The position numbers were made by a program, and so were the translations under genes. Under the pieces are notes generated by a model that searched no databases, had not been told where the DNA came from, and worked only from the letters and a program-made list of their open reading frames with translations. A stretch of 64,000 bases of DNA from positions 1 through 64,000 of the forward strand of contig CAJOHD010000009.1 of assembly GCA_905234275.1 (NCBI GenBank). The letters are read 5' to 3'. The DNA comes from an uncultured Bacteroidales bacterium. GTDB lineage: Bacteria > Bacteroidota > Bacteroidia > Bacteroidales > F082. Shown in pieces: positions 1 through 64,000 of this stretch; the first letter of the stretch is position 1; each line of letters opens with the position of its first letter.

Positions 1-266
1 TTATAGGTTTTGTATAGAGCTTCGGCGAGGAGTAACGATTGGTAGTTGTCGTTAAATTTGTAGGAGATTTCTCCGCTCCCTTCGGTCGGTCGAAATGACG
101 TTAACATTATTAGCGCCGAGTCGGCATCATGCTGCATCAGGCTGTCGATGCGCAAAAGTGTGTCGGAAAAGGCAAAAGGCAACGGCTGAGGTTCCACAAC
201 AACCTCAGACTGCCTCACACAAGAGAACAGCATCGCCGAAAACAATATCAAAAACAACCTTTTCAC
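1..266 (-). CDS. Truncated lipoprotein, TPR-type helical family (5' end of gene only)
   Basis: The reading frame starts with GTG at 266 and runs off the left edge, so only about 88 residues are visible. The N-terminus (MKRLFLILFSAMLFSCVR) is a lipoprotein signal with the lipobox Cys at residue 16, implying export and lipid anchoring. The following pattern, including LLRIDSLMQHDADSALIML and a later LLLAEALYK, resembles the start of Bacteroidota helical-repeat (TPR-like) lipoproteins with DSL...DSAL motifs; that is a family impression, not a confirmed match. A TATCTTTG box (271-278, minus) sits 4 bases upstream of the GTG, so the message would be leaderless or nearly so, which supports this start. 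Residues around TSFRPTEGSGEIS are encoded by a copy of a dispersed repeat found elsewhere in the window, inserted in frame. Function unknown. Confidence 0.7.
   Translation of the reverse strand, partial: MKRLFLILFSAMLFSCVRQSEVVVEPQPLPFAFSDTLLRIDSLMQHDADSALIMLTSFRPTEGSGEISYKFNDNYQSLLLAEALYKTY
64..100. repeat. Dispersed repeat copy (TTTCGA variant) inside a coding region
   Basis: Read on the minus strand the segment goes from GTCATTTCGACC to GGAGAAATCTC. It matches the ends of the element at 61569-61690 (GTCATTTCGA ... GAGAAATCC) and is related to the GTCATTCCGAG copies at 38231-38288, 43458-43484 and 45104-45136. Here it is translated in frame within the truncated lipoprotein. Confidence 0.6.
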
Positions 267-270
267 ATCG

Positions 271-278
271 CAAAGATA
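271..278 (-). promoter_or_regulatory. -7 promoter box TATCTTTG of the truncated lipoprotein gene
   Basis: TATCTTTG matches the Bacteroidota -7 consensus TAnnTTTG. It lies only 4 bases before the GTG at 266. With initiation normally a few bases after this box, the start codon would be at or within a few bases of the RNA 5' end. Confidence 0.55.
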
Positions 279-289
279 TGAAAAAATTG

Positions 290-349
290 AAAATAAGGAT
301 AATAAGGATAAAAAAGATAAGTCTTATCAGCGAAGCGTTTATCCTTTTT
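290..349. repeat. Repeat cluster after DPP IV: AAGGATA-type units plus a core shared with hflX
   Basis: The 3' side of the DPP IV gene holds short AAGGATAA units and a core (minus sense, beginning AAGGATAAACGCTTCGCTGA) that recurs almost exactly at 46582-46610, upstream of and across the hflX start. GATAAG/CTTATC inversions allow a hairpin, and an A/T run lies beside the DPP IV stop, so it may also end that transcript. Function inferred only. Confidence 0.5.
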
Positions 350-2491
350 TTAAAGATTTGCTTTGAAATACTCCGTAATCTTTGTGATCAAATGCGCTCT
401 ATCCATGCCGTAAACATTGTGGTCGTGACCAGGATACACAAAGTAATCCATTTGTTTCTGGTTATGGATAGCGTTCTCCAAGAAACTGAGGCTGTGCTGC
501 CAAACAACTGTCGGGTCAGTTGAGCAGTGGATAATCAAAAGCTTACCTTCAAGCTTGTCGGTCTTGTTGTCGAGAGCAGTGAGTTCGTAGCCCTCAGGAT
601 TCTCGTCAGGAGTGTCCATATAACGCTCGCCGTACATGATTTCGTAGTATTTCCAGTTGATGACCGGACCGCCTGCCACGCTCACCTTGAATGTTTCAGG
701 ATAGTTGATTTTCAATGATGTTGACATGAATCCGCCGTAGCTCCAGCCGTCTGAACCGATACGCTCTGGATCGACGTAAGGTTTGGTCTTCAGATACTCG
801 ATGCCTGTCATCTGGTCGTGCATCTCCATCTGTCCGCACTGACGGTGAATAATCTGCTCGAAAGCTTCACCACGGTCGGCTGAACCTCTGTTATCGACAG
901 TAAACACTATAAATCCCTCTTGTGCAAGGTAGTTGAGATAGATGCCTGCTCCTGCCAACCATGAGTCGGTGATGAGCTGAGCGTGAGGACCGCCGTAAAC
1001 GTAAACGATAACTGGGTATTTCACGCTTTCGTCGAAGTTGTAAGGCTTGATGATACGTGTGTAAAGAAGCTGTCCGTCTTCTGCCTTGATAGAGTCGAGC
1101 TCTGTTACACCTAAATTATAGTCTTTTAAAGGATTTTCTGCCTCATAAAGCGGAGCGAAGAACCTTCCTTGTGCATCTTGAATGTCAACGGCTCTCGGCA
1201 CGTCGGTGCTGCTGTAGTTGTCGATGAAGAACTTGCCGCTTTTGCTCGGAAGCACCTTGTGTGTGCCGTGTTTCTTGGTGATTTGCACCTTCTTGCCGTC
1301 AGCGAGGTTGATTTTGTAGAAATGACGCTGCAGCGGACTCACTTCCGTTGATGTGTAGTAAGCGTTGCCGTTGCCGTCGAAGCCTTCGAAGGCTGTCACA
1401 ACATAGTCGCCTTTTTCAATCTGACGTGCCTCGAGAGTCTCTGTGTTATGCAGCCAGAGGTGATAGTAGCCGTCGCGCTGTGCGAGCCACAAAAATTCGT
1501 TGGTGCTGCCTGGTAAGAAATATGCAGGTCCTTGAGGCTCAACGTATTGTTCATCTGTATCTTGGAAAATGGTCTTGATGAACTTGCCGTTCAAAGCGTT
1601 GTATTCGTTAAAGCATAGTGTGTCTTGACCGCGGTTCAAGATGCCGATATAAACCTTCTCATTATCGTTGTTCCATGTGATAGCTGTGAGGTAATGCTCT
1701 TCCGGTTTACCGGTCTTCATCACCACGTCTTTACCTTTCTTTACGTTGTAAACGTGCAGTTTCACTATATGTGAAGTCATGCCTGCCATAGGATATTTGA
1801 TTGGCTTTTCAGTGGCGATACGTGTGGTGATGTCCACAAGCGGATAGTCTGTCACCATACTCTCATCCATCGAATAATATGCGAGTTTGCTACCGTCTGG
1901 CGACCAGAAAATACCTCCGTCGATGGCGAACTCGTTGCGGTGCACTGACTGTCCGGCAATCACATGCTCTGGGTTCTTTGTCAAACGAATCTGTTTCTTG
2001 CCATTGGCAATATACAAGTCGTTACCGATGGTGTAAGCCACTCTCATTGTTGCCTCGTTGAGCGTCGTGTTCTCCGCATTGTTTGGGAATGCAGTGACTT
2101 TTGTTATCGTATTATCATTGATATTCAAAATGTTAAGAGAGATAGTTTCGTCGTCTTCCGCTTTGTAAAAATAGCCCGAAACTTCACTTGTCCAATTGAT
2201 GTTAGGCATACGCTGGAAGTCACCCATTTCGTTGTCTTTAGCAATGCTGTTGAGCATGTCGAGTGTCAATAGGGTGTGCGACGATTTTTCACCTGGTGTC
2301 TGATATTTCATTTCACCTTTTTCTGTGTAGATATACTTGTCAGTGTCGCCTAACCATTTGTAACTCTTGCCTTTAGGATAAACATCATAGTTATTGTATG
2401 ATGCATCCACTGGTGTTAACATTTTCTTTTCCTGTGCAAATGATGTCATAACGAGCATCAATGCAATAACTGTAAATAATGACTTTTTCAT
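350..2491 (-). CDS. Dipeptidyl peptidase IV (prolyl oligopeptidase family S9B)
   Basis: A 713-residue exported serine peptidase that would remove Xaa-Pro dipeptides from peptide N-termini in the periplasm or at the surface. The signal peptide (MKKSLFTVIALMLVMTSFAQ) is followed by an eight-bladed beta-propeller region (about 40-480) and a C-terminal alpha/beta-hydrolase domain. Visible catalytic landmarks are the nucleophile Ser about 584 in GWSYGGF, an oxyanion-region GGPHAQ, the acid Asp in TDPTVVW near 660 and the His in GHDHNVYG near 690. The length is normal for the family. It lies downstream of the GGGP synthase gene on the same strand. The 29-base gap between them is entirely a 7-bp-repeat array, so they may be co-transcribed. 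Periplasmic DPP IV is a usual part of peptide utilisation in Bacteroidales. Confidence 0.93.
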   Translation of the reverse strand: MKKSLFTVIALMLVMTSFAQEKKMLTPVDASYNNYDVYPKGKSYKWLGDTDKYIYTEKGEMKYQTPGEKSSHTLLTLDMLNSIAKDNEMGDFQRMPNINWTSEVSGYFYKAEDDETISLNILNINDNTITKVTAFPNNAENTTLNEATMRVAYTIGNDLYIANGKKQIRLTKNPEHVIAGQSVHRNEFAIDGGIFWSPDGSKLAYYSMDESMVTDYPLVDITTRIATEKPIKYPMAGMTSHIVKLHVYNVKKGKDVVMKTGKPEEHYLTAITWNNDNEKVYIGILNRGQDTLCFNEYNALNGKFIKTIFQDTDEQYVEPQGPAYFLPGSTNEFLWLAQRDGYYHLWLHNTETLEARQIEKGDYVVTAFEGFDGNGNAYYTSTEVSPLQRHFYKINLADGKKVQITKKHGTHKVLPSKSGKFFIDNYSSTDVPRAVDIQDAQGRFFAPLYEAENPLKDYNLGVTELDSIKAEDGQLLYTRIIKPYNFDESVKYPVIVYVYGGPHAQLITDSWLAGAGIYLNYLAQEGFIVFTVDNRGSADRGEAFEQIIHRQCGQMEMHDQMTGIEYLKTKPYVDPERIGSDGWSYGGFMSTSLKINYPETFKVSVAGGPVINWKYYEIMYGERYMDTPDENPEGYELTALDNKTDKLEGKLLIIHCSTDPTVVWQHSLSFLENAIHNQKQMDYFVYPGHDHNVYGMDRAHLITKITEYFKANL

Positions 2492-2523
2492 CTGTTTATC
2501 TATTATCTGTTATCTGTTATCTA
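2491..2523. repeat. Heptamer array, AGATAAC family (single orientation)
   Basis: The gap between GGGP synthase and DPP IV consists of TATCTGT/TTATCTA units at a 7-base period. The array begins with the TAG stop of the upstream gene (complement of 2521-2523) and ends at the DPP IV ATG (2489-2491). The same heptamer family occurs at 55098-55195 and 63811-63855. Confidence 0.8.
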
Positions 2524-3249
2524 AATTTGGTGAATTGCTTTAGCAAACTGTTGTAACAATTCCGGCTCTTTCTCGAACGCCGTTCCAATCACAATGACAT
2601 CGGCTCCGGCTTTCACTGCTTCTGCCGCCATTTCCGGTGTCTTGATGCCACCTCCGACAATCAACGGGATGTTGATCATCTGGCTCACCTTCGAAATCAT
2701 GCTTGTCGATACCGGCATCAATGCGCCTGATCCCGCTTCGAGGTAGATGAGTTTCAAGCCCAGCATCTCACCTGCAATAGCGGTGCACATCGCGATGTCG
2801 TCCTTGTCGTGCGGGATAGGGGTGGTGTCGCTCATATAAGTCACCGAAGTCGCCTTACCGCTGTCGATGAGCATGTAACCCGTAGGGATGATTTCGTTGC
2901 CATAAAGTTTAAGGTAAGGTGCTGCAATAACATGGCGTCCTATCAGCATCTCAGGGTTTCTTCCGGAAATCAATGAGAGCAACAGAAATCCGTCACAATA
3001 TTTGCTGATTTGCAATGAGTTACCTGGGAAAATCAATACCGGAATCTTTGAGTGTTCCTTGATAAGTTTGATACAGTGATCGAGGCTGTCGGTGACGAGC
3101 AGACTGCCGCCCACAAAGAAGAAATCGATGTCGGCAGCGTTAGCCTTCTCAACTATCGAGAGAATCTGCGCATCAGTAGGTTTGTCGGGATCGACAAGAA
3201 CTGCAAGCTTTTTGCGCGTCTTATCTTGAAATTTGTCGTATATTGCCAT
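2521..3249 (-). CDS. Geranylgeranylglyceryl-phosphate synthase family protein (PcrB/GGGPS group II)
   Basis: A 242-residue TIM-barrel prenyltransferase joining sn-glycerol-1-phosphate to a polyprenyl diphosphate through an ether bond. Supporting motifs are LAVLVDPDKP near the N-terminus (acidic Mg/diphosphate site), FFVGGSLL, a central YLEAGSGA segment and the phosphate-binding loops IPLIVGGGIKTPE and ADVIVIGTAFEKEP. Group II enzymes of this family are known in Bacteroidota; whether the product here is GGGP or a longer prenyl ether cannot be told from sequence. A weak -7-like TAATTTCG lies about 23 bases upstream. The TAG stop falls in a heptamer repeat leading directly into the DPP IV start. 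Confidence 0.9.
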   Translation of the reverse strand: MAIYDKFQDKTRKKLAVLVDPDKPTDAQILSIVEKANAADIDFFFVGGSLLVTDSLDHCIKLIKEHSKIPVLIFPGNSLQISKYCDGFLLLSLISGRNPEMLIGRHVIAAPYLKLYGNEIIPTGYMLIDSGKATSVTYMSDTTPIPHDKDDIAMCTAIAGEMLGLKLIYLEAGSGALMPVSTSMISKVSQMINIPLIVGGGIKTPEMAAEAVKAGADVIVIGTAFEKEPELLQQFAKAIHQI

Positions 3250-3308
3250 ATTAAAATTTTAATGCACGAAATTACAACTTTTTATTGAATCTGAGCGTGA
3301 TATCGCCA

Positions 3309-4814
3309 TTATTTTTTCAAAATGATCCTGAAAGTGGTTCCTTGACCTGTCACGCTGTTCTTCACGAAGATTTTTCCTTTGTGGTAATTCTCGATGATAC
3401 GCTTCGCCAGCGACAGTCCGAGACCCCAGCCGCGTTTCTTGGAAGTGTAGCCGGGCTTGAAGATTTCCTTGTACATCGAGCGGGGCAGACCCTTGCCTGT
3501 GTCGCTGATGTCGATAAACACATTGCTGTCGTCTTCGGTCAGCTCCACAGTGATTTTTCCCTTGTCGGTCATTGCGTCGATAGCGTTCTTGGTGAGGTTT
3601 TCCAAAACCCAGCTGAACAAGGCGGAATTCAAAGGTATAACTATCTCTCTTACAGGCAGTTGTACGTCGAATTCAAACTTCGATGAGAATCGTCTCTGCA
3701 GATATTTCATCGTCTTGTCGACAGAAGCAACCACGTCGGTGGGTTCCAAAGTAGGTATTGAGCCTATCTTCGAGAAACGCTCCGTGATGGTGTTCAACCG
3801 GTCGATGTCGTACTCCATCTCAGCCGTCCCGACGAACGGTTTTTCCTCCATTTTCAGCAGCTCTATCCATCCCATCAGCGAGCTCAGAGGCGTACCGATT
3901 TGATGTGCTGTCTCTTTCGCCATACCTGCCCACACTTGATTCTGCTCAGAGCGGCGCACATAGCTGAAAAGAAGATATGCAAGCAGCACAAACAAACCGA
4001 AAATCAGCATTTGTACCAATGGGAAATAGCGCATCTGCAACAACAAATCCGACTGTCTGTAATAAATATAAACCTTGTTGTCGTCAAGATAATTAACCTT
4101 GATGGGATAGTTCTCCTCCTGCATCGTACGAATCTGATTCTCAACGTATTTCTGGTCTTTCATCTTGATGGAGTCGAGGTTCCCATACGCCAAAACGGTG
4201 TTGTCGATGCTGTCCATAATGATTACAGGCGCACCAACTGCATTGTCTGTCACGTCGTTGATGAAAAGCGTGAACAAATCGTCCAAAACGCCCTTCAACT
4301 CGGTGTAAATCAACGATTCTTTATAAAACAGCCACTTAGTCTTCCCGAAAAGGTCAATTTTTATCGGCTGATACACGCTGAACTCACTCATCATCTCCTC
4401 GTCGAATTTCGTCTTGTCTTTCAAATGTTCCGGTAAGTTGATGGAGAGGTCTATCTTTGCGGAATTATCAGTAATAACTACTGGAATGCTGATGTTGCTC
4501 TGTATGATGTCAAGATAGATGGAGGTGTTTTCTTCAGGTCCTGCCTCGAGGAAACTCTCGTAAGCTTTTGCCAGCAGTTGCACGCGTTTCTGCTCCTGTT
4601 CGCTTACCTCGTTGAAAAAGACCTTGGTGTAGTTCATCAGCTCGGCATGACTCTGCACCGCCTCAGCCCACATCTCAATCTGCTTCCTTTCTTGAGCTGC
4701 AAAACGATTCACCAAACGGCTCGTGTATTGTATTGAAATGCTAATTATAATGACAGCCAGCACCGTGAGTGCCAGATTCCACCATCTCTTCTGAATGTAA
4801 ATGTTAGTTTTCAT
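3309..4814 (-). CDS. Sensor histidine kinase, membrane-bound, orphan
   Basis: About 501 residues starting at MKTNIYIQKRWW; the frame extends five codons further upstream but those overlap the -7 box. One N-terminal membrane helix (residues 12-33), an extracytoplasmic region of about 220 residues and a second helix (about 265-285) precede the kinase core. The phosphoacceptor His is in MAKETAHQIGTPLSS, followed by the N box ENLTKNAIDAM, G1 DTGKGLP and G2 WGLGLSLAKRI. The layout follows the common Bacteroidota HAMP-less kinases whose H box reads MAKETAHQIGTPLSS. No response regulator gene is adjacent, so the partner and signal are unknown. Neighbours are GGGP synthase downstream and divergently oriented leuS. 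Confidence 0.9.
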   Translation of the reverse strand: MKTNIYIQKRWWNLALTVLAVIIISISIQYTSRLVNRFAAQERKQIEMWAEAVQSHAELMNYTKVFFNEVSEQEQKRVQLLAKAYESFLEAGPEENTSIYLDIIQSNISIPVVITDNSAKIDLSINLPEHLKDKTKFDEEMMSEFSVYQPIKIDLFGKTKWLFYKESLIYTELKGVLDDLFTLFINDVTDNAVGAPVIIMDSIDNTVLAYGNLDSIKMKDQKYVENQIRTMQEENYPIKVNYLDDNKVYIYYRQSDLLLQMRYFPLVQMLIFGLFVLLAYLLFSYVRRSEQNQVWAGMAKETAHQIGTPLSSLMGWIELLKMEEKPFVGTAEMEYDIDRLNTITERFSKIGSIPTLEPTDVVASVDKTMKYLQRRFSSKFEFDVQLPVREIVIPLNSALFSWVLENLTKNAIDAMTDKGKITVELTEDDSNVFIDISDTGKGLPRSMYKEIFKPGYTSKKRGWGLGLSLAKRIIENYHKGKIFVKNSVTGQGTTFRIILKK

Positions 4815-4818
4815 TCCA

Positions 4819-4826
4819 CAAAAATA
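4819..4826 (-). promoter_or_regulatory. -7 promoter box TATTTTTG of the histidine kinase gene
   Basis: Matches TAnnTTTG and ends only four bases before the chosen ATG (4812-4814), giving a near-leaderless message. Its position argues against using the upstream in-frame ATG at 4829. Confidence 0.5.
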
Positions 4827-4868
4827 CAAAATTTTTAATTAATATAAGGTGTGTAGCGAAAAATGTTG

Positions 4869-4876
4869 TAATTTTA
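4869..4876 (+). promoter_or_regulatory. Probable -7 box TAATTTTA of leuS
   Basis: TAATTTTAC lies 35 bases upstream of the leuS ATG. It is the TAATTTT variant seen before several genes here (11611, 23115, 29066, 38204). No convincing -33 TTG was found. Confidence 0.35.
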
Positions 4877-4911
4877 CACGTTTTTTCAAACGCGAAAATT
4901 TTAGTTTTATT

Positions 4912-8034
<3,123 letters not shown>

Positions 8035-8040
8035 TCAATG

Positions 8041-8066
8041 TAGAGACAGACGGCCGTCTGTCTCTA
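8041..8066. terminator. Perfect 26-bp palindrome after leuS, possible terminator or processing hairpin
   Basis: TAGAGACAGACGG followed directly by its exact reverse complement. RNA from either strand would form a strong hairpin. There is no T-run after it, so intrinsic termination is doubtful and a 3'-end-stabilising or partial-attenuation role is equally possible. Confidence 0.45.
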
Positions 8067-8097
8067 ACAAACCAACGATAATGAACAATTGTTTATA

Positions 8098-9477
8098 ATG
8101 AGAAAGATAATTGCGATAGCATTATTATTAATAGGTGTCACCGCCTCCGCCCAGAATCTGCAAGATCCTGAGACCGACCCTGTCATCACCAACCGCATCG
8201 CCGAGTGGCAAGACCTGAAATTCGGTTTCATGATGCATTGGGGCATGTATTCCCAGTGGGGTGTGGTCGAGTCGTGGTCGATCTGCAACGAAGACTGGAT
8301 TAACCGTAATGGCGCTAATTACATTCAGTATAAAGCTGATTATCAAGCACTTAATACCACGTTTAATCCAATAAAATTCAATCCTGAAGAGTGGGCCAAG
8401 CTCGCAAAAGAAGCAGGAATGAAATACGTGGTCTTCACCACTAAGCATCACGACGGTTTCTGCATGTACGACACCAAAGAAACGACATATTCCACCGTCG
8501 ATCCTTCGTGTCCATTCTCTTCAAATGAGAAAGCCGACATCACTGGTGCAATAGTTGAAGCCTTTAGAAATCAAGGCTTTTGGACAGGTCTCTACTTCTC
8601 GAAAGCCGACTGGCATCATCCTGATTACTGGGCTGAGCAGTGGGCTACTCCTGATAGAAACGTCAACTACGACCCTCAGAAATATCCTGAACGTTGGCAG
8701 AGTTTCTGCGATTTTACATACAACCAGATTCGTGAGTTGACTCACAACTATGGCGATATCGACATTTTGTGGCTCGATGGCGGTTGGGTGCGTCCGGAAT
8801 ACAGTCTCAACGACGAATATCGCGAATGGCTCGGCTGCAAAGGCTATGTCCAAGATATCGACATGCCTAAAATCGCAACAATGGCTCGTGAAAACAACCC
8901 CGACCTCATCATAGTCGACCGCACTGTGCACGGAAAATACGAGAACTATCAGACTCCTGAGCAGCAGGTGCCCGATACTCTGCTTCCGTTCCCTTGGGAG
9001 ACATGCATGTCGATGGGTGACTCATGGTCGTATGTCGAGACAGATAACTACAAGAGTACCAATAAGATAATCCATCTTTTGGTCGATATCGTGGCTAAAG
9101 GTGGCAACTATCTGCTCAATGTGGGGCCGTCACCTGAAGGCGAACTGCCTCCAACAGCAGTCGAGCGTATGCATGAGATTGGTAACTGGATGAAAATCAA
9201 CGGTGAAGCTATCTACGGAACTCGTCCTTTCTATCCTTATTGCGACGGGAAAGTACGTTTCACTCAGAAAGATGGCAAAATATATGCCATCTATATGCTT
9301 GATGAAGGCGAGACGTTGCCTAACTCAATCAAAATCAATGCAAAATTGAATAAAAACAAGGTTAAAATCCTCGGCAGCAAGGCAAAAGCCAAACTCACTA
9401 AGACTGCTGACGGATACCTTATTAATATTAATGGCGATGTCAATCTTGAACACGCCGTCGTTTTTGAATTAAAATAA
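8098..9477 (+). CDS. Alpha-L-fucosidase (GH29), exported
   Basis: A 459-residue glycoside hydrolase releasing L-fucose from glycans, acting in the periplasm or at the surface. ATG 8098 gives a clean signal peptide (MRKIIAIALLLIGVTASAQ); an in-frame TTG nine bases earlier is unlikely. The (beta/alpha)8 domain shows family landmarks: FGFMMHWGMYSQWG, VFTTKHHDGFCMYD and DIDILWLDGGW, whose Asp 227 is the expected nucleophile. NYLLNVGPSPEGELP closes the barrel and a small beta-domain follows. Nine bases separate it from ahcY, so the two are probably co-transcribed although functionally unrelated. No sulfatase or SusCD pair adjoins it. It could assist the GH92 enzyme at 57316 in trimming host glycans. 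Confidence 0.92.
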   Translation: MRKIIAIALLLIGVTASAQNLQDPETDPVITNRIAEWQDLKFGFMMHWGMYSQWGVVESWSICNEDWINRNGANYIQYKADYQALNTTFNPIKFNPEEWAKLAKEAGMKYVVFTTKHHDGFCMYDTKETTYSTVDPSCPFSSNEKADITGAIVEAFRNQGFWTGLYFSKADWHHPDYWAEQWATPDRNVNYDPQKYPERWQSFCDFTYNQIRELTHNYGDIDILWLDGGWVRPEYSLNDEYREWLGCKGYVQDIDMPKIATMARENNPDLIIVDRTVHGKYENYQTPEQQVPDTLLPFPWETCMSMGDSWSYVETDNYKSTNKIIHLLVDIVAKGGNYLLNVGPSPEGELPPTAVERMHEIGNWMKINGEAIYGTRPFYPYCDGKVRFTQKDGKIYAIYMLDEGETLPNSIKINAKLNKNKVKILGSKAKAKLTKTADGYLININGDVNLEHAVVFELK

Positions 9478-9486
9478 AATCGAAAT

Positions 9487-10914
9487 ATGAAAGAAGAACT
9501 TAAAAGAATGGATCTTCCATACCTCATCGCTGACCCGAGTCTGGCAGAGTGGGGAAGAAAAGACATTGAAATTTCAGAACACGAGATGCCTGGTTTGATG
9601 GCACTTCGCAAGAAATACGGCGAGAGTAAGCCTCTGAAAGGCGCACGCATCAGCGGCTCGCTTCACATGACTGTTCAGACAGCATGTCTTATCGAGACCT
9701 TGAAAGCTCTCGGCGCTGAGGTGCGCTGGGCAAGCTGCAACATCTTCTCGACACAAGACCATGCAGCAGCAGGTATCGTAGCAGGCGGAACACCAGTGTT
9801 TGCTTGGAAAGGCGAGACTCTCGACGATTACTGGTGGTGCACCATGCGCGCCCTCACATTCCCTGATGGCAACGGTCCGGACCTCATCGTCGACGATGGT
9901 GGCGACGCTACCTTGTTGATTCATAAAGGCTACGAGTGCGAAAACGATCCTAAACTCCTCGAAGTTGAGCCTACCAACGCCGAAGAGAAAGCCTTGATGG
10001 GAGTCATCAAAGAGACTTATAAGATGGATCCGAAACATTGGCACAAGGTGGTTGCCAACTGGAAGGGCGTCTCAGAAGAGACAACAACAGGCGTTCACCG
10101 TCTCTATCAGATGAAAGAAGCCGGAAAATTGCTCGTCCCAGCTATCAACGTGAACGACAGCGTCACAAAGAGCAAGTTCGACAACATGTACGGTTGCCGT
10201 GAGTCATTGGCTGACGGTATCAAACGTGCTACCGACGTGATGCTCGCTGGTAAAGTCATCGTGGTTCTCGGTTATGGTGATGTGGGTAAAGGTTGTGCTC
10301 AGTCGATGCGCTCCTACGGTGCTCGCGTGCTCGTCACTGAAATCGACCCTATCTGCGCACTGCAGGCTGCAATGGAAGGCTACGAAGTCACCACAATGGA
10401 AGAGGCTGTGAAAGAAGGTAACATCTTCGTCACCTGCACAGGCAACTGCGACGTCATCACCATCGAGCACATGCTCCAGATGAAAGATCAGGCTATCGTC
10501 TGCAACATCGGTCACTTCGACAACGAGATTCAGGTCAATGCACTTGAAAACTATAAAGGTGTTAAGAAAATCAACATCAAGCCGCAGGTCGATAAGTTTG
10601 TGAAACCTGACGGAAAAGCCATCTTCATCTTGGCAGAAGGTCGTCTCGTAAACCTCGGCTGCGCTACTGGTCACGCCAGCTTCGTGATGAGTAACTCATT
10701 CACCAACCAGACTTTGGCTCAGATGGATCTTTGGGAGAAACGCGGCAAATATCCGATTGACGTTTACTGTCTGCCGAAGTATCTTGATGAGGAAGTTGCA
10801 CGTCTGCATCTCGAGAAGATAGGGGTGAAGCTCACCAAGCTCACTCAGAAACAAGCTGATTACATTGGCGTTCCGATTAACGGACCATTCAAATCAGACA
10901 TTTACAGATATTAA
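9487..10914 (+). CDS. ahcY: S-adenosylhomocysteine hydrolase (adenosylhomocysteinase)
   Basis: A cytoplasmic NAD-dependent enzyme of 475 residues that splits S-adenosylhomocysteine into adenosine and homocysteine, relieving inhibition of methyltransferases. Conserved segments include [49 protein letters not shown] and the NAD-binding GYGDVGKG at about residue 262; the C-terminal tail ends FKSDIYRY as in the family. Length is normal. It starts 9 bases after the fucosidase stop, with no room for a dedicated riboswitch or promoter between them. Its stop codon lies inside a bidirectional terminator. Confidence 0.97.
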
Positions 10915-10944
10915 AAAAAGCGGCTTTCAAGCCGCTTTTTTTAA
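10911..10944. terminator. Bidirectional rho-independent terminator
   Basis: AAAAAAAGCGGCTT / AAGCCGCTTTTTTT forms a strong GC stem with A- and T-runs on both sides, serving ahcY (plus) and the Rieske-like lipoprotein (minus). It overlaps both stop codons (10912-10914 and the complement of 10941-10943). Confidence 0.92.
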
Positions 10945-11378
10945 TTATAAATCCTCAGCGCCGTGCCGTCATACTGCGTAAAATACTGCGTCAGCGGATA
11001 GCCGGTGCCTTCAATGAGGCTGCCGTCAAGGATGGAATATTTGTAGTCAAGACAGGTGTCGACAACAAAAGGCATCTGCACTATCAGACGGTTGTTTGGA
11101 CAGGCATAAGGCTCGTTGGGAGCCATGCGCTCGTAGGCTCTGAACTCGTCGACATGATACCTATATATAATAATACCATAGCTCGGCAGTGGAGCAGTGA
11201 CATACATCCAGCCACCTACAGCGTTAAGCTCTTGAAACTCAATGCTATTCGGATATATCACGAAGTTGAGGCTGATCTCTGGAGAGTTTGGATTTTCAGG
11301 CTTACTGTTGCATGAAATGGCAAAAATCGCCATTGAAGCGACAAAAAAAATCATCGAAATTTTTAAAAAATGTCTCAT
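10941..11378 (-). CDS. Rieske-like fold lipoprotein lacking canonical cluster ligands
   Basis: 145 residues from MRHFLKISMIFFVASM; the frame extends 14 codons upstream but those overlap the promoter. The lipobox is AISC near residue 21. The mature part has the spacing of Rieske ferredoxin domains as found in many Bacteroidota lipoproteins: GGWMYV, GIIIYRYHVDEFRAYERM, a Cys in YACPN, VVDTCLDYKYSILDGS and LRIYN at the end. The CxH and CxxH ligand pairs of true [2Fe-2S] Rieske proteins are missing; only one Cys remains at each position. It is therefore more likely structural or a divergent metal site than an electron carrier. It stands alone, convergent with ahcY. Confidence 0.65.
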   Translation of the reverse strand: MRHFLKISMIFFVASMAIFAISCNSKPENPNSPEISLNFVIYPNSIEFQELNAVGGWMYVTAPLPSYGIIIYRYHVDEFRAYERMAPNEPYACPNNRLIVQMPFVVDTCLDYKYSILDGSLIEGTGYPLTQYFTQYDGTALRIYN

Positions 11379-11681
11379 TTCAAAATTATTTTGGTGCAAA
11401 ATTAATAAATTTTTTGACAAAAAGAGGTCGAAATACGTAGTAAATATCTTTCCTAAAACCCTAAATTTTCATTTTTGTTGAAAAAAATCCGAAATTTTAA
11501 AAGATTATAAAATGTTTATTTCTAACGTGTTACAATGTTTTAACTGAAAATGTTGAAAAATATTTTTCCTAAATTAAAATTAATTGCTTGTCGGTATAAA
11601 AAAATTGTTGTAATTTTGAACCCTAAAAATGTGCACTGAAAAAAGCAAATTATTTGATAGTATAACATAAAAATTCAAGGT
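11379..11681. promoter_or_regulatory. 303-bp AT-rich divergent intergenic region with two promoters
   Basis: Strongly AT-rich with no credible ORF or structured RNA. Minus side: two TAATTTTG boxes (11397-11404 and 11381-11388) precede the lipoprotein, the nearer one almost touching its ATG. Plus side: TTG (11588-11590), a 20-base spacer and TAATTTTG (11611-11618) precede the TonB receptor with a leader of about 55-60 bases. Between about 11405 and 11587 I see nothing beyond AT-rich sequence. Confidence 0.6.
11588..11618 (+). promoter_or_regulatory. Promoter of the TonB receptor / T9SS cargo / porin operon
   Basis: TTG at 11588-11590 and TAATTTTG at 11611-11618 fit the Bacteroidota sigma-ABfr layout (TTTG/TTG, about 19-20 bases, TAnnTTTG). 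Confidence 0.6.
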
Positions 11682-14600
11682 ATGTTAAAAAAATTACTAT
11701 TTTTACTCTGCATCGTGCTGACGTCGTGGTCGTTAGCGCTTGCACAACAAACAGGTCGTCTCAAGGGTGTCATTACTGACAAGGATACCGGCGAGCCTAT
11801 CGCATTTGCCAATGTCGTTTTGGAAAACGGCGGTACGCAGGTGGGTGGTGCCAGTACGGACTTTGACGGTAACTACGACATCAACCCTATTCCTCCGGGA
11901 ACCTACGACCTGAGAGCAACATTCGTTGGTTACAACACCGTGGTTATGACAGGCGTTGTGATTCCAGGTAACAAAATTACCTTCCAGGACATCAAGATGA
12001 GCATGCAGTCGGAAGTGCTGGATGCTGTTGAGATTGTCGATTACAAGGTGCCTTTGATTTCAAAGGACCAGACTTCAGCTGGTGCTACCATCACCGCCGA
12101 AGAAATCGCGAAGATGCCTAACCGTTCGGCAGAAGCAGTCGCTGCTACCGTTGGTGGTGTGTTCTCGTCAGACGGTGAAGTCGGTAACATGCGTGGTGCA
12201 CGTTCTGAAGGTACAGTTTATTACATCGACGGTGTCCGCGTCATCGGTAGCCACTCGGTGCCTCAGTCAGCTATCGACCAAGTCGAGGTTATGCTTTCTG
12301 GTACCCCTGCTATGTACGGTGACGTTACTGGTGGTATCATCAACATGACAACTAAAGGCCCTTCAAGAACATTCGGCGCTGGTTTGGAAGTTGAACAGTC
12401 AATCGACGGCTACGGTCACACCAGAGTTGGTATCAACGCCCAAGGTCCTCTCATCAAAGGTAAGAAATCTGAGACAGCTCTCTTAGGATTCTTCATCGCA
12501 GGTGAGTTCACCCGTAACAAAGACGGCGCGATCTCAGCAATCGGTCACTATAAAGCAACCGACGAATGGTTGGATTTCATCAAGAATAATCCACTTCGCC
12601 TCGCTAGCGACGGTCAAGGTGTCTATCCTAACGGTGAGTTCACCAGAATGGGTTCAATGGAATATGTGAAGAATTCTCAGAATACCTCAAACTGGACAAT
12701 CAACACCAGAGGTAACGTGAGTATCCGTACTACCGAGACTATCAACCTCACAATCGGTGGCGCTTTCATGAAACAGAAAGCTCACGGTTTCAGTCGTAAT
12801 CAGGAATACTTCAACTTCGATAAGAACTATATTTCTGACTATCAGAACTGGAGTGTTTACGGACGTTTCACCCAGAGATTCCCAACCGCACCTGAGAGCA
12901 CTTCTCTTATCAAGAACTTCTACTACAGCTTGCAGGTCGACTACTCAAGAGTGAACAGTTCAAACTATGACCCAGATCACAAGAAAGATATCTGGAAATA
13001 TGGTTACCTCGGTAAATATTCCATCTACAAGACCCCTTCTTACACGATGGATACAGCTATCACAGTGAACGGTCATACTTATACAAACGTTTGGCACACA
13101 GCATCATGGGACTATGATACATTGGTGACATTCCAGGCATCAGACTACAACCCATTGCTCGCTAACTACACATCAATGATTTATGACTTGTATGATGATC
13201 CGGCTGGACACTATACAAACTTCGACGATATCCAGCTCAGCCAAGGTCTTCTCAACTCAGGTCAACCTTCATTCTTATATGGCCTCTATGCCCCTCCAGG
13301 AAGAATCCAGTCAAACTACGGCTATTCTGAAGCTGACCAGTTCTCAGTGAACCTCGCAACAGCTATGACAATGGGCAACCATGAAATCAAGTTCGGTCTC
13401 CAGTATGAACAGCGTAACAGCAGATCATGGAGCGTTGGTGGTAGTAGCTTGTGGTACCTCATGAGAAACCTCGCCAACTTCCATATCGATCAGTTGGATG
13501 TCAATAATCCTGAAGTCGTCAGCTACAACGGTTTCGTCGATACAGTCAAATTCTACAGAATGTACAACGCAGCCGACCAGTACCAGTTCGACAAGAACCT
13601 CCGTTCAGCCCTCGGTCTTAGCGTGACAGGCGTTGACTGGATCAACACTGACTCATACGACTTCAACGACAACTCAATCGAATACTACGACAGAGACGGT
13701 GTCATGCACAAAGCTTACCTCCAGGACGGCTTCGACATCAGCATGTTCACACCAGACGAGTTGACACAGGACGGTAACTCATACGTATCATACTACGGCT
13801 ATGACTACCTTGGTAATAAACTCAAGAAACAGCCTAGCTTCGATGACTTCTTCACAGAAACAGATGAAAACGGTAACTACACACGTCCAGTAGGTTCATT
13901 CAGACCTATCTACATGGCAGGTTACATCCAGGATAAGTTCGCTTTCAAAGACCTTATCTTCAACATCGGTGTTCGTGTCGACCGTTTCGATGCTAACCAG
14001 AAAGTCTTGAAAGACCCATATATCCTCTATGATTACTATACAGTAGGCGATAAGATGAGCAACGGTAAACTCGTTCTTCCTAACGGTACATCAGTTGACG
14101 TTCCAAGCAACATCGGTAGCGACTACGCAGTGTATGTTAATAATATTAAGGATATTACTCAAATCATGGGTTATCGTTATGAGAACACTTGGTATAATGC
14201 AGACGGTGCTGAAATCAGCGACCCTACCACTTTGAACGCCGGTAGCGGTGTCACAGCATGGGTTAAGGATAAAGACCAGCAGCATGTTGATGCCAAGTCA
14301 TTCAAGGATTACGATCCACAATGGACAGTGATGCCTCGTATTTCATTCTCATTCCCGATTTCAGATGACGCTCTGTTCTTCGCTCACTATGACGTTTTGA
14401 CACAGCGTCCTACTAACATCCACACCAATATCTATAGTTACTACTACTTCAATGAGAACAGCAGTACTATCAACAACCCTGCTTTGAAACCATCACAGAC
14501 AATCGACTATGAGCTCGGTTTCACCCAGAAGTTGACCAACTCGTCATCAATGACAATCACTGCTTACTACAAGGAGTTCCGTAACATGATTCAGATGTAC

Positions 14601-15395
14601 CGCTACACTGGTGCTTATCCTAAGGATTACTCATCATACAGCAACTTGGACTTCGGTACTGTGAAAGGTCTTACAGCTTCATACGACTTACGTAGAACAA
14701 AGAACGTTCGTTTGCGTGCATCTTACACATTGCAGTATACCAACGCTACTGGTGCATCATCAACAACCATGAGCGCTTTGATCGCAGCTGGTGTTCCTAA
14801 CTTACGTTCAACCTTCCCAATGCCTTGGGACCGTCGTCACCAGTTCAACATTTCATTGGATTACCGTTTCGCAAGCGGCAAGGACTACAATGGTCCTGTG
14901 TCAAAACGCGAGAATTCAGACAAGAAACCTATCCAATGGCTCGCCAACACTGGTCTCGCTCTTACAATGAACGGTGGTTCTGGTACTCCTTACACAGCAT
15001 CAAGCAACATCAACTCACCTATCTCACAAGGTACTAACTTGTTGAAAGGTTCATACTACGGTTCACGCCTCCCATGGGCATTCCGTTTCGATATGAAGAT
15101 TGACAAGGATATCGACCTTAAGCTCGGTAAGAAAGATGGTGAGAGACGTCCAGCTTACTTGAACGTTTATCTCCAGGTGCTCAACGTGCTTAACTCAAAG
15201 AATATCATTGATGTTTACTCATCAACCGGTAATCCTGATGACGATGGTTACCTTTCAGCTCCTGAGTGGCAGCGCGAAATTGCAACCCAGACAAATGCTG
15301 ATTCGTATGCTGAATTGTACAGATTGTATGTTGACGATATGTACCATTACTCATCACCACGTCAGATTAGAATTGGTATGATCTTTAACTTCTAA
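11682..15395 (+). CDS. TonB-dependent outer-membrane receptor with carboxypeptidase-regulatory N-terminal domain
   Basis: A 1237-residue outer-membrane beta-barrel. The order is: signal peptide (to about 22, ...LALAQQ); carboxypeptidase-regulatory beta-sandwich (about 25-105, GVITDKDTGEPIAFANVV, then GGASTDFDGNYDI); plug domain (about 120-230, MPNRSAEAVAATVGG, GTVYYIDGVRV, YGDVTGGIINMTTKG); then a large barrel ending in aromatic IGMIFNF. No SusD-like partner follows, so this is not a classical polysaccharide-uptake pair. Instead it starts an operon with a T9SS cargo (23-base gap) and a PorV/PorQ-like porin. Substrate unknown. Serine codons are strongly skewed to TCA over most of the gene, as in the next two genes, which suggests high expression. 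Confidence 0.9.
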   Translation: MLKKLLFLLCIVLTSWSLALAQQTGRLKGVITDKDTGEPIAFANVVLENGGTQVGGASTDFDGNYDINPIPPGTYDLRATFVGYNTVVMTGVVIPGNKITFQDIKMSMQSEVLDAVEIVDYKVPLISKDQTSAGATITAEEIAKMPNRSAEAVAATVGGVFSSDGEVGNMRGARSEGTVYYIDGVRVIGSHSVPQSAIDQVEVMLSGTPAMYGDVTGGIINMTTKGPSRTFGAGLEVEQSIDGYGHTRVGINAQGPLIKGKKSETALLGFFIAGEFTRNKDGAISAIGHYKATDEWLDFIKNNPLRLASDGQGVYPNGEFTRMGSMEYVKNSQNTSNWTINTRGNVSIRTTETINLTIGGAFMKQKAHGFSRNQEYFNFDKNYISDYQNWSVYGRFTQRFPTAPESTSLIKNFYYSLQVDYSRVNSSNYDPDHKKDIWKYGYLGKYSIYKTPSYTMDTAITVNGHTYTNVWHTASWDYDTLVTFQASDYNPLLANYTSMIYDLYDDPAGHYTNFDDIQLSQGLLNSGQPSFLYGLYAPPGRIQSNYGYSEADQFSVNLATAMTMGNHEIKFGLQYEQRNSRSWSVGGSSLWYLMRNLANFHIDQLDVNNPEVVSYNGFVDTVKFYRMYNAADQYQFDKNLRSALGLSVTGVDWINTDSYDFNDNSIEYYDRDGVMHKAYLQDGFDISMFTPDELTQDGNSYVSYYGYDYLGNKLKKQPSFDDFFTETDENGNYTRPVGSFRPIYMAGYIQDKFAFKDLIFNIGVRVDRFDANQKVLKDPYILYDYYTVGDKMSNGKLVLPNGTSVDVPSNIGSDYAVYVNNIKDITQIMGYRYENTWYNADGAEISDPTTLNAGSGVTAWVKDKDQQHVDAKSFKDYDPQWTVMPRISFSFPISDDALFFAHYDVLTQRPTNIHTNIYSYYYFNENSSTINNPALKPSQTIDYELGFTQKLTNSSSMTITAYYKEFRNMIQMYRYTGAYPKDYSSYSNLDFGTVKGLTASYDLRRTKNVRLRASYTLQYTNATGASSTTMSALIAAGVPNLRSTFPMPWDRRHQFNISLDYRFASGKDYNGPVSKRENSDKKPIQWLANTGLALTMNGGSGTPYTASSNINSPISQGTNLLKGSYYGSRLPWAFRFDMKIDKDIDLKLGKKDGERRPAYLNVYLQVLNVLNSKNIIDVYSSTGNPDDDGYLSAPEWQREIATQTNADSYAELYRLYVDDMYHYSSPRQIRIGMIFNF

Positions 15396-15418
15396 ACAGA
15401 ATAATAAATACTGATAAT

Positions 15419-18400
15419 ATGAAGACTATAATTCGTTTATTAACTGTTGCATTTCTTATTGCAAGTGTAACTGAAGTAAGAGCCGAGAAGGTCCAGATGA
15501 ATGGTCCTCAAACTCGGAATCTGAAACAAACCACTGCTGGATGTACACCATCTTCAACGTATGGTTGGTTGAATATCAACAACGCTAGAGTGCGTGTCAA
15601 CGCCGGTGGTGATATGTGGTGGGATCTTCCGGGCGGTTCAGGCGCTAAGTATTACATCCCAGCTAACGGTTCAGCAACTTCATTGTATGCAGGATCACTT
15701 TGGATTGCAGGTATGGACATCAACAACCAGTTGAAGTGCGCTGCTATCCGTTTCCGTCAGGTCGGTAACGACTTCTGGACTGGTCCTCTTACAGTTGATG
15801 GAACAGCTTCTATCGACGCAGCAACATGTATGGAGTACGATAAAATGTACAACATCACCCGTGCTGAAGTTGACGATTTCCTCCAACACTGTGATGAAAA
15901 CGGTATCCCAGCCGTTGGTTATGAGATCCCGGCTAACATCTTGAACTGGCCTGCTCACGGTGACCCGGCAAGAGGCATGAGCTACTACCTCGCTCCTTTC
16001 TATGATAGAGATGAGGACGGTACTTACGATCCTACACAAGGTGACTATCCATACTACGATATCACCAATGAACTCTGCCACACACAGACTCCTACAATGG
16101 AAGAGCTCAATGAAGGTACAGTTCACGGTTCAATCCTCTCTGACCAGGTAATTAAAGGTGACCAGACAATCTGGTGGGTGTTCAATGATAAAGGTAACTC
16201 ACACACAGAAACAGGTGGTTCAGCTATCGGTATGGAAATCAGAGCTCAAGCATTTGCTTTCTCAACAAATGATGAGATCAACAACATGACTTTCTATAGC
16301 TACGAAATCATCAACCGTTCAACCTATACCTTGACAAACACATACTTCTCACCTTGGACAGACGTTGACCTTGGTTATTCAAAGGACGACTATGTAGGTT
16401 GCGACGTATCACGTGGTCTTGGTTATGGTTACAATGGTGCTCCTATCGATGGTAGCGGTCAGACAGAAGCTTACGGTGCCAACCCTCCAGCGGTCGGTGT
16501 CGACTTCTTCCAGGGTCCATACATTGATCCTGATGGTCTTGATAACCCTAAATACGATTCATTAGGAAACCAGCTTTGCGATGAGAGTATCAACGGTGTT
16601 AACTTCGGTAACGGTATCATCGATGACGAACGTTTCGGTATGCGCCGTTTCGTGTATCACGATAACACACAGTCATCAGTGAACGGTGACCCTGACGTTG
16701 CTGCTGAATACTACCTCCTCCTTAGAGGTATTTGGAAGAATGGTGCTAAGATGCAGTATGGTGGTACAGCTGTTCCAGGTGCTGCAGGTACTGTTGGTCC
16801 AGCTTGCGACTTCATGTTCCCATACGATTCTGACCCATGCAACTGGGGTACTGGTGGTATTGCTCCTAATGGTGGTTTCAACACTAACGGTTTCTACTGG
16901 AGTGAGGAAACAGGTAACAACGGTCAGCCTAACCCTGTTAACGACCGTCGTTTCATGCAGTCAGCAGGTCCTTTCACATTGAAAGCCGGTGCTGTTAACT
17001 ACATCACATTCGGTGTGCCGTGGGCACGTGCTAACACAGGTAAGGCTTGGGCTTCAGTCGAACTTCTCCGTAGAGTCGATGATAAGTGCCAGTCAATGTT
17101 CGATAACTGCTTCAAAGTCCTTGACGGACCTAACGCTCCTGATTTGACAATCCGTGAACTTGACAGACAACTCATTATCTATCTGTCTAACTCGGAATCA
17201 TCAAATAACGCTAATGAAGATTACATCGAAATTGATCCTAACATTCCTGATGGAGATACAATCAGTGGACAATATGTTGAATTTGACAAATACTTCCGTT
17301 TCGAAGGTTATCAGATTTATCAGCTCGCCAACGCTGAAGTCGGTCCTGATCAGTTGAATGATGAATCAAAAGCTCGTCTGATTTTCCAGTGCGATATCAA
17401 GAACAAAGTTAGCAGAATCGTCAACTTTATCTATGATGATTATATTGGATACAGTATTCCTACAATCATGGTTGAAGGTGCCGACAATGGTATTTCACAC
17501 TCATTCGTTGTTACACAGGATGCATTCACAAAGAATGACGACCCGAGCTTGGTGAACCATCACACATATTACTTCATGGCAATTGCTTATGCATACAACA
17601 ACTATAGAGAGTACGATCCTGAAACAACAGAAGGTCAGGGACAGAAACTGCCTTATCTCGCAGGTCGTAAAAACATCAAGTTGTATTCAGCAATCCCACA
17701 CAAGATTGTGAATGGTACAATTATCAATTCAACATATGGTGACCAGCCGGTTATCAATCGTTGGACGGGTCTCGGAAACGGTGGTAATCACCTCGAGTTG
17801 ACAGATGCTGACGTTACAGAACTGTTAAGCCGTCCAATAGCAAGTGCAACTAACTTGTTTGGTGAACCTAACTATCCGGTTATCTATCACCCAACATATA
17901 AGAGAGGTCGTGGTCCTATCAATGTTAAGATTGTTGACCCGTTGAACGTGAAACCTACAGATTACGCTCTGTGGTATCATGACTTCAGAAACGTTACAAT
18001 CGAGCATGTTACAGGTGATCCTGCTATCGTTGGTGATCATGCCGATATGTTAGCCTTTAAGTGGACTTTGAAAGATCTTGAGACTGGCGAAATCTTTGAG
18101 TCAGATACAACATCAGAGCTTTCAAGCGAAAAGATTTTCCTTGATAGAGGTATTTCAGTTGACATTCAGCAGTGCTGGAATCTCGGCCCTATCGTTGTCG
18201 GAACATCAGGTAATGATAACAATACAACTACAGCAATTCTTTCACCTAACAACGGTGTTATAACTTCATCAGTGACATACGCCGATAGTTCGAATCGTTG
18301 GCTCAGTGGTATTAAGGATAGCGACGCTATTGCATCTAACGCATTGAACTGGATCCGTTCAGGTAAGTATGTTAACCAGGATAATGCTCAAGATAACGAC

Positions 18401-19756
18401 TGGGATATGAAGTCAGAGTCAACTCAGATATCAAAGGCTTACGACCCTAATGAGAACTATGAGAAGATTGCTGATGGTACATGGGCTCCATATGAACTTG
18501 CTAACTACTCAAAGAACTCAGGTGCTAACAACCCTGGTCCTGCGTTGGAGCTTCTTAGCCGTAGAGACTCTATCTTCAAGAAGATCGGTTCAATCGATAT
18601 CGTTCTTACAGCAGATAAGTCAAAATGGACGCGTTGCCCAGTATTTGAGATGTGTATGGATGCAAACTTGTCAGAGAACAATGCAAAACCATTCGGTCTC
18701 CGTCTGGCTCCATCAATCGACAAGAACGGTAATCCATGTGCAGCAACATACGAAGCAGCTAGAGCTTTGGGTGCAAGCGACAATGAGAATGATGGTAACT
18801 ACATCAGCCCAGTTAGTATGGGATGGTTCCCAGGCTATGCTATCGATATCGAATCAGGTACTCGTATGAATATCGGTTATGGTGAAGACTCATTCTATCC
18901 TGATCTCAATGGACGTGATATGATGTTCAACCCACCAGCGGTTAAGGAAACAACAGCATTAGGATCTGCATCATATCAGCTTGTTGATCCTGTTATCTTC
19001 GACCAGATCGATGGTACTCCGGTGTTTGGTGGTAAACACTATGTGTATATCTTCCCAATGCACAAAGGACCAACTTTGGCATCACAGGTTTATGAATGCC
19101 CTGCATACGACGGTGGTAAGTATCTGTTTGACAGATTACATGCAGCCGATTCAACAGGTAATAAGGTGTTCAAGACCGCATTCTGGGGACAGCCGGCATG
19201 GGTAGGTATGCCAATGGCAGTTGAAGGTAAACAATGGTTACCTGAAGGCAACCCTGTCAAGATCTCAGTGCGTATCGCTAAACCTTATTCAACAGGTTAT
19301 GGTAATATGCCACTCCAGGTTGTGACAGACGAGCTTGTCGATACAGTTAACCACGAAGGTTATCTGCCATATTACTCATTCTCAACGAAGGGATATGGTC
19401 CGACAGAAAGAGATGCAGCTAAAGGCAAATCAGACCTTGATCTCATCCAGGTCGTTCCAAACCCATATTATGCATACGACAACTACGAGTTAAACGCTCT
19501 TACACACAAAGTTAAGATCACCAATCTTCCTGACCAGTGCGTCGTGACGATTTACTCTGTAAACGGAACGAAGATTCGTCAGTTCAAGAAAGACGACTCA
19601 TCGGTGACATCAATAGATTGGGATTTGACCAACCATGCTAACACACCTATCGCGAGCGGTATCTACATCATTCACGTGAAAGATAACGTTAACGGCGGTG
19701 AACATACTGTTAAGTTCTATTGCGCAATTCGTCAGGTTGACTTAAATACATTCTAA
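15419..19756 (+). CDS. Large T9SS cargo protein with C-terminal sorting domain
   Basis: 1445 residues with a signal peptide (MKTIIRLLTVAFLIASVTEVRA). No enzyme motif is recognised in the long central region, which is rich in Asn, Asp, Gly and Tyr, beta-rich in appearance, with Asp-rich turns (for example YDRDEDGTYDPTQGDYPY) that may bind calcium. The last 90 or so residues form a T9SS type A-like sorting domain: IQVVPNPYYAYDNYE, KVKITNLPDQCVVTIYSVNG, then PIASGIYIIHV. It should cross the outer membrane through the T9SS and be anchored or released. It lies between a TonB receptor and a PorV-like porin, a gene order I believe recurs in Bacteroidota. Function unknown; adhesin, structural surface layer or ligand-capture roles are possible. 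Confidence 0.82.
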   Translation: MKTIIRLLTVAFLIASVTEVRAEKVQMNGPQTRNLKQTTAGCTPSSTYGWLNINNARVRVNAGGDMWWDLPGGSGAKYYIPANGSATSLYAGSLWIAGMDINNQLKCAAIRFRQVGNDFWTGPLTVDGTASIDAATCMEYDKMYNITRAEVDDFLQHCDENGIPAVGYEIPANILNWPAHGDPARGMSYYLAPFYDRDEDGTYDPTQGDYPYYDITNELCHTQTPTMEELNEGTVHGSILSDQVIKGDQTIWWVFNDKGNSHTETGGSAIGMEIRAQAFAFSTNDEINNMTFYSYEIINRSTYTLTNTYFSPWTDVDLGYSKDDYVGCDVSRGLGYGYNGAPIDGSGQTEAYGANPPAVGVDFFQGPYIDPDGLDNPKYDSLGNQLCDESINGVNFGNGIIDDERFGMRRFVYHDNTQSSVNGDPDVAAEYYLLLRGIWKNGAKMQYGGTAVPGAAGTVGPACDFMFPYDSDPCNWGTGGIAPNGGFNTNGFYWSEETGNNGQPNPVNDRRFMQSAGPFTLKAGAVNYITFGVPWARANTGKAWASVELLRRVDDKCQSMFDNCFKVLDGPNAPDLTIRELDRQLIIYLSNSESSNNANEDYIEIDPNIPDGDTISGQYVEFDKYFRFEGYQIYQLANAEVGPDQLNDESKARLIFQCDIKNKVSRIVNFIYDDYIGYSIPTIMVEGADNGISHSFVVTQDAFTKNDDPSLVNHHTYYFMAIAYAYNNYREYDPETTEGQGQKLPYLAGRKNIKLYSAIPHKIVNGTIINSTYGDQPVINRWTGLGNGGNHLELTDADVTELLSRPIASATNLFGEPNYPVIYHPTYKRGRGPINVKIVDPLNVKPTDYALWYHDFRNVTIEHVTGDPAIVGDHADMLAFKWTLKDLETGEIFESDTTSELSSEKIFLDRGISVDIQQCWNLGPIVVGTSGNDNNTTTAILSPNNGVITSSVTYADSSNRWLSGIKDSDAIASNALNWIRSGKYVNQDNAQDNDWDMKSESTQISKAYDPNENYEKIADGTWAPYELANYSKNSGANNPGPALELLSRRDSIFKKIGSIDIVLTADKSKWTRCPVFEMCMDANLSENNAKPFGLRLAPSIDKNGNPCAATYEAARALGASDNENDGNYISPVSMGWFPGYAIDIESGTRMNIGYGEDSFYPDLNGRDMMFNPPAVKETTALGSASYQLVDPVIFDQIDGTPVFGGKHYVYIFPMHKGPTLASQVYECPAYDGGKYLFDRLHAADSTGNKVFKTAFWGQPAWVGMPMAVEGKQWLPEGNPVKISVRIAKPYSTGYGNMPLQVVTDELVDTVNHEGYLPYYSFSTKGYGPTERDAAKGKSDLDLIQVVPNPYYAYDNYELNALTHKVKITNLPDQCVVTIYSVNGTKIRQFKKDDSSVTSIDWDLTNHANTPIASGIYIIHVKDNVNGGEHTVKFYCAIRQVDLNTF

Positions 19757-19788
19757 TTATTTTGCGAACAAATTAAAAGTACACGATC

Positions 19789-20853
19789 ATGAAAAAGTTA
19801 TTTAAAACTATCGTAACATTAAGCTTGACAATCATTATTGGATTTACGAGCACAGAAGTATTCGCAGGTAATAAGGATAGAGCAGGTCAAGCAGGTGCAA
19901 ACGAACTGTTGGTTAATCCATGGGCGGCATCATCAGGATGGGGCAATGCCGGTATGGCAAGTGTCAAAGGTGTTGACGCTATTTGGAGTAACGTGGCAGG
20001 TATCTCTTTCACGAATACTATAGATCTTGACTTTTCATATACCAACTGGCTTGCCGGTTCAGGAACAAGTGTTGTGTCATTCGGTTTGTTGGCACGCGTT
20101 TCAGAATCAGTGGTCGCTGGTTTGTCAGTCATGTCAATGAGTTTCGGTGAACTTCAGAGAACAGACACAGAACACCCGGATGGTGGTATTGGTACATTCA
20201 AGCCAAGTTTGATGAACATCAACATCGCTATTGCGAAGTCGTTCTCAAATAGTATCCACGGCGGTTTTGTTTTGAAGATCATCAGTGAGCAGATTACTGA
20301 TATGAACGGTACAGGTGTCGCAATGGACGCTGGTATCCAGTATGTTACAGGTATTACCGATAATATCCACTTCGGTATCGCCTTGAAGAACATCGGACCT
20401 ACCATGAAGTTCAGCGGCGACGGTTTGTCATTCAAAGTGGCTATCGATGGTATGAGTTCAGACCTCACAGTGGTGCAACGCGCCGATGAGTTCGAGCTTC
20501 CAACACAGCTGAATATTGCTGCAGCATACGATTTCAACTTTGCTAACGCAAGCCGTTTGACACTGGCATTCAACTTCAACTCAAACGCTTTCTCGAAAGA
20601 CCAATTCATCTTCGGTGCTGAGGGTTCATTCCGTGACATCCTCATGCTCCGTGCCGGTTACACATTCGAGAACGGTGTCACAAAGAGTATCGAAGACGCT
20701 GACTGCACAAACGTCAACAGAGGTTTGTCACTCGGTGCTACAGTCCAGGCTCCTCTTAACAAGAAGGGTTTGAAGGTCTGTATCGACTACTCATACCGCG
20801 ACACAGCTCACTGGAAAGGTACACATTCAGTCGGTGCAAGAATTTTATTCTAA
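19789..20853 (+). CDS. PorV/PorQ-family outer-membrane protein
   Basis: 354 residues: a signal peptide (about 1-27, ending VFAGNK) followed by a FadL-like barrel of the PorV/PorQ family. Typical features are the N-terminal GANELLVNPWAASSGWGNAG and VKGVDAIWSNVAGIS segments (Asn-Pro-Ala-type loop), repeated amphipathic strands and a terminal GARILF ending on Phe. In the T9SS, PorV is the shuttle that binds cargo sorting domains at the outer membrane. This protein may be the housekeeping PorV or, given its operon, a paralogue devoted to the cargo upstream. The gap to the cargo gene is 32 bases. No terminator directly follows; the greA leader hairpin could serve. Confidence 0.82.
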   Translation: MKKLFKTIVTLSLTIIIGFTSTEVFAGNKDRAGQAGANELLVNPWAASSGWGNAGMASVKGVDAIWSNVAGISFTNTIDLDFSYTNWLAGSGTSVVSFGLLARVSESVVAGLSVMSMSFGELQRTDTEHPDGGIGTFKPSLMNINIAIAKSFSNSIHGGFVLKIISEQITDMNGTGVAMDAGIQYVTGITDNIHFGIALKNIGPTMKFSGDGLSFKVAIDGMSSDLTVVQRADEFELPTQLNIAAAYDFNFANASRLTLAFNFNSNAFSKDQFIFGAEGSFRDILMLRAGYTFENGVTKSIEDADCTNVNRGLSLGATVQAPLNKKGLKVCIDYSYRDTAHWKGTHSVGARILF

Positions 20854-20860
20854 AAAAAAC

Positions 20861-20889
20861 TTGCATTTGAAAAAAAAGTTGTATCTTTG
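20861..20889 (+). promoter_or_regulatory. greA promoter
   Basis: TTG (20861-20863), an 18-base spacer and TATCTTTG (20882-20889), one of the best matches in the window to the Bacteroidota consensus. Initiation would be expected at about 20893-20896. Confidence 0.75.
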
Positions 20890-20904
20890 CATACAATTTT
20901 ACGG

Positions 20905-20941
20905 AAAAAAGGGCCCTTATTTCGGTAAGGGTCTCTTTTTT
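20905..20941 (+). terminator. Terminator-like hairpin in the greA leader (possible attenuator)
   Basis: AAAAAAGGGCCCTTA (20905-20919) pairs with TAAGGGTCTCTTTTTT (20926-20941) around a TTTCGG loop, with one bulge in the stem, and ends in a T-run. It lies after the greA promoter and 20 bases before the ATG, so most polymerases that initiate here must read through it; those that stop would leave an RNA of about 45 bases. E. coli greA also has a leader terminator giving short transcripts (GraL). Confidence 0.75.
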
Positions 20942-20961
20942 ACAATTTAAAAATTTAAGTT

Positions 20962-21438
20962 ATGGCAGACGTAGAATACTTTACACAAGCTGGATTACAG
21001 AAGCTGAAGGACGAACTGGAGAATCTTTGTGTCAACGAACGTCCTAAGATTGCAGCGGCAATAGCTGAGGCGCGCGATAAGGGTGACTTGTCGGAAAACG
21101 CTGAATATGATGCGGCTAAAGAAGCTCAGCAACTTCTCGAGATGAAGATTGTGAAGCTCCAGCTTACCATTGCTAACGCACGAATCATCGATGAATCGAA
21201 GATGGACACATCTAAAGTTTTGATTCTCTCGACAGTGAAGATCAAGAACGTGAAGACAAAACAGATGATGTCATATACTATCGTTCCTGAAAAAGAGGCA
21301 AACCTCAAGGCTGGAAAAATCTCCATCACATCGCCAATAGCTAAAGGTCTCCTTGGCAAAGGCGTCGGTGAAGAAGTCGAGATCCAGGTGCCGGCAGGAA
21401 AGCTTTTGTTTGAAATTGTTGAAATAACAAGAGAATAA
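20962..21438 (+). CDS. greA: Transcription elongation factor GreA
   Basis: 158 residues. It enters the RNA polymerase secondary channel and stimulates cleavage of backtracked RNA. The N-terminal coiled-coil carries the tip acidic residues in the family signature ARDKGDLSENAEYDAAKE, and the C-terminal FKBP-like domain ends VPAGKLLFEIVEI. Length is normal. It heads a tight operon with a HIT protein (2-base gap) and an rlmL-like methyltransferase (2-base gap). A terminator-like hairpin in its leader suggests attenuation or autoregulation. Confidence 0.97.
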   Translation: MADVEYFTQAGLQKLKDELENLCVNERPKIAAAIAEARDKGDLSENAEYDAAKEAQQLLEMKIVKLQLTIANARIIDESKMDTSKVLILSTVKIKNVKTKQMMSYTIVPEKEANLKAGKISITSPIAKGLLGKGVGEEVEIQVPAGKLLFEIVEITRE

Positions 21439-21440
21439 TT

Positions 21441-21833
21441 ATGGCTTCGATATTTTCAAGAATAGTTGCAGGTGAGATTCCTTGCTATAAAATTGCTGAA
21501 AACGATAAGTTTTTCGCATTCTTCGACATCAGTCCGCTCACGCCGGGTCACACTCTGGTGATTCCTAAGAAAGAAGAGGATTATATCTTCGACATTTCTG
21601 ACGCTGACCTCGCCGAGATGATAGTCTTCGCAAAGAAGATTGCTGTCGCGATTAAGAAAGCCATCCCATGCAAGAAAGTCGGCGTGGCTGTTATCGGTCT
21701 CGAAGTGCCTCACGCTCACATCCACCTCGTGCCTATGCAGAGAGAGGGCGACCTCGACTTCCGTCGCGAGAAGATGCATCCGACAGAGGAGCAGTTCAAG
21801 GAATGGCAGAAAAAAATCGTTGAGAATCTGTAA
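21441..21833 (+). CDS. HIT family nucleotide hydrolase/transferase
   Basis: A 130-residue cytoplasmic HIT-superfamily protein: IFSRIVAGEIPCYKIAEND at the N-terminus, PLTPGHTLVIPKKE, and the histidine triad VPHAHIHLVP near residue 95. Members cleave nucleoside phosphoramidates or dinucleoside polyphosphates (Hint type). It is the second gene of the greA operon. Confidence 0.93.
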   Translation: MASIFSRIVAGEIPCYKIAENDKFFAFFDISPLTPGHTLVIPKKEEDYIFDISDADLAEMIVFAKKIAVAIKKAIPCKKVGVAVIGLEVPHAHIHLVPMQREGDLDFRREKMHPTEEQFKEWQKKIVENL

Positions 21834-21835
21834 AG

Positions 21836-23005
21836 ATGAGCGAGTCTTATACAATGGTTGCCAAGACTATTGCGGGGCTGGAAAACGTCCTCGCCGAGGA
21901 ATTGACAGCCTTGGGTGCTGAAAATGTGCAGGTTTTGAACCGTGCCGTGAGCTTTGAAGGCGACAAGGCGATGATGTACAAGGCAAATTATTGCTGCCGC
22001 ACAGCATTGCGTATCCTGAAGCCTGTCACGAGCTTCGTGGCGCGTAATGAGTTGGCGTTGTATAACAACATCTTCAAAATCAAATGGCATGAGATTTTCA
22101 ACATCAATGAGACTTTTGCGATAGATGCTGTCACTAGCGGTAACTATTTCACTCATTCTCAATATGCGGCGTTGAAGGTGAAAGACGCCATCGCTGACGA
22201 GTTCCGCGAGCATTTCGGAGCGCGTCCGTCGGTGGATGTCGAGAACCCTGATTTGAGAATCAATGTGCACATTGAGAATGAGAAAGTTACGCTATCATTT
22301 GACAGTTCAGGAGAATCGTTGCACAAGAGAGGCTACAGAAAGAGCGTCGATAAGGCCCCGATGAGCGAGGTCTTGGCAGCAGGCTTGATCAAGCTGACCG
22401 GCTGGAAGTGCGACTGTAACTTCGTCGACTGCATGTGCGGCTCAGGCACTATCCCGATTGAGGCTGCGATGCTGGCAATGGGCATACCGGCAGGATTCTT
22501 TAGAAAGAAATGGGGCTTCATGACATGGCACGACTTCGATAAGGATTTGTGGCAGAACGTGTTGTTGGATGCAGGCGCGGAGATGGAAGAGTTTGACTAT
22601 GAGATACTTGCATCAGACCATTCAGCCAAGGCGGTGGAGATAGCAAGGGCAAATATTGAAAACGCACATCTGCATCACGACATAAAACTTAGCAAACAAG
22701 ACATGTTCACCATGGTACCACCAGAAGGCGGCGGAATTATGATCATCAACCCGCCATACGGTGAACGTCTGGAAGAGAAAGACCTTATAAATCTATATAA
22801 AGGCATCGGCGACGCTTTGAAGAAGAATTTCAAAGGCTTCGAGGCGTGGGTTATCAGCTCGAACAAAGACGCGCTGAAACTTATAGGACTGAAACCATCA
22901 AAGAAAATTGACATTTATAACGGACCTTTGGAGTGCAAGTTTGAGAAATTTGAGATTTTTGAAGGGTCATATAAAGACAAAAAAATCAAAGAAAATAGTC
23001 TTTAG
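21836..23005 (+). CDS. THUMP-domain RNA guanine-N2 methyltransferase (RlmL/RlmK-N type)
   Basis: 389 residues, predicted to methylate 23S rRNA using S-adenosylmethionine. The N-terminal THUMP-containing half begins MVAKTIAGLENVLAEEL; the Rossmann half has DCMCGSGTIPIEAAMLA (SAM site) and the catalytic NPPYGERL. LHKRGYRK before the catalytic domain is typical. These proteins are often misnamed N6-adenine DNA methylases. It ends the greA operon; its TAG stop (23003-23005) is supplied by a heptamer repeat array. Confidence 0.9.
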   Translation: MSESYTMVAKTIAGLENVLAEELTALGAENVQVLNRAVSFEGDKAMMYKANYCCRTALRILKPVTSFVARNELALYNNIFKIKWHEIFNINETFAIDAVTSGNYFTHSQYAALKVKDAIADEFREHFGARPSVDVENPDLRINVHIENEKVTLSFDSSGESLHKRGYRKSVDKAPMSEVLAAGLIKLTGWKCDCNFVDCMCGSGTIPIEAAMLAMGIPAGFFRKKWGFMTWHDFDKDLWQNVLLDAGAEMEEFDYEILASDHSAKAVEIARANIENAHLHHDIKLSKQDMFTMVPPEGGGIMIINPPYGERLEEKDLINLYKGIGDALKKNFKGFEAWVISSNKDALKLIGLKPSKKIDIYNGPLECKFEKFEIFEGSYKDKKIKENSL

Positions 23006-23072
23006 TCTTTAGTCGCTAGTCTTTAGTTTACGATAAAAAATACTAAGAACTAACGACTAAAGACTAAAGACT
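22996..23072. repeat. Inverted heptamer arrays, TTTAGTC family
   Basis: The left arm (22996-23028) has TTTAGTC-type units at a 7-base period, then an AT-rich loop (TTTACGATAAAAAATACT), then the right arm (23044-23072) with the reverse-complement units GACTAAA. The RNA would fold into a long imperfect hairpin after the rlmL-like gene; a T-run follows at about 23084. Possibly a terminator or 3'-end structure. Confidence 0.75.
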
Positions 23073-23091
23073 GAAAAAAAACATTTTTTTC

Positions 23092-23122
23092 TTGTATTTC
23101 TAAAAATCGCTTTTTAATTTTG
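23092..23122 (+). promoter_or_regulatory. Promoter of the multi-domain flavoprotein
   Basis: TTG (23092-23094), a 20-base spacer and TAATTTTG (23115-23122), followed by a leader of about 25 bases. It shows that the upstream in-frame codons of this ORF are not translated. Confidence 0.65.
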
Positions 23123-23149
23123 CATTTCTTATTAGCAAAATTGAAAAGT

Positions 23150-26100
23150 ATGTACAAAATAACCAAACATCCTATTCTGGACATCGCCGAGGGCGAGTCA
23201 GTAGAGTTTATTTATGATGGCAAGAAAGTGGTTGGCAAGAAAGGCTACACCATCGCTGCCGCTTTGCATCAGGCTGGTTTTCCGGTTCACAGCCATAGTT
23301 TAGACGGACGTAATAGAAGCTTGAATTGCGGCATCGGAAAATGCGGTGCATGCGAGATGCTTGTGGACGGTAAGATCCGCCGTATCTGTATCACTTTGGT
23401 TGATGGAGTGAAGGAAGTGAAACCTATAAACAACGAGGCTAACGTGCTTCCTGACGCTAAAGAGCTTCAGCCGCGCGAGGTAAAGGTTTACAAGACGCAG
23501 GTCGCTATTATCGGAGCTGGTCCGGCAGGTTTGGCTTGCCGCGAACAGCTGAATAAGCTGGGTATCAGCAATGTTGTTGTTGACAGCAACGCTAAGATTG
23601 GCGGTCAGTTTAACATGCAGACACACCAGTTTTTCTTCTTCGAGAAAGAGCAGAAATTCGGTGGAATGCGTGGTTTTGACATCGCTAAGACTCTGGCTGG
23701 CGACAACCACGAAGGCATCTTGTTGAATAATGTAGTTTGGGATTTGCTTGAAGGCAAACGCATCGCTATCAAGAACATAGTGACAGGTGAGGTGGCGTAT
23801 GTCGACGCTGATCATCTTGTCGTTGCGACAGGTGCCGTGCCGTTCATGCCTACATTTGAAAACGACGACCTTCCAGGCGTTTACACCGCTGCTGTGTTCC
23901 AGAAGATGATGAATCAGGAGCATACGTTGCTTGGTAAGAAGGTTCTGACGGTAGGTGCAGGAAACATTGGTTATTTGACATCATATCAAGGAATGCAGGC
24001 TGGCGCAACAATCAAGGCTATCATCGAGGGTATGGATCATGAAGGCGGCTTCCCGGTGCAGGCTAACCGCGTGCGCAGACTCGGCATCCCGATCATGACA
24101 TCGCATATCCTGTTGAAGGCTATCCCTAACAAAGATCATACTGGCATCGTGGGAGCAGTCATCGCTAAATGCGAGAACTTCAAGCCGATTCCGGGAACAG
24201 AACAAGTTATCGATGATATCGATATCATCAACATCTGCACGGGTTTGATCCCTGACAGCCAGTTGCTTGTGAAGGGACGTGAGGTGTTTGGCTTGAACAC
24301 TTACGGTGCAGGTGATGCAATCCGTATCGGCGAAGGCACAAGTGCTGTGTTGAGAGGCAAGCAGGTTGCTTTTGAGGTGGCACAGAACATGGGATTGAGA
24401 TTCAATTACGATGAATATCTTGAGATTTCAAAGCAGTATATAGAGTCACAGCAGCACCCTGTAAGAGTGTTGAAAGAGCCTAACAAGCCGACAGCTGAAA
24501 GAATGGTGGCGAAACCTTTCGTCATCGCTGACTGTGTTTACGGATTCGCTTGCAACCCGTGCTCGTTCTCATGTCCACAGGGCGCTATCACGAAGTCGAG
24601 CACAAACACCGTGCCTGTCATCGATTACGACAAGTGCATCGGCTGTATGAACTGCGTGAACCACTGCCCAGGCTTGGCAATATTCGGCTACGACATGAAG
24701 AAGAACACACTGTTCCTGCCTGTTGAATATGAAGTAAACGAAGGCGTCGAGGTGTTCTTGGTTGACGATAACGGCAAGAAAGTGGGAGAGGGCGTTGTGG
24801 AGAAGGTTTTGAAGAAGAACAACAAGACCAACGTGGCGCGTGTCATCGCAAAAGATATTGATAAGAGTAAACTGGTCGAGGCTCGTGGCTTCATCGTCAA
24901 GGAAAACTATCCGAAACCGATAGAATTCAAGCCATTGAAGGAAGTGGAATCAGAGACATACGTCTGCCACTGCGAAGATATCAAGTTAGACAAAGTTTTG
25001 AGTGTCATCGGTGACCGCAAGACCATCTCTGTCGACGAGTTGAAGCACATCACACGTATGGGTATGGGTCCATGCCGCGGAAAGAGATGTATTCCACGTG
25101 CACGTCAGATTTTGCGCACTTACGGCATCGAGTTGGTTGGCGATGCAACACCGCGTGCTCCGCTTTCAAATCAGGTGAGTTTGGATGACTTGTACAACCC
25201 GAAGACCAAGGAAACATTCGTGTTCCCGAAGATGAACGACGTGAAGAAGGAGAAGGTTGAGGTGTTCATTGCTGGTGGTGGTATCGCTGGTAGCGCTTTG
25301 TTCCGTTACTTCTCGGAAGCCGGCAAGAAGCCTGTGATGATCAACTACAGCCGTGGTGCTTCATGGCGTTGCATCGGAGGCGGCCGTCCGGCGTTCTCGA
25401 ATCCGGACATCGCCGATATCGCCGTGCACAACCACGAGATTTTCAAGAACATGCAGAAGGAGCACAACATCAACTACCACCTGACACATTACGTCAACTT
25501 GGTGCATGATGAGGCTACCTACAAGTCGCTCGACGCCTCACGCGCATGGAGCGATGCTTATATGATTGACCGCAAAGACTTCAAGAAAGAGATTTCGCCG
25601 TTATGGGACGACAAAAAAGACACCTACAGCCATGCTTTGATCACGCGTGACTGCTGGCAGGCGACACCTGGCCGCGTCATCGACTACATCAGAGGTATCG
25701 GTGTGCAGAATGGCGGCCGTTACTTCGAGGACTGCGAGTTGCTGCATGTCCAGAAAGTCGGCGGACATTATGTCACTTTGGTGCGCACACACGAAGGCGC
25801 CTACGTTGAATACACCTGCGATCACTTCGTCAACGCGATGGGCTGGGGCGCTGAGAAGTTCAACGACATGCTCGGATTGGACACCGGTTTGTATCCTGTC
25901 AAACATCAGGCGTTCATCACACGCCGTCTGCCGATGATGGGACCAAACGGAGGTCCGTTGGACATGATTATCGACCGTCGTCACTACAAAGGTTTCAGCG
26001 CTGTTTACGGGCAGCAGTGGGCGCATACAGGTCAGATCATCGGTTGCGCAAGCCCTGACACCGACGCTTACGAGGCACGTCAGAACATCAAGTACAACAG

Positions 26101-26380
26101 CAAGGAGTTCTTGGAGATCGTCTCAGAGGTCTTCGCAGAGTGGATCCCTAACCTCGGTGAGGTGAGCTTCCTGGCATGCTGGGCAGGTCGTTACACCGAG
26201 CCGCGTTACATCGTCGACCCGGAGGTCGGTCTGTTGACAGGTCTGCGTGGCCATGGCTTCATGCTCGGTCAGTATCTGGCTAAGATTTATGTTGACAAAT
26301 ATCTCGGCAAGCCTGTTCCAGGTTACATGGAAGACCTTAAGATTACAGGTAAGGGCTTGAGCGAGAATGCGTTTAAATAG
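23150..26380 (+). CDS. Five-module iron-sulfur flavoprotein (sarcosine oxidase alpha / D-hydroxyproline dehydrogenase-like fusion)
   Basis: 1076 residues in one chain, probably a cytoplasmic or membrane-associated amino-acid or amine dehydrogenase. Modules in order: [2Fe-2S] ferredoxin with CGIGKCGAC (about 20-95); pyridine-nucleotide-disulfide-oxidoreductase FAD domain with IIGAGPAGLA near 120; a double-cluster ferredoxin with CNPCSFSC at 468 and CIGCMNCVNHC at 496; a BFD-like [2Fe-2S] domain from CHCEDI at 606 to GPCRGKRC; and a DAO-type FAD domain with FIAGGGIAGSALFRYF near 709. In other bacteria and archaea these are separate subunits (sarcosine oxidase, dye-linked proline or hydroxyproline dehydrogenases). 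The substrate is unknown; glycine, sarcosine, proline or hydroxyproline are candidates. Start 23150 follows its own promoter. Confidence 0.88.
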   Translation: MYKITKHPILDIAEGESVEFIYDGKKVVGKKGYTIAAALHQAGFPVHSHSLDGRNRSLNCGIGKCGACEMLVDGKIRRICITLVDGVKEVKPINNEANVLPDAKELQPREVKVYKTQVAIIGAGPAGLACREQLNKLGISNVVVDSNAKIGGQFNMQTHQFFFFEKEQKFGGMRGFDIAKTLAGDNHEGILLNNVVWDLLEGKRIAIKNIVTGEVAYVDADHLVVATGAVPFMPTFENDDLPGVYTAAVFQKMMNQEHTLLGKKVLTVGAGNIGYLTSYQGMQAGATIKAIIEGMDHEGGFPVQANRVRRLGIPIMTSHILLKAIPNKDHTGIVGAVIAKCENFKPIPGTEQVIDDIDIINICTGLIPDSQLLVKGREVFGLNTYGAGDAIRIGEGTSAVLRGKQVAFEVAQNMGLRFNYDEYLEISKQYIESQQHPVRVLKEPNKPTAERMVAKPFVIADCVYGFACNPCSFSCPQGAITKSSTNTVPVIDYDKCIGCMNCVNHCPGLAIFGYDMKKNTLFLPVEYEVNEGVEVFLVDDNGKKVGEGVVEKVLKKNNKTNVARVIAKDIDKSKLVEARGFIVKENYPKPIEFKPLKEVESETYVCHCEDIKLDKVLSVIGDRKTISVDELKHITRMGMGPCRGKRCIPRARQILRTYGIELVGDATPRAPLSNQVSLDDLYNPKTKETFVFPKMNDVKKEKVEVFIAGGGIAGSALFRYFSEAGKKPVMINYSRGASWRCIGGGRPAFSNPDIADIAVHNHEIFKNMQKEHNINYHLTHYVNLVHDEATYKSLDASRAWSDAYMIDRKDFKKEISPLWDDKKDTYSHALITRDCWQATPGRVIDYIRGIGVQNGGRYFEDCELLHVQKVGGHYVTLVRTHEGAYVEYTCDHFVNAMGWGAEKFNDMLGLDTGLYPVKHQAFITRRLPMMGPNGGPLDMIIDRRHYKGFSAVYGQQWAHTGQIIGCASPDTDAYEARQNIKYNSKEFLEIVSEVFAEWIPNLGEVSFLACWAGRYTEPRYIVDPEVGLLTGLRGHGFMLGQYLAKIYVDKYLGKPVPGYMEDLKITGKGLSENAFK

Positions 26381-26383
26381 TAT

Positions 26384-27919
26384 ATGAAAAGGATATTTCT
26401 CGCTGTCTGTCTTGTTGCATTAACAATTCTTATGATGAATTGTCATAATAGGGGCTTTGTATACCTTAATAAAGGTGCATTCAAGATTGACGGCGAGAAA
26501 TTCTTTCCTTTAATGGTAAATTATCGCGTGGATTATCGCGAGATAGGTGATGATATTGTGGCATCACCTACCATTTATTATGAGAATGTGAATGCCTATG
26601 AATCGGATGACAAAGCTGAACTGTTAAAACAGATGGCAGCTCATTTCGAACTTATCAAATCATTGGGTTTCAATTCTTTGAGGATAATGGCTGATGTTAT
26701 AAGGGAGAACGAAAACGGTAAGTATTATCATACCCCTGGAGGCGATTTCTATCTTCAAGGCAAGACTGAAAAGTTTATCGAAAGTATCAATGATGTGGTT
26801 TTGTTGGCGGATTCATACGGTTTGAAGGTGATGCTTCTTCTGAAGCCTGCGATGGATGAGGAGCTGGAGAATCTCAACATAGCTATCTTTAAGCGTTTTG
26901 CTGACAATCCTACAATTTTCGCTTTCGATTTGATGAATGAGCCATTATATTTCGACACCGATCCGAATCGTACGAAAGAAGACGCAGTCGCTATTGTCAA
27001 AAAATGGAAGAAATTGGCACGGGAATATGCTCCAAAGCATCTTATTACAATAGGTTTTTCAGAACCGTTGGAGGTTTTTGAATGGGATCCGTCAATGTTG
27101 CCGGTTGATTTCGTGCAAATTCATACCTATAGCCCGTTAAGAATTCCTAATGAAATCTGGTGGTACAGTCATTATGTGGGTAAGCCATGGATGATTGGCG
27201 AGACATCGCTTCCAGCTGATAATGACGAGGTTAGCTATGACCTTCAGGCACGTTTTGTGGAACAGGCTTATCAGTATACCATTGATTGCGGAGGCATTGG
27301 CTTCGGCTGGTGGGAGTTTCAGGATTATATCAATGCCGATATGAATTTTGAGGCAAACTATCCGGGATTGCTTAATCATGAAGGTATTACGGTGACGAAA
27401 AGCGGCCGAGAAGTCATTGGGACGCTGAAACCTGCTGCATATGAGTTTGTAAAACTTCTTTGCTTAAAGCCCCAAAGTCCAGTGAGACCTGATAATTACT
27501 TCAATATGCTTGGTTATGAAAATTTTGTCATACGAGGTAGGATAATGTGCGACAAAAAGCCTGTTGAAGGAGCTGTTATTAGAGGTTGGAACGCTAATTG
27601 GCATATCGGAATGAACACTTATTCTGATGAAAACGGCAATTTTACACTTTACAGCAATGATAAAAACGTTCATTTTGAGATATCAGCGCCTGGCTTGTCG
27701 AAAGCGAAGTTTGACAACTACGAGTTGACATATCAAAGTGTGGATGGCGGTGAATGTGACTTCTCAAACCTGCAAAACGTTGACCTGGAATATCAAAAGA
27801 TTTCTTATTTCCCGTTTTTGGCAAACGACACAATGCTATTTGAATTCAAGCCAGGAAGGTTCGACAGGGCTCAATTTGAAGCCGATATGGGCGTGATAGA
27901 ACTAAAGAAAATCAAATAA
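26384..27919 (+). CDS. GH5-like glycosidase lipoprotein
   Basis: 511 residues. A lipoprotein signal (lipobox MMNC, Cys about 20) precedes a TIM-barrel glycoside hydrolase with the clan GH-A pattern: FNSLRIMADV, FDLMNEP with acid/base Glu 186, and WMIGETSLP with nucleophile Glu 273. A C-terminal part (about 375 on) contains a carboxypeptidase-regulatory-like beta-sandwich (VEGAVIRGWNANW...DENGNFTLYS). Cellulase- or mannanase-like enzymes share this shape; the substrate cannot be assigned. It starts 3 bases after the flavoprotein stop, and its 3' end overlaps the convergent acyltransferase by 8 bases. Base composition becomes more AT-rich from here to about 31.5 kb. Confidence 0.78.
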   Translation: MKRIFLAVCLVALTILMMNCHNRGFVYLNKGAFKIDGEKFFPLMVNYRVDYREIGDDIVASPTIYYENVNAYESDDKAELLKQMAAHFELIKSLGFNSLRIMADVIRENENGKYYHTPGGDFYLQGKTEKFIESINDVVLLADSYGLKVMLLLKPAMDEELENLNIAIFKRFADNPTIFAFDLMNEPLYFDTDPNRTKEDAVAIVKKWKKLAREYAPKHLITIGFSEPLEVFEWDPSMLPVDFVQIHTYSPLRIPNEIWWYSHYVGKPWMIGETSLPADNDEVSYDLQARFVEQAYQYTIDCGGIGFGWWEFQDYINADMNFEANYPGLLNHEGITVTKSGREVIGTLKPAAYEFVKLLCLKPQSPVRPDNYFNMLGYENFVIRGRIMCDKKPVEGAVIRGWNANWHIGMNTYSDENGNFTLYSNDKNVHFEISAPGLSKAKFDNYELTYQSVDGGECDFSNLQNVDLEYQKISYFPFLANDTMLFEFKPGRFDRAQFEADMGVIELKKIK

Positions 27920-29003
27920 ATAACTTTTTTGTCATTAATTCGTGGAGTTTCATTGCTGGTATAGCAAGAATCAAAACTTCAATTATAAATGCAATAGCAA
28001 GTCCTAGATTTACAAGGGCATTATTATAATTTCCTGCCAAATAAACAAATTGCCAACGGAAAAGTCCATGCGTGGCGAATAAAACCATCGAATATTTCCC
28101 AAAAACCGATAGTGTGTTTTTAATGATTTGTAATCTTAATTTTTTGTTAATCAATAATATTGTAATGTAAATGACAATATAAGTTATGCTGATGAAAGTT
28201 AATGGATAGAACGATAGGTAGAAATTCCCCAGTATAAAGGCGACCAAAGCTAAAATGAAATACCAGATATTTCCTTCAAGTTTCTTGTTCTTAGCAAGAA
28301 TAATGCCGAGGCAAAATTCGGGGAAATGACCAATGGCATTTTGCATAAGATAAACGTCTTTTGGCATATCTATAGCATAAATACTCAAATATATGGCAGC
28401 ATAAGATATGATAGAAATTGTTAGAAATGCTTTGAAACCGTATTTTACGATGATTTTGAAAAGCAGGGGAAAGAAAATATACAGTTGAACAATAAGCCCG
28501 AAGAACCACCATGGACCGTCCAAACTCATGCCTTCGTTGGGGATAAAAGTATGGATGAACAATAGTTTATAAAGCATACTTATAAGTTCGGTGCGAGTTG
28601 GCAAAGAATAGTAAAGCGAAATTCTTGTAAAAAAGAAATATATGAAAGAAAGAAGTAAAAGGGGATATATTTTTTTGAGTCGGTTAGCAATGAAATTGCT
28701 CCAAGACACAGGCATATTCATAAAGGATTTTGCCAATCCGTATCCACTTAGAAATATGAAAACCTCAACACCATAATGACCAAGATAACTGAATATGATA
28801 TTTATGAACTCTTGAGGTGAATCGGCGAGACTACTGAAAAAAGCGTGGATGTTGCCGCTGCTAAAGCTGAACTCGTTTTCTTTACCATTCAGGGTATTCA
28901 TCCAATGAAACAGGTTATGAAGCATGATGCAAAGAATCGCGACTCCTTTGATGATTTGTGTCTGATTCTTTGAAAGTGAATCTGTATAGATGGTGTTAGT
29001 CAT
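27912..29003 (-). CDS. Acyltransferase 3 family membrane protein
   Basis: A 363-residue integral membrane protein with about ten hydrophobic helices, resembling the acyltransferase-3/OafA group that transfers acyl (often acetyl) groups to surface sugars. Supporting features are the N-terminal KGVAILCIMLHNLFHW (His within the first helix), FIFLSGYGLAKSF, and WFFGLIVQLYIFFPLL. It is divergent from the sulfatase-fold gene at 29088, with its own TATTTTTG box. The low GC content and neighbours suggest a polymer-modification function. Confidence 0.82.
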   Translation of the reverse strand: MTNTIYTDSLSKNQTQIIKGVAILCIMLHNLFHWMNTLNGKENEFSFSSGNIHAFFSSLADSPQEFINIIFSYLGHYGVEVFIFLSGYGLAKSFMNMPVSWSNFIANRLKKIYPLLLLSFIYFFFTRISLYYSLPTRTELISMLYKLLFIHTFIPNEGMSLDGPWWFFGLIVQLYIFFPLLFKIIVKYGFKAFLTISIISYAAIYLSIYAIDMPKDVYLMQNAIGHFPEFCLGIILAKNKKLEGNIWYFILALVAFILGNFYLSFYPLTFISITYIVIYITILLINKKLRLQIIKNTLSVFGKYSMVLFATHGLFRWQFVYLAGNYNNALVNLGLAIAFIIEVLILAIPAMKLHELMTKKLFI

Positions 29004-29025
29004 ACTTGTATCGGTGTAATATGTG

Positions 29026-29073
29026 CAAAAATAACTAAAAAACAGAAGCGTTTTGATATTTTTTGTAATTTTG
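29026..29073. promoter_or_regulatory. Divergent promoters of the acyltransferase and sulfatase-fold genes
   Basis: The minus-strand box TATTTTTG (29026-29033) lies 23 bases before the acyltransferase ATG. The plus-strand box TAATTTTG (29066-29073) lies 14 bases before the sulfatase-fold ATG at 29088. No clear -33 elements were seen. Confidence 0.5.
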
Positions 29074-29087
29074 TAAAAAAATTTGCA

Positions 29088-31487
29088 ATGAGTAATAAGA
29101 AAATAACATTATTGTGGTTGCAGCCGTATTTGGTATGTATGATTGCTTTGGTGTGCTTTGTCTTTTTGCTGAAACTCGCTCAGGGATTTGTTCAGTACGA
29201 TGGTAATGCAATATTGTTTACAACTGTCTTGAAATCTATAGTTGATGCGGTTGTTGCTACAGGCTTTATCTCGCTTTTTCTGATTCCGATATATGTTTTG
29301 CTAAGAATATTTTCTGAAAAACTCTCGGTGATTGTAACTTCTTTTTTATGCGCTTTTCTTCTCCTTCTGGAAGTTTCACTTACCATATTCACTCAGAAAA
29401 GCGGCGCTTTGATGGATAATGAGGTTTTTATACGACCTCTTAACGAGATGATAGAAGCCATGCAGAGCGGTGTTTCCAATCTGTGGCTTATACTTGTCGG
29501 ATTTGTCGCTTTTATAGTGGTATATTGCTGGTTGATGAGTTTTTTTGTAAGAAGATTGAAATCCAGTAGATTTTTGGCGATAACAGCTATAGCTTATATC
29601 GTTTTGACTTCTTCGTTTATCTGGATTATACCGAAGTTGGAAGATACGACGAATCCTAATGTCAAGAATTTTGTCACCGACAAAACCTGGTTTTTAATAA
29701 GGTCGACGATGTTTTCCGATGGATTGTCGGAAGTGGAGATTGGGTTTGACGCGACTTTAATTGAAGAATATGAGGCGATGCATCCGGAGCGCAAATATCC
29801 TGATTTGCGGTATCCGATGGAGTTTGTAGACAACACCAAAGACAACCTTTCGCAGTTCTTCATTGATTCTCACACCAAGCCAAATATAGTTTTTGTCATT
29901 GTTGAATCGATGGGAGCCGAATGGATGGGGACAAATAGTACCGTTTTGCCATTGATGCCGTTTGTCGATTCTCTTGCGGCGAAATCGCTTTATTGGAAGA
30001 ACTGTCTGTCTACTACACCTCGTAGTTTCGGAGTGGTGCCGTCGCTAACTGGCTCGGTGCCATGTGGTATAAGAGGCTACCAGTTTGGAAATATGCCCAA
30101 AACCAATTCTCTTATCGGCATCTTGAAATCAAATGACTATGAGACGAATGCTTTCTATTCAGGACAGTTTTATTTTGATTGTGTAGCCGAATATCTAATT
30201 TCCCAAAAAATTGATTATATGTCTGATTTCTACAAGGATTATGAAAATGATACCGATAAAAATAAGGGTTGTTTTTGGGGCTATCACGATGAATTTATGT
30301 TTGAGAAATCGATAAAGGTTTTGGAAGGCAAAAAATCACCAATGTTGAATGTGTTTATAACCATTTCAACTCATGATGATGTTGATGAGAGTAATCCGAT
30401 TTTTGCCAATGCGATAGAAAAAACGAAGTCGATAGTTGAAGAGACGCGCAAGGAGAAAAGGGTTTTGGATAGCGAGTATAAAAAGGCAATACCATTTGTT
30501 TACACAGATGATTGTTTGAGGAAATTCTTTGCCGATTATTCAAAACGCGATGACTTTGATAATACTATTTTTATAGTAACAGGAGATCATGCTAGCGGAT
30601 ACTTCATGAGATCGGATATTTCGCGCTATCACGTGCCGCTTATTATATATTCGCCGATGCTTAAGGAATCGAAAACATTTAAAAACGTTGTGACACATAA
30701 CGATGTAGTGCCGTCACTTGTTGCTATGTTGAAGAATAAATATCATATTGAGACTCCTGAAAAAGTGAGCTGGGCAGGAAATTATCTCGGTATTGATGAG
30801 GAAGAGTCGGCATCGGAGATGCTCTTTGTGGAATATGCCAAAGGCGTTACAAAAATGTTGTCAAACGGCTATATCTATGTGAAAAATGACGACAAGACTT
30901 ATAAAATCAGTGAAGACATGGGGATTTATGATGCTTCAGATGATTTTTATCATGAAATCATTAAGAAGAAATATGATATTTACAAATATGTGAATGACTA
31001 TGTTTATCTTGACGACAGGCTTGTATCTGATAAGCTTTTAAATAATGATGTGTATCAGGATATAAGTAAGTATGACCATGCTGACATTATTGAATGTCAT
31101 ACATCTACAGACAAGCATTGGGTGAATTATTATTTGATGCCGAAGACTGAAATCGCTGGCGAGTGGAATAAAATAAAGATTAGTTTATCGGCTGATGTCT
31201 CATTCCTGGATGAGATTGAAGCAGATCAATACATGGATTTGTATTTCTATTGCTCAGGCGATAATCATCATTATCCTGATTATTATACCGATAAAATTGT
31301 GAAGTTTTTTCCAGTTGATAAAATAGAGGTTGGCGATTGGTACAAACTTAATGTGAATAAGGAATTTGTTGTGAAAGATGCGACAAATCTGAAATGTTGC
31401 ATCTATACTTATTATTCAAAATGGATGGAGAGCAACAGGGCTTTATTCAAAAATATCAAGGTTGTGATTTCAGGTGTAGGCAATTGA
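29088..31487 (+). CDS. Membrane sulfatase-fold enzyme (LTA synthase / phosphoglycerol transferase-like)
   Basis: 799 residues: about five N-terminal membrane helices (to residue 185), then an extracytoplasmic sulfatase-fold domain. Family landmarks are IVFVIVESMGAEWMG (metal-binding Glu), a candidate nucleophile in CLSTTPRSFGVVPSLTG, and FIVTGDHASG (metal Asp/His). Relatives transfer phosphoglycerol or phosphoethanolamine to envelope glycans. After about residue 660 comes an extra beta-sandwich-like region ending in FKNIKVVIS. The SGNH protein encoded convergently 5 bases away ends in a similar-looking region. Substrate unknown. Confidence 0.85.
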   Translation: MSNKKITLLWLQPYLVCMIALVCFVFLLKLAQGFVQYDGNAILFTTVLKSIVDAVVATGFISLFLIPIYVLLRIFSEKLSVIVTSFLCAFLLLLEVSLTIFTQKSGALMDNEVFIRPLNEMIEAMQSGVSNLWLILVGFVAFIVVYCWLMSFFVRRLKSSRFLAITAIAYIVLTSSFIWIIPKLEDTTNPNVKNFVTDKTWFLIRSTMFSDGLSEVEIGFDATLIEEYEAMHPERKYPDLRYPMEFVDNTKDNLSQFFIDSHTKPNIVFVIVESMGAEWMGTNSTVLPLMPFVDSLAAKSLYWKNCLSTTPRSFGVVPSLTGSVPCGIRGYQFGNMPKTNSLIGILKSNDYETNAFYSGQFYFDCVAEYLISQKIDYMSDFYKDYENDTDKNKGCFWGYHDEFMFEKSIKVLEGKKSPMLNVFITISTHDDVDESNPIFANAIEKTKSIVEETRKEKRVLDSEYKKAIPFVYTDDCLRKFFADYSKRDDFDNTIFIVTGDHASGYFMRSDISRYHVPLIIYSPMLKESKTFKNVVTHNDVVPSLVAMLKNKYHIETPEKVSWAGNYLGIDEEESASEMLFVEYAKGVTKMLSNGYIYVKNDDKTYKISEDMGIYDASDDFYHEIIKKKYDIYKYVNDYVYLDDRLVSDKLLNNDVYQDISKYDHADIIECHTSTDKHWVNYYLMPKTEIAGEWNKIKISLSADVSFLDEIEADQYMDLYFYCSGDNHHYPDYYTDKIVKFFPVDKIEVGDWYKLNVNKEFVVKDATNLKCCIYTYYSKWMESNRALFKNIKVVISGVGN

Positions 31488-31492
31488 AAAAA

Positions 31493-32947
31493 CTATTTTG
31501 CCCTTGCATAATCATCATATTCAAACGACACATCCAACGATTTGATGTGAATCGGTGAATCAGTTGGGTTGTAGAGGAAGATGCGGAACTCGTTGGCATC
31601 AAAGAAGGTGGAGTCTATAGGCAGCACTGAAGTAGTGAAGTCCCACATGCCGGTCGCATCAGTCATGTCGTTCAACGGCAGATTGCTGAAATGTGTCTTC
31701 GCACCGTTTTTGTACAGCTCCATAACTATCGCTGACGCGGCCGAGTTTTCTTCCTTCCAGATCCTCGATGAGATATAAACCTTTTCGCAATTACTGTCGA
31801 TGTCGGCAGGTCTGCCCTTGATGGTCAGTCCGTAAGGCATTGCAGAACACACTGTCAACGAGTCAAAACCGAGGTCTTTCCTATAATGGTTTTTAGGGAT
31901 GTCGTAAGCAATGTTTTCCACATAAATGTCAGGATAATAATTGCTGACAGCTTGTGCGACGTGGTTTGCTATTGTGCGTCGTCCCATCTCGGAATAATGC
32001 TCGGTTGTCCAGTTTTTGTCAATAAACAGACCGTTTCTGACATCACCAATATTGTCGACTACGGTAACATTTTCAATATTTCCGTATCTGTTCAACAGAT
32101 AATCGCGATTTTGTCTGATAATATAAAGGATATCGCTCCCGACAAGCTCGTTGGCGCGGTCAACATTCTCAGCCAAAAGATTAAAAATGAGATGCCAACC
32201 ACGTTCTTTCGCAAGCTTGACGATATTGTCGAAATCCTTGATTCGCGGGTTGTTTTCGTGAATCTGGAATCCATACGTCTTGATGTAATGGCAAGCGAGT
32301 TCTGTCAGAGGCTGGTTCCATTTCCCATCAAGGATAACACCCTGATGTGCATTGGCGTAATCCCAGTCATCAACATTATCATATTTAAACGGATATGGAA
32401 AAGTGATTTTATCGTGTTTTCGGTGCCATTCTCGCGCATCGCCTCGTTCGTCAATGGATTTTATGTCGTATGCCTTAAAAGCTAGCATAAAACGATTGAA
32501 AAACGGCGGATAGTCCTTTAAAAGGACTAACTGTTTTTGAACAGCTGTCTCAAGATCGGATTCTATCCATCCATAGCCGAAAGAACGCAGATTCATGGTG
32601 ACAATCACAGTCTTGACAGGCGAATCTTCAGGAATGTTTTCCAAGAGATAGTAATAAACCTCGGCATGAGACGCGTCTTTGGTCATGTCGCCGCATCTCA
32701 AGCCAGGAAAATGGTCGAAAATGAAATCACTGATTTTCCGTTGGTCTTTGTCTTTCCACGAAAAAGTGTGGTTTGATGACTCGCCAGTATAAACCACCAC
32801 GCAGCTGTCGTTGGTTACCTGCCATGCCAGCTCAACCTCGTCGGAATGCTTCAGAAGGTCGTCTTTGAAGAAAAACTTTCCGTAAATCCAATTCATCAGA
32901 ACCAGAAGAGCGGCGAGCAGGGCGAATTTATATATCAGTTTCTTCAT
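31493..32947 (-). CDS. SGNH/AlgX-like O-acetylation partner of MBOAT
   Basis: 484 residues from MKKLIYKFALLAALLVLMNW, giving one N-terminal membrane anchor and an extracytoplasmic domain. An upstream in-frame ATG would overlap the MBOAT gene and lacks a signal. The first SGNH block is VVVYTGESSNHTFSW (Ser nucleophile in GESS), and the final block is TEHYSEMGRRTIANH (Asp/His-type). It probably receives acyl groups from the MBOAT and places them on a surface polymer, as AlgX or DltD-like proteins do. The C-terminal part from about residue 385 looks like a beta-sandwich. It begins 4 bases after the MBOAT stop, so they form an operon. Confidence 0.78.
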   Translation of the reverse strand: MKKLIYKFALLAALLVLMNWIYGKFFFKDDLLKHSDEVELAWQVTNDSCVVVYTGESSNHTFSWKDKDQRKISDFIFDHFPGLRCGDMTKDASHAEVYYYLLENIPEDSPVKTVIVTMNLRSFGYGWIESDLETAVQKQLVLLKDYPPFFNRFMLAFKAYDIKSIDERGDAREWHRKHDKITFPYPFKYDNVDDWDYANAHQGVILDGKWNQPLTELACHYIKTYGFQIHENNPRIKDFDNIVKLAKERGWHLIFNLLAENVDRANELVGSDILYIIRQNRDYLLNRYGNIENVTVVDNIGDVRNGLFIDKNWTTEHYSEMGRRTIANHVAQAVSNYYPDIYVENIAYDIPKNHYRKDLGFDSLTVCSAMPYGLTIKGRPADIDSNCEKVYISSRIWKEENSAASAIVMELYKNGAKTHFSNLPLNDMTDATGMWDFTTSVLPIDSTFFDANEFRIFLYNPTDSPIHIKSLDVSFEYDDYARAK

Positions 32948-32951
32948 GGCG

Positions 32952-34370
32952 TCAGAATTGGAAATAGATAAATGGGAAATTGTTGACACTTGAGCATGCT
33001 ATTATCATGAAAACCAGCACGAAATAGATTGCCCAACGGACTACGGCAGGACGGTTGTCGCACCATCTGTCGAAACGTGAGTTGTAAAGCAACACATCGA
33101 TAAGGATAAACAATCCGAGGTAAACCCAGATGTTGTTCGCGACATTGAGATGCTCGCCTGTGTTGAAATTGTTGACCAACGAGGTGAATAAATCGCTTAT
33201 ATTTGCGAAGCTGGTTGCGCGGAACAGCGACCAGAACAGCGTCACGAGTATGAAAGTCTTGGCGATTTTGAATGCGTCGACGACGATTTTCTCGAGTTTT
33301 CCTCTGTTATCCTTTTCAGGAAGATGGTTGAGGATGGCTTTCTCAATGATATGCAAAAGTCCGTGTGCGGCACCCCAGATGAGGAAGTTCCACGCCGCGC
33401 CATGCCAGATACCGCTCAAAACGAACACCACCATGATGTTGAAAGCCCAACGCCCGAACTTCACACGGCTGCCGCCTAACGGGAAATAGACATAGTCGCG
33501 GAACCATGTCGAGAGTGAGATATGCCAGCGATGCCAGAACTCAGCGATGCTCTTTGTCAGATAAGGCGTGTTGAAGTTGTCGGTGATTTCAAATCCCATC
33601 AATTTGGCGCTGCCCAACGCGATTGTCGAGTAGCCGAAGAAGTCGCCGTAGATCTGGAATGAATAGAAAAACATTCCGAGTATGATGTCCCAAGAGTTGT
33701 ATTTGTTGGGATCTGCATAAATCATATCGACATAGGCACCGACGTTGTCGGCAACCACCATCTTGATGAAAAGTCCGAAGATTATCAGTCGGAAACCCTT
33801 GGAGATATTGTCGTATTCGTATTTTTTCTCTTCACGAAGCTGGCGCAGAAGGTTGCCCGGGCGCTCGATAGGACCCGTCACGAGCTGTGGGAAAAACATC
33901 ACGTAAAGTGAGTAAATCCCGAAGTTTCGCTCGGCTTTCTGGTTGCCGCGGTACACCTCAATCACATAACTCATGCTCTGGAATGTGTGAAACGACAAGC
34001 CTATCGGCAGAATCAGGTCGACGGTGGTGTTGAGGTTGATATTCAACGATTGGCACAACGCCACAAGGTTGTCGTTGACAAATCCCAAGTATTTGAAGAT
34101 GAAAAGCACAAGACATGTTGAGACGATGCTTATCACCAAAAACCGCTTCTTAAGTTTATGATTGTCAGCGTATTTCTCCATCAAAATACCAGCCGAATAA
34201 TCGACGATTATCGTGATGAGAAGTATCAGGATGTACTTCGGGACGAACCACATATAGAACGTGCAGCTGGCGACGAGGAGCATCATCCAGCGGAACCGGT
34301 GTGGCAGCAAGTAGAATAGCATCACCACAATAGGCAGAAAAATCACATATTCTATAGAGTTGAAGAGCAC
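32952..34370 (-). CDS. MBOAT family O-acyltransferase (AlgI/DltB-like)
   Basis: 472 residues from a GTG start (VLFNSIEYVIFLPIVVMLFY, matching the family N-terminus). The upstream TTG at 34397 is excluded because the TATTTTTG box lies there. Around 10-12 membrane helices; the conserved region VTGPIERPGNLLRQL, the WHRWHISLSTWFRDYVYFPLGG block and the active-site His of LSGIWHGAAWNFLIWG are all visible. It moves acyl groups across the inner membrane for polysaccharide O-acylation together with the SGNH protein downstream. Confidence 0.93.
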   Translation of the reverse strand: MLFNSIEYVIFLPIVVMLFYLLPHRFRWMMLLVASCTFYMWFVPKYILILLITIIVDYSAGILMEKYADNHKLKKRFLVISIVSTCLVLFIFKYLGFVNDNLVALCQSLNINLNTTVDLILPIGLSFHTFQSMSYVIEVYRGNQKAERNFGIYSLYVMFFPQLVTGPIERPGNLLRQLREEKKYEYDNISKGFRLIIFGLFIKMVVADNVGAYVDMIYADPNKYNSWDIILGMFFYSFQIYGDFFGYSTIALGSAKLMGFEITDNFNTPYLTKSIAEFWHRWHISLSTWFRDYVYFPLGGSRVKFGRWAFNIMVVFVLSGIWHGAAWNFLIWGAAHGLLHIIEKAILNHLPEKDNRGKLEKIVVDAFKIAKTFILVTLFWSLFRATSFANISDLFTSLVNNFNTGEHLNVANNIWVYLGLFILIDVLLYNSRFDRWCDNRPAVVRWAIYFVLVFMIIACSSVNNFPFIYFQF

Positions 34371-34385
34371 GCTTTTAATTTTTTG

Positions 34386-34433
34386 CAAAAATATCAAAAA
34401 TTATCATAAATAGCTTAAAATTTCGTATTTTTG
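34386..34433. promoter_or_regulatory. Divergent promoters of the MBOAT operon and tyrS
   Basis: The minus-strand TATTTTTG (34386-34393) precedes the MBOAT GTG by 15 bases. The plus-strand TATTTTTG (34426-34433) precedes the tyrS ATG by 27 bases. Both are perfect TAnnTTTG matches and fix the start codons used here. Confidence 0.65.
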
Positions 34434-34460
34434 CAATCTAATTTTAACAATTATCATTCG

Positions 34461-35756
34461 ATGAAGGAAGATTTCGTAGAAGAATTGCGCTGGCGCGGTA
34501 TGTTGAACAACATGACCCCAGGCACAGAAGAACAATTGAAGAAAGAAATGACCACGGCGTACCTCGGCATCGACCCGACCGCCGACTCACTCCATATCGG
34601 ACACCTCTGCGGCATCATGATGCTGCGTCATTTCCAGGCTGCCGGCCACAAGCCGTTGGCATTGCTCGGTGGTGCTACAGGTATGATCGGCGACCCGTCA
34701 GGAAAGTCAGCTGAGCGTAACTTGTTGAACGACGAGACATTGCAGCATAACCAGGCTTGCATCAAGAAACAGCTCGCCAAGTTCCTCGATTTCGACAGCG
34801 ACGCCCCGAACCGTGCAGAGCTCGTCAACAACTACGACTGGATGAAAGACTACACTTTCCTGCATTTCATCCGTGACATCGGCAAGCACATCACTGTCAA
34901 CTACATGATGGCAAAGGACTCGGTGAAGAAACGTTTCAACGGCGAAGGCGAAGGCATGTCGTTCACGGAGTTCAGCTACCAGCTCGTGCAGGGCTACGAT
35001 TTCCTCTATCTCTTTGAGCATAAGAACTGCAAACTGCAGATGGGCGGCTCAGACCAGTGGGGTAATATCACCACAGGTACAGAGCTCATCCGTCGTAAAC
35101 TCGGCGCTGACAAAGAGGCTTTCGCATTGACATGCAACCTCATCACCAAAGCTGACGGCGGCAAGTTCGGTAAGACAGAAAAAGGTAACATCTGGCTCGA
35201 CCCTGAGAAGACCTCACCATACGCATTCTACCAGTTCTGGATGAACTGCACCGACGAGGACGCAGCTCGTTACATCAAGATTTTCACCTTGTTGAAGAAA
35301 GATGAAATCGATGCTTTGATAGCCAGACATACAGCAGAGCCACATCTCCGCGAGCTTCAGCGCACACTGGCACGTGAACTGACACTGGTCGTCCACTCGA
35401 AGGAAGACCTCGAGATGGCTGAAGAAGCCACACAGATCCTCTTCGGAAAAGGCACAGCCGAGGCATTGCGTAAGTTCGATGAAGCTACATTGTTGAGCAT
35501 CTTCGACGGCGTGCCGCAGGCTAACTTCTCAAAGGACGTATTAAGCGCTGGTGTCGGCATCGTTGACTTCCTCGTGCAGACAGGAGTGTTCCCGTCAAAG
35601 GGCGAGGCTCGTAAGATGGTGCAGGGTAACGGCGTGTCGGTCAACAAAGACAAGGTGACCGAACAGAAGACCGTCGGCACCGACGACCTCCTCAACGGCA
35701 AATACATCCTCGTGCAGAAAGGCAAGAAGAATTATTATTTAATTGTTTGCGCATAA
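34461..35756 (+). CDS. tyrS: Tyrosyl-tRNA synthetase
   Basis: A 431-residue class I synthetase. The start [13 protein letters not shown] is family-typical and lies after the promoter. Motifs are [19 protein letters not shown] (HIGH), [14 protein letters not shown] (tyrosine and tRNA site), [12 protein letters not shown] (KMSKS equivalent) and a C-terminal S4 RNA-binding domain ([19 protein letters not shown]). Its TAA stop overlaps the ATG of the next small gene by one base. Confidence 0.97.
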
Positions 35757-35938
35757 TGTACTGGGTATTCTTGGTTCCTACGTTGTTTCTCGTCCTGTTG
35801 GCGTTTGCGGCGATAGGAATCAAGGCTCTTGTGAAGAAAAACGGCAAATTCGAGCGGAAATGCGCCCATTCGCTCGACCCCGATGCGAAATGCGTGTGCG
35901 GCGGTGACGAAACTCAATGTCCCCACCATTCTGAATGA
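35756..35938 (+). CDS. NqrM-like 60-aa Cys-rich membrane protein
   Basis: 60 residues beginning [17 protein letters not shown]. One membrane helix (about 2-24) is followed by a basic stretch and four cysteines in KCAHSLDPDAKCVCGGDETQC. This layout (single helix, then C...CxC...C) resembles NqrM (DUF539), which delivers iron during assembly of the Na+-translocating NADH:quinone oxidoreductase. The next gene, convergent and overlapping by 25 bases, is apbE, whose product flavinylates subunits of the same complex; in Vibrio nqrM and apbE also lie together. The assignment is an inference from shape and context. It is translationally coupled to tyrS (TAATG overlap). Confidence 0.6.
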   Translation: MYWVFLVPTLFLVLLAFAAIGIKALVKKNGKFERKCAHSLDPDAKCVCGGDETQCPHHSE

Positions 35939-36876
35939 ATAACACCGTCTTCAACAAATATAAAATACGCCTCGACACCTTGATCTTCAAGCAGTTTCGA
36001 GGCTTTTCCTTTGCCTACGAGCATGCAGATTGTTGCCAGGCAATCTGCCCATGAAGCGTTGTCAGCTATCACGGTGGCACTCAAAAGATTCTGTTCAACC
36101 GGATATCCAGTCCTCGGGTCGATGCTGTGCGAATATCTGACACCGTCTTTTTCAATGTATTTTCTGTAGTTTCCTGAAGTTACAATTCCTTTATCTTTAA
36201 GCTGAATCTTAATTTGCACCGAGCGTTCTGAATCAAAATTCTCAGCAGGCTTCTCAATGCCGATAGTCCAGAGCTCGCCATTTGGCTTGGTGCCTTTTGC
36301 AAAAATTTCGCCCCCGACATCAACTAAATAGTTATAAATTCCTTTTGTTTCCAAGAAAGTGCCGATAATATCGGTGGTGTAACCTTGCGCTACGGCGTTG
36401 AAATCGAGTGTCATGTTGGGATTCGCTTTCACGACTTTGTCATCAACGATCTCAATCTTGCGATAATCAACGAGTTGGCGAATGGAATCGACCATTTCGG
36501 GAGTCATTTCAAGCTCTTTTTTATAATGGAAGCCCCATGCCGAGACTAATGGACCAATGGTGGCATCAAAAGCACCATCGGAAAACTCCGAAGCCTTCCG
36601 CGCCCATTCGAAATTATCCTTAAATATCTGATTTACAACGACATCTTCATTGCGGTTCACTTTCCTGATTATGGAATTCTCGTTCCAAAGTGACACCGAA
36701 TTGTCAACTTCTCTGAAGATAGAATCAAAAGCAGCTTCAAAAGTCCTGCCTTCCTCATCATAATATGTTATCGAGAAATACGACCCTTGTGTGATGCCTG
36801 AATAGCTGATTTTCTGCGGTTTATGGGCGCAGGAAACAAGGACAAATGCCAATAAAACTAATGCTATTCTTTTCAT
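35914..36876 (-). CDS. apbE: FAD:protein FMN transferase (ApbE)
   Basis: A 320-residue lipoprotein (lipobox LVSC, Cys 16) that attaches FMN covalently to Thr/Ser residues of membrane redox proteins such as NqrB, NqrC and RnfG. Landmarks: SGITQGSYFSITYYD, SLWNENSIIRKVNR, FDATIGPLVSAWGF, MTLDFNAVAQGYTTD, YLVDVGGEIFAKG and YSHSIDPRTGYPV. Normal length. Its start overlaps the stop of the DUF5103 gene by 4 bases, so the two are co-transcribed. The 3' end overlaps the NqrM-like gene on the other strand. Confidence 0.95.
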   Translation of the reverse strand: MKRIALVLLAFVLVSCAHKPQKISYSGITQGSYFSITYYDEEGRTFEAAFDSIFREVDNSVSLWNENSIIRKVNRNEDVVVNQIFKDNFEWARKASEFSDGAFDATIGPLVSAWGFHYKKELEMTPEMVDSIRQLVDYRKIEIVDDKVVKANPNMTLDFNAVAQGYTTDIIGTFLETKGIYNYLVDVGGEIFAKGTKPNGELWTIGIEKPAENFDSERSVQIKIQLKDKGIVTSGNYRKYIEKDGVRYSHSIDPRTGYPVEQNLLSATVIADNASWADCLATICMLVGKGKASKLLEDQGVEAYFIFVEDGVIHSEWWGH

Positions 36877-38150
36877 TTTCTTGGATGTGACCTAATTACC
36901 TTATATCCAATAAGTTGGTCATAATTTTGTGTCGGGTCGAACAGATATACAAAAATATGGTACATGTTCGTTGTCTCCCAGAAATCTCCGTTGATTGGCG
37001 CCACCGATGTGATGCCGCTGGCGTTGTCTTTCACGGCATACATATAGTCGTAATAGCCTTGCTTTAAAAACAAAGTATTCGTATATCCGCGTCGGTTGGG
37101 ATCGTATTCCATCTTGGCGTTGTCATCCATGCGCCAGTCGGTGATGGCTCCGATGATATAAACGTCTTTACCAATCATGTATTGAGGCCATTTCAGGAAG
37201 AAATTCACAGGAGAATAATCGGCTTCAATGGTGGCATCTAGGTTATCTTTTTCGAGATAAATACATTTTTCACCAAACAAATCCTCGTCCAAAATATAGT
37301 TGTTGACATTGCGAATCTCGTCATCGTGAAGCGTCACTACGTAGCCGTTTTCTTCAAGATAAACGCTTTTTGTCCTCTCCGGACGGTTGTCGAAATTACT
37401 TGTGTTAATCCTAAGATATTGATTACCAGATTCGAAGACCAATTTATCGTTGTTGATATATGATAATTTTTCAGGTAAGATGTAAGTCGGTTTCAACCCA
37501 AAAACAGCATTATCCCAGCGTCCGTTTTGCTGTATTGTAACGTTGGAATACTGGTCGGCGCGACTGTTAAACAGGTCGGGATAAACAATGTCGAGGTCGA
37601 TTTCCTGTTTGTTCTGACCAAGATTCAAATCATAAGGATAACGAGGCATTTTTGTAGCTATAACTGCTTGCTCGTCAACGACATAAAACCTGCGGGTGAA
37701 ATACACATCGTTTAAATCCTCGCCCGTAACCAAAAGAATATAATTGCCGGAAAGCTTAGGCATCATGTCTTCGGTAGGGAAAAGGAGGTCGTAATGCACA
37801 TAATTCACATAAGTATTGAGCGAAAAAGTGAAGTTGTCGATGTCGTTCTGGAAGAAGCCTGTGATATACTCACTCTGTTGTAAATCAGAGGGTTGCCAGT
37901 CGTTACTGCAGTGGATGAAGGTGTAATATAAAAAAGGAGCATCGTCGGCAAGCACGTCAAACTGCAGATGCAACTGTTCCTTCATGTGTTTCAGATAAAT
38001 AACCGGTTTGTCATATTCATAATCAGTAGGGTGAAGCAGCACTGTTTGCACATCATCACGGTAATTCATATCGGAATAAGACAGGTATTTTTGTGCAAAA
38101 ATATTGGTTGAAAATGTTAATAATATGATTATCAATAACTTAAATTTCAT
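36873..38150 (-). CDS. DUF5103 protein, T9SS translocon plug
   Basis: 425 residues with a signal peptide (MKFKLLIIILLTFSTNIFAQ). The protein is beta-rich and matches the DUF5103 pattern: FLYYTFIHCSNDWQPSDL, then QSEYITGFFQNDI, LSGNYILLV and YDYMYAV near the C-terminus. In Flavobacterium a DUF5103 protein plugs the periplasmic opening of the SprA translocon of the T9SS. This agrees with the T9SS cargos in this window. No sprA or porV gene is adjacent. A TATTTTTA box (38173-38180, minus) is a plausible promoter. Confidence 0.85.
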   Translation of the reverse strand: MKFKLLIIILLTFSTNIFAQKYLSYSDMNYRDDVQTVLLHPTDYEYDKPVIYLKHMKEQLHLQFDVLADDAPFLYYTFIHCSNDWQPSDLQQSEYITGFFQNDIDNFTFSLNTYVNYVHYDLLFPTEDMMPKLSGNYILLVTGEDLNDVYFTRRFYVVDEQAVIATKMPRYPYDLNLGQNKQEIDLDIVYPDLFNSRADQYSNVTIQQNGRWDNAVFGLKPTYILPEKLSYINNDKLVFESGNQYLRINTSNFDNRPERTKSVYLEENGYVVTLHDDEIRNVNNYILDEDLFGEKCIYLEKDNLDATIEADYSPVNFFLKWPQYMIGKDVYIIGAITDWRMDDNAKMEYDPNRRGYTNTLFLKQGYYDYMYAVKDNASGITSVAPINGDFWETTNMYHIFVYLFDPTQNYDQLIGYKVIRSHPRK

Positions 38151-38203
38151 AGTATGAAAATTTTATTTTTTGTAAAAATACTAAAAAATTTCAAAAAAAA
38201 CAC

Positions 38204-38211
38204 TAATTTTG
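38204..38211 (+). promoter_or_regulatory. -7 box TAATTTTG of priA
   Basis: Matches the local TAATTTTG promoter form and lies 91 bases before the priA ATG. The leader therefore contains the inverted repeat at 38231-38288. Confidence 0.5.
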
Positions 38212-38230
38212 TTTTGTTAAAATTGTTTAG

Positions 38231-38288
38231 AGATTCCTCACTGCGTTCGGAATGACAGCGGTTGTCATTCCGAGCACGAAGTGTGAGG
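38231..38288. repeat. Inverted pair of the dispersed GTCATTCCGAG repeat in the priA leader
   Basis: AGATTCCTCACTGCGTTCGG...AATGACA faces TGTCATTCCGAGCACGAAGTG...GAGGAA across a 5-base spacer, so the priA leader RNA could fold into an imperfect hairpin with arms of about 26 bases. Related copies lie at 43458-43484, 45104-45136, 61569-61690 and 64-100. Confidence 0.8.
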
Positions 38289-38302
38289 AAACTTGTTGCA
38301 AT

Positions 38303-40783
38303 ATGGAAAGGAAAACATTCTTCGTTAACGTCGTTTTGCCGGTGCCGGTGCCGGGCACGTTCACATATCGTGTCCCGTACGACCTGAACGACAGCGTGAA
38401 AGTCGGGCAGCGCGCCGTGGTGCAGTTCGGCAAGACGAAGATAATGTCTGGTCTGATAACTGAAATAACGGAGAAAGTGCCTGATTATGAGCAGGTTAAA
38501 TATATACTTGGCATTCTTGACGAGAATCCTGTGGTAAACTCTATCCAGCTGAAGTTATGGCAATGGATTTGTGATTATTATCTCTGTTATGAGGGTGAGG
38601 TGATGCAGGCAGCACTGCCTTCAGCCATGAAGCTCTCGAGCGAGTCGAAGATCAAACTTTCCGATGAATTTGAACTGGATACATTGACACTCAACGACTT
38701 CGAGTATCTTATCGTGGAGGCATTGCAGGTTCAACCGAAGCTCACAATCAGCGAAGTTAGCAAGATTATCGGCTACAAAAAAGTGATGCCACTCATAAAA
38801 ACGATGATTGAGCGCAAAATCGTCGTGATGGAGGAGGAACTTGACGCTAAATTCAAGGCAAAATATGAGCGTTTTGTGGCCTTGACACCTGAGTATCATA
38901 GTGACGAGAAGATGCATGAGCTGATGGACGAGCTCACAAAACGTGCTTACAAACAGCTCGAAGTGGTGATGTCGTTCTTCGTCCTTGGCGGAAATGCTGA
39001 AAACGACGTGCTCGCATCTGATTTGCTCGCGAAATCCAATGCCAACAGCACCGTCCTGAAGGCTCTTATTAATAAAGGTGTGTTCTCCATTTATCAAAAA
39101 CGTGTCAGCAGACTCAAGAGTTTCAATGCCTTGACAGATGTCGATTCGATAAAACTTACTGAAAAACAGCAACTTGCGTTTGGAGAGATACACCAAGGTT
39201 TTGCTGATAATAAGCCTGTGATGCTTCATGGCGTAACTTCTTCAGGCAAGACAGAAATATATATCAAACTGATACAGGAGGCACTGAACAAAGGAAAACA
39301 GGTGTTGTATCTGTTGCCGGAGATAGCTCTTACCGAACAGATTATCAATCGATTAAAGAAATATTTCGGTGACAAGGTAGGCGTGTATCATTCGCGTTAC
39401 AGCGACATGGAACGTGTCGAGATTTGGGAGCAGGTCTTGGATTTTGAGCGCTCGAAAAGCTCTAAATATCAGGTTATTATAGGTTCCCGTTCAGCCATTT
39501 TGCTCCCGTTCTCTGATCTCGGACTCATCATCGTCGATGAGGAGCATGACAGCTCGTTCAAACAGATTGACCCTGCACCGCGTTACAATGCCCGCGACCT
39601 CAGCATGATTCTGGCACGCTTCCATGGTGCCGATGTCATCCTCGGCTCGGCTACGCCGTCATTTGAGAGCTACTACAACGCTCGTCAAGACCGTTATCAT
39701 CTGGTCTCGCTTACGGAACGCTTCGGAGGTGTGGAAATGCCTGAAATCATTGTCGATGACATGCGCATAGAGCGCCGTCGTAAGCTCATGCAGGCTAACT
39801 TCGGCAGCGTGCTCGTCGATGCGATGCGTAACACATTGAACGACAAAAACCAGGTGATTCTGTTCCAAAACCGACGTGGGTTCTCGCTTCGTCTCGAGTG
39901 TGGCGTCTGTCATTGGGTGCCACAGTGCATCAACTGTGATGTCTCGATGACATATCATAAGGCACAGAACATCATGAAATGCCATTACTGCGGCTATACG
40001 ATGTCGGTGCCATCAGAGTGTCCGTCATGTCGTAGCACCGACTTGAAGATGCATGGTTTCGGCACTGAGAGGGTGGAGGAAGACCTGTCGGCCGTCGTGC
40101 CCGAGGCTCGCTGCGCTCGCCTCGACCTCGACACCACGCGATCGAAAAACTCTTATCAGTTTATCCTCGACCAGTTTAAAAATCGCGAGACTGATATCCT
40201 CGTCGGCACCCAGATGGTTACCAAAGGTCTCGACTTCGACCACGTGAAGACTGTAGGCATCCTCGACGCTGACAACATGCTCTCATTCCCCGACTTCAGG
40301 GCATACGAACGCAGCTTCCAACTCATGGAACAGGTCAGCGGACGCGCAGGAAGGAAAGGGGAGAAGGGTAAGGTCATCATCCAGACGTACCAGCCAACGC
40401 ATCCGGTCATCTTGAACGTTGTCAATCACGATTACGTGCGCTTTTTTGAGGAGCAGATGCCGATACGTCGCCAGTTCTGCTATCCGCCTTATTATCGTTT
40501 GATAATGATAAAGTTACGGAATGCTGACTATAATAAACTCAATCTTGCTGCGGAGTATTTTGCCAAGCAGTTGCGTCCTGTTTTCAAGCACAACCTCCTC
40601 GGACCGGAATATCCTGTCGTCTCAAGAATCAAGAATCAATATATAAAACAGATCCTCATCAAGTTCGATAGGAATGACAATTCCATGAGGATCAAGGAAA
40701 TCATAAAATCGGAATTGGAATCGTTTAAAAAAAGCAACGATTACAAAAATGTAACCGTTGCTATTGATGTTGATCCGTTATAA
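38303..40783 (+). CDS. priA: Primosomal replication-restart helicase PriA
   Basis: 826 residues. It recognises stalled forks and reloads the replicative helicase. The N-terminal 3'-DNA-binding domain starts FFVNVVLPVPVPGTFTY, which favours ATG 38303 over the in-frame ATG at 38252 lying in a repeat. The helicase part has Walker A GVTSSGKTE, the DEEH box IVDEEHDSSF and motif IV-VI segments (ILVGTQMVTKGLDFD, QVSGRAGRKGEKG). Zinc-binding cysteines lie in CGVCHWVPQCINC and CHYCGY...CPSC. It is convergent with exbD, with a 9-base gap and no terminator. Confidence 0.96.
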   Translation: MERKTFFVNVVLPVPVPGTFTYRVPYDLNDSVKVGQRAVVQFGKTKIMSGLITEITEKVPDYEQVKYILGILDENPVVNSIQLKLWQWICDYYLCYEGEVMQAALPSAMKLSSESKIKLSDEFELDTLTLNDFEYLIVEALQVQPKLTISEVSKIIGYKKVMPLIKTMIERKIVVMEEELDAKFKAKYERFVALTPEYHSDEKMHELMDELTKRAYKQLEVVMSFFVLGGNAENDVLASDLLAKSNANSTVLKALINKGVFSIYQKRVSRLKSFNALTDVDSIKLTEKQQLAFGEIHQGFADNKPVMLHGVTSSGKTEIYIKLIQEALNKGKQVLYLLPEIALTEQIINRLKKYFGDKVGVYHSRYSDMERVEIWEQVLDFERSKSSKYQVIIGSRSAILLPFSDLGLIIVDEEHDSSFKQIDPAPRYNARDLSMILARFHGADVILGSATPSFESYYNARQDRYHLVSLTERFGGVEMPEIIVDDMRIERRRKLMQANFGSVLVDAMRNTLNDKNQVILFQNRRGFSLRLECGVCHWVPQCINCDVSMTYHKAQNIMKCHYCGYTMSVPSECPSCRSTDLKMHGFGTERVEEDLSAVVPEARCARLDLDTTRSKNSYQFILDQFKNRETDILVGTQMVTKGLDFDHVKTVGILDADNMLSFPDFRAYERSFQLMEQVSGRAGRKGEKGKVIIQTYQPTHPVILNVVNHDYVRFFEEQMPIRRQFCYPPYYRLIMIKLRNADYNKLNLAAEYFAKQLRPVFKHNLLGPEYPVVSRIKNQYIKQILIKFDRNDNSMRIKEIIKSELESFKKSNDYKNVTVAIDVDPL

Positions 40784-40792
40784 ACCGAATCC

Positions 40793-41251
40793 CTATTCTC
40801 CCTTACGTACAGAGTAATTGATACGGAATGCACCGCATTTACGTAATTCCTGCTTCACGTCGGTGACGAGACCCATTCTCACGCTTTCATCGATTTTGAG
40901 TGATGTTGTGAGGAGTGGACGGTCAGCTTCGGCGCGGTCGAGACGTTCCTGCTCGATGAACGGGATAACGTCTTCGATACGTGCGTACTGGTCGTTCAGC
41001 TGGATACGAGCTTCTGTACCATAGAGTTTCGCGTTTGTCGGAGGTCCGATGTAGATGAAACTCACGAGAGATTTCTTCTCGAGTTTCTGGACTTCCGTCG
41101 CTGCTGGTAATTTCATCTTGACTTTCAATGTGGTCTCACGCATAGAGGTAGTAACCATGAAGAAGAAAATCAACATGAAGATAATGTCAGGCATTGAACC
41201 GGTTGAGATTGCCGGAACTTCTTTTGATCCACCTTTTCTGAATTTTGCCAT
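40793..41251 (-). CDS. exbD: ExbD/TolR family protein (second copy)
   Basis: 152 residues: one membrane helix (about 18-38, ISTGSMPDIIFMLIFFFMVT, with the proton-relay Asp) and a periplasmic domain. It works with ExbB to transmit proton motive force to TonB. Last gene of the exbB operon, 14 bases after the other exbD. Two ExbD proteins per ExbB are common in Bacteroidota. Confidence 0.93.
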   Translation of the reverse strand: MAKFRKGGSKEVPAISTGSMPDIIFMLIFFFMVTTSMRETTLKVKMKLPAATEVQKLEKKSLVSFIYIGPPTNAKLYGTEARIQLNDQYARIEDVIPFIEQERLDRAEADRPLLTTSLKIDESVRMGLVTDVKQELRKCGAFRINYSVRKGE

Positions 41252-41265
41252 AATTTTCTCTCCTA

Positions 41266-41841
41266 TTATTTGATTTCTTCAGGTTCAGCCTCTGAGATAC
41301 GTACTGGGACAGCTTTGTTGACTGCGTCGACTTTGTCTTTGTCGGTCAAGTCGCTAAAATGCTGTTTGAAGTATGTCATAGAGACCTCCTCTTTGAGTTC
41401 ATTGAAAGCTTTTGCTAATTCATTTTGAACTGCAATGTACATCTGATATGAAGTACCGCGGTCATTCTTAAGTGATACGACGCCTTTGTTGGTCATAAAA
41501 TTACCGATCAGTTCGATCTCTTTCACTTCGACTTCAGGAGCTTTCTCGTCATTCGGTTTAGGAGTGATGAAATCTCTTGTTTTGTCTTTAAGTTCTGAGA
41601 TGTCGCATGGTTTACCGTTAACCATCAACTTGTCGTACTTATTGATCATGACGTTCAAAATGTTTCTTTCTTTCACTTTGACATCCATGTCTGGGTTTTC
41701 TACTGGTGGAGGAAGACGACGGGTGATACCGCTGTCAGTGTCCATCGTAGTGGTAACGAGGAAGAATATCAACAGCAAGAAAGAGATATCAGCCATTGAA
41801 CTGGCGTTGATTTCCGGTACTTTCTTTTTCTTACGGGCCAT
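41266..41841 (-). CDS. exbD: ExbD/TolR family protein (first copy)
   Basis: 191 residues: short basic N-terminus MARKKKKVPEINASSMADIS, one helix with the conserved Asp (SMADISFLLLIFFLVTTTMD) and a longer periplasmic domain than the copy downstream. A partner of ExbB in TonB energisation. It lies between the 4-TM protein (17-base gap) and the other exbD. Confidence 0.93.
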   Translation of the reverse strand: MARKKKKVPEINASSMADISFLLLIFFLVTTTMDTDSGITRRLPPPVENPDMDVKVKERNILNVMINKYDKLMVNGKPCDISELKDKTRDFITPKPNDEKAPEVEVKEIELIGNFMTNKGVVSLKNDRGTSYQMYIAVQNELAKAFNELKEEVSMTYFKQHFSDLTDKDKVDAVNKAVPVRISEAEPEEIK

Positions 41842-41858
41842 GATAATTTCCTTCCTTA

Positions 41859-42284
41859 TTATTTATTAATGAGTTTTGATACTGCTGAATAGATTACAGC
41901 CGCGATTGTAGCACCAACGACGATGTAAGTGAATACCATGAAGAAGTCAACGAAAGACTCTGTGCCTTGTGTAACTCCCATTGATTCAAGATACTCCAGT
42001 GGAAGTGTTGCGCCTTTTGAGAACAGCAATGCGATAACAGCGATAACTGCCACGATAGCTGCAACAAATCCAATAGTCTTTATGCTTTTTGGATTGATAA
42101 CAATTCCATAGATAGGTGCAAACAAAATCGCAACCACAGTCAATCCAAGCATGCAATATGCAAATCCCATGAATGTTCCGACGCCATCTTCACCACTGGC
42201 AATAGTGATGATTGCGAAGATCACGTTGAGAACCATCAAGGCAATAAGCAAATATTTGCAATATTTTGTTAATTTGTCGACCAT
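41859..42284 (-). CDS. Four-helix membrane protein of the ExbB/ExbD cluster, function unknown
   Basis: 141 residues with about four hydrophobic helices (10-30, 38-62, 68-90, 108-133) and short polar ends (MVDKLTKYCKYLL ... AVSKLINK). No catalytic motif is seen. It lies between exbB and two exbD genes with gaps of 18 and 17 bases, so a role beside the proton-channel complex is likely. Proteins of this kind occupy the same position in other Bacteroidales clusters as far as I recall. Confidence 0.7.
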   Translation of the reverse strand: MVDKLTKYCKYLLIALMVLNVIFAIITIASGEDGVGTFMGFAYCMLGLTVVAILFAPIYGIVINPKSIKTIGFVAAIVAVIAVIALLFSKGATLPLEYLESMGVTQGTESFVDFFMVFTYIVVGATIAAVIYSAVSKLINK

Positions 42285-42302
42285 GATTTTTCTTTTGTTA
42301 GA

Positions 42303-43103
42303 TTAGTTTTTCTTTGAATAAGCGTGGAGCATGTCCATGAATGTGATTGATGAGTCTTCCATATCGTTGACGATACCTTCGATCTTGTTGAGGATGAAGT
42401 TATAAGCGATCTGGAGGATAACAGCGACGATAAGACCGAACACGGTTGTCAACAAAGCGACCTTCATACCGCCTGCAACAACTGTAGGGCTGATGTCACC
42501 TGCTGCTGCGATAGCGTCGAATGCAGCGATCATACCGATAACAGTACCCATAAATCCCAACATAGGTCCTAATGCGATGAACAATGAAATCCAGCTTGCG
42601 CCGCTTTCAAGGTTACCTGTCATAACTGAACCGTATGAAACGACTGCCTTTTCAACTTCATCAAGACCTTCGTTGTAACGCATCAAACCTTGGTAGAAAA
42701 TGCTGGCGACTGGACCGCGTGTGTCACGGCAGAGGTCTTTAGCTTTCTCAATACCACCCTTGTTCAAAGTTTCCTCTAACTGAGCAAGAAGCTTCTTTGT
42801 GTTTGTTGTGCTTAATGTCAAATAAATGATTCTTTCAATTGATACTGCGAGACCGAGGACCAAGATTAACAAGATAACGCTCATGAACTCCCAACCACCA
42901 TCGATGAATTGTTTCTTCAAAACCTCGTGGAATGTAGCATCTGTCTTAGGTGCTGCCAATGGGTTAGTCTGTGCTGCAGTCTCAACAACCTGCTCAGTCT
43001 GAGCTGGCTGTGCTGATTGATTTTCTTCTTGTGCAAGAAGTGCGTTGCTGATTCCGAATGTCAAAAATCCCGCAACTGTCAGTAAAGCAATTAACTTTTT
43101 CAT
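42303..43103 (-). CDS. exbB: ExbB/TolQ/MotA proton channel family protein
   Basis: 266 residues. An N-terminal signal-like helix and a Gln/Ala-rich linker (EENQSAQPAQTEQVVETAAQ) precede the channel core, as often in Bacteroidota. The core has a helix near 75-95, a cytoplasmic loop and two pore helices: WISLFIALGPMLGFMGTVIGM and VAGGMKVALLTTVFGLIVA. It forms the inner-membrane motor with ExbD that drives TonB-dependent receptors, such as the one at 11682. First gene of the four-gene operon. Confidence 0.94.
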   Translation of the reverse strand: MKKLIALLTVAGFLTFGISNALLAQEENQSAQPAQTEQVVETAAQTNPLAAPKTDATFHEVLKKQFIDGGWEFMSVILLILVLGLAVSIERIIYLTLSTTNTKKLLAQLEETLNKGGIEKAKDLCRDTRGPVASIFYQGLMRYNEGLDEVEKAVVSYGSVMTGNLESGASWISLFIALGPMLGFMGTVIGMIAAFDAIAAAGDISPTVVAGGMKVALLTTVFGLIVAVILQIAYNFILNKIEGIVNDMEDSSITFMDMLHAYSKKN

Positions 43104-43156
43104 GATTTGAATTTTGAATTACTACTTTTTAATTTGTTAATATTTAATTAATTCTA

Positions 43157-43226
43157 TTTAAACTTTCAACTCTTAACTTTTAACTTTCAACTACTCTAAA
43201 CTCTACACTCTAAACTCTACACTTTC
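43157..43226. repeat. Two adjacent heptamer arrays (TTTCAAC-type, then CTCTAMA-type)
   Basis: 43157-43191 repeats TTTCAAC / TCTTAAC / TTTTAAC units. 43193-43226 repeats CTCTAAA / CTCTACA units. Both keep a 7-base period, in one orientation, and fill the gap between exbB and tRNA-Ser. Confidence 0.75.
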
Positions 43227-43230
43227 ACTG

Positions 43231-43318
43231 CGGAGAGAGCGGGATTCGAACCCGCGGTACCCTTTTGAAGTACACACACTTTCCAGGCGTGCTCCTTAAA
43301 CCACTCGGACATCTCTCC
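43231..43318 (-). tRNA. tRNA-Ser (GGA anticodon)
   Basis: An 88-base tRNA on the minus strand. The acceptor stem GGAGAGA pairs with TCTCTCC, discriminator G. The anticodon loop CTGGAAA has GGA at 43282-43284. A long type II variable arm (GTAC...GTAC) and a T arm GCGGG-TTCGAAT-CCCGC are present. CCA is not encoded. It reads UCC and UCU serine codons. Confidence 0.95.
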
Positions 43319-43457
43319 CAGGGATTTTCTACTCCACAAAAAATCGTGTCAAAATTACAAATTTTTTCTTTTCACTAAACAAGAAATTTGCAACAATATT
43401 TTATTTTTTTTGAAAAAACACACCCTGTTTTTGTAATCAATTTATTATCAATGCCTT

Positions 43458-43484
43458 GTCATTCCGAGTGAAACGAGGAATCCC
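43458..43484. repeat. Single copy of the dispersed repeat GTCATTCCGAG...GAGGAATCCC
   Basis: GTCATTCCGAGTGAAACGAG followed by GAATCCC. It is the unpaired form of the repeat that is inverted at 38231-38288. Confidence 0.75.
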
Positions 43485-43485
43485 A

Positions 43486-43543
43486 TCAACTTCAAACTTT
43501 AAACTTCAAAACTACTCTAAACTCTCAACTCTACACCCTAAAC
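43486..43543. repeat. Second pair of adjacent heptamer arrays (TTCAAAC-type, CTCTAAA-type)
   Basis: TTCAAAC/TTTAAAC/TTCAAAA units are followed by CTCTAAA/CTCTCAA/CTCTACA/CCCTAAA units at a 7-base period. Same order and orientation as the arrays on the other side of the tRNA gene. Confidence 0.7.
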
Positions 43544-43548
43544 CATTA

Positions 43549-44574
43549 TCACACCGTCATTTCCCCTCTTAATGACTCCTGCAAGTATTTCTTGATGTCG
43601 CTTCTGCTGAATCCTTCACCTAAAAGGTACATCATTTTTGCCAGTGCCGACTCTGTGGTGATGTCGTAGCCGCTGATAACACCGATTTTGTCGAGGTTTA
43701 AGCTGGTTTCATAGCGTCCCATCTCCACTGATCCCGACTTACACTGTGTAACATTATATATTATGAGGCCTTTTCTGATGGCGTCGGCGAGTTCGTCCAA
43801 GAACCACTCTGATGTGGGGGCGTTGCCCGAGCCGAAAGTCTCCATGATGACACCCTTGAGTCCTGGAGTATTCAATGCATGTTTTACGAAATCATGAGTA
43901 ATACCTGGGAAAAGCTTCAAGATGCCTACGTTTCTGTCGAATTTTTTATGAACAATGAGTTTGCCGCCTTTTGGCTTGGCAATGAACTCTCTGTTATACT
44001 TGATTTTAATGCCAACATCCGCCAAGGTAGGATAATTTCCTGATGAGAAAGCGTTGAAGTTTTCAGCATTGAACTTGGTTGCTCTGTTGCCTCTAAGTAA
44101 TTGATTTTCAAAGAAGATGCAAACTTCTGGTGCACATGGCTCGCCGTTGATCTTTGAGGCTGCAATCTCGATTGATGTGACGAAGTTCTCGCGTCCGTCG
44201 CTGCGCACCATGCCCATCGGCAATTGTGAACCGGTGAAAACCACTGGCTTTGCAAGGTTTTCGAGCATGAAACTCAAGGCCGAGGCGCTGTACGCCATGG
44301 TATCGGAACCGTGCAGAACCACGAAACCGTCATATTTCTCGTAGTTTTCCTCGATTTTCTCTGCCAGCTCAATCCAGAACTCCGGCGTCATGTTCGACGA
44401 GTCGATGAGGTTCTCGAAAGAGTAGAAGTCGATGGTGTAATCGAGGTTGCGCAAAACCGGCATGTGCTCGTAAATATTGCCGAAGTCGAACGGCACCAAG
44501 CTGCCGGTCTTCGGGTCTTTCATCATTCCAATCGTGCCTCCGGTGTAAAGCACTAAAATAGAAGGTTTCTTCAT
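43549..44574 (-). CDS. ansA: Type I L-asparaginase
   Basis: A 341-residue enzyme hydrolysing asparagine to aspartate and ammonia. The catalytic threonines lie in LVLYTGGTIGM (residues 11-16) and the second motif FVVLHGSDTMAYSA; VVFTGSQLPMG follows. There is no signal peptide, so it is the cytoplasmic type I form. Its start overlaps the stop of tatD by 4 bases; it is the last gene of the trpS-hflX-tatD-ansA run. Confidence 0.95.
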   Translation of the reverse strand: MKKPSILVLYTGGTIGMMKDPKTGSLVPFDFGNIYEHMPVLRNLDYTIDFYSFENLIDSSNMTPEFWIELAEKIEENYEKYDGFVVLHGSDTMAYSASALSFMLENLAKPVVFTGSQLPMGMVRSDGRENFVTSIEIAASKINGEPCAPEVCIFFENQLLRGNRATKFNAENFNAFSSGNYPTLADVGIKIKYNREFIAKPKGGKLIVHKKFDRNVGILKLFPGITHDFVKHALNTPGLKGVIMETFGSGNAPTSEWFLDELADAIRKGLIIYNVTQCKSGSVEMGRYETSLNLDKIGVISGYDITTESALAKMMYLLGEGFSRSDIKKYLQESLRGEMTV

Positions 44575-45380
44575 ATTTTGAATATATTTTTTGCGTTTTT
44601 TGTTGTTTGTTCAATAATTTTCTCAGTTGTCACTCCATAAATTTCAGCAACCTTCTCCGCCGTTTTCACGATATATGCCGGCTCATTGCGCTGTCCTCGG
44701 TATGGCACAGGCGGCAGGTACGGGTCGTCGGTCTCCAACACTATTCTTTCCATCGGGATGTCGGGCAAAAAGTCTTTGACGCCGCAGTTTTTGTATGTTA
44801 TCACGCCGCCGAGCCCTAAATGGAAGCCGTAGGATAACGCGGTTTTCGCCTCATCAAAAGTGCCATTGAAACAATGCATCACGCCAGCGAGGCGGCCATC
44901 TTGTTCATGGTCAAGAACCTTAAACATGTCATGAAAAGCATTGCGAGTGTGAATAGACACTGGCAATCCCAGCTCTTTCGCCCAATGCAGCTGCTCACTC
45001 AATACCTCAATCTGTTCCTTCTTAAACGTATCATCCCAATAGAAATCCAACCCTATTTCCCCAATGCCAACCAAAGGATTGCGTGTGCCAACCGAAACAC
45101 CGCTGTCATTCCGAGCATCGCAGATGCGAGGAATCTCATTTTCAATCAACGATAACTTTGTTTTATAATCCTCTTTCACTTCTTCCGGATGCAGCCCCAT
45201 CATAACTCTCACATTCTCACTATGTTTCTCATAAAACTCCATCATCGGCTTGATGGTTTTCTCGTCGCAATTCGGCAACAAAAGCATCTCCACACCAGCC
45301 TCAAGCGAGCGTTGAAACACCTCTTCGCGGTCAGCGTCAAAGGCTTCGTCGTAGATGTGACTATGTGTGTTGATAATCAT
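44571..45380 (-). CDS. tatD: TatD family metal-dependent DNase/hydrolase, with a repeat-encoded insertion
   Basis: 269 residues of a TIM-barrel metal hydrolase: metal site INTHSHIYDEAFD at the N-terminus, MMGLHPEEV, VGIGEIGLDFYWD, VSIHTRNAFHD, GVMHCFNGT and LETDDPYLPP. Members are 3'-5' exonucleases or tRNA-editing-like hydrolases. Between the helix ENE and GEIGLDF, residues reading IPRICDARNDS are encoded by a copy of the dispersed palindromic repeat (45104-45136), adding about 15-20 residues to a loop compared with relatives I recall. The frame and all metal ligands are intact, so the enzyme is probably active. Confidence 0.92.
   Translation of the reverse strand: MIINTHSHIYDEAFDADREEVFQRSLEAGVEMLLLPNCDEKTIKPMMEFYEKHSENVRVMMGLHPEEVKEDYKTKLSLIENEIPRICDARNDSGVSVGTRNPLVGIGEIGLDFYWDDTFKKEQIEVLSEQLHWAKELGLPVSIHTRNAFHDMFKVLDHEQDGRLAGVMHCFNGTFDEAKTALSYGFHLGLGGVITYKNCGVKDFLPDIPMERIVLETDDPYLPPVPYRGQRNEPAYIVKTAEKVAEIYGVTTEKIIEQTTKNAKNIFKI
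45104..45136. repeat. Dispersed repeat copy translated within tatD
   Basis: GTCATTCCGAGCATCGCAGA followed by TGCGAGGAATCTC, a full copy with a small internal palindrome (GCATC/GATGC). It is in frame with tatD on the minus strand. Confidence 0.8.
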
Positions 45381-45391
45381 AGTGTTACGTC

Positions 45392-46582
45392 TTAATAAAG
45401 GAAGTTGTCGTAAGGATATCTGATGGCGTGCATGTCACGGATCTCAGCGTAAAGCAGATCTCTAAACTCCTGATAATGAGTCTTTTCCGCTGCCGAGATG
45501 AAGATGCAAGGTTTGCCTTTTGCCATCCAGGTCTTCTTCCAGTCGTCCAAAGTGTAGTTTTTCTTGGTGACAGGCGTCAAATCATCGGCATCTTTTTCAT
45601 CATAACGGTAAGCGTCAATCTTGTTGAACACCATGATGACTTTCTTGTCACCAGCTCCAATGTCTGTCAAGGTCTGATTGACAGTCTCAATCTGCGATTC
45701 AAAATCTGGATGCGAGATATCCACAACATGCAACAAAATATCGGATTCTCTCACCTCGTCGAGGGTCGATTTGAACGATTCCACCAACTGTGTTGGCAGT
45801 TTTCTGATGAAACCTACTGTGTCTGATAGCAAAAACGGCAGATTTTCAATCACGACTTTCCTCACGGTGGTGTCCAAAGTAGCGAACAACTTATTCTCAG
45901 CGAACACGTCGCTCTTGCTTAACATGTTCATTATCGTCGACTTACCTACGTTGGTGTATCCAACCAATGCCACGCGCACCATCTGCTGGCGGTTCTTGCG
46001 CTGCACCGACTTCTGCATGTCGATTTCCTCGAGTTTCTCTTTCAGAGAAGCGATTTTGTTGCGGATAATCTTACGGTCGGTCTCGATCTGCGTCTCACCA
46101 GGGCCTCTCATTCCGATACCGCCTCGCTGACGCTCCAAGTGGGTCCACATTCTGGTCAAACGAGGTAACATGTATTGATACTGAGCGAGTTCCACCTGCG
46201 TTTTGGCGTAAGCTGTCTTGGCGTTTTTGGCAAAGATATCGAGGATGAGGTTTGTTCTGTCAAGGATTCGGCATTCGAGCTCGTTTTCAAGGTTACGGAT
46301 CTGTGTGGCGCTCAACTCGTCATCGAAAATCGCCATGTCGATTTCTTCAGCCTTGATGTATTGTTTCAGTTCCTCGAGCTTGCCGGTTCCGAGATATGTC
46401 ACGCTGTTCGGACGTTCCAGCGGTTGCACGAAACGTCCCACGGCAATGCCTCCTGCTGTCTCCAAAAGGAACTCCAGCTCATCGAGGTATTCCTCCGTGC
46501 GCTCGCGGTTCTGCTCATAGGTGCTCACCGCCACTAAAACCGCTCTTTCCTGCTTCTTTTCGTGTTCAATCATCTTATCCAT
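45392..46582 (-). CDS. hflX: Ribosome-associated GTPase HflX
   Basis: 396 residues. It splits stalled ribosomes under stress. The N-terminal HflX domain has SVTYLGTGKLEEL and the glycine-rich linker GGIGMRGPGETQIETDR. The GTPase core has G1 VGYTNVGKST, G3 LLSDTVGFI and G4 FNKIDAY. The first codons (MDK) come from a repeat shared with the DPP IV 3' region; MIEHEKKQ at 46573 is an equally plausible start. It lies 32 bases after trpS and 11 bases before tatD. Confidence 0.95.
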   Translation of the reverse strand: MDKMIEHEKKQERAVLVAVSTYEQNRERTEEYLDELEFLLETAGGIAVGRFVQPLERPNSVTYLGTGKLEELKQYIKAEEIDMAIFDDELSATQIRNLENELECRILDRTNLILDIFAKNAKTAYAKTQVELAQYQYMLPRLTRMWTHLERQRGGIGMRGPGETQIETDRKIIRNKIASLKEKLEEIDMQKSVQRKNRQQMVRVALVGYTNVGKSTIMNMLSKSDVFAENKLFATLDTTVRKVVIENLPFLLSDTVGFIRKLPTQLVESFKSTLDEVRESDILLHVVDISHPDFESQIETVNQTLTDIGAGDKKVIMVFNKIDAYRYDEKDADDLTPVTKKNYTLDDWKKTWMAKGKPCIFISAAEKTHYQEFRDLLYAEIRDMHAIRYPYDNFLY

Positions 46583-46610
46583 CTTATCAGCGAAGCGCTT
46601 ATCCTTCTTA
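46582..46610. repeat. Repeat shared with the DPP IV 3' flank (AAGGATAA...GCTTCGCTGATAAG)
   Basis: In minus sense AAGGATAAGCGCTTCGCTGA then TAAGA, matching 25 bases of the DPP IV 3' flank (about 324-346) with one difference. It fills most of the trpS-hflX gap and runs into the hflX start. Confidence 0.6.
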
Positions 46611-46614
46611 TCCT

Positions 46615-47613
46615 TTAAAACGGCTTAAATCCTATAATTTCCCTCACTTCTTTAATGGTTTTGCGTGCACTCTCGCGTGCCTTTTCCGCTCCCATTCTTG
46701 CTACCTTATTAATATACTCGTCGTTGGCATCGATTTCGCGGATTCTATCACGGATTGGCGTCACAAACTGGATCATATCTTCTGCCAGCTGCTTCTTCAT
46801 ATCGCCGTAGCGGATGGTCATGTTGTTGTATGCGTCGTCGAAGAACTGCACCGTCTCAGGTTTCGATACTATGCTCATCAGCTGGAACAGGTTGGCGATA
46901 GGCTCCGGCTTCTCCTGATTCATCTCTGTCGGACCGCTGTCTGTCTTGGCGCGCATCACTTTCTTACGGATTGAGGCATCGTCTTCTGCCAAGAAGATTG
47001 CGTTGCCTTCTCCTTCGCTCTTGCCCATCTTGCCGTTGCCGTCGAGTCCTGGCACCTTAACTAATTGATTTCCAAAGTTAAACGCCTGTGGAATCGGGAA
47101 GTATTCAACACCGTATATGTTATTAAAACGTGCTGCGAAGTCGCGTGCTTTCTCGAGATTCTGCTCCTGATCTTTGCCTACCGGCACATATTGTGACTTG
47201 TGAATCAAGATATCTGCTGCCATCAAAGTCGGGTAGGTGAGGAGGCCAGCGTTGACGTTGTCAGGCTGCTTGCGCACCTTCTCCTTGAATGTGGTAACAC
47301 GCTCAAGCTCACCGATATATGCATTCATGTTTAGGAAAAGATACAACTCAACAACCTCTGGCACATCGCTTTGCACATACAACGTCGCCTTTTCCGGGTC
47401 GACGCCCGCCGCGAGGTATTCCACCAGAATCTGACGTACTCTTCCGTGAAGGTCGTCTGGATGCGGATGTGTTGTAAGTGAATGATAATCAGCGATAAAG
47501 AAATAACAATTATAGTTATCTTGCAGGCGGATGAAGTTCTTCACCGCACCGAAATAGTTGCCGAGATGCAGATTTCCTGTCGGTCTGATGCCGCTAAGTA
47601 CGATTTCTTTCAT
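46615..47613 (-). CDS. trpS: Tryptophanyl-tRNA synthetase
   Basis: 332 residues from MKEIVLSGIRPTGNLHLGNYF; the frame extends ten codons upstream but those cover the promoter. The class I motifs are GNLHLGN (HIGH) and GKMGKSEG (KMSKS), with ADYHSLTTHP and PVGKDQEQNLEKARD between. Normal length. It is first in a run with hflX, tatD and ansA, and follows rng's terminator. Confidence 0.96.
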   Translation of the reverse strand: MKEIVLSGIRPTGNLHLGNYFGAVKNFIRLQDNYNCYFFIADYHSLTTHPHPDDLHGRVRQILVEYLAAGVDPEKATLYVQSDVPEVVELYLFLNMNAYIGELERVTTFKEKVRKQPDNVNAGLLTYPTLMAADILIHKSQYVPVGKDQEQNLEKARDFAARFNNIYGVEYFPIPQAFNFGNQLVKVPGLDGNGKMGKSEGEGNAIFLAEDDASIRKKVMRAKTDSGPTEMNQEKPEPIANLFQLMSIVSKPETVQFFDDAYNNMTIRYGDMKKQLAEDMIQFVTPIRDRIREIDANDEYINKVARMGAEKARESARKTIKEVREIIGFKPF

Positions 47614-47632
47614 AGAAAAACATTTAAACTTG

Positions 47633-47640
47633 CAAATATA
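47633..47640 (-). promoter_or_regulatory. -7 box TATATTTG of trpS
   Basis: A perfect TAnnTTTG match 20 bases before the trpS ATG. Its -33 region falls in the heptamer array that starts at 47648. Confidence 0.55.
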
Positions 47641-47647
47641 CAAAAAA

Positions 47648-47763
47648 GTTTACAGTTTACAGTTTACAGTTTATAGTTTTTTTTAAAAATCAAAAAAGGA
47701 GACGATTTCGTCTCCTTTTTTGTCGATTATATCCAGTAAACCGTAAACAGTAAACGGTAAACT
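47648..47763. repeat. Inverted heptamer arrays (GTTTACN family) flanking the rng terminator
   Basis: The left arm (47648-47677) has GTTTACA units. The right arm (47734-47763) has GTAAACN units, which are their reverse complement. Between them is a canonical terminator. Six bases of each heptamer pair exactly; the seventh varies (A on the left, C/T/G on the right). The right arm includes the TAG stop of rng (complement of 47762-47764). Confidence 0.85.
47693..47722. terminator. Rho-independent terminator after rng
   Basis: AAAAAAGGAGACGA / TCGTCTCCTTTTTT forms a stem with a very short loop and T-runs in both directions. It ends rng (minus) before trpS. Confidence 0.88.
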
Positions 47764-49339
47764 AGAAAGTGATTTCGTCCCCGTTTTTATTCAGGAAAGT
47801 GTACTGAAGGACATGGAATGACTTGATTTCCTGGACATGTATCTTTTTGTGATACTTCCATCTCCATTTTCTTGCGATGGAGAAGAATCCTTTTGTCAGA
47901 TAGGCGAAGATGAAAGGATGCACCTGAAGTGTCACTTCCTTCTCGTTTTGGTCGAGGAGCAGGTACTTGAGGCTGCTTTCTATCTCGTCGATGTACACTA
48001 ACGACGGTTTTATCTTGCCCGTGCCGTCGCAAACCGGGCATTTTTCCTGTACGGTGACTTCCGTTGCCGGGCGCACACGTTGACGTGTGATCTGGATGAG
48101 CCCGAATTTTGTGGCAGGGAGGATGGTGTGCTTGGCGCGGTCTTTCGCCATCTCTTCTTGCAGCTTCTCGAACAGTTCCTTGCGATGTTTCGCTTCGTGC
48201 ATGTCGATGAAGTCCACGATGATGATGCCGCCCAAGTCACGGAGGCGCACCTGTCGTGCTATCTCCACTGCCGATTCCAGATTGACAGCCAATGCATTGT
48301 CTTCTTGCGATGCTTCTTTGTTCAACCGATGGCCGCTGTTCACGTCGATGACGTGCATAGCCTCGGTATGTTCAATGATGAGGTAAACACCATTTCTGAT
48401 TGTGACAATCCTACCAAACGACCCCTTCACCTGACGTGCCACTCCGTAATGCTCAAAGATAGGCTCTTTGCCTTTGTAGAGCTTCACGATGTCGGCTTTC
48501 TGTGGGGCGATGGTGGCAATATAGCTCTTGACCTCGTCGTAAAGTGCCTGACTATCAACAGTTATCGTGTTAAAAGACTCGTTAAGGATGTCTCTCAGCA
48601 TCGCCGAGGTACGGTCAAGTTCGCTCACAAGCTTAGCCGGAGCCTTGCTTCCGTATAACGATTCAGTGACCTGCTCCCATTTGCCGAGCAGATACTTCAT
48701 ATCGGCGTCGAGTTCTTCGACTTTCTTTCCCTCCGCCACAGTGCGGATGATGACGCCGAAATTGTTCGGACGGATGCTCTGAATGAGTTTCTTAAGACGA
48801 CTGCGTTCTTCGCCGCTGCGAATCTTCTGCGACACCGACACACGGTTCGAGAACGGCACCAACACTATGTAACGTCCAGCAAACGAGATCTCTGCTGAGA
48901 TACGCGGACCTTTAGTGTTTATTGGCTCTTTCGCGATTTGTACCGGGATCTGGTCGCCGGCTTGGATGAAGTCCGAAATCTTGCCCGTTTTGTCAATATC
49001 AGGACTCAGTTTGAACTTGCTCATCACCGTCTGCGCCGTCTTGCCCTCGTGCGCCAGCTTCGAAAACTGAAGCAACGAGTTGATCTGCGGACCTAAATCC
49101 AGATAGTGAAGGAAAGCGTCCTTCTGGTTACCGATATCGACAAAAGCGGCGTTCAAGCCCGGTAAAATCTTCTTGACCCTGCCGAAATAGACGTCGCCAA
49201 CAGCGAAATTACTGTTGATTTGCTCTTTGTGGAGTTCAACAAGCTGTTTGTCTTCCAACAAAACAATATTAACCTCTGAAACATCAGAACTGATGACAAG
49301 CTCTCTGTTGACTGTCGGAACTGTAGTTGTATTGTCCAT
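47762..49339 (-). CDS. rng: Ribonuclease E/G family endoribonuclease
   Basis: A 525-residue RNase G-type enzyme for rRNA maturation and mRNA decay. The S1 domain lies near residues 40-140 (VGDVYFGRVKKILPGLNAAFVDIG), followed by the DNase I-like catalytic domain with Mg-binding Asp in LGGIIIVDFIDM and the Zn-link CPVCDGTGK. It lacks the long C-terminal scaffold of RNase E. The gene follows the 29-aa basic protein gene and HU on the same strand. Its stop codon is part of a heptamer array next to a terminator. Confidence 0.95.
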   Translation of the reverse strand: MDNTTTVPTVNRELVISSDVSEVNIVLLEDKQLVELHKEQINSNFAVGDVYFGRVKKILPGLNAAFVDIGNQKDAFLHYLDLGPQINSLLQFSKLAHEGKTAQTVMSKFKLSPDIDKTGKISDFIQAGDQIPVQIAKEPINTKGPRISAEISFAGRYIVLVPFSNRVSVSQKIRSGEERSRLKKLIQSIRPNNFGVIIRTVAEGKKVEELDADMKYLLGKWEQVTESLYGSKAPAKLVSELDRTSAMLRDILNESFNTITVDSQALYDEVKSYIATIAPQKADIVKLYKGKEPIFEHYGVARQVKGSFGRIVTIRNGVYLIIEHTEAMHVIDVNSGHRLNKEASQEDNALAVNLESAVEIARQVRLRDLGGIIIVDFIDMHEAKHRKELFEKLQEEMAKDRAKHTILPATKFGLIQITRQRVRPATEVTVQEKCPVCDGTGKIKPSLVYIDEIESSLKYLLLDQNEKEVTLQVHPFIFAYLTKGFFSIARKWRWKYHKKIHVQEIKSFHVLQYTFLNKNGDEITF

Positions 49340-49437
49340 AATATTACAAAGGTTTAAAATTCATTTTAAAAACAATAACACAACATCGGTATTGGCAATG
49401 CTGTGTTATGTTTACCGTAAGAAACTAATCTTAATGA

Positions 49438-49527
49438 TTATTTCTTTTTATGTCTATCCTTTCTGAGACGTTTTTTACGTTTATGGGTAGACATTTTGTG
49501 TCTTTTGTGTTTTTTACCGTTTGGCAT
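49438..49527 (-). CDS. 29-aa very basic Bacteroidota small protein, possibly ribosome-associated
   Basis: An ATG-to-TAA frame of 29 residues, MPNGKKHKRHKMSTHKRKKR then LRKDRHKKK. Almost every second residue is Lys, Arg or His. I recall near-identical MPNGKK(R/H)KRHK peptides in many Bacteroidota, usually between HU and rng. Composition and conservation point to an RNA-binding or ribosomal role; a link to Bacteroidota-specific small ribosomal proteins is possible but not shown here. It lies 24 bases after HU. Confidence 0.72.
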   Translation of the reverse strand: MPNGKKHKRHKMSTHKRKKRLRKDRHKKK

Positions 49528-49551
49528 AATACAAAAATTTATAAGACCAAA

Positions 49552-49836
49552 TTACTTGAGGTCGTTGATAAATGATTTAGCTGGTTTGAAAGCAGGAACG
49601 TTGTGTGCTGGGATAACGATTGTTGCACCCTTACCGCCGTTAGCGCGGATATTTCTACCCTTCTTAGCTGCTCTTTTCTTGCTCTTGAAGCTACCGAAGC
49701 CTCTGAGATACACGTCTTCATTCTTCTTAACAGCCTCTTTCACGATCTCCATGAAAGACTCAACAACTGCCTGGGCGTTACCTTTTTCAACACCTGTTTT
49801 TTCAGCGATTTTTGCTACGATTTCAGCTTTTGTCAT
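49552..49836 (-). CDS. hup: HU family DNA-binding protein
   Basis: 94 residues of a histone-like nucleoid protein: MTKAEIVAKIAEKTGVEK, the family signature GFGSFKSKKRAAKKGRN, and the DNA-intercalating Pro in the beta-arm region (IPAHNVPAFKPAK). Normal length. A TATTTTTG box lies at 49881-49888 (minus), with TTTG at 49911-49914, 22 bases further upstream. Confidence 0.95.
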   Translation of the reverse strand: MTKAEIVAKIAEKTGVEKGNAQAVVESFMEIVKEAVKKNEDVYLRGFGSFKSKKRAAKKGRNIRANGGKGATIVIPAHNVPAFKPAKSFINDLK

Positions 49837-49880
49837 GATTTTAATATTTTAATTGTTATGATTACTTATTTTTTCGGCTG

Positions 49881-49914
49881 CAAAAATAATAAGATTTTTT
49901 TTATTGTGCACAAA
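49881..49914 (-). promoter_or_regulatory. Promoter of the HU gene
   Basis: TATTTTTG (49881-49888, minus) with TTTG at 49911-49914 and a 22-base spacer, slightly longer than the usual 19-20. Confidence 0.5.
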
Positions 49915-49961
49915 AAAATTAATTTTTTTCATTCAGTATCTTACAGATACGTTTTTTTTCA

Positions 49962-49969
49962 TATTTTTG
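49962..49969 (+). promoter_or_regulatory. -7 box TATTTTTG of ssb-gldE-gldD
   Basis: A perfect TAnnTTTG match 41 bases before the ssb ATG, divergent from the HU promoter. Confidence 0.55.
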
Positions 49970-50010
49970 CATTATTAATTTATAAGTATTTTGTGTAAAA
50001 TTTTTGTGCT

Positions 50011-50502
50011 ATGGCAAGTCTGAACAAAGTGATCTTAATCGGAAATTTGGGCAAGGACCCGGAAGTGATATCTTTCGACAATGGAACCAAGAAAATGACA
50101 GTATCTCTCGCAACGACAGAACGTTATCGTGACCGCGACGGAAACTGGCAGGAACAAACGGAATGGCATAACCTCGTAAGCTGGGGCACGCTGGCTCAAG
50201 ATATTTTTGAAAAACGCCGCAATTATGTGAAAGGTGACCAGATGTATGTCGAGGGTAGGATAAAATCCCGTCAATATGTTGATAACCAAAATGTTACAAG
50301 ACATATCACGGAAATCGTTGTCGATAAAATGATGAGCCTCAGCGGTAACCGTCAGCAGCAACAAAACCCTAACGCTTCGTATAACGCATACGGCAACCAG
50401 CCACAACAGCAACCAGCTCAGCAGCCGCAACAACAATATCAGCAACCTGTTGAGCCTCAGATGCCAAGTCAAGATTATAATGGCGACGACCTCCCGTTCT
50501 AA
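50011..50502 (+). CDS. ssb: Single-stranded DNA-binding protein
   Basis: 163 residues. OB-fold (MASLNKVILIGNLGKDPEV through about 110, with WHNLVSWG and YVEGRIKSRQY), a Gln/Pro-rich disordered linker and the acidic tip DDLPF that docks replication partners. It heads the ssb-gldE-gldD run, an arrangement common in Bacteroidota. Confidence 0.96.
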   Translation: MASLNKVILIGNLGKDPEVISFDNGTKKMTVSLATTERYRDRDGNWQEQTEWHNLVSWGTLAQDIFEKRRNYVKGDQMYVEGRIKSRQYVDNQNVTRHITEIVVDKMMSLSGNRQQQQNPNASYNAYGNQPQQQPAQQPQQQYQQPVEPQMPSQDYNGDDLPF

Positions 50503-50505
50503 ATT

Positions 50506-51816
50506 ATGATTGAAACTCCGTTTTTTCTCGGCATCTCTTGGGTGACGGTCATTTACCTCGTCATCCTGTTGGTGCTTTTGCTCTTTTCGGCACTCGCGTC
50601 GGCAAGCGAGACGGCATTTTTTTCGCTACTCCCTAACGATATCAACGATATGGAGAACTCCGACCGACGTTCCGATAAATTGGTGCTCGAGCTTAGGAAC
50701 AATCCTAAGCGTTTTCTTGCTACAATATTGATAACCAATAATTTAGTTAACGTTACCATCACGATTTTCTCGACATATATCATGGCGAGGATGTTCAACC
50801 TGGCTGCAAACCCAGTGTGGGCATTTATTATTAATGTGGTGGTGATAACATCGCTGCTTCTCATCTTCGGCGAGATGATTCCGAAAATCACGGCAGCGAA
50901 AAGAGCCCGCGCACTGTCAACAGCTCTCGCCCCGACGATAAGCGTGCTCGTGGTAATATTCAAGCCACTGAGCAATTTATTGATAAAATCAACGATGATT
51001 ATCGACAAACGTCTGGCAAAAAAGAACGCCAACACATTGTCAATCAGTGATTTGACTACAGCGGTGGATATCACAACGGCGGAAGAGACACCGAGCGAGG
51101 AGCGTTCAATGCTGCAAGGTATCGCCACATTCGGCGAGAAAGAGGTGAGCGACATCATGCAGCCGCGCGTGCAGCTGTTCGCAGTGAAAAACACCACAAA
51201 ATTCGACCATCTTCTCGAGATGATTATCGATAATGGATTCTCCAGAATACCAGTATATGAAGAGACTCTCGATGAGATAAAGGGTATTTTGTATGTCAAA
51301 GATTTGCTGCCTCACCTCGAAGAACCTGACTTCAAATGGCAGACCTTGCTCCGTCCAGCGTTTTTTGTGCCGGAAAACAAGAAAATCAACGACCTCTTCC
51401 AGGATTTCCGCGCAAAAAAGATTCATATCGCCATCGTGGTCGATGAATACGGCGGCACTTCTGGTCTCGTGACCATGGAAGACGTGCTCGAAGAGATCGT
51501 CGGCGACATCAGCGACGAGTTCGATGTTGTTGCCGAGAACCAGAATTATAAGAAAATCGACGATAAAACTTATATCTTCCAAGCACAGACAAGCCTTGTG
51601 GATTTCTGTAAGGTGTTTGAAATCAATGAGTTATACTTTGAAGATATAAAAGGCGAATCCGACACGCTCGCAGGCCTCATCCTCGAAAAAGAAGGCCGCA
51701 TCCCGCAGGCTGGATTCTCCACGTCTTATAAGGAATTTGTGTTTCAAATTGTCAAAGCCGACAAACGTAGGATTATCGAGATAAAAGTCATTTATAATGA
51801 GAAAACTGACGAATAG
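50506..51816 (+). CDS. gldE: Gliding/T9SS-associated CNNM-CBS membrane protein GldE
   Basis: 436 residues: DUF21/CNNM membrane domain (SASETAFFSLLPNDINDME; about three to four helices to residue 160), a CBS pair (about 205-335, DIMQPRVQLFAVKNTT and HIAIVVDEYGGTSGLVTMED) and a CorC/HlyC C-terminal domain. Similar to haemolysin/CorC-type proteins. The position after ssb and before gldD (20-base overlap) identifies it as GldE, which supports gliding and T9SS function in Flavobacterium by an unknown mechanism. Confidence 0.92.
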   Translation: MIETPFFLGISWVTVIYLVILLVLLLFSALASASETAFFSLLPNDINDMENSDRRSDKLVLELRNNPKRFLATILITNNLVNVTITIFSTYIMARMFNLAANPVWAFIINVVVITSLLLIFGEMIPKITAAKRARALSTALAPTISVLVVIFKPLSNLLIKSTMIIDKRLAKKNANTLSISDLTTAVDITTAEETPSEERSMLQGIATFGEKEVSDIMQPRVQLFAVKNTTKFDHLLEMIIDNGFSRIPVYEETLDEIKGILYVKDLLPHLEEPDFKWQTLLRPAFFVPENKKINDLFQDFRAKKIHIAIVVDEYGGTSGLVTMEDVLEEIVGDISDEFDVVAENQNYKKIDDKTYIFQAQTSLVDFCKVFEINELYFEDIKGESDTLAGLILEKEGRIPQAGFSTSYKEFVFQIVKADKRRIIEIKVIYNEKTDE

Positions 51817-52378
51817 CCTGGCTGTGCTGCTTCTTCTTTTAGTTGCAGTGGCATGCGGAGATAGCACCCCGCAGCCGAAGCCACGTGGCTATTTTCGTAT
51901 CGATCTGCCTGAGAAACAATATGTTACGCTCGACACCATGCCTCGTTATTCCTTTGAATATCCGGTTTATGCCACAATCACCCCTGACTATTATTCGCTG
52001 AATGAGAAAGATTGGGCAAATGTGGTGTTCCCTTCGTTCAAAGGCACGGTGCATATCTCTTATAAAACTGTCGATGATAACCTTTCGGAATATGTTGAAG
52101 ACGCTTATCGCATGATTACCAAGCACATAACGAAAGCGACAGGTATCCGCGACAGCGTCGTTATTAACAAAGAAAAAAACGTGTATGGCTTGGTCTATTT
52201 CCTTGATGGTGAAGGAGTTGCATCGCCATTGCAGTTTTATCTCACCGACAGCACTGAGCATTTCTTGCGCGGCTCGCTGTATTTCAACATTTATCCCAAC
52301 AACGACTCACTTCAGCCTGTCATCGATTTCATCACCGACGATGTTAGGCACCTGATAAAGACTCTTGAATGGAAATAA
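51797..52378 (+). CDS. gldD: Gliding motility / T9SS lipoprotein GldD
   Basis: 193 residues. Lipoprotein signal with Cys about 20 (LVAVACGD), then PKPRGYFRIDLPEKQY, the hallmark GldD opening, and FDGEGV-like YFLDGEGVASPLQFYLTD; ends DVRHLIKTLEW. Required for T9SS secretion and gliding in Flavobacterium. Here it most likely serves T9SS cargo such as those at 15419 and 55195. Translationally coupled to gldE. Confidence 0.93.
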   Translation: MRKLTNSLAVLLLLLVAVACGDSTPQPKPRGYFRIDLPEKQYVTLDTMPRYSFEYPVYATITPDYYSLNEKDWANVVFPSFKGTVHISYKTVDDNLSEYVEDAYRMITKHITKATGIRDSVVINKEKNVYGLVYFLDGEGVASPLQFYLTDSTEHFLRGSLYFNIYPNNDSLQPVIDFITDDVRHLIKTLEWK

Positions 52379-52389
52379 AATTTAATGAT

Positions 52390-54063
52390 ATGAAAAGAAT
52401 ATATACTCTCTTAGTTTTTGTTATATTGCTGACAATCAACGGATTATCGCAGTCACAGCATTACACCGGAATGATTTCCCAGGATGATGACGGTACCTAT
52501 TTCTATATGCGCAGCTCGCTCGAGATGGTGTATATCGATTCGGATTATTTCCCGAATAAGGAACTTGTTGATAACTCGTGGAATGATTATATGGATCCGC
52601 AAAAGAACTTCCCGAACCAGTATAACAAGCATGGCGCTGAGATTGGCGTGGTGCCTTTGGGCGGCAACAGCAAGGTGTCGGATGCGGAAATGGCAAAGCT
52701 TATCTTGACTTACATCAATAGGAATAAGGTGGCTAACAAACTGCTGATGAGATGGTTCAATTATAATAAGGATGGAAAAATCCCTTACGATGTTGATTAT
52801 CCCGAGAATCCAGAGGCTATGATTAACATGCAGACCATCTTCGACAGAGGCTATTATACAGTAAATGCTGGCGATGAGAACCTTTCGATGTCGGCACTGA
52901 AACGTGACAGAGACATTCAAATCAAGGAATTGTCGATGAAGCTTATTCCATTCACATTCATGACTTTCACGAAATTTGAATTTTATGAGAATGAGCCTGT
53001 CGCAAGAGCTGTGAGAGATGCAGCTTATATCACTGCGGAAACTGCATATAATCAAGCGGTGAAAAACGGAACGCCTGATAAAACTGCGGCTTTCTGGTAC
53101 AATATTGCAATAGCGGCTGCGAATACCGTATATAATTCTACGAAAGATGGCTATACTTTGAAGTCGAACACTTGGCTTTACAAGCTGGTTTGGGACGAAA
53201 AGACAGAGAATTATTTTAATAATAAGGTGCTTGAAAATCCTGAGCTTCTTGAAACCAGCGATATGTTTAAGATGGAATACGTTGACTGTCAGGATAATAA
53301 GAGCACAGTCATCATTTCAGCAACGAGAAGTTTTGAGCAGATCATCAATCTGACGATGGTGAGAAACCTGAATAAGGTGTTCTTGGAGTTGCAGGAGCGC
53401 AACGATGTCTTCAAAGTCTGGACTCCGCTTCTCGATTTCTACAGTCTCGTCAGTCCGCGTCTCGAAGCCCCGATTACCGTTAATGGTAAGGTGATTACAG
53501 CAAAAATCGGAACAAAAGAAGGTCTTCGCGGTGGCGAACAGTTCTCGGTGTATGATGAAGACGGCAATTTCTACGGCTATGCGATAGCTCAAAAAGGCAT
53601 GGTTTGGGATAATGGTGACGAACTTGACGGTGATGCCCAAATGTTTTATGAGCCTCAAGTTGATAAGAAGGGAAATCCTGTGACATGCACCACTTTCAAA
53701 GGTAAAGGCTTGAAAAACGCACGCACCGGATTGCTTTTGTCGAACCCGATGCCGCCGAAAAAAACGCGTATAGCGGCAAGAATCGGTACCAAAGAAGGAG
53801 TTGAAGACAATGACAAATACATTGTATATCAATATGATGCAGAGAAATCTAGTCTAAAGAAGGTTGGATCTGTGAAGGTCATCAAGGGCAAGGTTTGGGA
53901 CAACTATTATTACAATGTCAACGGCATGAATCGCAAGCTGCAAGGACAGAAGGCTGATATACCGCTCAAGAAACGCGACAAGGAAGGCTTACGCATCACC
54001 GAGACACAGTTTAAGGGCAGCTGCAAGGTGCAGCCGGGCATGTTCTTGAGAAAAGAGAAGTGA
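52390..54063 (+). CDS. Exported protein of unknown function with a duplicated C-terminal module
   Basis: 557 residues from MKRIYTLLVFVILLTINGLSQ (signal peptide); an in-frame ATG 21 bases earlier overlaps gldD and would spoil the signal. No known enzyme motif. The C-terminal third contains two related segments, ITAKIGTKEGLRGGEQFSVY ... GMVWDN (about 362-410) and RIAARIGTKEGVEDNDKYIV ... GKVWDN (about 460-505), suggesting a tandem beta-barrel-like module. It lies 11 bases after gldD, so a link to T9SS or the envelope is plausible but unproven. Confidence 0.7.
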   Translation: MKRIYTLLVFVILLTINGLSQSQHYTGMISQDDDGTYFYMRSSLEMVYIDSDYFPNKELVDNSWNDYMDPQKNFPNQYNKHGAEIGVVPLGGNSKVSDAEMAKLILTYINRNKVANKLLMRWFNYNKDGKIPYDVDYPENPEAMINMQTIFDRGYYTVNAGDENLSMSALKRDRDIQIKELSMKLIPFTFMTFTKFEFYENEPVARAVRDAAYITAETAYNQAVKNGTPDKTAAFWYNIAIAAANTVYNSTKDGYTLKSNTWLYKLVWDEKTENYFNNKVLENPELLETSDMFKMEYVDCQDNKSTVIISATRSFEQIINLTMVRNLNKVFLELQERNDVFKVWTPLLDFYSLVSPRLEAPITVNGKVITAKIGTKEGLRGGEQFSVYDEDGNFYGYAIAQKGMVWDNGDELDGDAQMFYEPQVDKKGNPVTCTTFKGKGLKNARTGLLLSNPMPPKKTRIAARIGTKEGVEDNDKYIVYQYDAEKSSLKKVGSVKVIKGKVWDNYYYNVNGMNRKLQGQKADIPLKKRDKEGLRITETQFKGSCKVQPGMFLRKEK

Positions 54064-54102
54064 TTTTTTCAAAAAAAATCGCACTTTTTTTGAAAAAAAT
54101 CG

Positions 54103-54110
54103 TATTTTTG
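54103..54110 (+). promoter_or_regulatory. -7 box TATTTTTG before the CorA-like gene
   Basis: A perfect TAnnTTTG match followed by a leader of about 60 bases. No terminator for the preceding gene was found in the gap. Confidence 0.5.
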
Positions 54111-54174
54111 CACGTTTTTATCGTAAAACACTGAACGAATGTAGAATTTTTATCATAAAAGAAAGGGGGACAGC

Positions 54175-55098
54175 ATGATTGAGACTTTGACAATCGGCTC
54201 GCTGAAATGGCGTCATGTGACAAATCCGGCGGATGAAGACTTTAAGTTTTTGAAGGAAAAATTCCATTTCCACCCCTTGGACATTGAAGACTGTAAATCA
54301 GTCAACCAACGCCCGAAGATAGATATCTACGACGATTATTACTTCCTGATTCTTCAGTATCCTAATTTCGACCGTCAGAATAAGTTCATCAAGACAAAAG
54401 AGGTGAAGTTTTTCTGGGGAAAGGATTATATCATTACCATTGAGAAATCGCCTTGGTATGTGAGCCAGCTTTTCAACGAATATCAGGAGCGCGACATGGA
54501 GGAACTCGAGAAAAACCTCAAGACTTCAGATATTTTGCTGTATCGTATCTTCGAAAAGCTGATGATGGAGTCACTCTATTTATTAAAAAAGGTGGGATTG
54601 GATCTCGAGCTGATAAACCGCGAGCTTTTCGGAACGAAACAGGTTAAGATTATCGAGAGAATCAGTGTTACGAGAAAGAATATCATCACGGTGAACACTA
54701 TCTTCAAACCTCAGCTCAGGGTGTTCCACTCCTTCGAAACTGGTCAGATCCGCGGTTTTGGTGATTTGGAGTATATGGAAGACTACTGGGGCAATATCCT
54801 CGACTACTACCAGAAGGTATGGGATATGACCGAGGACTATGAAGACTTAATCGAGGGTCTTTCGAAGACGTTCGATTCGATGCAGACCAATAAAACCAAC
54901 GAAATCATGAAGATCCTCACTCTGATTTCGTCTATCATACTTCCTTTGACGTTTATCACCGGTATTTTCGGTATGAATGTGGTGTTTCCGTTCATCCCTG
55001 AAGGTTCCACCACTGCAATATGGATTATTGTCGGAGTGATGGCAGTGATGGGAGTAGGTTTGACACTATTGTTCCGTCATCGTAAATGGTGGTTTTAA
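54175..55098 (+). CDS. CorA-family divalent-cation transporter
   Basis: 307 residues. A cytoplasmic alpha/beta funnel and long stalk helix (to about 245) are followed by two membrane helices flanking the selectivity motif GMN in FITGIFGMNVVFPF, with a basic tail (RHRKWWF). Transports Mg2+, or Co2+/Ni2+/Zn2+ in some relatives. Monocistronic. Convergent with a T9SS cargo gene across a hairpin flanked by heptamer arrays. Confidence 0.93.
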   Translation: MIETLTIGSLKWRHVTNPADEDFKFLKEKFHFHPLDIEDCKSVNQRPKIDIYDDYYFLILQYPNFDRQNKFIKTKEVKFFWGKDYIITIEKSPWYVSQLFNEYQERDMEELEKNLKTSDILLYRIFEKLMMESLYLLKKVGLDLELINRELFGTKQVKIIERISVTRKNIITVNTIFKPQLRVFHSFETGQIRGFGDLEYMEDYWGNILDYYQKVWDMTEDYEDLIEGLSKTFDSMQTNKTNEIMKILTLISSIILPLTFITGIFGMNVVFPFIPEGSTTAIWIIVGVMAVMGVGLTLLFRHRKWWF

Positions 55099-55195
55099 TC
55101 AGATAACAGATAAAAGATAACAGATAAAAGAAGAGCGCGAAGCGATAATTGATCCGCTTCGCGCTCTCTTATCTGTTATCAGTTATCTAATATCT
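55098..55195. terminator. Bidirectional hairpin flanked by inverted AGATAAC heptamer arrays
   Basis: Left array 55099-55128 (AGATAAC/AGATAAA units), a GC-rich stem GAGCGCGAAGCG...CGCTTCGCGCTC (55133-55166) with an AT loop, then a right array of reverse-complement units (TTATCTG/TTATCAG) to 55195. The whole 98-base gap between two convergent genes folds back on itself. T-runs are short, so this may be a non-canonical terminator. Confidence 0.75.
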
Positions 55196-57153
55196 TATTT
55201 AACGATAACTTTAGTTGTTTTGTTGAATCCATTAGCATTGACTGTGCAGAAGTAGATACCGCTTTCGAGGTCGATGCTGATTGTGTTTTCACCGATTGTG
55301 AGGGCTTTGTTGAAGCTTGTCACTGTCTGACCTGCGAGGTTGACGAAGGTGATTGTTGCGTTTGCATCCATTGCTGAGTTGACAACGATGTAGTCTGTTG
55401 CAGGGTTAGGATAGATACCATTAATCACATCAACAGCTGCTGTCTCTTCAACGTTGATAAATTCTGGGTCAGCAATAATTTTAACAGCATGGATTACGTT
55501 TTCTGTTGCTGCTGTCTGTGTAGCGTTGCTGCCCCAGTAGAAACCGATTGCATCGTCAGCCTGGTATGAGAACCAGTATTCGCCTGGGTTAATTGTGTTC
55601 TGAACTGCACTTGTGAAGACACCTTCTGAGTACATTAACATAACGTCTTCAAAGAGATCGTCTTCAATCTGGTGCCAGTAACCTTCTTCGACGTTGAGGT
55701 AGCTTACGAATACGCTTCTGTAGTAGTTAGCGCCGTTGTCACGTCTGACATCAGGTGTTGAGAATGCGCAAGCGAGGTTGCCGTAAGGATCGCAGCTGAG
55801 TGCTGGGTGACCTGAAGCGCCGTAGAACTTGCTGATGTATTCGGTTCCTGACATGTAGTATTTGTCATTTTCCCAGCTGTAACCTTCGAACAGTGGAATG
55901 AAACCGATCCATTTTGTTGAGTCGTTGACCATGTGTACATAACCTGACTCTTCTGATGGCCACCAGAGACGTGCTGCATGGTGTGGGTTGCCGTCAGTTG
56001 ATTGGATAGGAGCAACCTGAGTGTCGTTCCAGTAGAGGATACCGTCGACTGAACGACCTGACCAGTATGAATAGTAACCTGGTTCGTTCTCCAATGAGTG
56101 GATCATTTCAAATGTGTTGAGAGCTACGTGGACTGTACCTGCGTTGTCGATAACGATTGAACCGTTCATAGGCATGAAGAGGGTGTCTTCCATACCCCAA
56201 GCTGGCTCTTCGTCGAATTCTCTACCTTCGTATGGGTTTTCCCAAACTCTTGTTGATTCCCATGTTGCACCATCGTCTGTTGATTTGAACATCCAAACGC
56301 TGTTTGTTAAGCAACCTGAGTAGAGGATAGCTACATTGTGACCATTAGCTGCTATGCAGTAGTCATCAGCTGAGAATTGGTTGTGATCCCAACCTGTCTC
56401 GTGAAGAGGACCGTAGCTGATTGTCCAGCTGTTGATGTCGGCTGGGTTTTCTGAACGCCACATCACAGTCTGAAGGTCTGTTTCGTCTGAGCTGATTGAG
56501 TGCTGAAGAACAGCGGCTGCAACAGCGATGTCGTGGTTGTCACCGCAAGTGACGATTCTTGGCCATGTTGGGTATTCTGTTGTGTAAGCATAGCTTTCTG
56601 GATAATCCGGAAGAGCACCAACATATGTCCAGTCGCCTTCGCCAGCAGTTGTTCTGATGAAGCACTGCATGTGACCGTTACCGTGAGCGAGGAGAATCTC
56701 GCCGTTTGAACCAAACTGTGCGATTGATGGCCAACCTGTCTTGAAAGGTTCAACGCGTGTTTCTGGCATATCGTTCCAGTCGTTGCCATTATAGAAGTTG
56801 TAACCTGTACCACGATCTGAAGCGGTCTGGTTGGCTTCGTGTGACATTGTTGCTGTAACTGCTACGTTACCGTTTGGCAACTGATACATACGGTTTGCAA
56901 CATACTGGTTTGACTGAAGATCGTAATTTGTCCAAATTGCTTCAGCGTCTTCCATGTCTTGGTATCTGTTGATAACAACGCTCTTTGATGCCTGTGGAGC
57001 ATAAGTTGAAGCGTCTGTTGTCATTTCGTTACCGACAGCAACGACTTTGCTGTTAGCAACTGCCTTCTGAGCGTCATTTTTCATGACTCTGTTCTGTGCG
57101 AATGCACCTAAGCCGAGAACAAGGCTTAAAGAAAGTAAAAATACTTTTTTCAT
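55195..57153 (-). CDS. T9SS-exported beta-propeller-like protein with type A sorting domain
   Basis: 652 residues: signal peptide (MKKVFLLSLSLVLGLGAFAQ), a long region with Asp-box-like turns (KSTDDGATWESTRV) and repeated WPxI/VTxxGD elements suggesting a sialidase-type beta-propeller, and a C-terminal T9SS type A domain (INGIYPNPATDYIVV, SGIYFCTVNANGFNKTTKVI, ending VK). It should be secreted through the T9SS and surface-attached. No catalytic set for a sialidase (Arg triad, Tyr/Glu) could be confirmed, so it may be a binding protein. A TATCTTTG box lies at 57201-57208 (minus). Confidence 0.82.
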   Translation of the reverse strand: MKKVFLLSLSLVLGLGAFAQNRVMKNDAQKAVANSKVVAVGNEMTTDASTYAPQASKSVVINRYQDMEDAEAIWTNYDLQSNQYVANRMYQLPNGNVAVTATMSHEANQTASDRGTGYNFYNGNDWNDMPETRVEPFKTGWPSIAQFGSNGEILLAHGNGHMQCFIRTTAGEGDWTYVGALPDYPESYAYTTEYPTWPRIVTCGDNHDIAVAAAVLQHSISSDETDLQTVMWRSENPADINSWTISYGPLHETGWDHNQFSADDYCIAANGHNVAILYSGCLTNSVWMFKSTDDGATWESTRVWENPYEGREFDEEPAWGMEDTLFMPMNGSIVIDNAGTVHVALNTFEMIHSLENEPGYYSYWSGRSVDGILYWNDTQVAPIQSTDGNPHHAARLWWPSEESGYVHMVNDSTKWIGFIPLFEGYSWENDKYYMSGTEYISKFYGASGHPALSCDPYGNLACAFSTPDVRRDNGANYYRSVFVSYLNVEEGYWHQIEDDLFEDVMLMYSEGVFTSAVQNTINPGEYWFSYQADDAIGFYWGSNATQTAATENVIHAVKIIADPEFINVEETAAVDVINGIYPNPATDYIVVNSAMDANATITFVNLAGQTVTSFNKALTIGENTISIDLESGIYFCTVNANGFNKTTKVIVK

Positions 57154-57200
57154 TGTTAATAATTTTAAGTTAATAAATTTCCAATTTTTTAATCTGGGTG

Positions 57201-57208
57201 CAAAGATA
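57201..57208 (-). promoter_or_regulatory. -7 box TATCTTTG of the T9SS beta-propeller gene
   Basis: A perfect TAnnTTTG match, with a leader of about 45 bases before the ATG at 57153. Confidence 0.55.
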
Positions 57209-57315
57209 CATATAATTATAATAGGTGCATCTGTTTTTTTGAAAAAAGTTTTAAATTTTTTTTGGAATAGGTATTGAAAAATTGTGTAATTTTATGCCTT
57301 GAAAAATTAACTGAA

Positions 57316-60234
57316 ATGAAAAGAATAACTTACTTAATTGCTATTGCATTTTTGCTAGTGTCATGCGGCAAAGAAGAACCACAAAATGTTGTTAATTATG
57401 TAGATACGTTTATCGGAACAGGTGGTCACGGGCATACATATCCTGGCGCTACCGCACCTTTCGGTATGGTGCAACTCAGTCCGGATACAAGAATGGACGA
57501 CTGGGATGGCTGTTCAGGCTATCATATCTCTGATAATCATATACTTGGATTTAGTCATACTCATTTGAGCGGCACTGGCTGCAACGACTACGGCGACTTC
57601 CGTTTTATGCCTATTGTTGGCGAGAAGCATTATAAATCAGACGATTACCGCTCGGCATTCCGTCATGAGACCGAGGTGGCCCGTCCGGGTTATTACAGCG
57701 TGGTTTTGGACGACTATAATATTAAGGTGGAGTTGGCTGCAGGCGTAAGAGCAGCAATGCACCGTTATATTTTCCCTGAAGGTGCAAACGCCACTGTTAT
57801 CTTGGATTTGAAAGAATCGACATTGTCAGCTGAGAAGATTTACGAGGCTTGGGCAAAAGTTGAGAGTGACAACGCCATCAGCGGTTTCCGTCGCTCGGGC
57901 TATTGGGCGAGAGACCAATACCTTTATTTCTATGCTGAATTTTCAAAGCCTATAAAGGCGACAGCACAAAACGAAGAAGGTCTTGTCTATGCTTTTGATT
58001 TTGAGAACGATGGAGAGCCTCTCGTGATGCGAATCGGTATCTCGGCAGTCGATGTGGAAGGCGCAAAGAAAAACCTCGAATCGGAAATCACTGACTTCGA
58101 TTTGGAAGCTTTAGCAGAAAAGACATATAAAACTTGGAATGATGAGTTAAGCAGAATCATCGTGAACAGCGGCAATGAGAGAGATAAGAAAATATTCTAT
58201 ACAGCCCTGTATCACTCGTTTATCGTTCCGAATCTCTATTCCGATGTCGATGGACGTTATCGTGCCCACGACCTGAAAGTGCATCAGTCAGATCGTCCGA
58301 GATACACTGTTTTCTCGCAATGGGACACATTCCGTACGGAAAATCCTTTGCTCGATATGATTCAGACCGAGCGCGCTGTGGATATCATCAATACATTCAT
58401 TGACAATTACGAGACTGGCGGACTGCTTCCGACATGGGAACTCGCTGCCAATGAGACGCATTGTATGATTGGCTATCACTCAATTCCTGTCATTGCCGAC
58501 GCTTATATCAATGGTGTCAAGGGCTTTGATGCTGAAAAAGCCTTGAATGCCATGGTTGCTAGAGCCAATGAAGATATGTGGGGTCTTGAATTTTACAAAA
58601 AATACGGTTATATCCCAGCTGACATGGCAGGCGAATCAGTCTCAACGACTCTTGAATATGCCTACGACGACTGGTGTATCGCGAGAATGGCAGAGAAGAT
58701 GGGCAAAGACGACATCGCTGCCGAGTTTTATCAACGCGCACAGTATTACAAGAACCTCTACGATCCTGAAACGAAGTTTTTCCGTGGTCGTAAAAATGGC
58801 GGTTTTGTGTCGCCTTTCGACCCTCGTCAGGTCAATTTCATGCTGACAGAAGCTAACACTTGGCAGTATAACTTCTTTGTGCCTCAAGATGTTAACACTC
58901 ATATCTACATGATGGGCGGCAAGGAAGAATATGAAAATATGCTTAGCCAGCTGTTCAACACATCATCAGGTCTTACTGGACGCGAACAGGTTGATATTAC
59001 AGGTCTTATCGGTCAGTATGCACACGGCAACGAGCCTTCACATCACATGGCTTATCTGTTCAATTTCGTTGGAAAACCTGTTAAAACACAGAAGATCGTC
59101 AACCAAATCATGAATGAGCTTTACACCGACCAGCCTGATGGTCTCTGCGGTAACGAGGACTGCGGTCAGATGTCGGCTTGGTACGTGATGAGCGCAATGG
59201 GATTCTATCCGGTGACACCTGCAAGCGGCATGTTCATCATTGGTGTGCCTCATTTCGAAGAGATGACGATAAACTTTGAGAATGGTAAGAAATTCAAGGT
59301 GATTGCTAAGAATCTCTCAAGAGAGAACAGATATATCGAATCTGTAAAACTTAACGGCAAGAAATTGAATCGCAGCTATTTGTATTGCGACGAGGTGCTG
59401 AACGGCGGCAAATTGGAGTTCACAATGACCAACGATCGTAACACCACTTGGGCTACCGACGCAAAAGACTGCCCGGTGATGCGTATCGACAAGGATTTGA
59501 TCGTGACGACTCCTATTATTAATGTCGATAAATATGTTTTCTACGACAGTTTGGTTGTCAGCATTACACATCCTGATAAAAATGCTGTGATTTATTACTC
59601 TTTTGACACTACTGACCCGTTGGAAGGCACAGTGCGCAGCGCTTCAGAATATCAAGGACCGTTTGTAATCAAGGCCACTACTGAAGTTAACGCAGTGGCG
59701 GTTGTTGATTGCGGTGAGGAGCAGTCATGCGTGTCGACGGTGGCAACAGGCTCGTTCAAGAAAATCGCTGCCGGACGCAAGATCAAGATTAAAAATCCAT
59801 ACAGCAGCCAATATGAGGCTGGCGGAGATATCGCCCTCATCGACTTGCAGCGTGGCAACGACAATTTCCGCGTCGGAATGTGGCAGGGCTACTATGGCGT
59901 TGATATCGACGTGACCATCGATTTGGGTGAGAAGACAGATATCAACCGTCTTGCCGGAAGCTTCCTGCAGGATCAGAAATCATGGATTTTCATGCCTGAG
60001 AAGGTAGAGTTCTTCGTGTCAAACGACGGCAAGAACTTCAAGTCGGTAGGTGTTGTTGAGAATGAGATCGACCAAGAAGCTGAAGACGCTGTCATTCAGG
60101 AACTTGACATAAGAAAGAAACTGACTGCCCGTTATGTCCGCATGGTTGCAACGAATCCTGGTCCATGTCCGGAATGGCATGTGGGAGCTGGCGAGAAATC
60201 GTGGCTGTTCTGCGATGAAGTGGTGATCGAATAA
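57316..60234 (+). CDS. GH92 alpha-mannosidase-type lipoprotein with C-terminal chitobiase-like and F5/8 type C domains
   Basis: 972 residues from MKRITYLIAIAFLLVSCGK (lipobox Cys 17); the upstream in-frame ATG (57274) lies in the promoter region. The GH92 domains show YVDTFIGTGGHGHTYPGA, FGMVQLSPDTRMDDWDGCSGY, FSHTHLSGTGCNDYGD, FSQWDTFRTENPLLDM, NEPSHHMAYLFNF and GQMSAWYVMSAMGFYPV. Family members are Ca-dependent exo-alpha-mannosidases acting on host N-glycans or yeast mannan. After about residue 730 come a chitobiase C-terminal-like beta-sandwich (VVSITHPDKNAVIYYSFDT) and a discoidin-type carbohydrate-binding domain to the end. Together with GH29 and DPP IV it suggests glycoprotein foraging. 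Confidence 0.94.
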   Translation: MKRITYLIAIAFLLVSCGKEEPQNVVNYVDTFIGTGGHGHTYPGATAPFGMVQLSPDTRMDDWDGCSGYHISDNHILGFSHTHLSGTGCNDYGDFRFMPIVGEKHYKSDDYRSAFRHETEVARPGYYSVVLDDYNIKVELAAGVRAAMHRYIFPEGANATVILDLKESTLSAEKIYEAWAKVESDNAISGFRRSGYWARDQYLYFYAEFSKPIKATAQNEEGLVYAFDFENDGEPLVMRIGISAVDVEGAKKNLESEITDFDLEALAEKTYKTWNDELSRIIVNSGNERDKKIFYTALYHSFIVPNLYSDVDGRYRAHDLKVHQSDRPRYTVFSQWDTFRTENPLLDMIQTERAVDIINTFIDNYETGGLLPTWELAANETHCMIGYHSIPVIADAYINGVKGFDAEKALNAMVARANEDMWGLEFYKKYGYIPADMAGESVSTTLEYAYDDWCIARMAEKMGKDDIAAEFYQRAQYYKNLYDPETKFFRGRKNGGFVSPFDPRQVNFMLTEANTWQYNFFVPQDVNTHIYMMGGKEEYENMLSQLFNTSSGLTGREQVDITGLIGQYAHGNEPSHHMAYLFNFVGKPVKTQKIVNQIMNELYTDQPDGLCGNEDCGQMSAWYVMSAMGFYPVTPASGMFIIGVPHFEEMTINFENGKKFKVIAKNLSRENRYIESVKLNGKKLNRSYLYCDEVLNGGKLEFTMTNDRNTTWATDAKDCPVMRIDKDLIVTTPIINVDKYVFYDSLVVSITHPDKNAVIYYSFDTTDPLEGTVRSASEYQGPFVIKATTEVNAVAVVDCGEEQSCVSTVATGSFKKIAAGRKIKIKNPYSSQYEAGGDIALIDLQRGNDNFRVGMWQGYYGVDIDVTIDLGEKTDINRLAGSFLQDQKSWIFMPEKVEFFVSNDGKNFKSVGVVENEIDQEAEDAVIQELDIRKKLTARYVRMVATNPGPCPEWHVGAGEKSWLFCDEVVIE

Positions 60235-60458
60235 AAATTGTAAAAAATTTTTAGATAAAAAGCGTAAAATTTTAGAGTTAAATTGAAATTATTATCTATA
60301 CAATAAGAGTTAAAATATAGAAAAATAACTTTCAAGATGCTGATAATCAAATAGATAAAAATATTTAAAAATTTTTTCAAAAAAATGTCGAGATATCAAA
60401 AGTTATGTGTACTTTTGCACCCGCAAAACAGATGGTAAAAACAGTTAAAATTTAAAAC
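60235..60458. promoter_or_regulatory. 224-bp AT-rich intergenic region with promoter of the YitT-family gene
   Basis: A weak AT-only hairpin (TAAAAATT...AATTTTTA) directly follows the GH92 stop. The box TACTTTTG (60410-60417) fits TAnnTTTG and gives a leader of about 37 bases. Nothing else was seen. Confidence 0.5.
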
Positions 60459-61478
60459 ATGGTAAGTGCAAAACAAATTTGGGATTACGTAGCAACCAAG
60501 AAGTTCTGGGTTGAGTTCCTTATTATGACATTTGGCATGATTTTAACTGCCATCTGTGTTCACTATTTCTTAGTGCCAAGCAAGCTCATCATCGGTACAA
60601 TCTCCGGTCTTTCAATCGTTTTGGCGACAGTGTCGGAGAGTTTGTTCGGTGTGCATCTTGAGGTGTCAGTGATGATTTTTGTCATCAACGCCATCTTGCT
60701 TGTGTTGGCTTACTTTTTAATAGGTAAAGAGTTCGGTATCAAGACAGTTTACACCGCTTTGATATTAGGACCTTTCACAGCGTTGTTTGAGAAGTACCTG
60801 CCATATCAGATGGTTATCACCAAGTTATATGGCGAAAAGAGTGCTTTCTTCGACGCTACAGCAGCGAGCGGCTGGTCACCAGTGGCTGTCCAGGACGGTG
60901 TCTCATCGTTGATGGGTGACCCTTGGTTTGACCTGGTCTGCTTCGTGCTTATCCTCAGTTTTTCACAAGCTACCTTGTTTAAGATTAATGCTTCGACAGG
61001 CGGTTTGGACATCCTTGCAAAGATTGTCAACAAGTACTTACACTTTGACATCGGAGCATCAGTGACGGTGGCAGGCACAATTATCTGTTTGACGGCTTTC
61101 GCCATTAACCCGTTCAACATTGTGGTAATCGGTTTGATTGGTACATGGATCAACGGTATTGTGGTCGATTACTTCACAGCGGGTTTGAACAACAGAAAAC
61201 GTGTCTGCATCATCAGTCCACAGTACAAACACATCCAGGACTTCATCATCAACGATCTTCAGCGTGGTGTTACAATGTACGATGTGACTGGCGGTTACAG
61301 CAATCAGAAGAAGGTCGAACTCGAAGCCCTTCTCACCAAAGACGAATTCGCCAAGTTGATGAATCACATCAACGTCAACGATATAAACGCGTTCATCACG
61401 GCCGGCAACGTCAGCGAGGTTTACGGTCTGTGGGCGAGTAACAAGAAAAAAACAAAGCAAGAGAGAGTAAAGCTTTGA
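60459..61478 (+). CDS. YitT family membrane protein (DUF161 + DUF2179)
   Basis: 339 residues: about five to six membrane helices (to about 245, including the family segment STGGLDILAKIVNKYLHFDIG) and a soluble C-terminal DUF2179 domain (KRVCIISPQYKHIQDFIIND ... RGVTMYDVTGGYSNQKK). The function of the family is not settled; members are proposed transporters. Monocistronic, with a terminator after it. Confidence 0.9.
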   Translation: MVSAKQIWDYVATKKFWVEFLIMTFGMILTAICVHYFLVPSKLIIGTISGLSIVLATVSESLFGVHLEVSVMIFVINAILLVLAYFLIGKEFGIKTVYTALILGPFTALFEKYLPYQMVITKLYGEKSAFFDATAASGWSPVAVQDGVSSLMGDPWFDLVCFVLILSFSQATLFKINASTGGLDILAKIVNKYLHFDIGASVTVAGTIICLTAFAINPFNIVVIGLIGTWINGIVVDYFTAGLNNRKRVCIISPQYKHIQDFIINDLQRGVTMYDVTGGYSNQKKVELEALLTKDEFAKLMNHINVNDINAFITAGNVSEVYGLWASNKKKTKQERVKL

Positions 61479-61512
61479 TTTTCATAGGATTAAGTTTTAA
61501 ATGGTTAATTTG

Positions 61513-61549
61513 GAAACGGCTTCCCTCCCCAGGAAGCTGTTTCTTTTTT
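61513..61549 (+). terminator. Rho-independent terminator after the YitT-family gene
   Basis: AAACGGCTTCC / GGAAGCTGTTT with a CTCCCCA loop, followed by CTTTTTT. Confidence 0.88.
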
Positions 61550-61568
61550 ATGCAATCGCCTGAAAACC

Positions 61569-61690
61569 GTCATTTCGACTGAAGTGGAATGAAATGGAAC
61601 GGAATGGAGAAATCCTTGTTTTCCGAAATTATTCGATTGTTTGCGTTAAAAAAGGATTTCTCGACTCCACTCCGTTTCGCTCGAAATGAC
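61569..61690. repeat. Inverted palindromic element, about 122 bp (TTTCGA variant)
   Basis: The left end GTCATTTCGACTGAAGTGGA...GGAGAAATCCTT is mirrored by AAGGATTTCTCGACTCCACT...CGCTCGAAATGAC at the right, around an AT-rich centre of about 35 bases. It lies between the convergent YitT-family gene and ruvB. It has no ORF and resembles a small non-autonomous mobile repeat. No target-site duplication was recognised. Confidence 0.75.
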
Positions 61691-61692
61691 AT

Positions 61693-62715
61693 CTAAAATA
61701 AGGATCCTTGATCGGCGCCTTTGAAGAGTCCGAGGTGTTTATAGGCGAGGTCGGTGGCGACACGGCCGCGAGGTGTGCGCATAAGGTAGCCTTCCTGTAT
61801 GAGGAACGGCTCGCAGACCTCCTCGATGGTGCCCGCTTCTTCTCCGACGGCTGTGGCGATGGTGTTGACGCCCACAGGTCCGCCCTTGAATTTCTCGATG
61901 ATAGTAAGCAGGATGCGGTTATCCATGTCGTCGAGGCCGTGTTGGTCGACGTTGAGGGCTTTCAAACCTATTTTTGCGATGTCGATGGTGATTCTGCCGT
62001 CGCCTTTGATTTGTGCGAAATCACGGACGCGGCGCAACAACAAGTTGGCGATACGAGGGGTACCGCGGCTACGTCTGGCGATTTCGAAGGCAGCCTCATC
62101 GTCAATCGGGACTTTCAGAATCGACGCTGAGCGTTTTATGATGTTGGAAAGTGTCTTTGAGTCGTAGTATTCGAGGCGCATATTGATTCCGAAACGTGAG
62201 CGCAACGGCGCTGTAAGCAATCCGGAACGTGTGGTGGCGCCGATAAGAGTGAATGGGTTGAGCTGAATCTGCACGCTGCGGGCGTTAGGACCAGTCTCAA
62301 TCATGATGTCGATACGAAAATCCTCCATGGCTGAGTAGAGATATTCCTCCACGACAGGACTTAAGCGGTGAATCTCGTCGATAAACAGCACGTCGTTTTT
62401 CTCAAGACTCGTTAGCAGTCCCGCGAGGTTGCCCGGCTTGTCGAGCACCGGACCCGAGGTCATCTTCATGTTTACGCCGAGTTCATTTGCGATGATGTGC
62501 GACAAGGTGGTCTTGCCGAGTCCTGGAGGTCCGTGAAGCAACACATGGTCAAGCGACTCGCCACGTTGGGCGGCAGCCTGCACAAAAACCCTAAGATTTG
62601 CCACGACCTGCTCCTGTCCGGCGAAACTGGCGAAAGCGTCAGGTCTTAAAACCTGTTCAATCTCCTTCTCAGCCTTGCTCATCGAGGTGCCATATGCGTC
62701 GAGATTTTCATTCAT
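61693..62715 (-). CDS. ruvB: Holliday junction branch-migration helicase RuvB
   Basis: A 340-residue AAA+ ATPase of recombination. [19 protein letters not shown] at the N-terminus, Walker [11 protein letters not shown], Walker [11 protein letters not shown], sensor region [19 protein letters not shown] with the arginine finger, and a C-terminal winged helix ([20 protein letters not shown]). Normal length. A TAATTTTG box lies at 62732-62739 (minus), 17 bases before the ATG. Confidence 0.97.
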
Positions 62716-62731
62716 ATCTAAAAATTATTCA

Positions 62732-62739
62732 CAAAATTA
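62732..62739 (-). promoter_or_regulatory. -7 box TAATTTTG of ruvB
   Basis: Local TAATTTTG promoter form, 16 bases before the ruvB start. The divergent gene has TAATTTTA at 62774-62781. Confidence 0.45.
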
Positions 62740-62797
62740 CAAAAAATCGCATACTAATTTGAAAGTTTTTGCGTAATTTTACAAAAAATTTTGTGTT

Positions 62798-63364
62798 TTG
62801 AGGAAGCAATTTTTGTTTTTTATCATAATATGCTTATTATCAATAAGTTGTGTCGCACAGAAGGGCATTTTGATATTGAATCAGAGCTCTAAAATCGACA
62901 CTTTGATATGGAAACAGCGTCAGATTCATGCAAATGACAGCACTATTGACGGCTTCAGGGTGCAGATTTTTATGGAGCTTGGCAACGATGCGCTGCGTCA
63001 TGCCGACAGTGTGAAGGAAGTGTTTATAAAGAATTATCCGGAAGTCCCGATATATCTGATATTCGGACAGCCGTACTATCGTTTGCGTATTGGCGATTTC
63101 CGCACTCGTCTGGAGGCGGAAAACATGTATCAGAGGGTGAAAAAAGTTTACAAAAACGCCTTTGTGACTGCCGATAGAATCAATTTGCCGTATATCGCTC
63201 TTTGTTCAAAAGATATTGATTGGGATACTATTCCTCGTGATGAGATGAAAGAGAGGCTGTTTGTTGATGAAGATTTCTATGTCATTGATACTCTGTTACT
63301 TGATAGTCTTATTTACAATGATTCTATCAATAATCTGAACAAAGACATTTTCTATGATGAATAA
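62798..63364 (+). CDS. Exported SPOR-like domain protein
   Basis: 188 residues from a TTG codon (MRKQFLFFIIICLLSISCVAQ), either a lipoprotein (ISC) or cleaved after VAQ. A SPOR-like segment follows: GFRVQIFMELGNDALRHADS ... YLIFGQPYYRLRIGDFRTRLEAENMYQRVKKVYKNAFVTAD. SPOR domains bind denuded glycan strands of peptidoglycan at division sites. The acidic C-terminal tail (LLLDSLIYNDSINN) has no known motif. It is followed 12 bases later by a small acidic protein gene. Confidence 0.75.
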   Translation: MRKQFLFFIIICLLSISCVAQKGILILNQSSKIDTLIWKQRQIHANDSTIDGFRVQIFMELGNDALRHADSVKEVFIKNYPEVPIYLIFGQPYYRLRIGDFRTRLEAENMYQRVKKVYKNAFVTADRINLPYIALCSKDIDWDTIPRDEMKERLFVDEDFYVIDTLLLDSLIYNDSINNLNKDIFYDE

Positions 63365-63376
63365 AAAGCATGAGTT

Positions 63377-63829
63377 ATGGAAAACGATGATTTGAAGAAA
63401 CAGATAGACGAGCTTTTCAGGCTTTTTAGAAAGGTGATGGAGAAATATCCGCCTGACGATGTGCCGGGTATGGACAAGCAGCAGTTGGAACAGCTGAAGG
63501 CGTATCTCACTCAGTATGATTCGATTAAGGATCAGTTTTCGGTTGAGATGTTTGGCATGATGGACAATGGGATGGCAAAACAGTTCATCTCTATGCTGAC
63601 AAATAAACTCAGAGAGCAGCTTGGCGAGGATGCCGACATCGACGAGGAGCCGGAGAACCACATAAAAGATGTGGAAATCAAGGAGAAAGCGTTCGAATCG
63701 CTGCAGACGGGCGAGAACTATCAAACCCTGATCGATGCCATCGACGAACAGCTAAAAAATCCTAATCTGACTGAAGAAGAGATGGATACTTTATTGGATA
63801 AGAGATTGAAGATAATAGATAAAAGATAA
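63377..63829 (+). CDS. Small acidic helical protein of unknown function
   Basis: 150 residues, no signal or membrane helix, strongly charged and predicted helical (MENDDLKKQIDELFRLFRKV; ...LREQLGEDADIDEEPENH). No family recognised. It starts 12 bases after the SPOR-like gene. The last residues (KIIDKR) and the TAA stop are encoded by the first units of a heptamer array, so the C-terminus may have been trimmed or altered by the repeat. Confidence 0.7.
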   Translation: MENDDLKKQIDELFRLFRKVMEKYPPDDVPGMDKQQLEQLKAYLTQYDSIKDQFSVEMFGMMDNGMAKQFISMLTNKLREQLGEDADIDEEPENHIKDVEIKEKAFESLQTGENYQTLIDAIDEQLKNPNLTEEEMDTLLDKRLKIIDKR

Positions 63830-63855
63830 CAGATAATAGATAACAGATAAAAGAG
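63811..63855. repeat. Heptamer array, AGATAAC family, overlapping a gene end
   Basis: Units AGATAAT/AGATAAA/AGATAAC at a 7-base period, single orientation, between two plus-strand genes. It supplies the stop codon at 63827-63829 and ends directly before the next ATG. Confidence 0.8.
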
Positions 63856-64000
63856 ATGAGAAAAAGTTTTTTGATACTATCGACATTGATGTTGCTTTCG
63901 TTCATGGCGAATGCGCAGCTTATAAAAGACCGCACCAATGGCTTGATTACCATAGGTTTTGATTTATATACCGACATAAACACCGGCAGCAAATATGAGA
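63856..64000 (+). CDS. Exported protein, 5' part only (truncated by window end)
   Basis: ATG at 63856 opens a frame to the window end (48 residues visible): a signal peptide (MRKSFLILSTLMLLSFMANA) followed by QLIKDRTNGLITIGFDLYTD. The alternating hydrophobic pattern after cleavage suggests an outer-membrane beta-barrel start, but too little is visible to assign a family. Confidence 0.6.
   Translation, partial: MRKSFLILSTLMLLSFMANAQLIKDRTNGLITIGFDLYTDINTGSKYE

Follow-up and report, generated by a model that had tools for sequence, protein, structure and literature searches.

A terminator-like hairpin stands between a predicted promoter and the greA start codon in a gut Bacteroidales genome, and a hairpin in the greA leader is a conserved feature of greA across the phylum Bacteroidota. 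On the comparative evidence, we consider it likely that this hairpin is a greA leader attenuator, an intrinsic terminator that would give an RNA of approximately 45 nt and through which the level of greA would be set and possibly regulated. Early termination probably limits the expression of greA, as it does for the E. coli counterpart. The window, the whole stretch of DNA that was analysed, is 64,000 nt long, and the element occupies positions 20861-20961, 5' of greA. The greA gene (20962..21438, + strand) encodes a protein of 158 aa with Pfam PF03449 and PF01272. The identity of this protein to E. coli GreA is 42%, and its catalytic acidic residues are kept, with D42/E45 aligning with E. coli D41/E44. 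A HIT-domain protein gene (21441..21833, + strand) follows greA. Because the gap is only 2 nt, the two genes probably form one transcript in the window genome. In some flavobacteria, greA and the HIT gene are separated by a further terminator-like hairpin, which is bidirectional (L076 3074-3112, L054 3032-3070, and L042 2995-3040), so the two genes may be separate transcripts there. An additional full-length GreA-like gene, with an identity of 41-47%, is present in two genomes of the order (G111:C6:19965-20423 and G018:C35:76424-76864).

The putative promoter consists of a -33 element, TTG (20861..20863, + strand), and, after 18 nt, a -7 box, TATCTTTG (20882..20889, + strand), of the sigma-ABfr type TAnnTTTG. 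This is the -7 box of mapped Bacteroidota promoters (PMC7366714), and start-site mapping in Flavobacterium places it at -12 to -5 (PMC9723704). Called by motif, TTG and TATCTTTG are predicted to be a Bacteroidota-type greA promoter; such sigma-ABfr-type promoters are outside the scope of the sigma-70 promoter scan that was run with the terminator scan. Because of the box position in Flavobacterium, greA transcription should start near 20894. The predicted short leader RNA (20894..20941, + strand), counted from the box position to the end of the T-run, would be 43-48 nt long, and the median predicted length across leaders is 43 nt.

The hairpin lies at 20906..20940 on the + strand, with a 5' arm at 20906-20920, a loop at 20921-20924 and a 3' arm at 20925-20940. 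It is identified by folding, by the terminator scan and by covariation. A terminator T-run of six T (20936..20941, + strand) ends 20 bases before the ATG, and the linker between the -7 box and the hairpin is 16 nt. The fold of 20890-20961 has a minimum free energy of -18.6 kcal/mol (z = -4.2), and none of 200 shuffles was equally stable. An independent terminator scan calls the hairpin on both strands; the minus strand is also terminator-like, and therefore the direction of the hairpin is not fixed by its shape alone. The hairpin sequence has one copy in its own genome within 3 mismatches, which rules out a common genomic terminator sequence. The first-pass annotation had described a promoter, a hairpin with a T-run and then the ATG at 20962. 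This order was confirmed together with the range 20861-20961, and the hairpin limits given there, 20905-20941, are right to within one base.

The per-site conservation among 18 close relatives was 0.97 for the -7 box, 0.46 for the linker, 0.88 and 0.98 for the two arms, 0.98 for the T-run and 0.63 for the stretch behind the hairpin. The -33 region is weakly conserved within the genus (0.57). The box and the hairpin are thus near-invariant within the genus, while the linker and the downstream spacer drift.

A total of 209 greA start regions were gathered from Bacteroidota genomes, and 199 of them were distinct. Of the 199 Bacteroidia greA leaders, 181 had a hairpin with a T-run at or below -8 kcal/mol, compared with 36 of 199 dinucleotide shuffles. 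At a threshold of -12 kcal/mol, the counts were 161/199 in the greA leaders and 8 in the dinucleotide shuffles. The hairpin lay a median of 32 nt from the ATG. At the -8 threshold, 18 of the 199 leaders have no hairpin; the count of 181 is conservative, because a shorter hairpin is visible in some of these misses (e.g., L054 and L023). In the other classes of GTDB Bacteroidota, a hairpin at or below -9 was found in 43 of 46 greA leaders (10-22 in shuffles), with unrelated stem sequences. The first-pass annotation had proposed a comparison of greA leaders across Bacteroidales, and a conserved order of promoter, hairpin and ATG is supported phylum-wide (181/199 and 43/46 for the hairpin; 133/178 for a promoter box 5' of it). 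Another class, in most of L249-L257, L264-L265 and L269-L270, has a different shared greA leader hairpin, AAGTAAAGTCAGC...GCTGACTTTACTTTTTT, located 64-105 nt before the start codon.

Selection on the structure was examined in 49 hairpins from the order, almost every one representing a different family. An 11-pair stem was formed in 95% of the cells, a value that is inflated because the set was chosen among hairpins already found by folding and having a clear stem. The both-sided changes are stronger evidence for the stem than the percentage paired. They were seen at 9 of 11 pairs, with 75 such cells versus 27 in shuffles. When the partner was slid, pairing fell to 39-71%, and a slide of one base gave approximately 70%. 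RNAalifold, unaided, recovered the same stem. At one pair of the stem (alignment A1 columns 11 and 36), 38 of the 49 sequences have G-U, 9 have A-U and none has G-C; the 3' U of this pair seems fixed. A covariance model built on the 49 hairpins (R1) was rejected as a greA-specific RNA family and excluded as evidence for one, because it is unspecific: it also scores ordinary A-/T-flanked bidirectional terminators, and other hairpins of the own genome score above the greA hairpin. An Rfam scan of the window stretch and of the greA loci of 20 relatives gave no family at the leader above the curated threshold.

The gene upstream of the element encodes a PorP/SprF-like outer membrane protein (19789..20853, + strand; PF11751, E 8.5e-06) and is co-directional context outside it. 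Its end at 20853 is only approximately 50 nt before the hairpin, and terminator-like hairpins occur in 24 of 66 co-directional control gaps. The hairpin could for these reasons be the 3' terminator of the PorP/SprF-like transcript, with greA transcribed from another start or by read-through; the first-pass annotation had likewise offered, as an alternative, a hairpin that terminates the upstream porin operon. However, 133 of 178 leaders had a TAnnTT[TC]G box in the 60 nt preceding the hairpin, against 13 ± 4 expected, and only 5 of 178 had one between the hairpin and the ATG; 45 of 178 leaders had no box in the searched stretch. The upstream genes vary, and the hairpin was retained in 43 of the 52 leaders in which the nearest long ORF upstream runs divergently. 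Nor would a terminator of the upstream gene predict the genus pattern of a near-invariant box and hairpin with drifting linker and spacer. Since the promoter precedes the hairpin, which is kept beside unrelated or divergent upstream genes, the porin alternative is unsupported, and we regard it as very improbable. A leader attenuator may also stop read-through from upstream, and the two roles are compatible. Two of the divergent upstream ORFs were inspected (L053 1932-2345 (-) and L136 1-330 (-)); they come from distant Bacteroidota, are mutually similar and are small and lipoprotein-like.

The combination of box and hairpin is much rarer at other genes than at greA. Other upstream regions on the same loci had a hairpin at or below -8 in 50 of 169 cases, and box plus hairpin was found in 5 of 169, three of them at the HIT gene behind greA, compared with 81 of 115 for greA. 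The own-genome control covered 20 stretches of 20 kb and the window (approximately 460 kb), with 314 ORFs and 173 upstream gaps of at least 60 nt. A hairpin was present in 45 of these gaps, a box in 109, and a box followed by a hairpin in 3. greA is among these 3, and its hairpin is the most terminator-like of them.

For the leader attenuator, we propose the following course, inferred from sequence and comparison. RNA polymerase would start near 20894 at the TTG/TATCTTTG promoter, and the hairpin would be nearly the first RNA made. A fraction of the complexes would release the 43-48 nt RNA at the U-run. The remaining complexes would continue past the hairpin and transcribe greA and the HIT gene next to it. 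The greA level would in this way be set, and possibly regulated, by attenuation.

Stem-loops near 5' ends protect transcripts, and in 86 of 133 leaders no more than 5 nt separate the predicted start from the stem (no more than 10 nt in 105 of 133). The hairpin might accordingly be a 5'-terminal mRNA stabiliser or a translation element instead of a functional terminator. We think this improbable: the T-run directly behind the stem is conserved together with it (0.98 in the genus, and as a tail in alignment A1), which counts against a stabiliser because a stabiliser needs none. GreA feedback is plausible by analogy with E. coli (PMC6829880). A trans-acting leader RNA is plausible too, since E. 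coli GraL works in trans (PMC6829880) and 5' UTR-derived RNAs exist in B. thetaiotaomicron (PMC7366714). That the element should be mainly the source of a trans-acting small RNA, with greA attenuation incidental, is nevertheless unlikely in our view. Only a short sequence precedes the stem, its conservation within the genus is low (0.46), and changes in the stem are compensated, so little conserved sequence is left for target pairing.

The closeness of the stem to the predicted start also bears on how the attenuator might be controlled. In most leaders, it leaves no room for a 5' antiterminator or a leader peptide. No ATG is present in 20894-20961 of the window, and a small ORF of at least 5 codons was found in only 24 of 133 leaders. 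Judged from predicted starts, the classical antiterminator and leader-peptide routes appear closed in most species. Since there is no room upstream, control, if any, should act on the polymerase (through GreA, Nus factors, or the NTP/ppGpp level) rather than via an RNA switch. The options would then be plain constitutive attenuation or control via the polymerase and its factors, with GreA as the obvious candidate. We suggest only tentatively that GreA itself tunes termination, by analogy with E. coli, in which cleavage-competent GreA represses greA via the leader. The sequence does not give the sign of any GreA effect. Naively, anti-pausing by GreA would lower termination, a sign opposite to the E. 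coli feedback. It is likewise possible, though rather doubtful, that this is a minimal promoter-proximal attenuator without antiterminator or leader peptide, by which GreA sets its own level via the polymerase just past the promoter.

The main texts of the Bacteroidota transcript-map papers examined name no greA leader RNA. We found no literature report of a Bacteroidota greA leader terminator in the main texts searched, and an unremarked entry in supplementary tables or browsers is possible. Structured 5' elements are known in the same phylum, including the Flavo-1 RNA motif and, in Flavobacterium psychrophilum, a set of structured 5' leaders. However, the main text of that study lists the leaders of pheA, hisG, ftsY, acsA, alaS and rimP, not greA (PMC9723704). 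With the greA leader, a phylum in which few leader regulators are known would gain a named candidate RNA.

The greA leader terminator is of a known kind. Besides the E. coli example, attenuators in greA and rnk leaders were predicted for Proteobacteria, bacilli and Clostridia by Naville and Gautheret (2010, PMC2965389), with Bacteroidota unnamed. Their prediction was also comparative and also concerned a 5' terminator upstream of greA, but they described a clear antiterminator in each cluster, whereas most leaders here, by their predicted starts, have no 5' space for one. In E. coli, the intrinsic terminator GraL lies between the greA promoter(s) and the start codon and gives RNAs of 37-47 nt (from P2) and 49-59 nt, and approximately a third of transcription reads through (PMC6829880). 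Cleavage-competent GreA lowers greA expression via this leader in vivo, and the feedback failed to reproduce in vitro (PMC6829880).

As a yardstick, the same scanner recovered the E. coli greA leader terminator. The first-pass annotation had likened the present leader to GraL, and the order of promoter, terminator and ATG supports such a layout in Bacteroidota. The two share a terminator between promoter and greA start codon, an RNA of similar length (43-48 nt predicted here) and a downstream GreA that is cleavage-competent, judged by residues D42/E45. They differ in the stem sequence, in the promoter, which is of the sigma-ABfr type in Bacteroidota, and in the distance from the hairpin end to the ATG, which is approximately 20-30 nt here compared with approximately 100 nt in E. 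coli. A released short RNA, termination that is imprecise and autoregulation by GreA are described for E. coli GraL; for the Bacteroidota leader they are possibilities. GreA self-control in E. coli has itself been observed in vivo only. With the hairpin right behind the start and a different sigma factor, the Bacteroidota leader offers a clean system for testing a direct GreA effect on termination. Its recurrence in a distant phylum in the simplest layout suggests that the arrangement is under strong selection. If GreA does set its own level here, termination-based self-control of greA, viewed alongside the leaders of E. coli and Firmicutes, would be phylum-spanning and possibly convergent.
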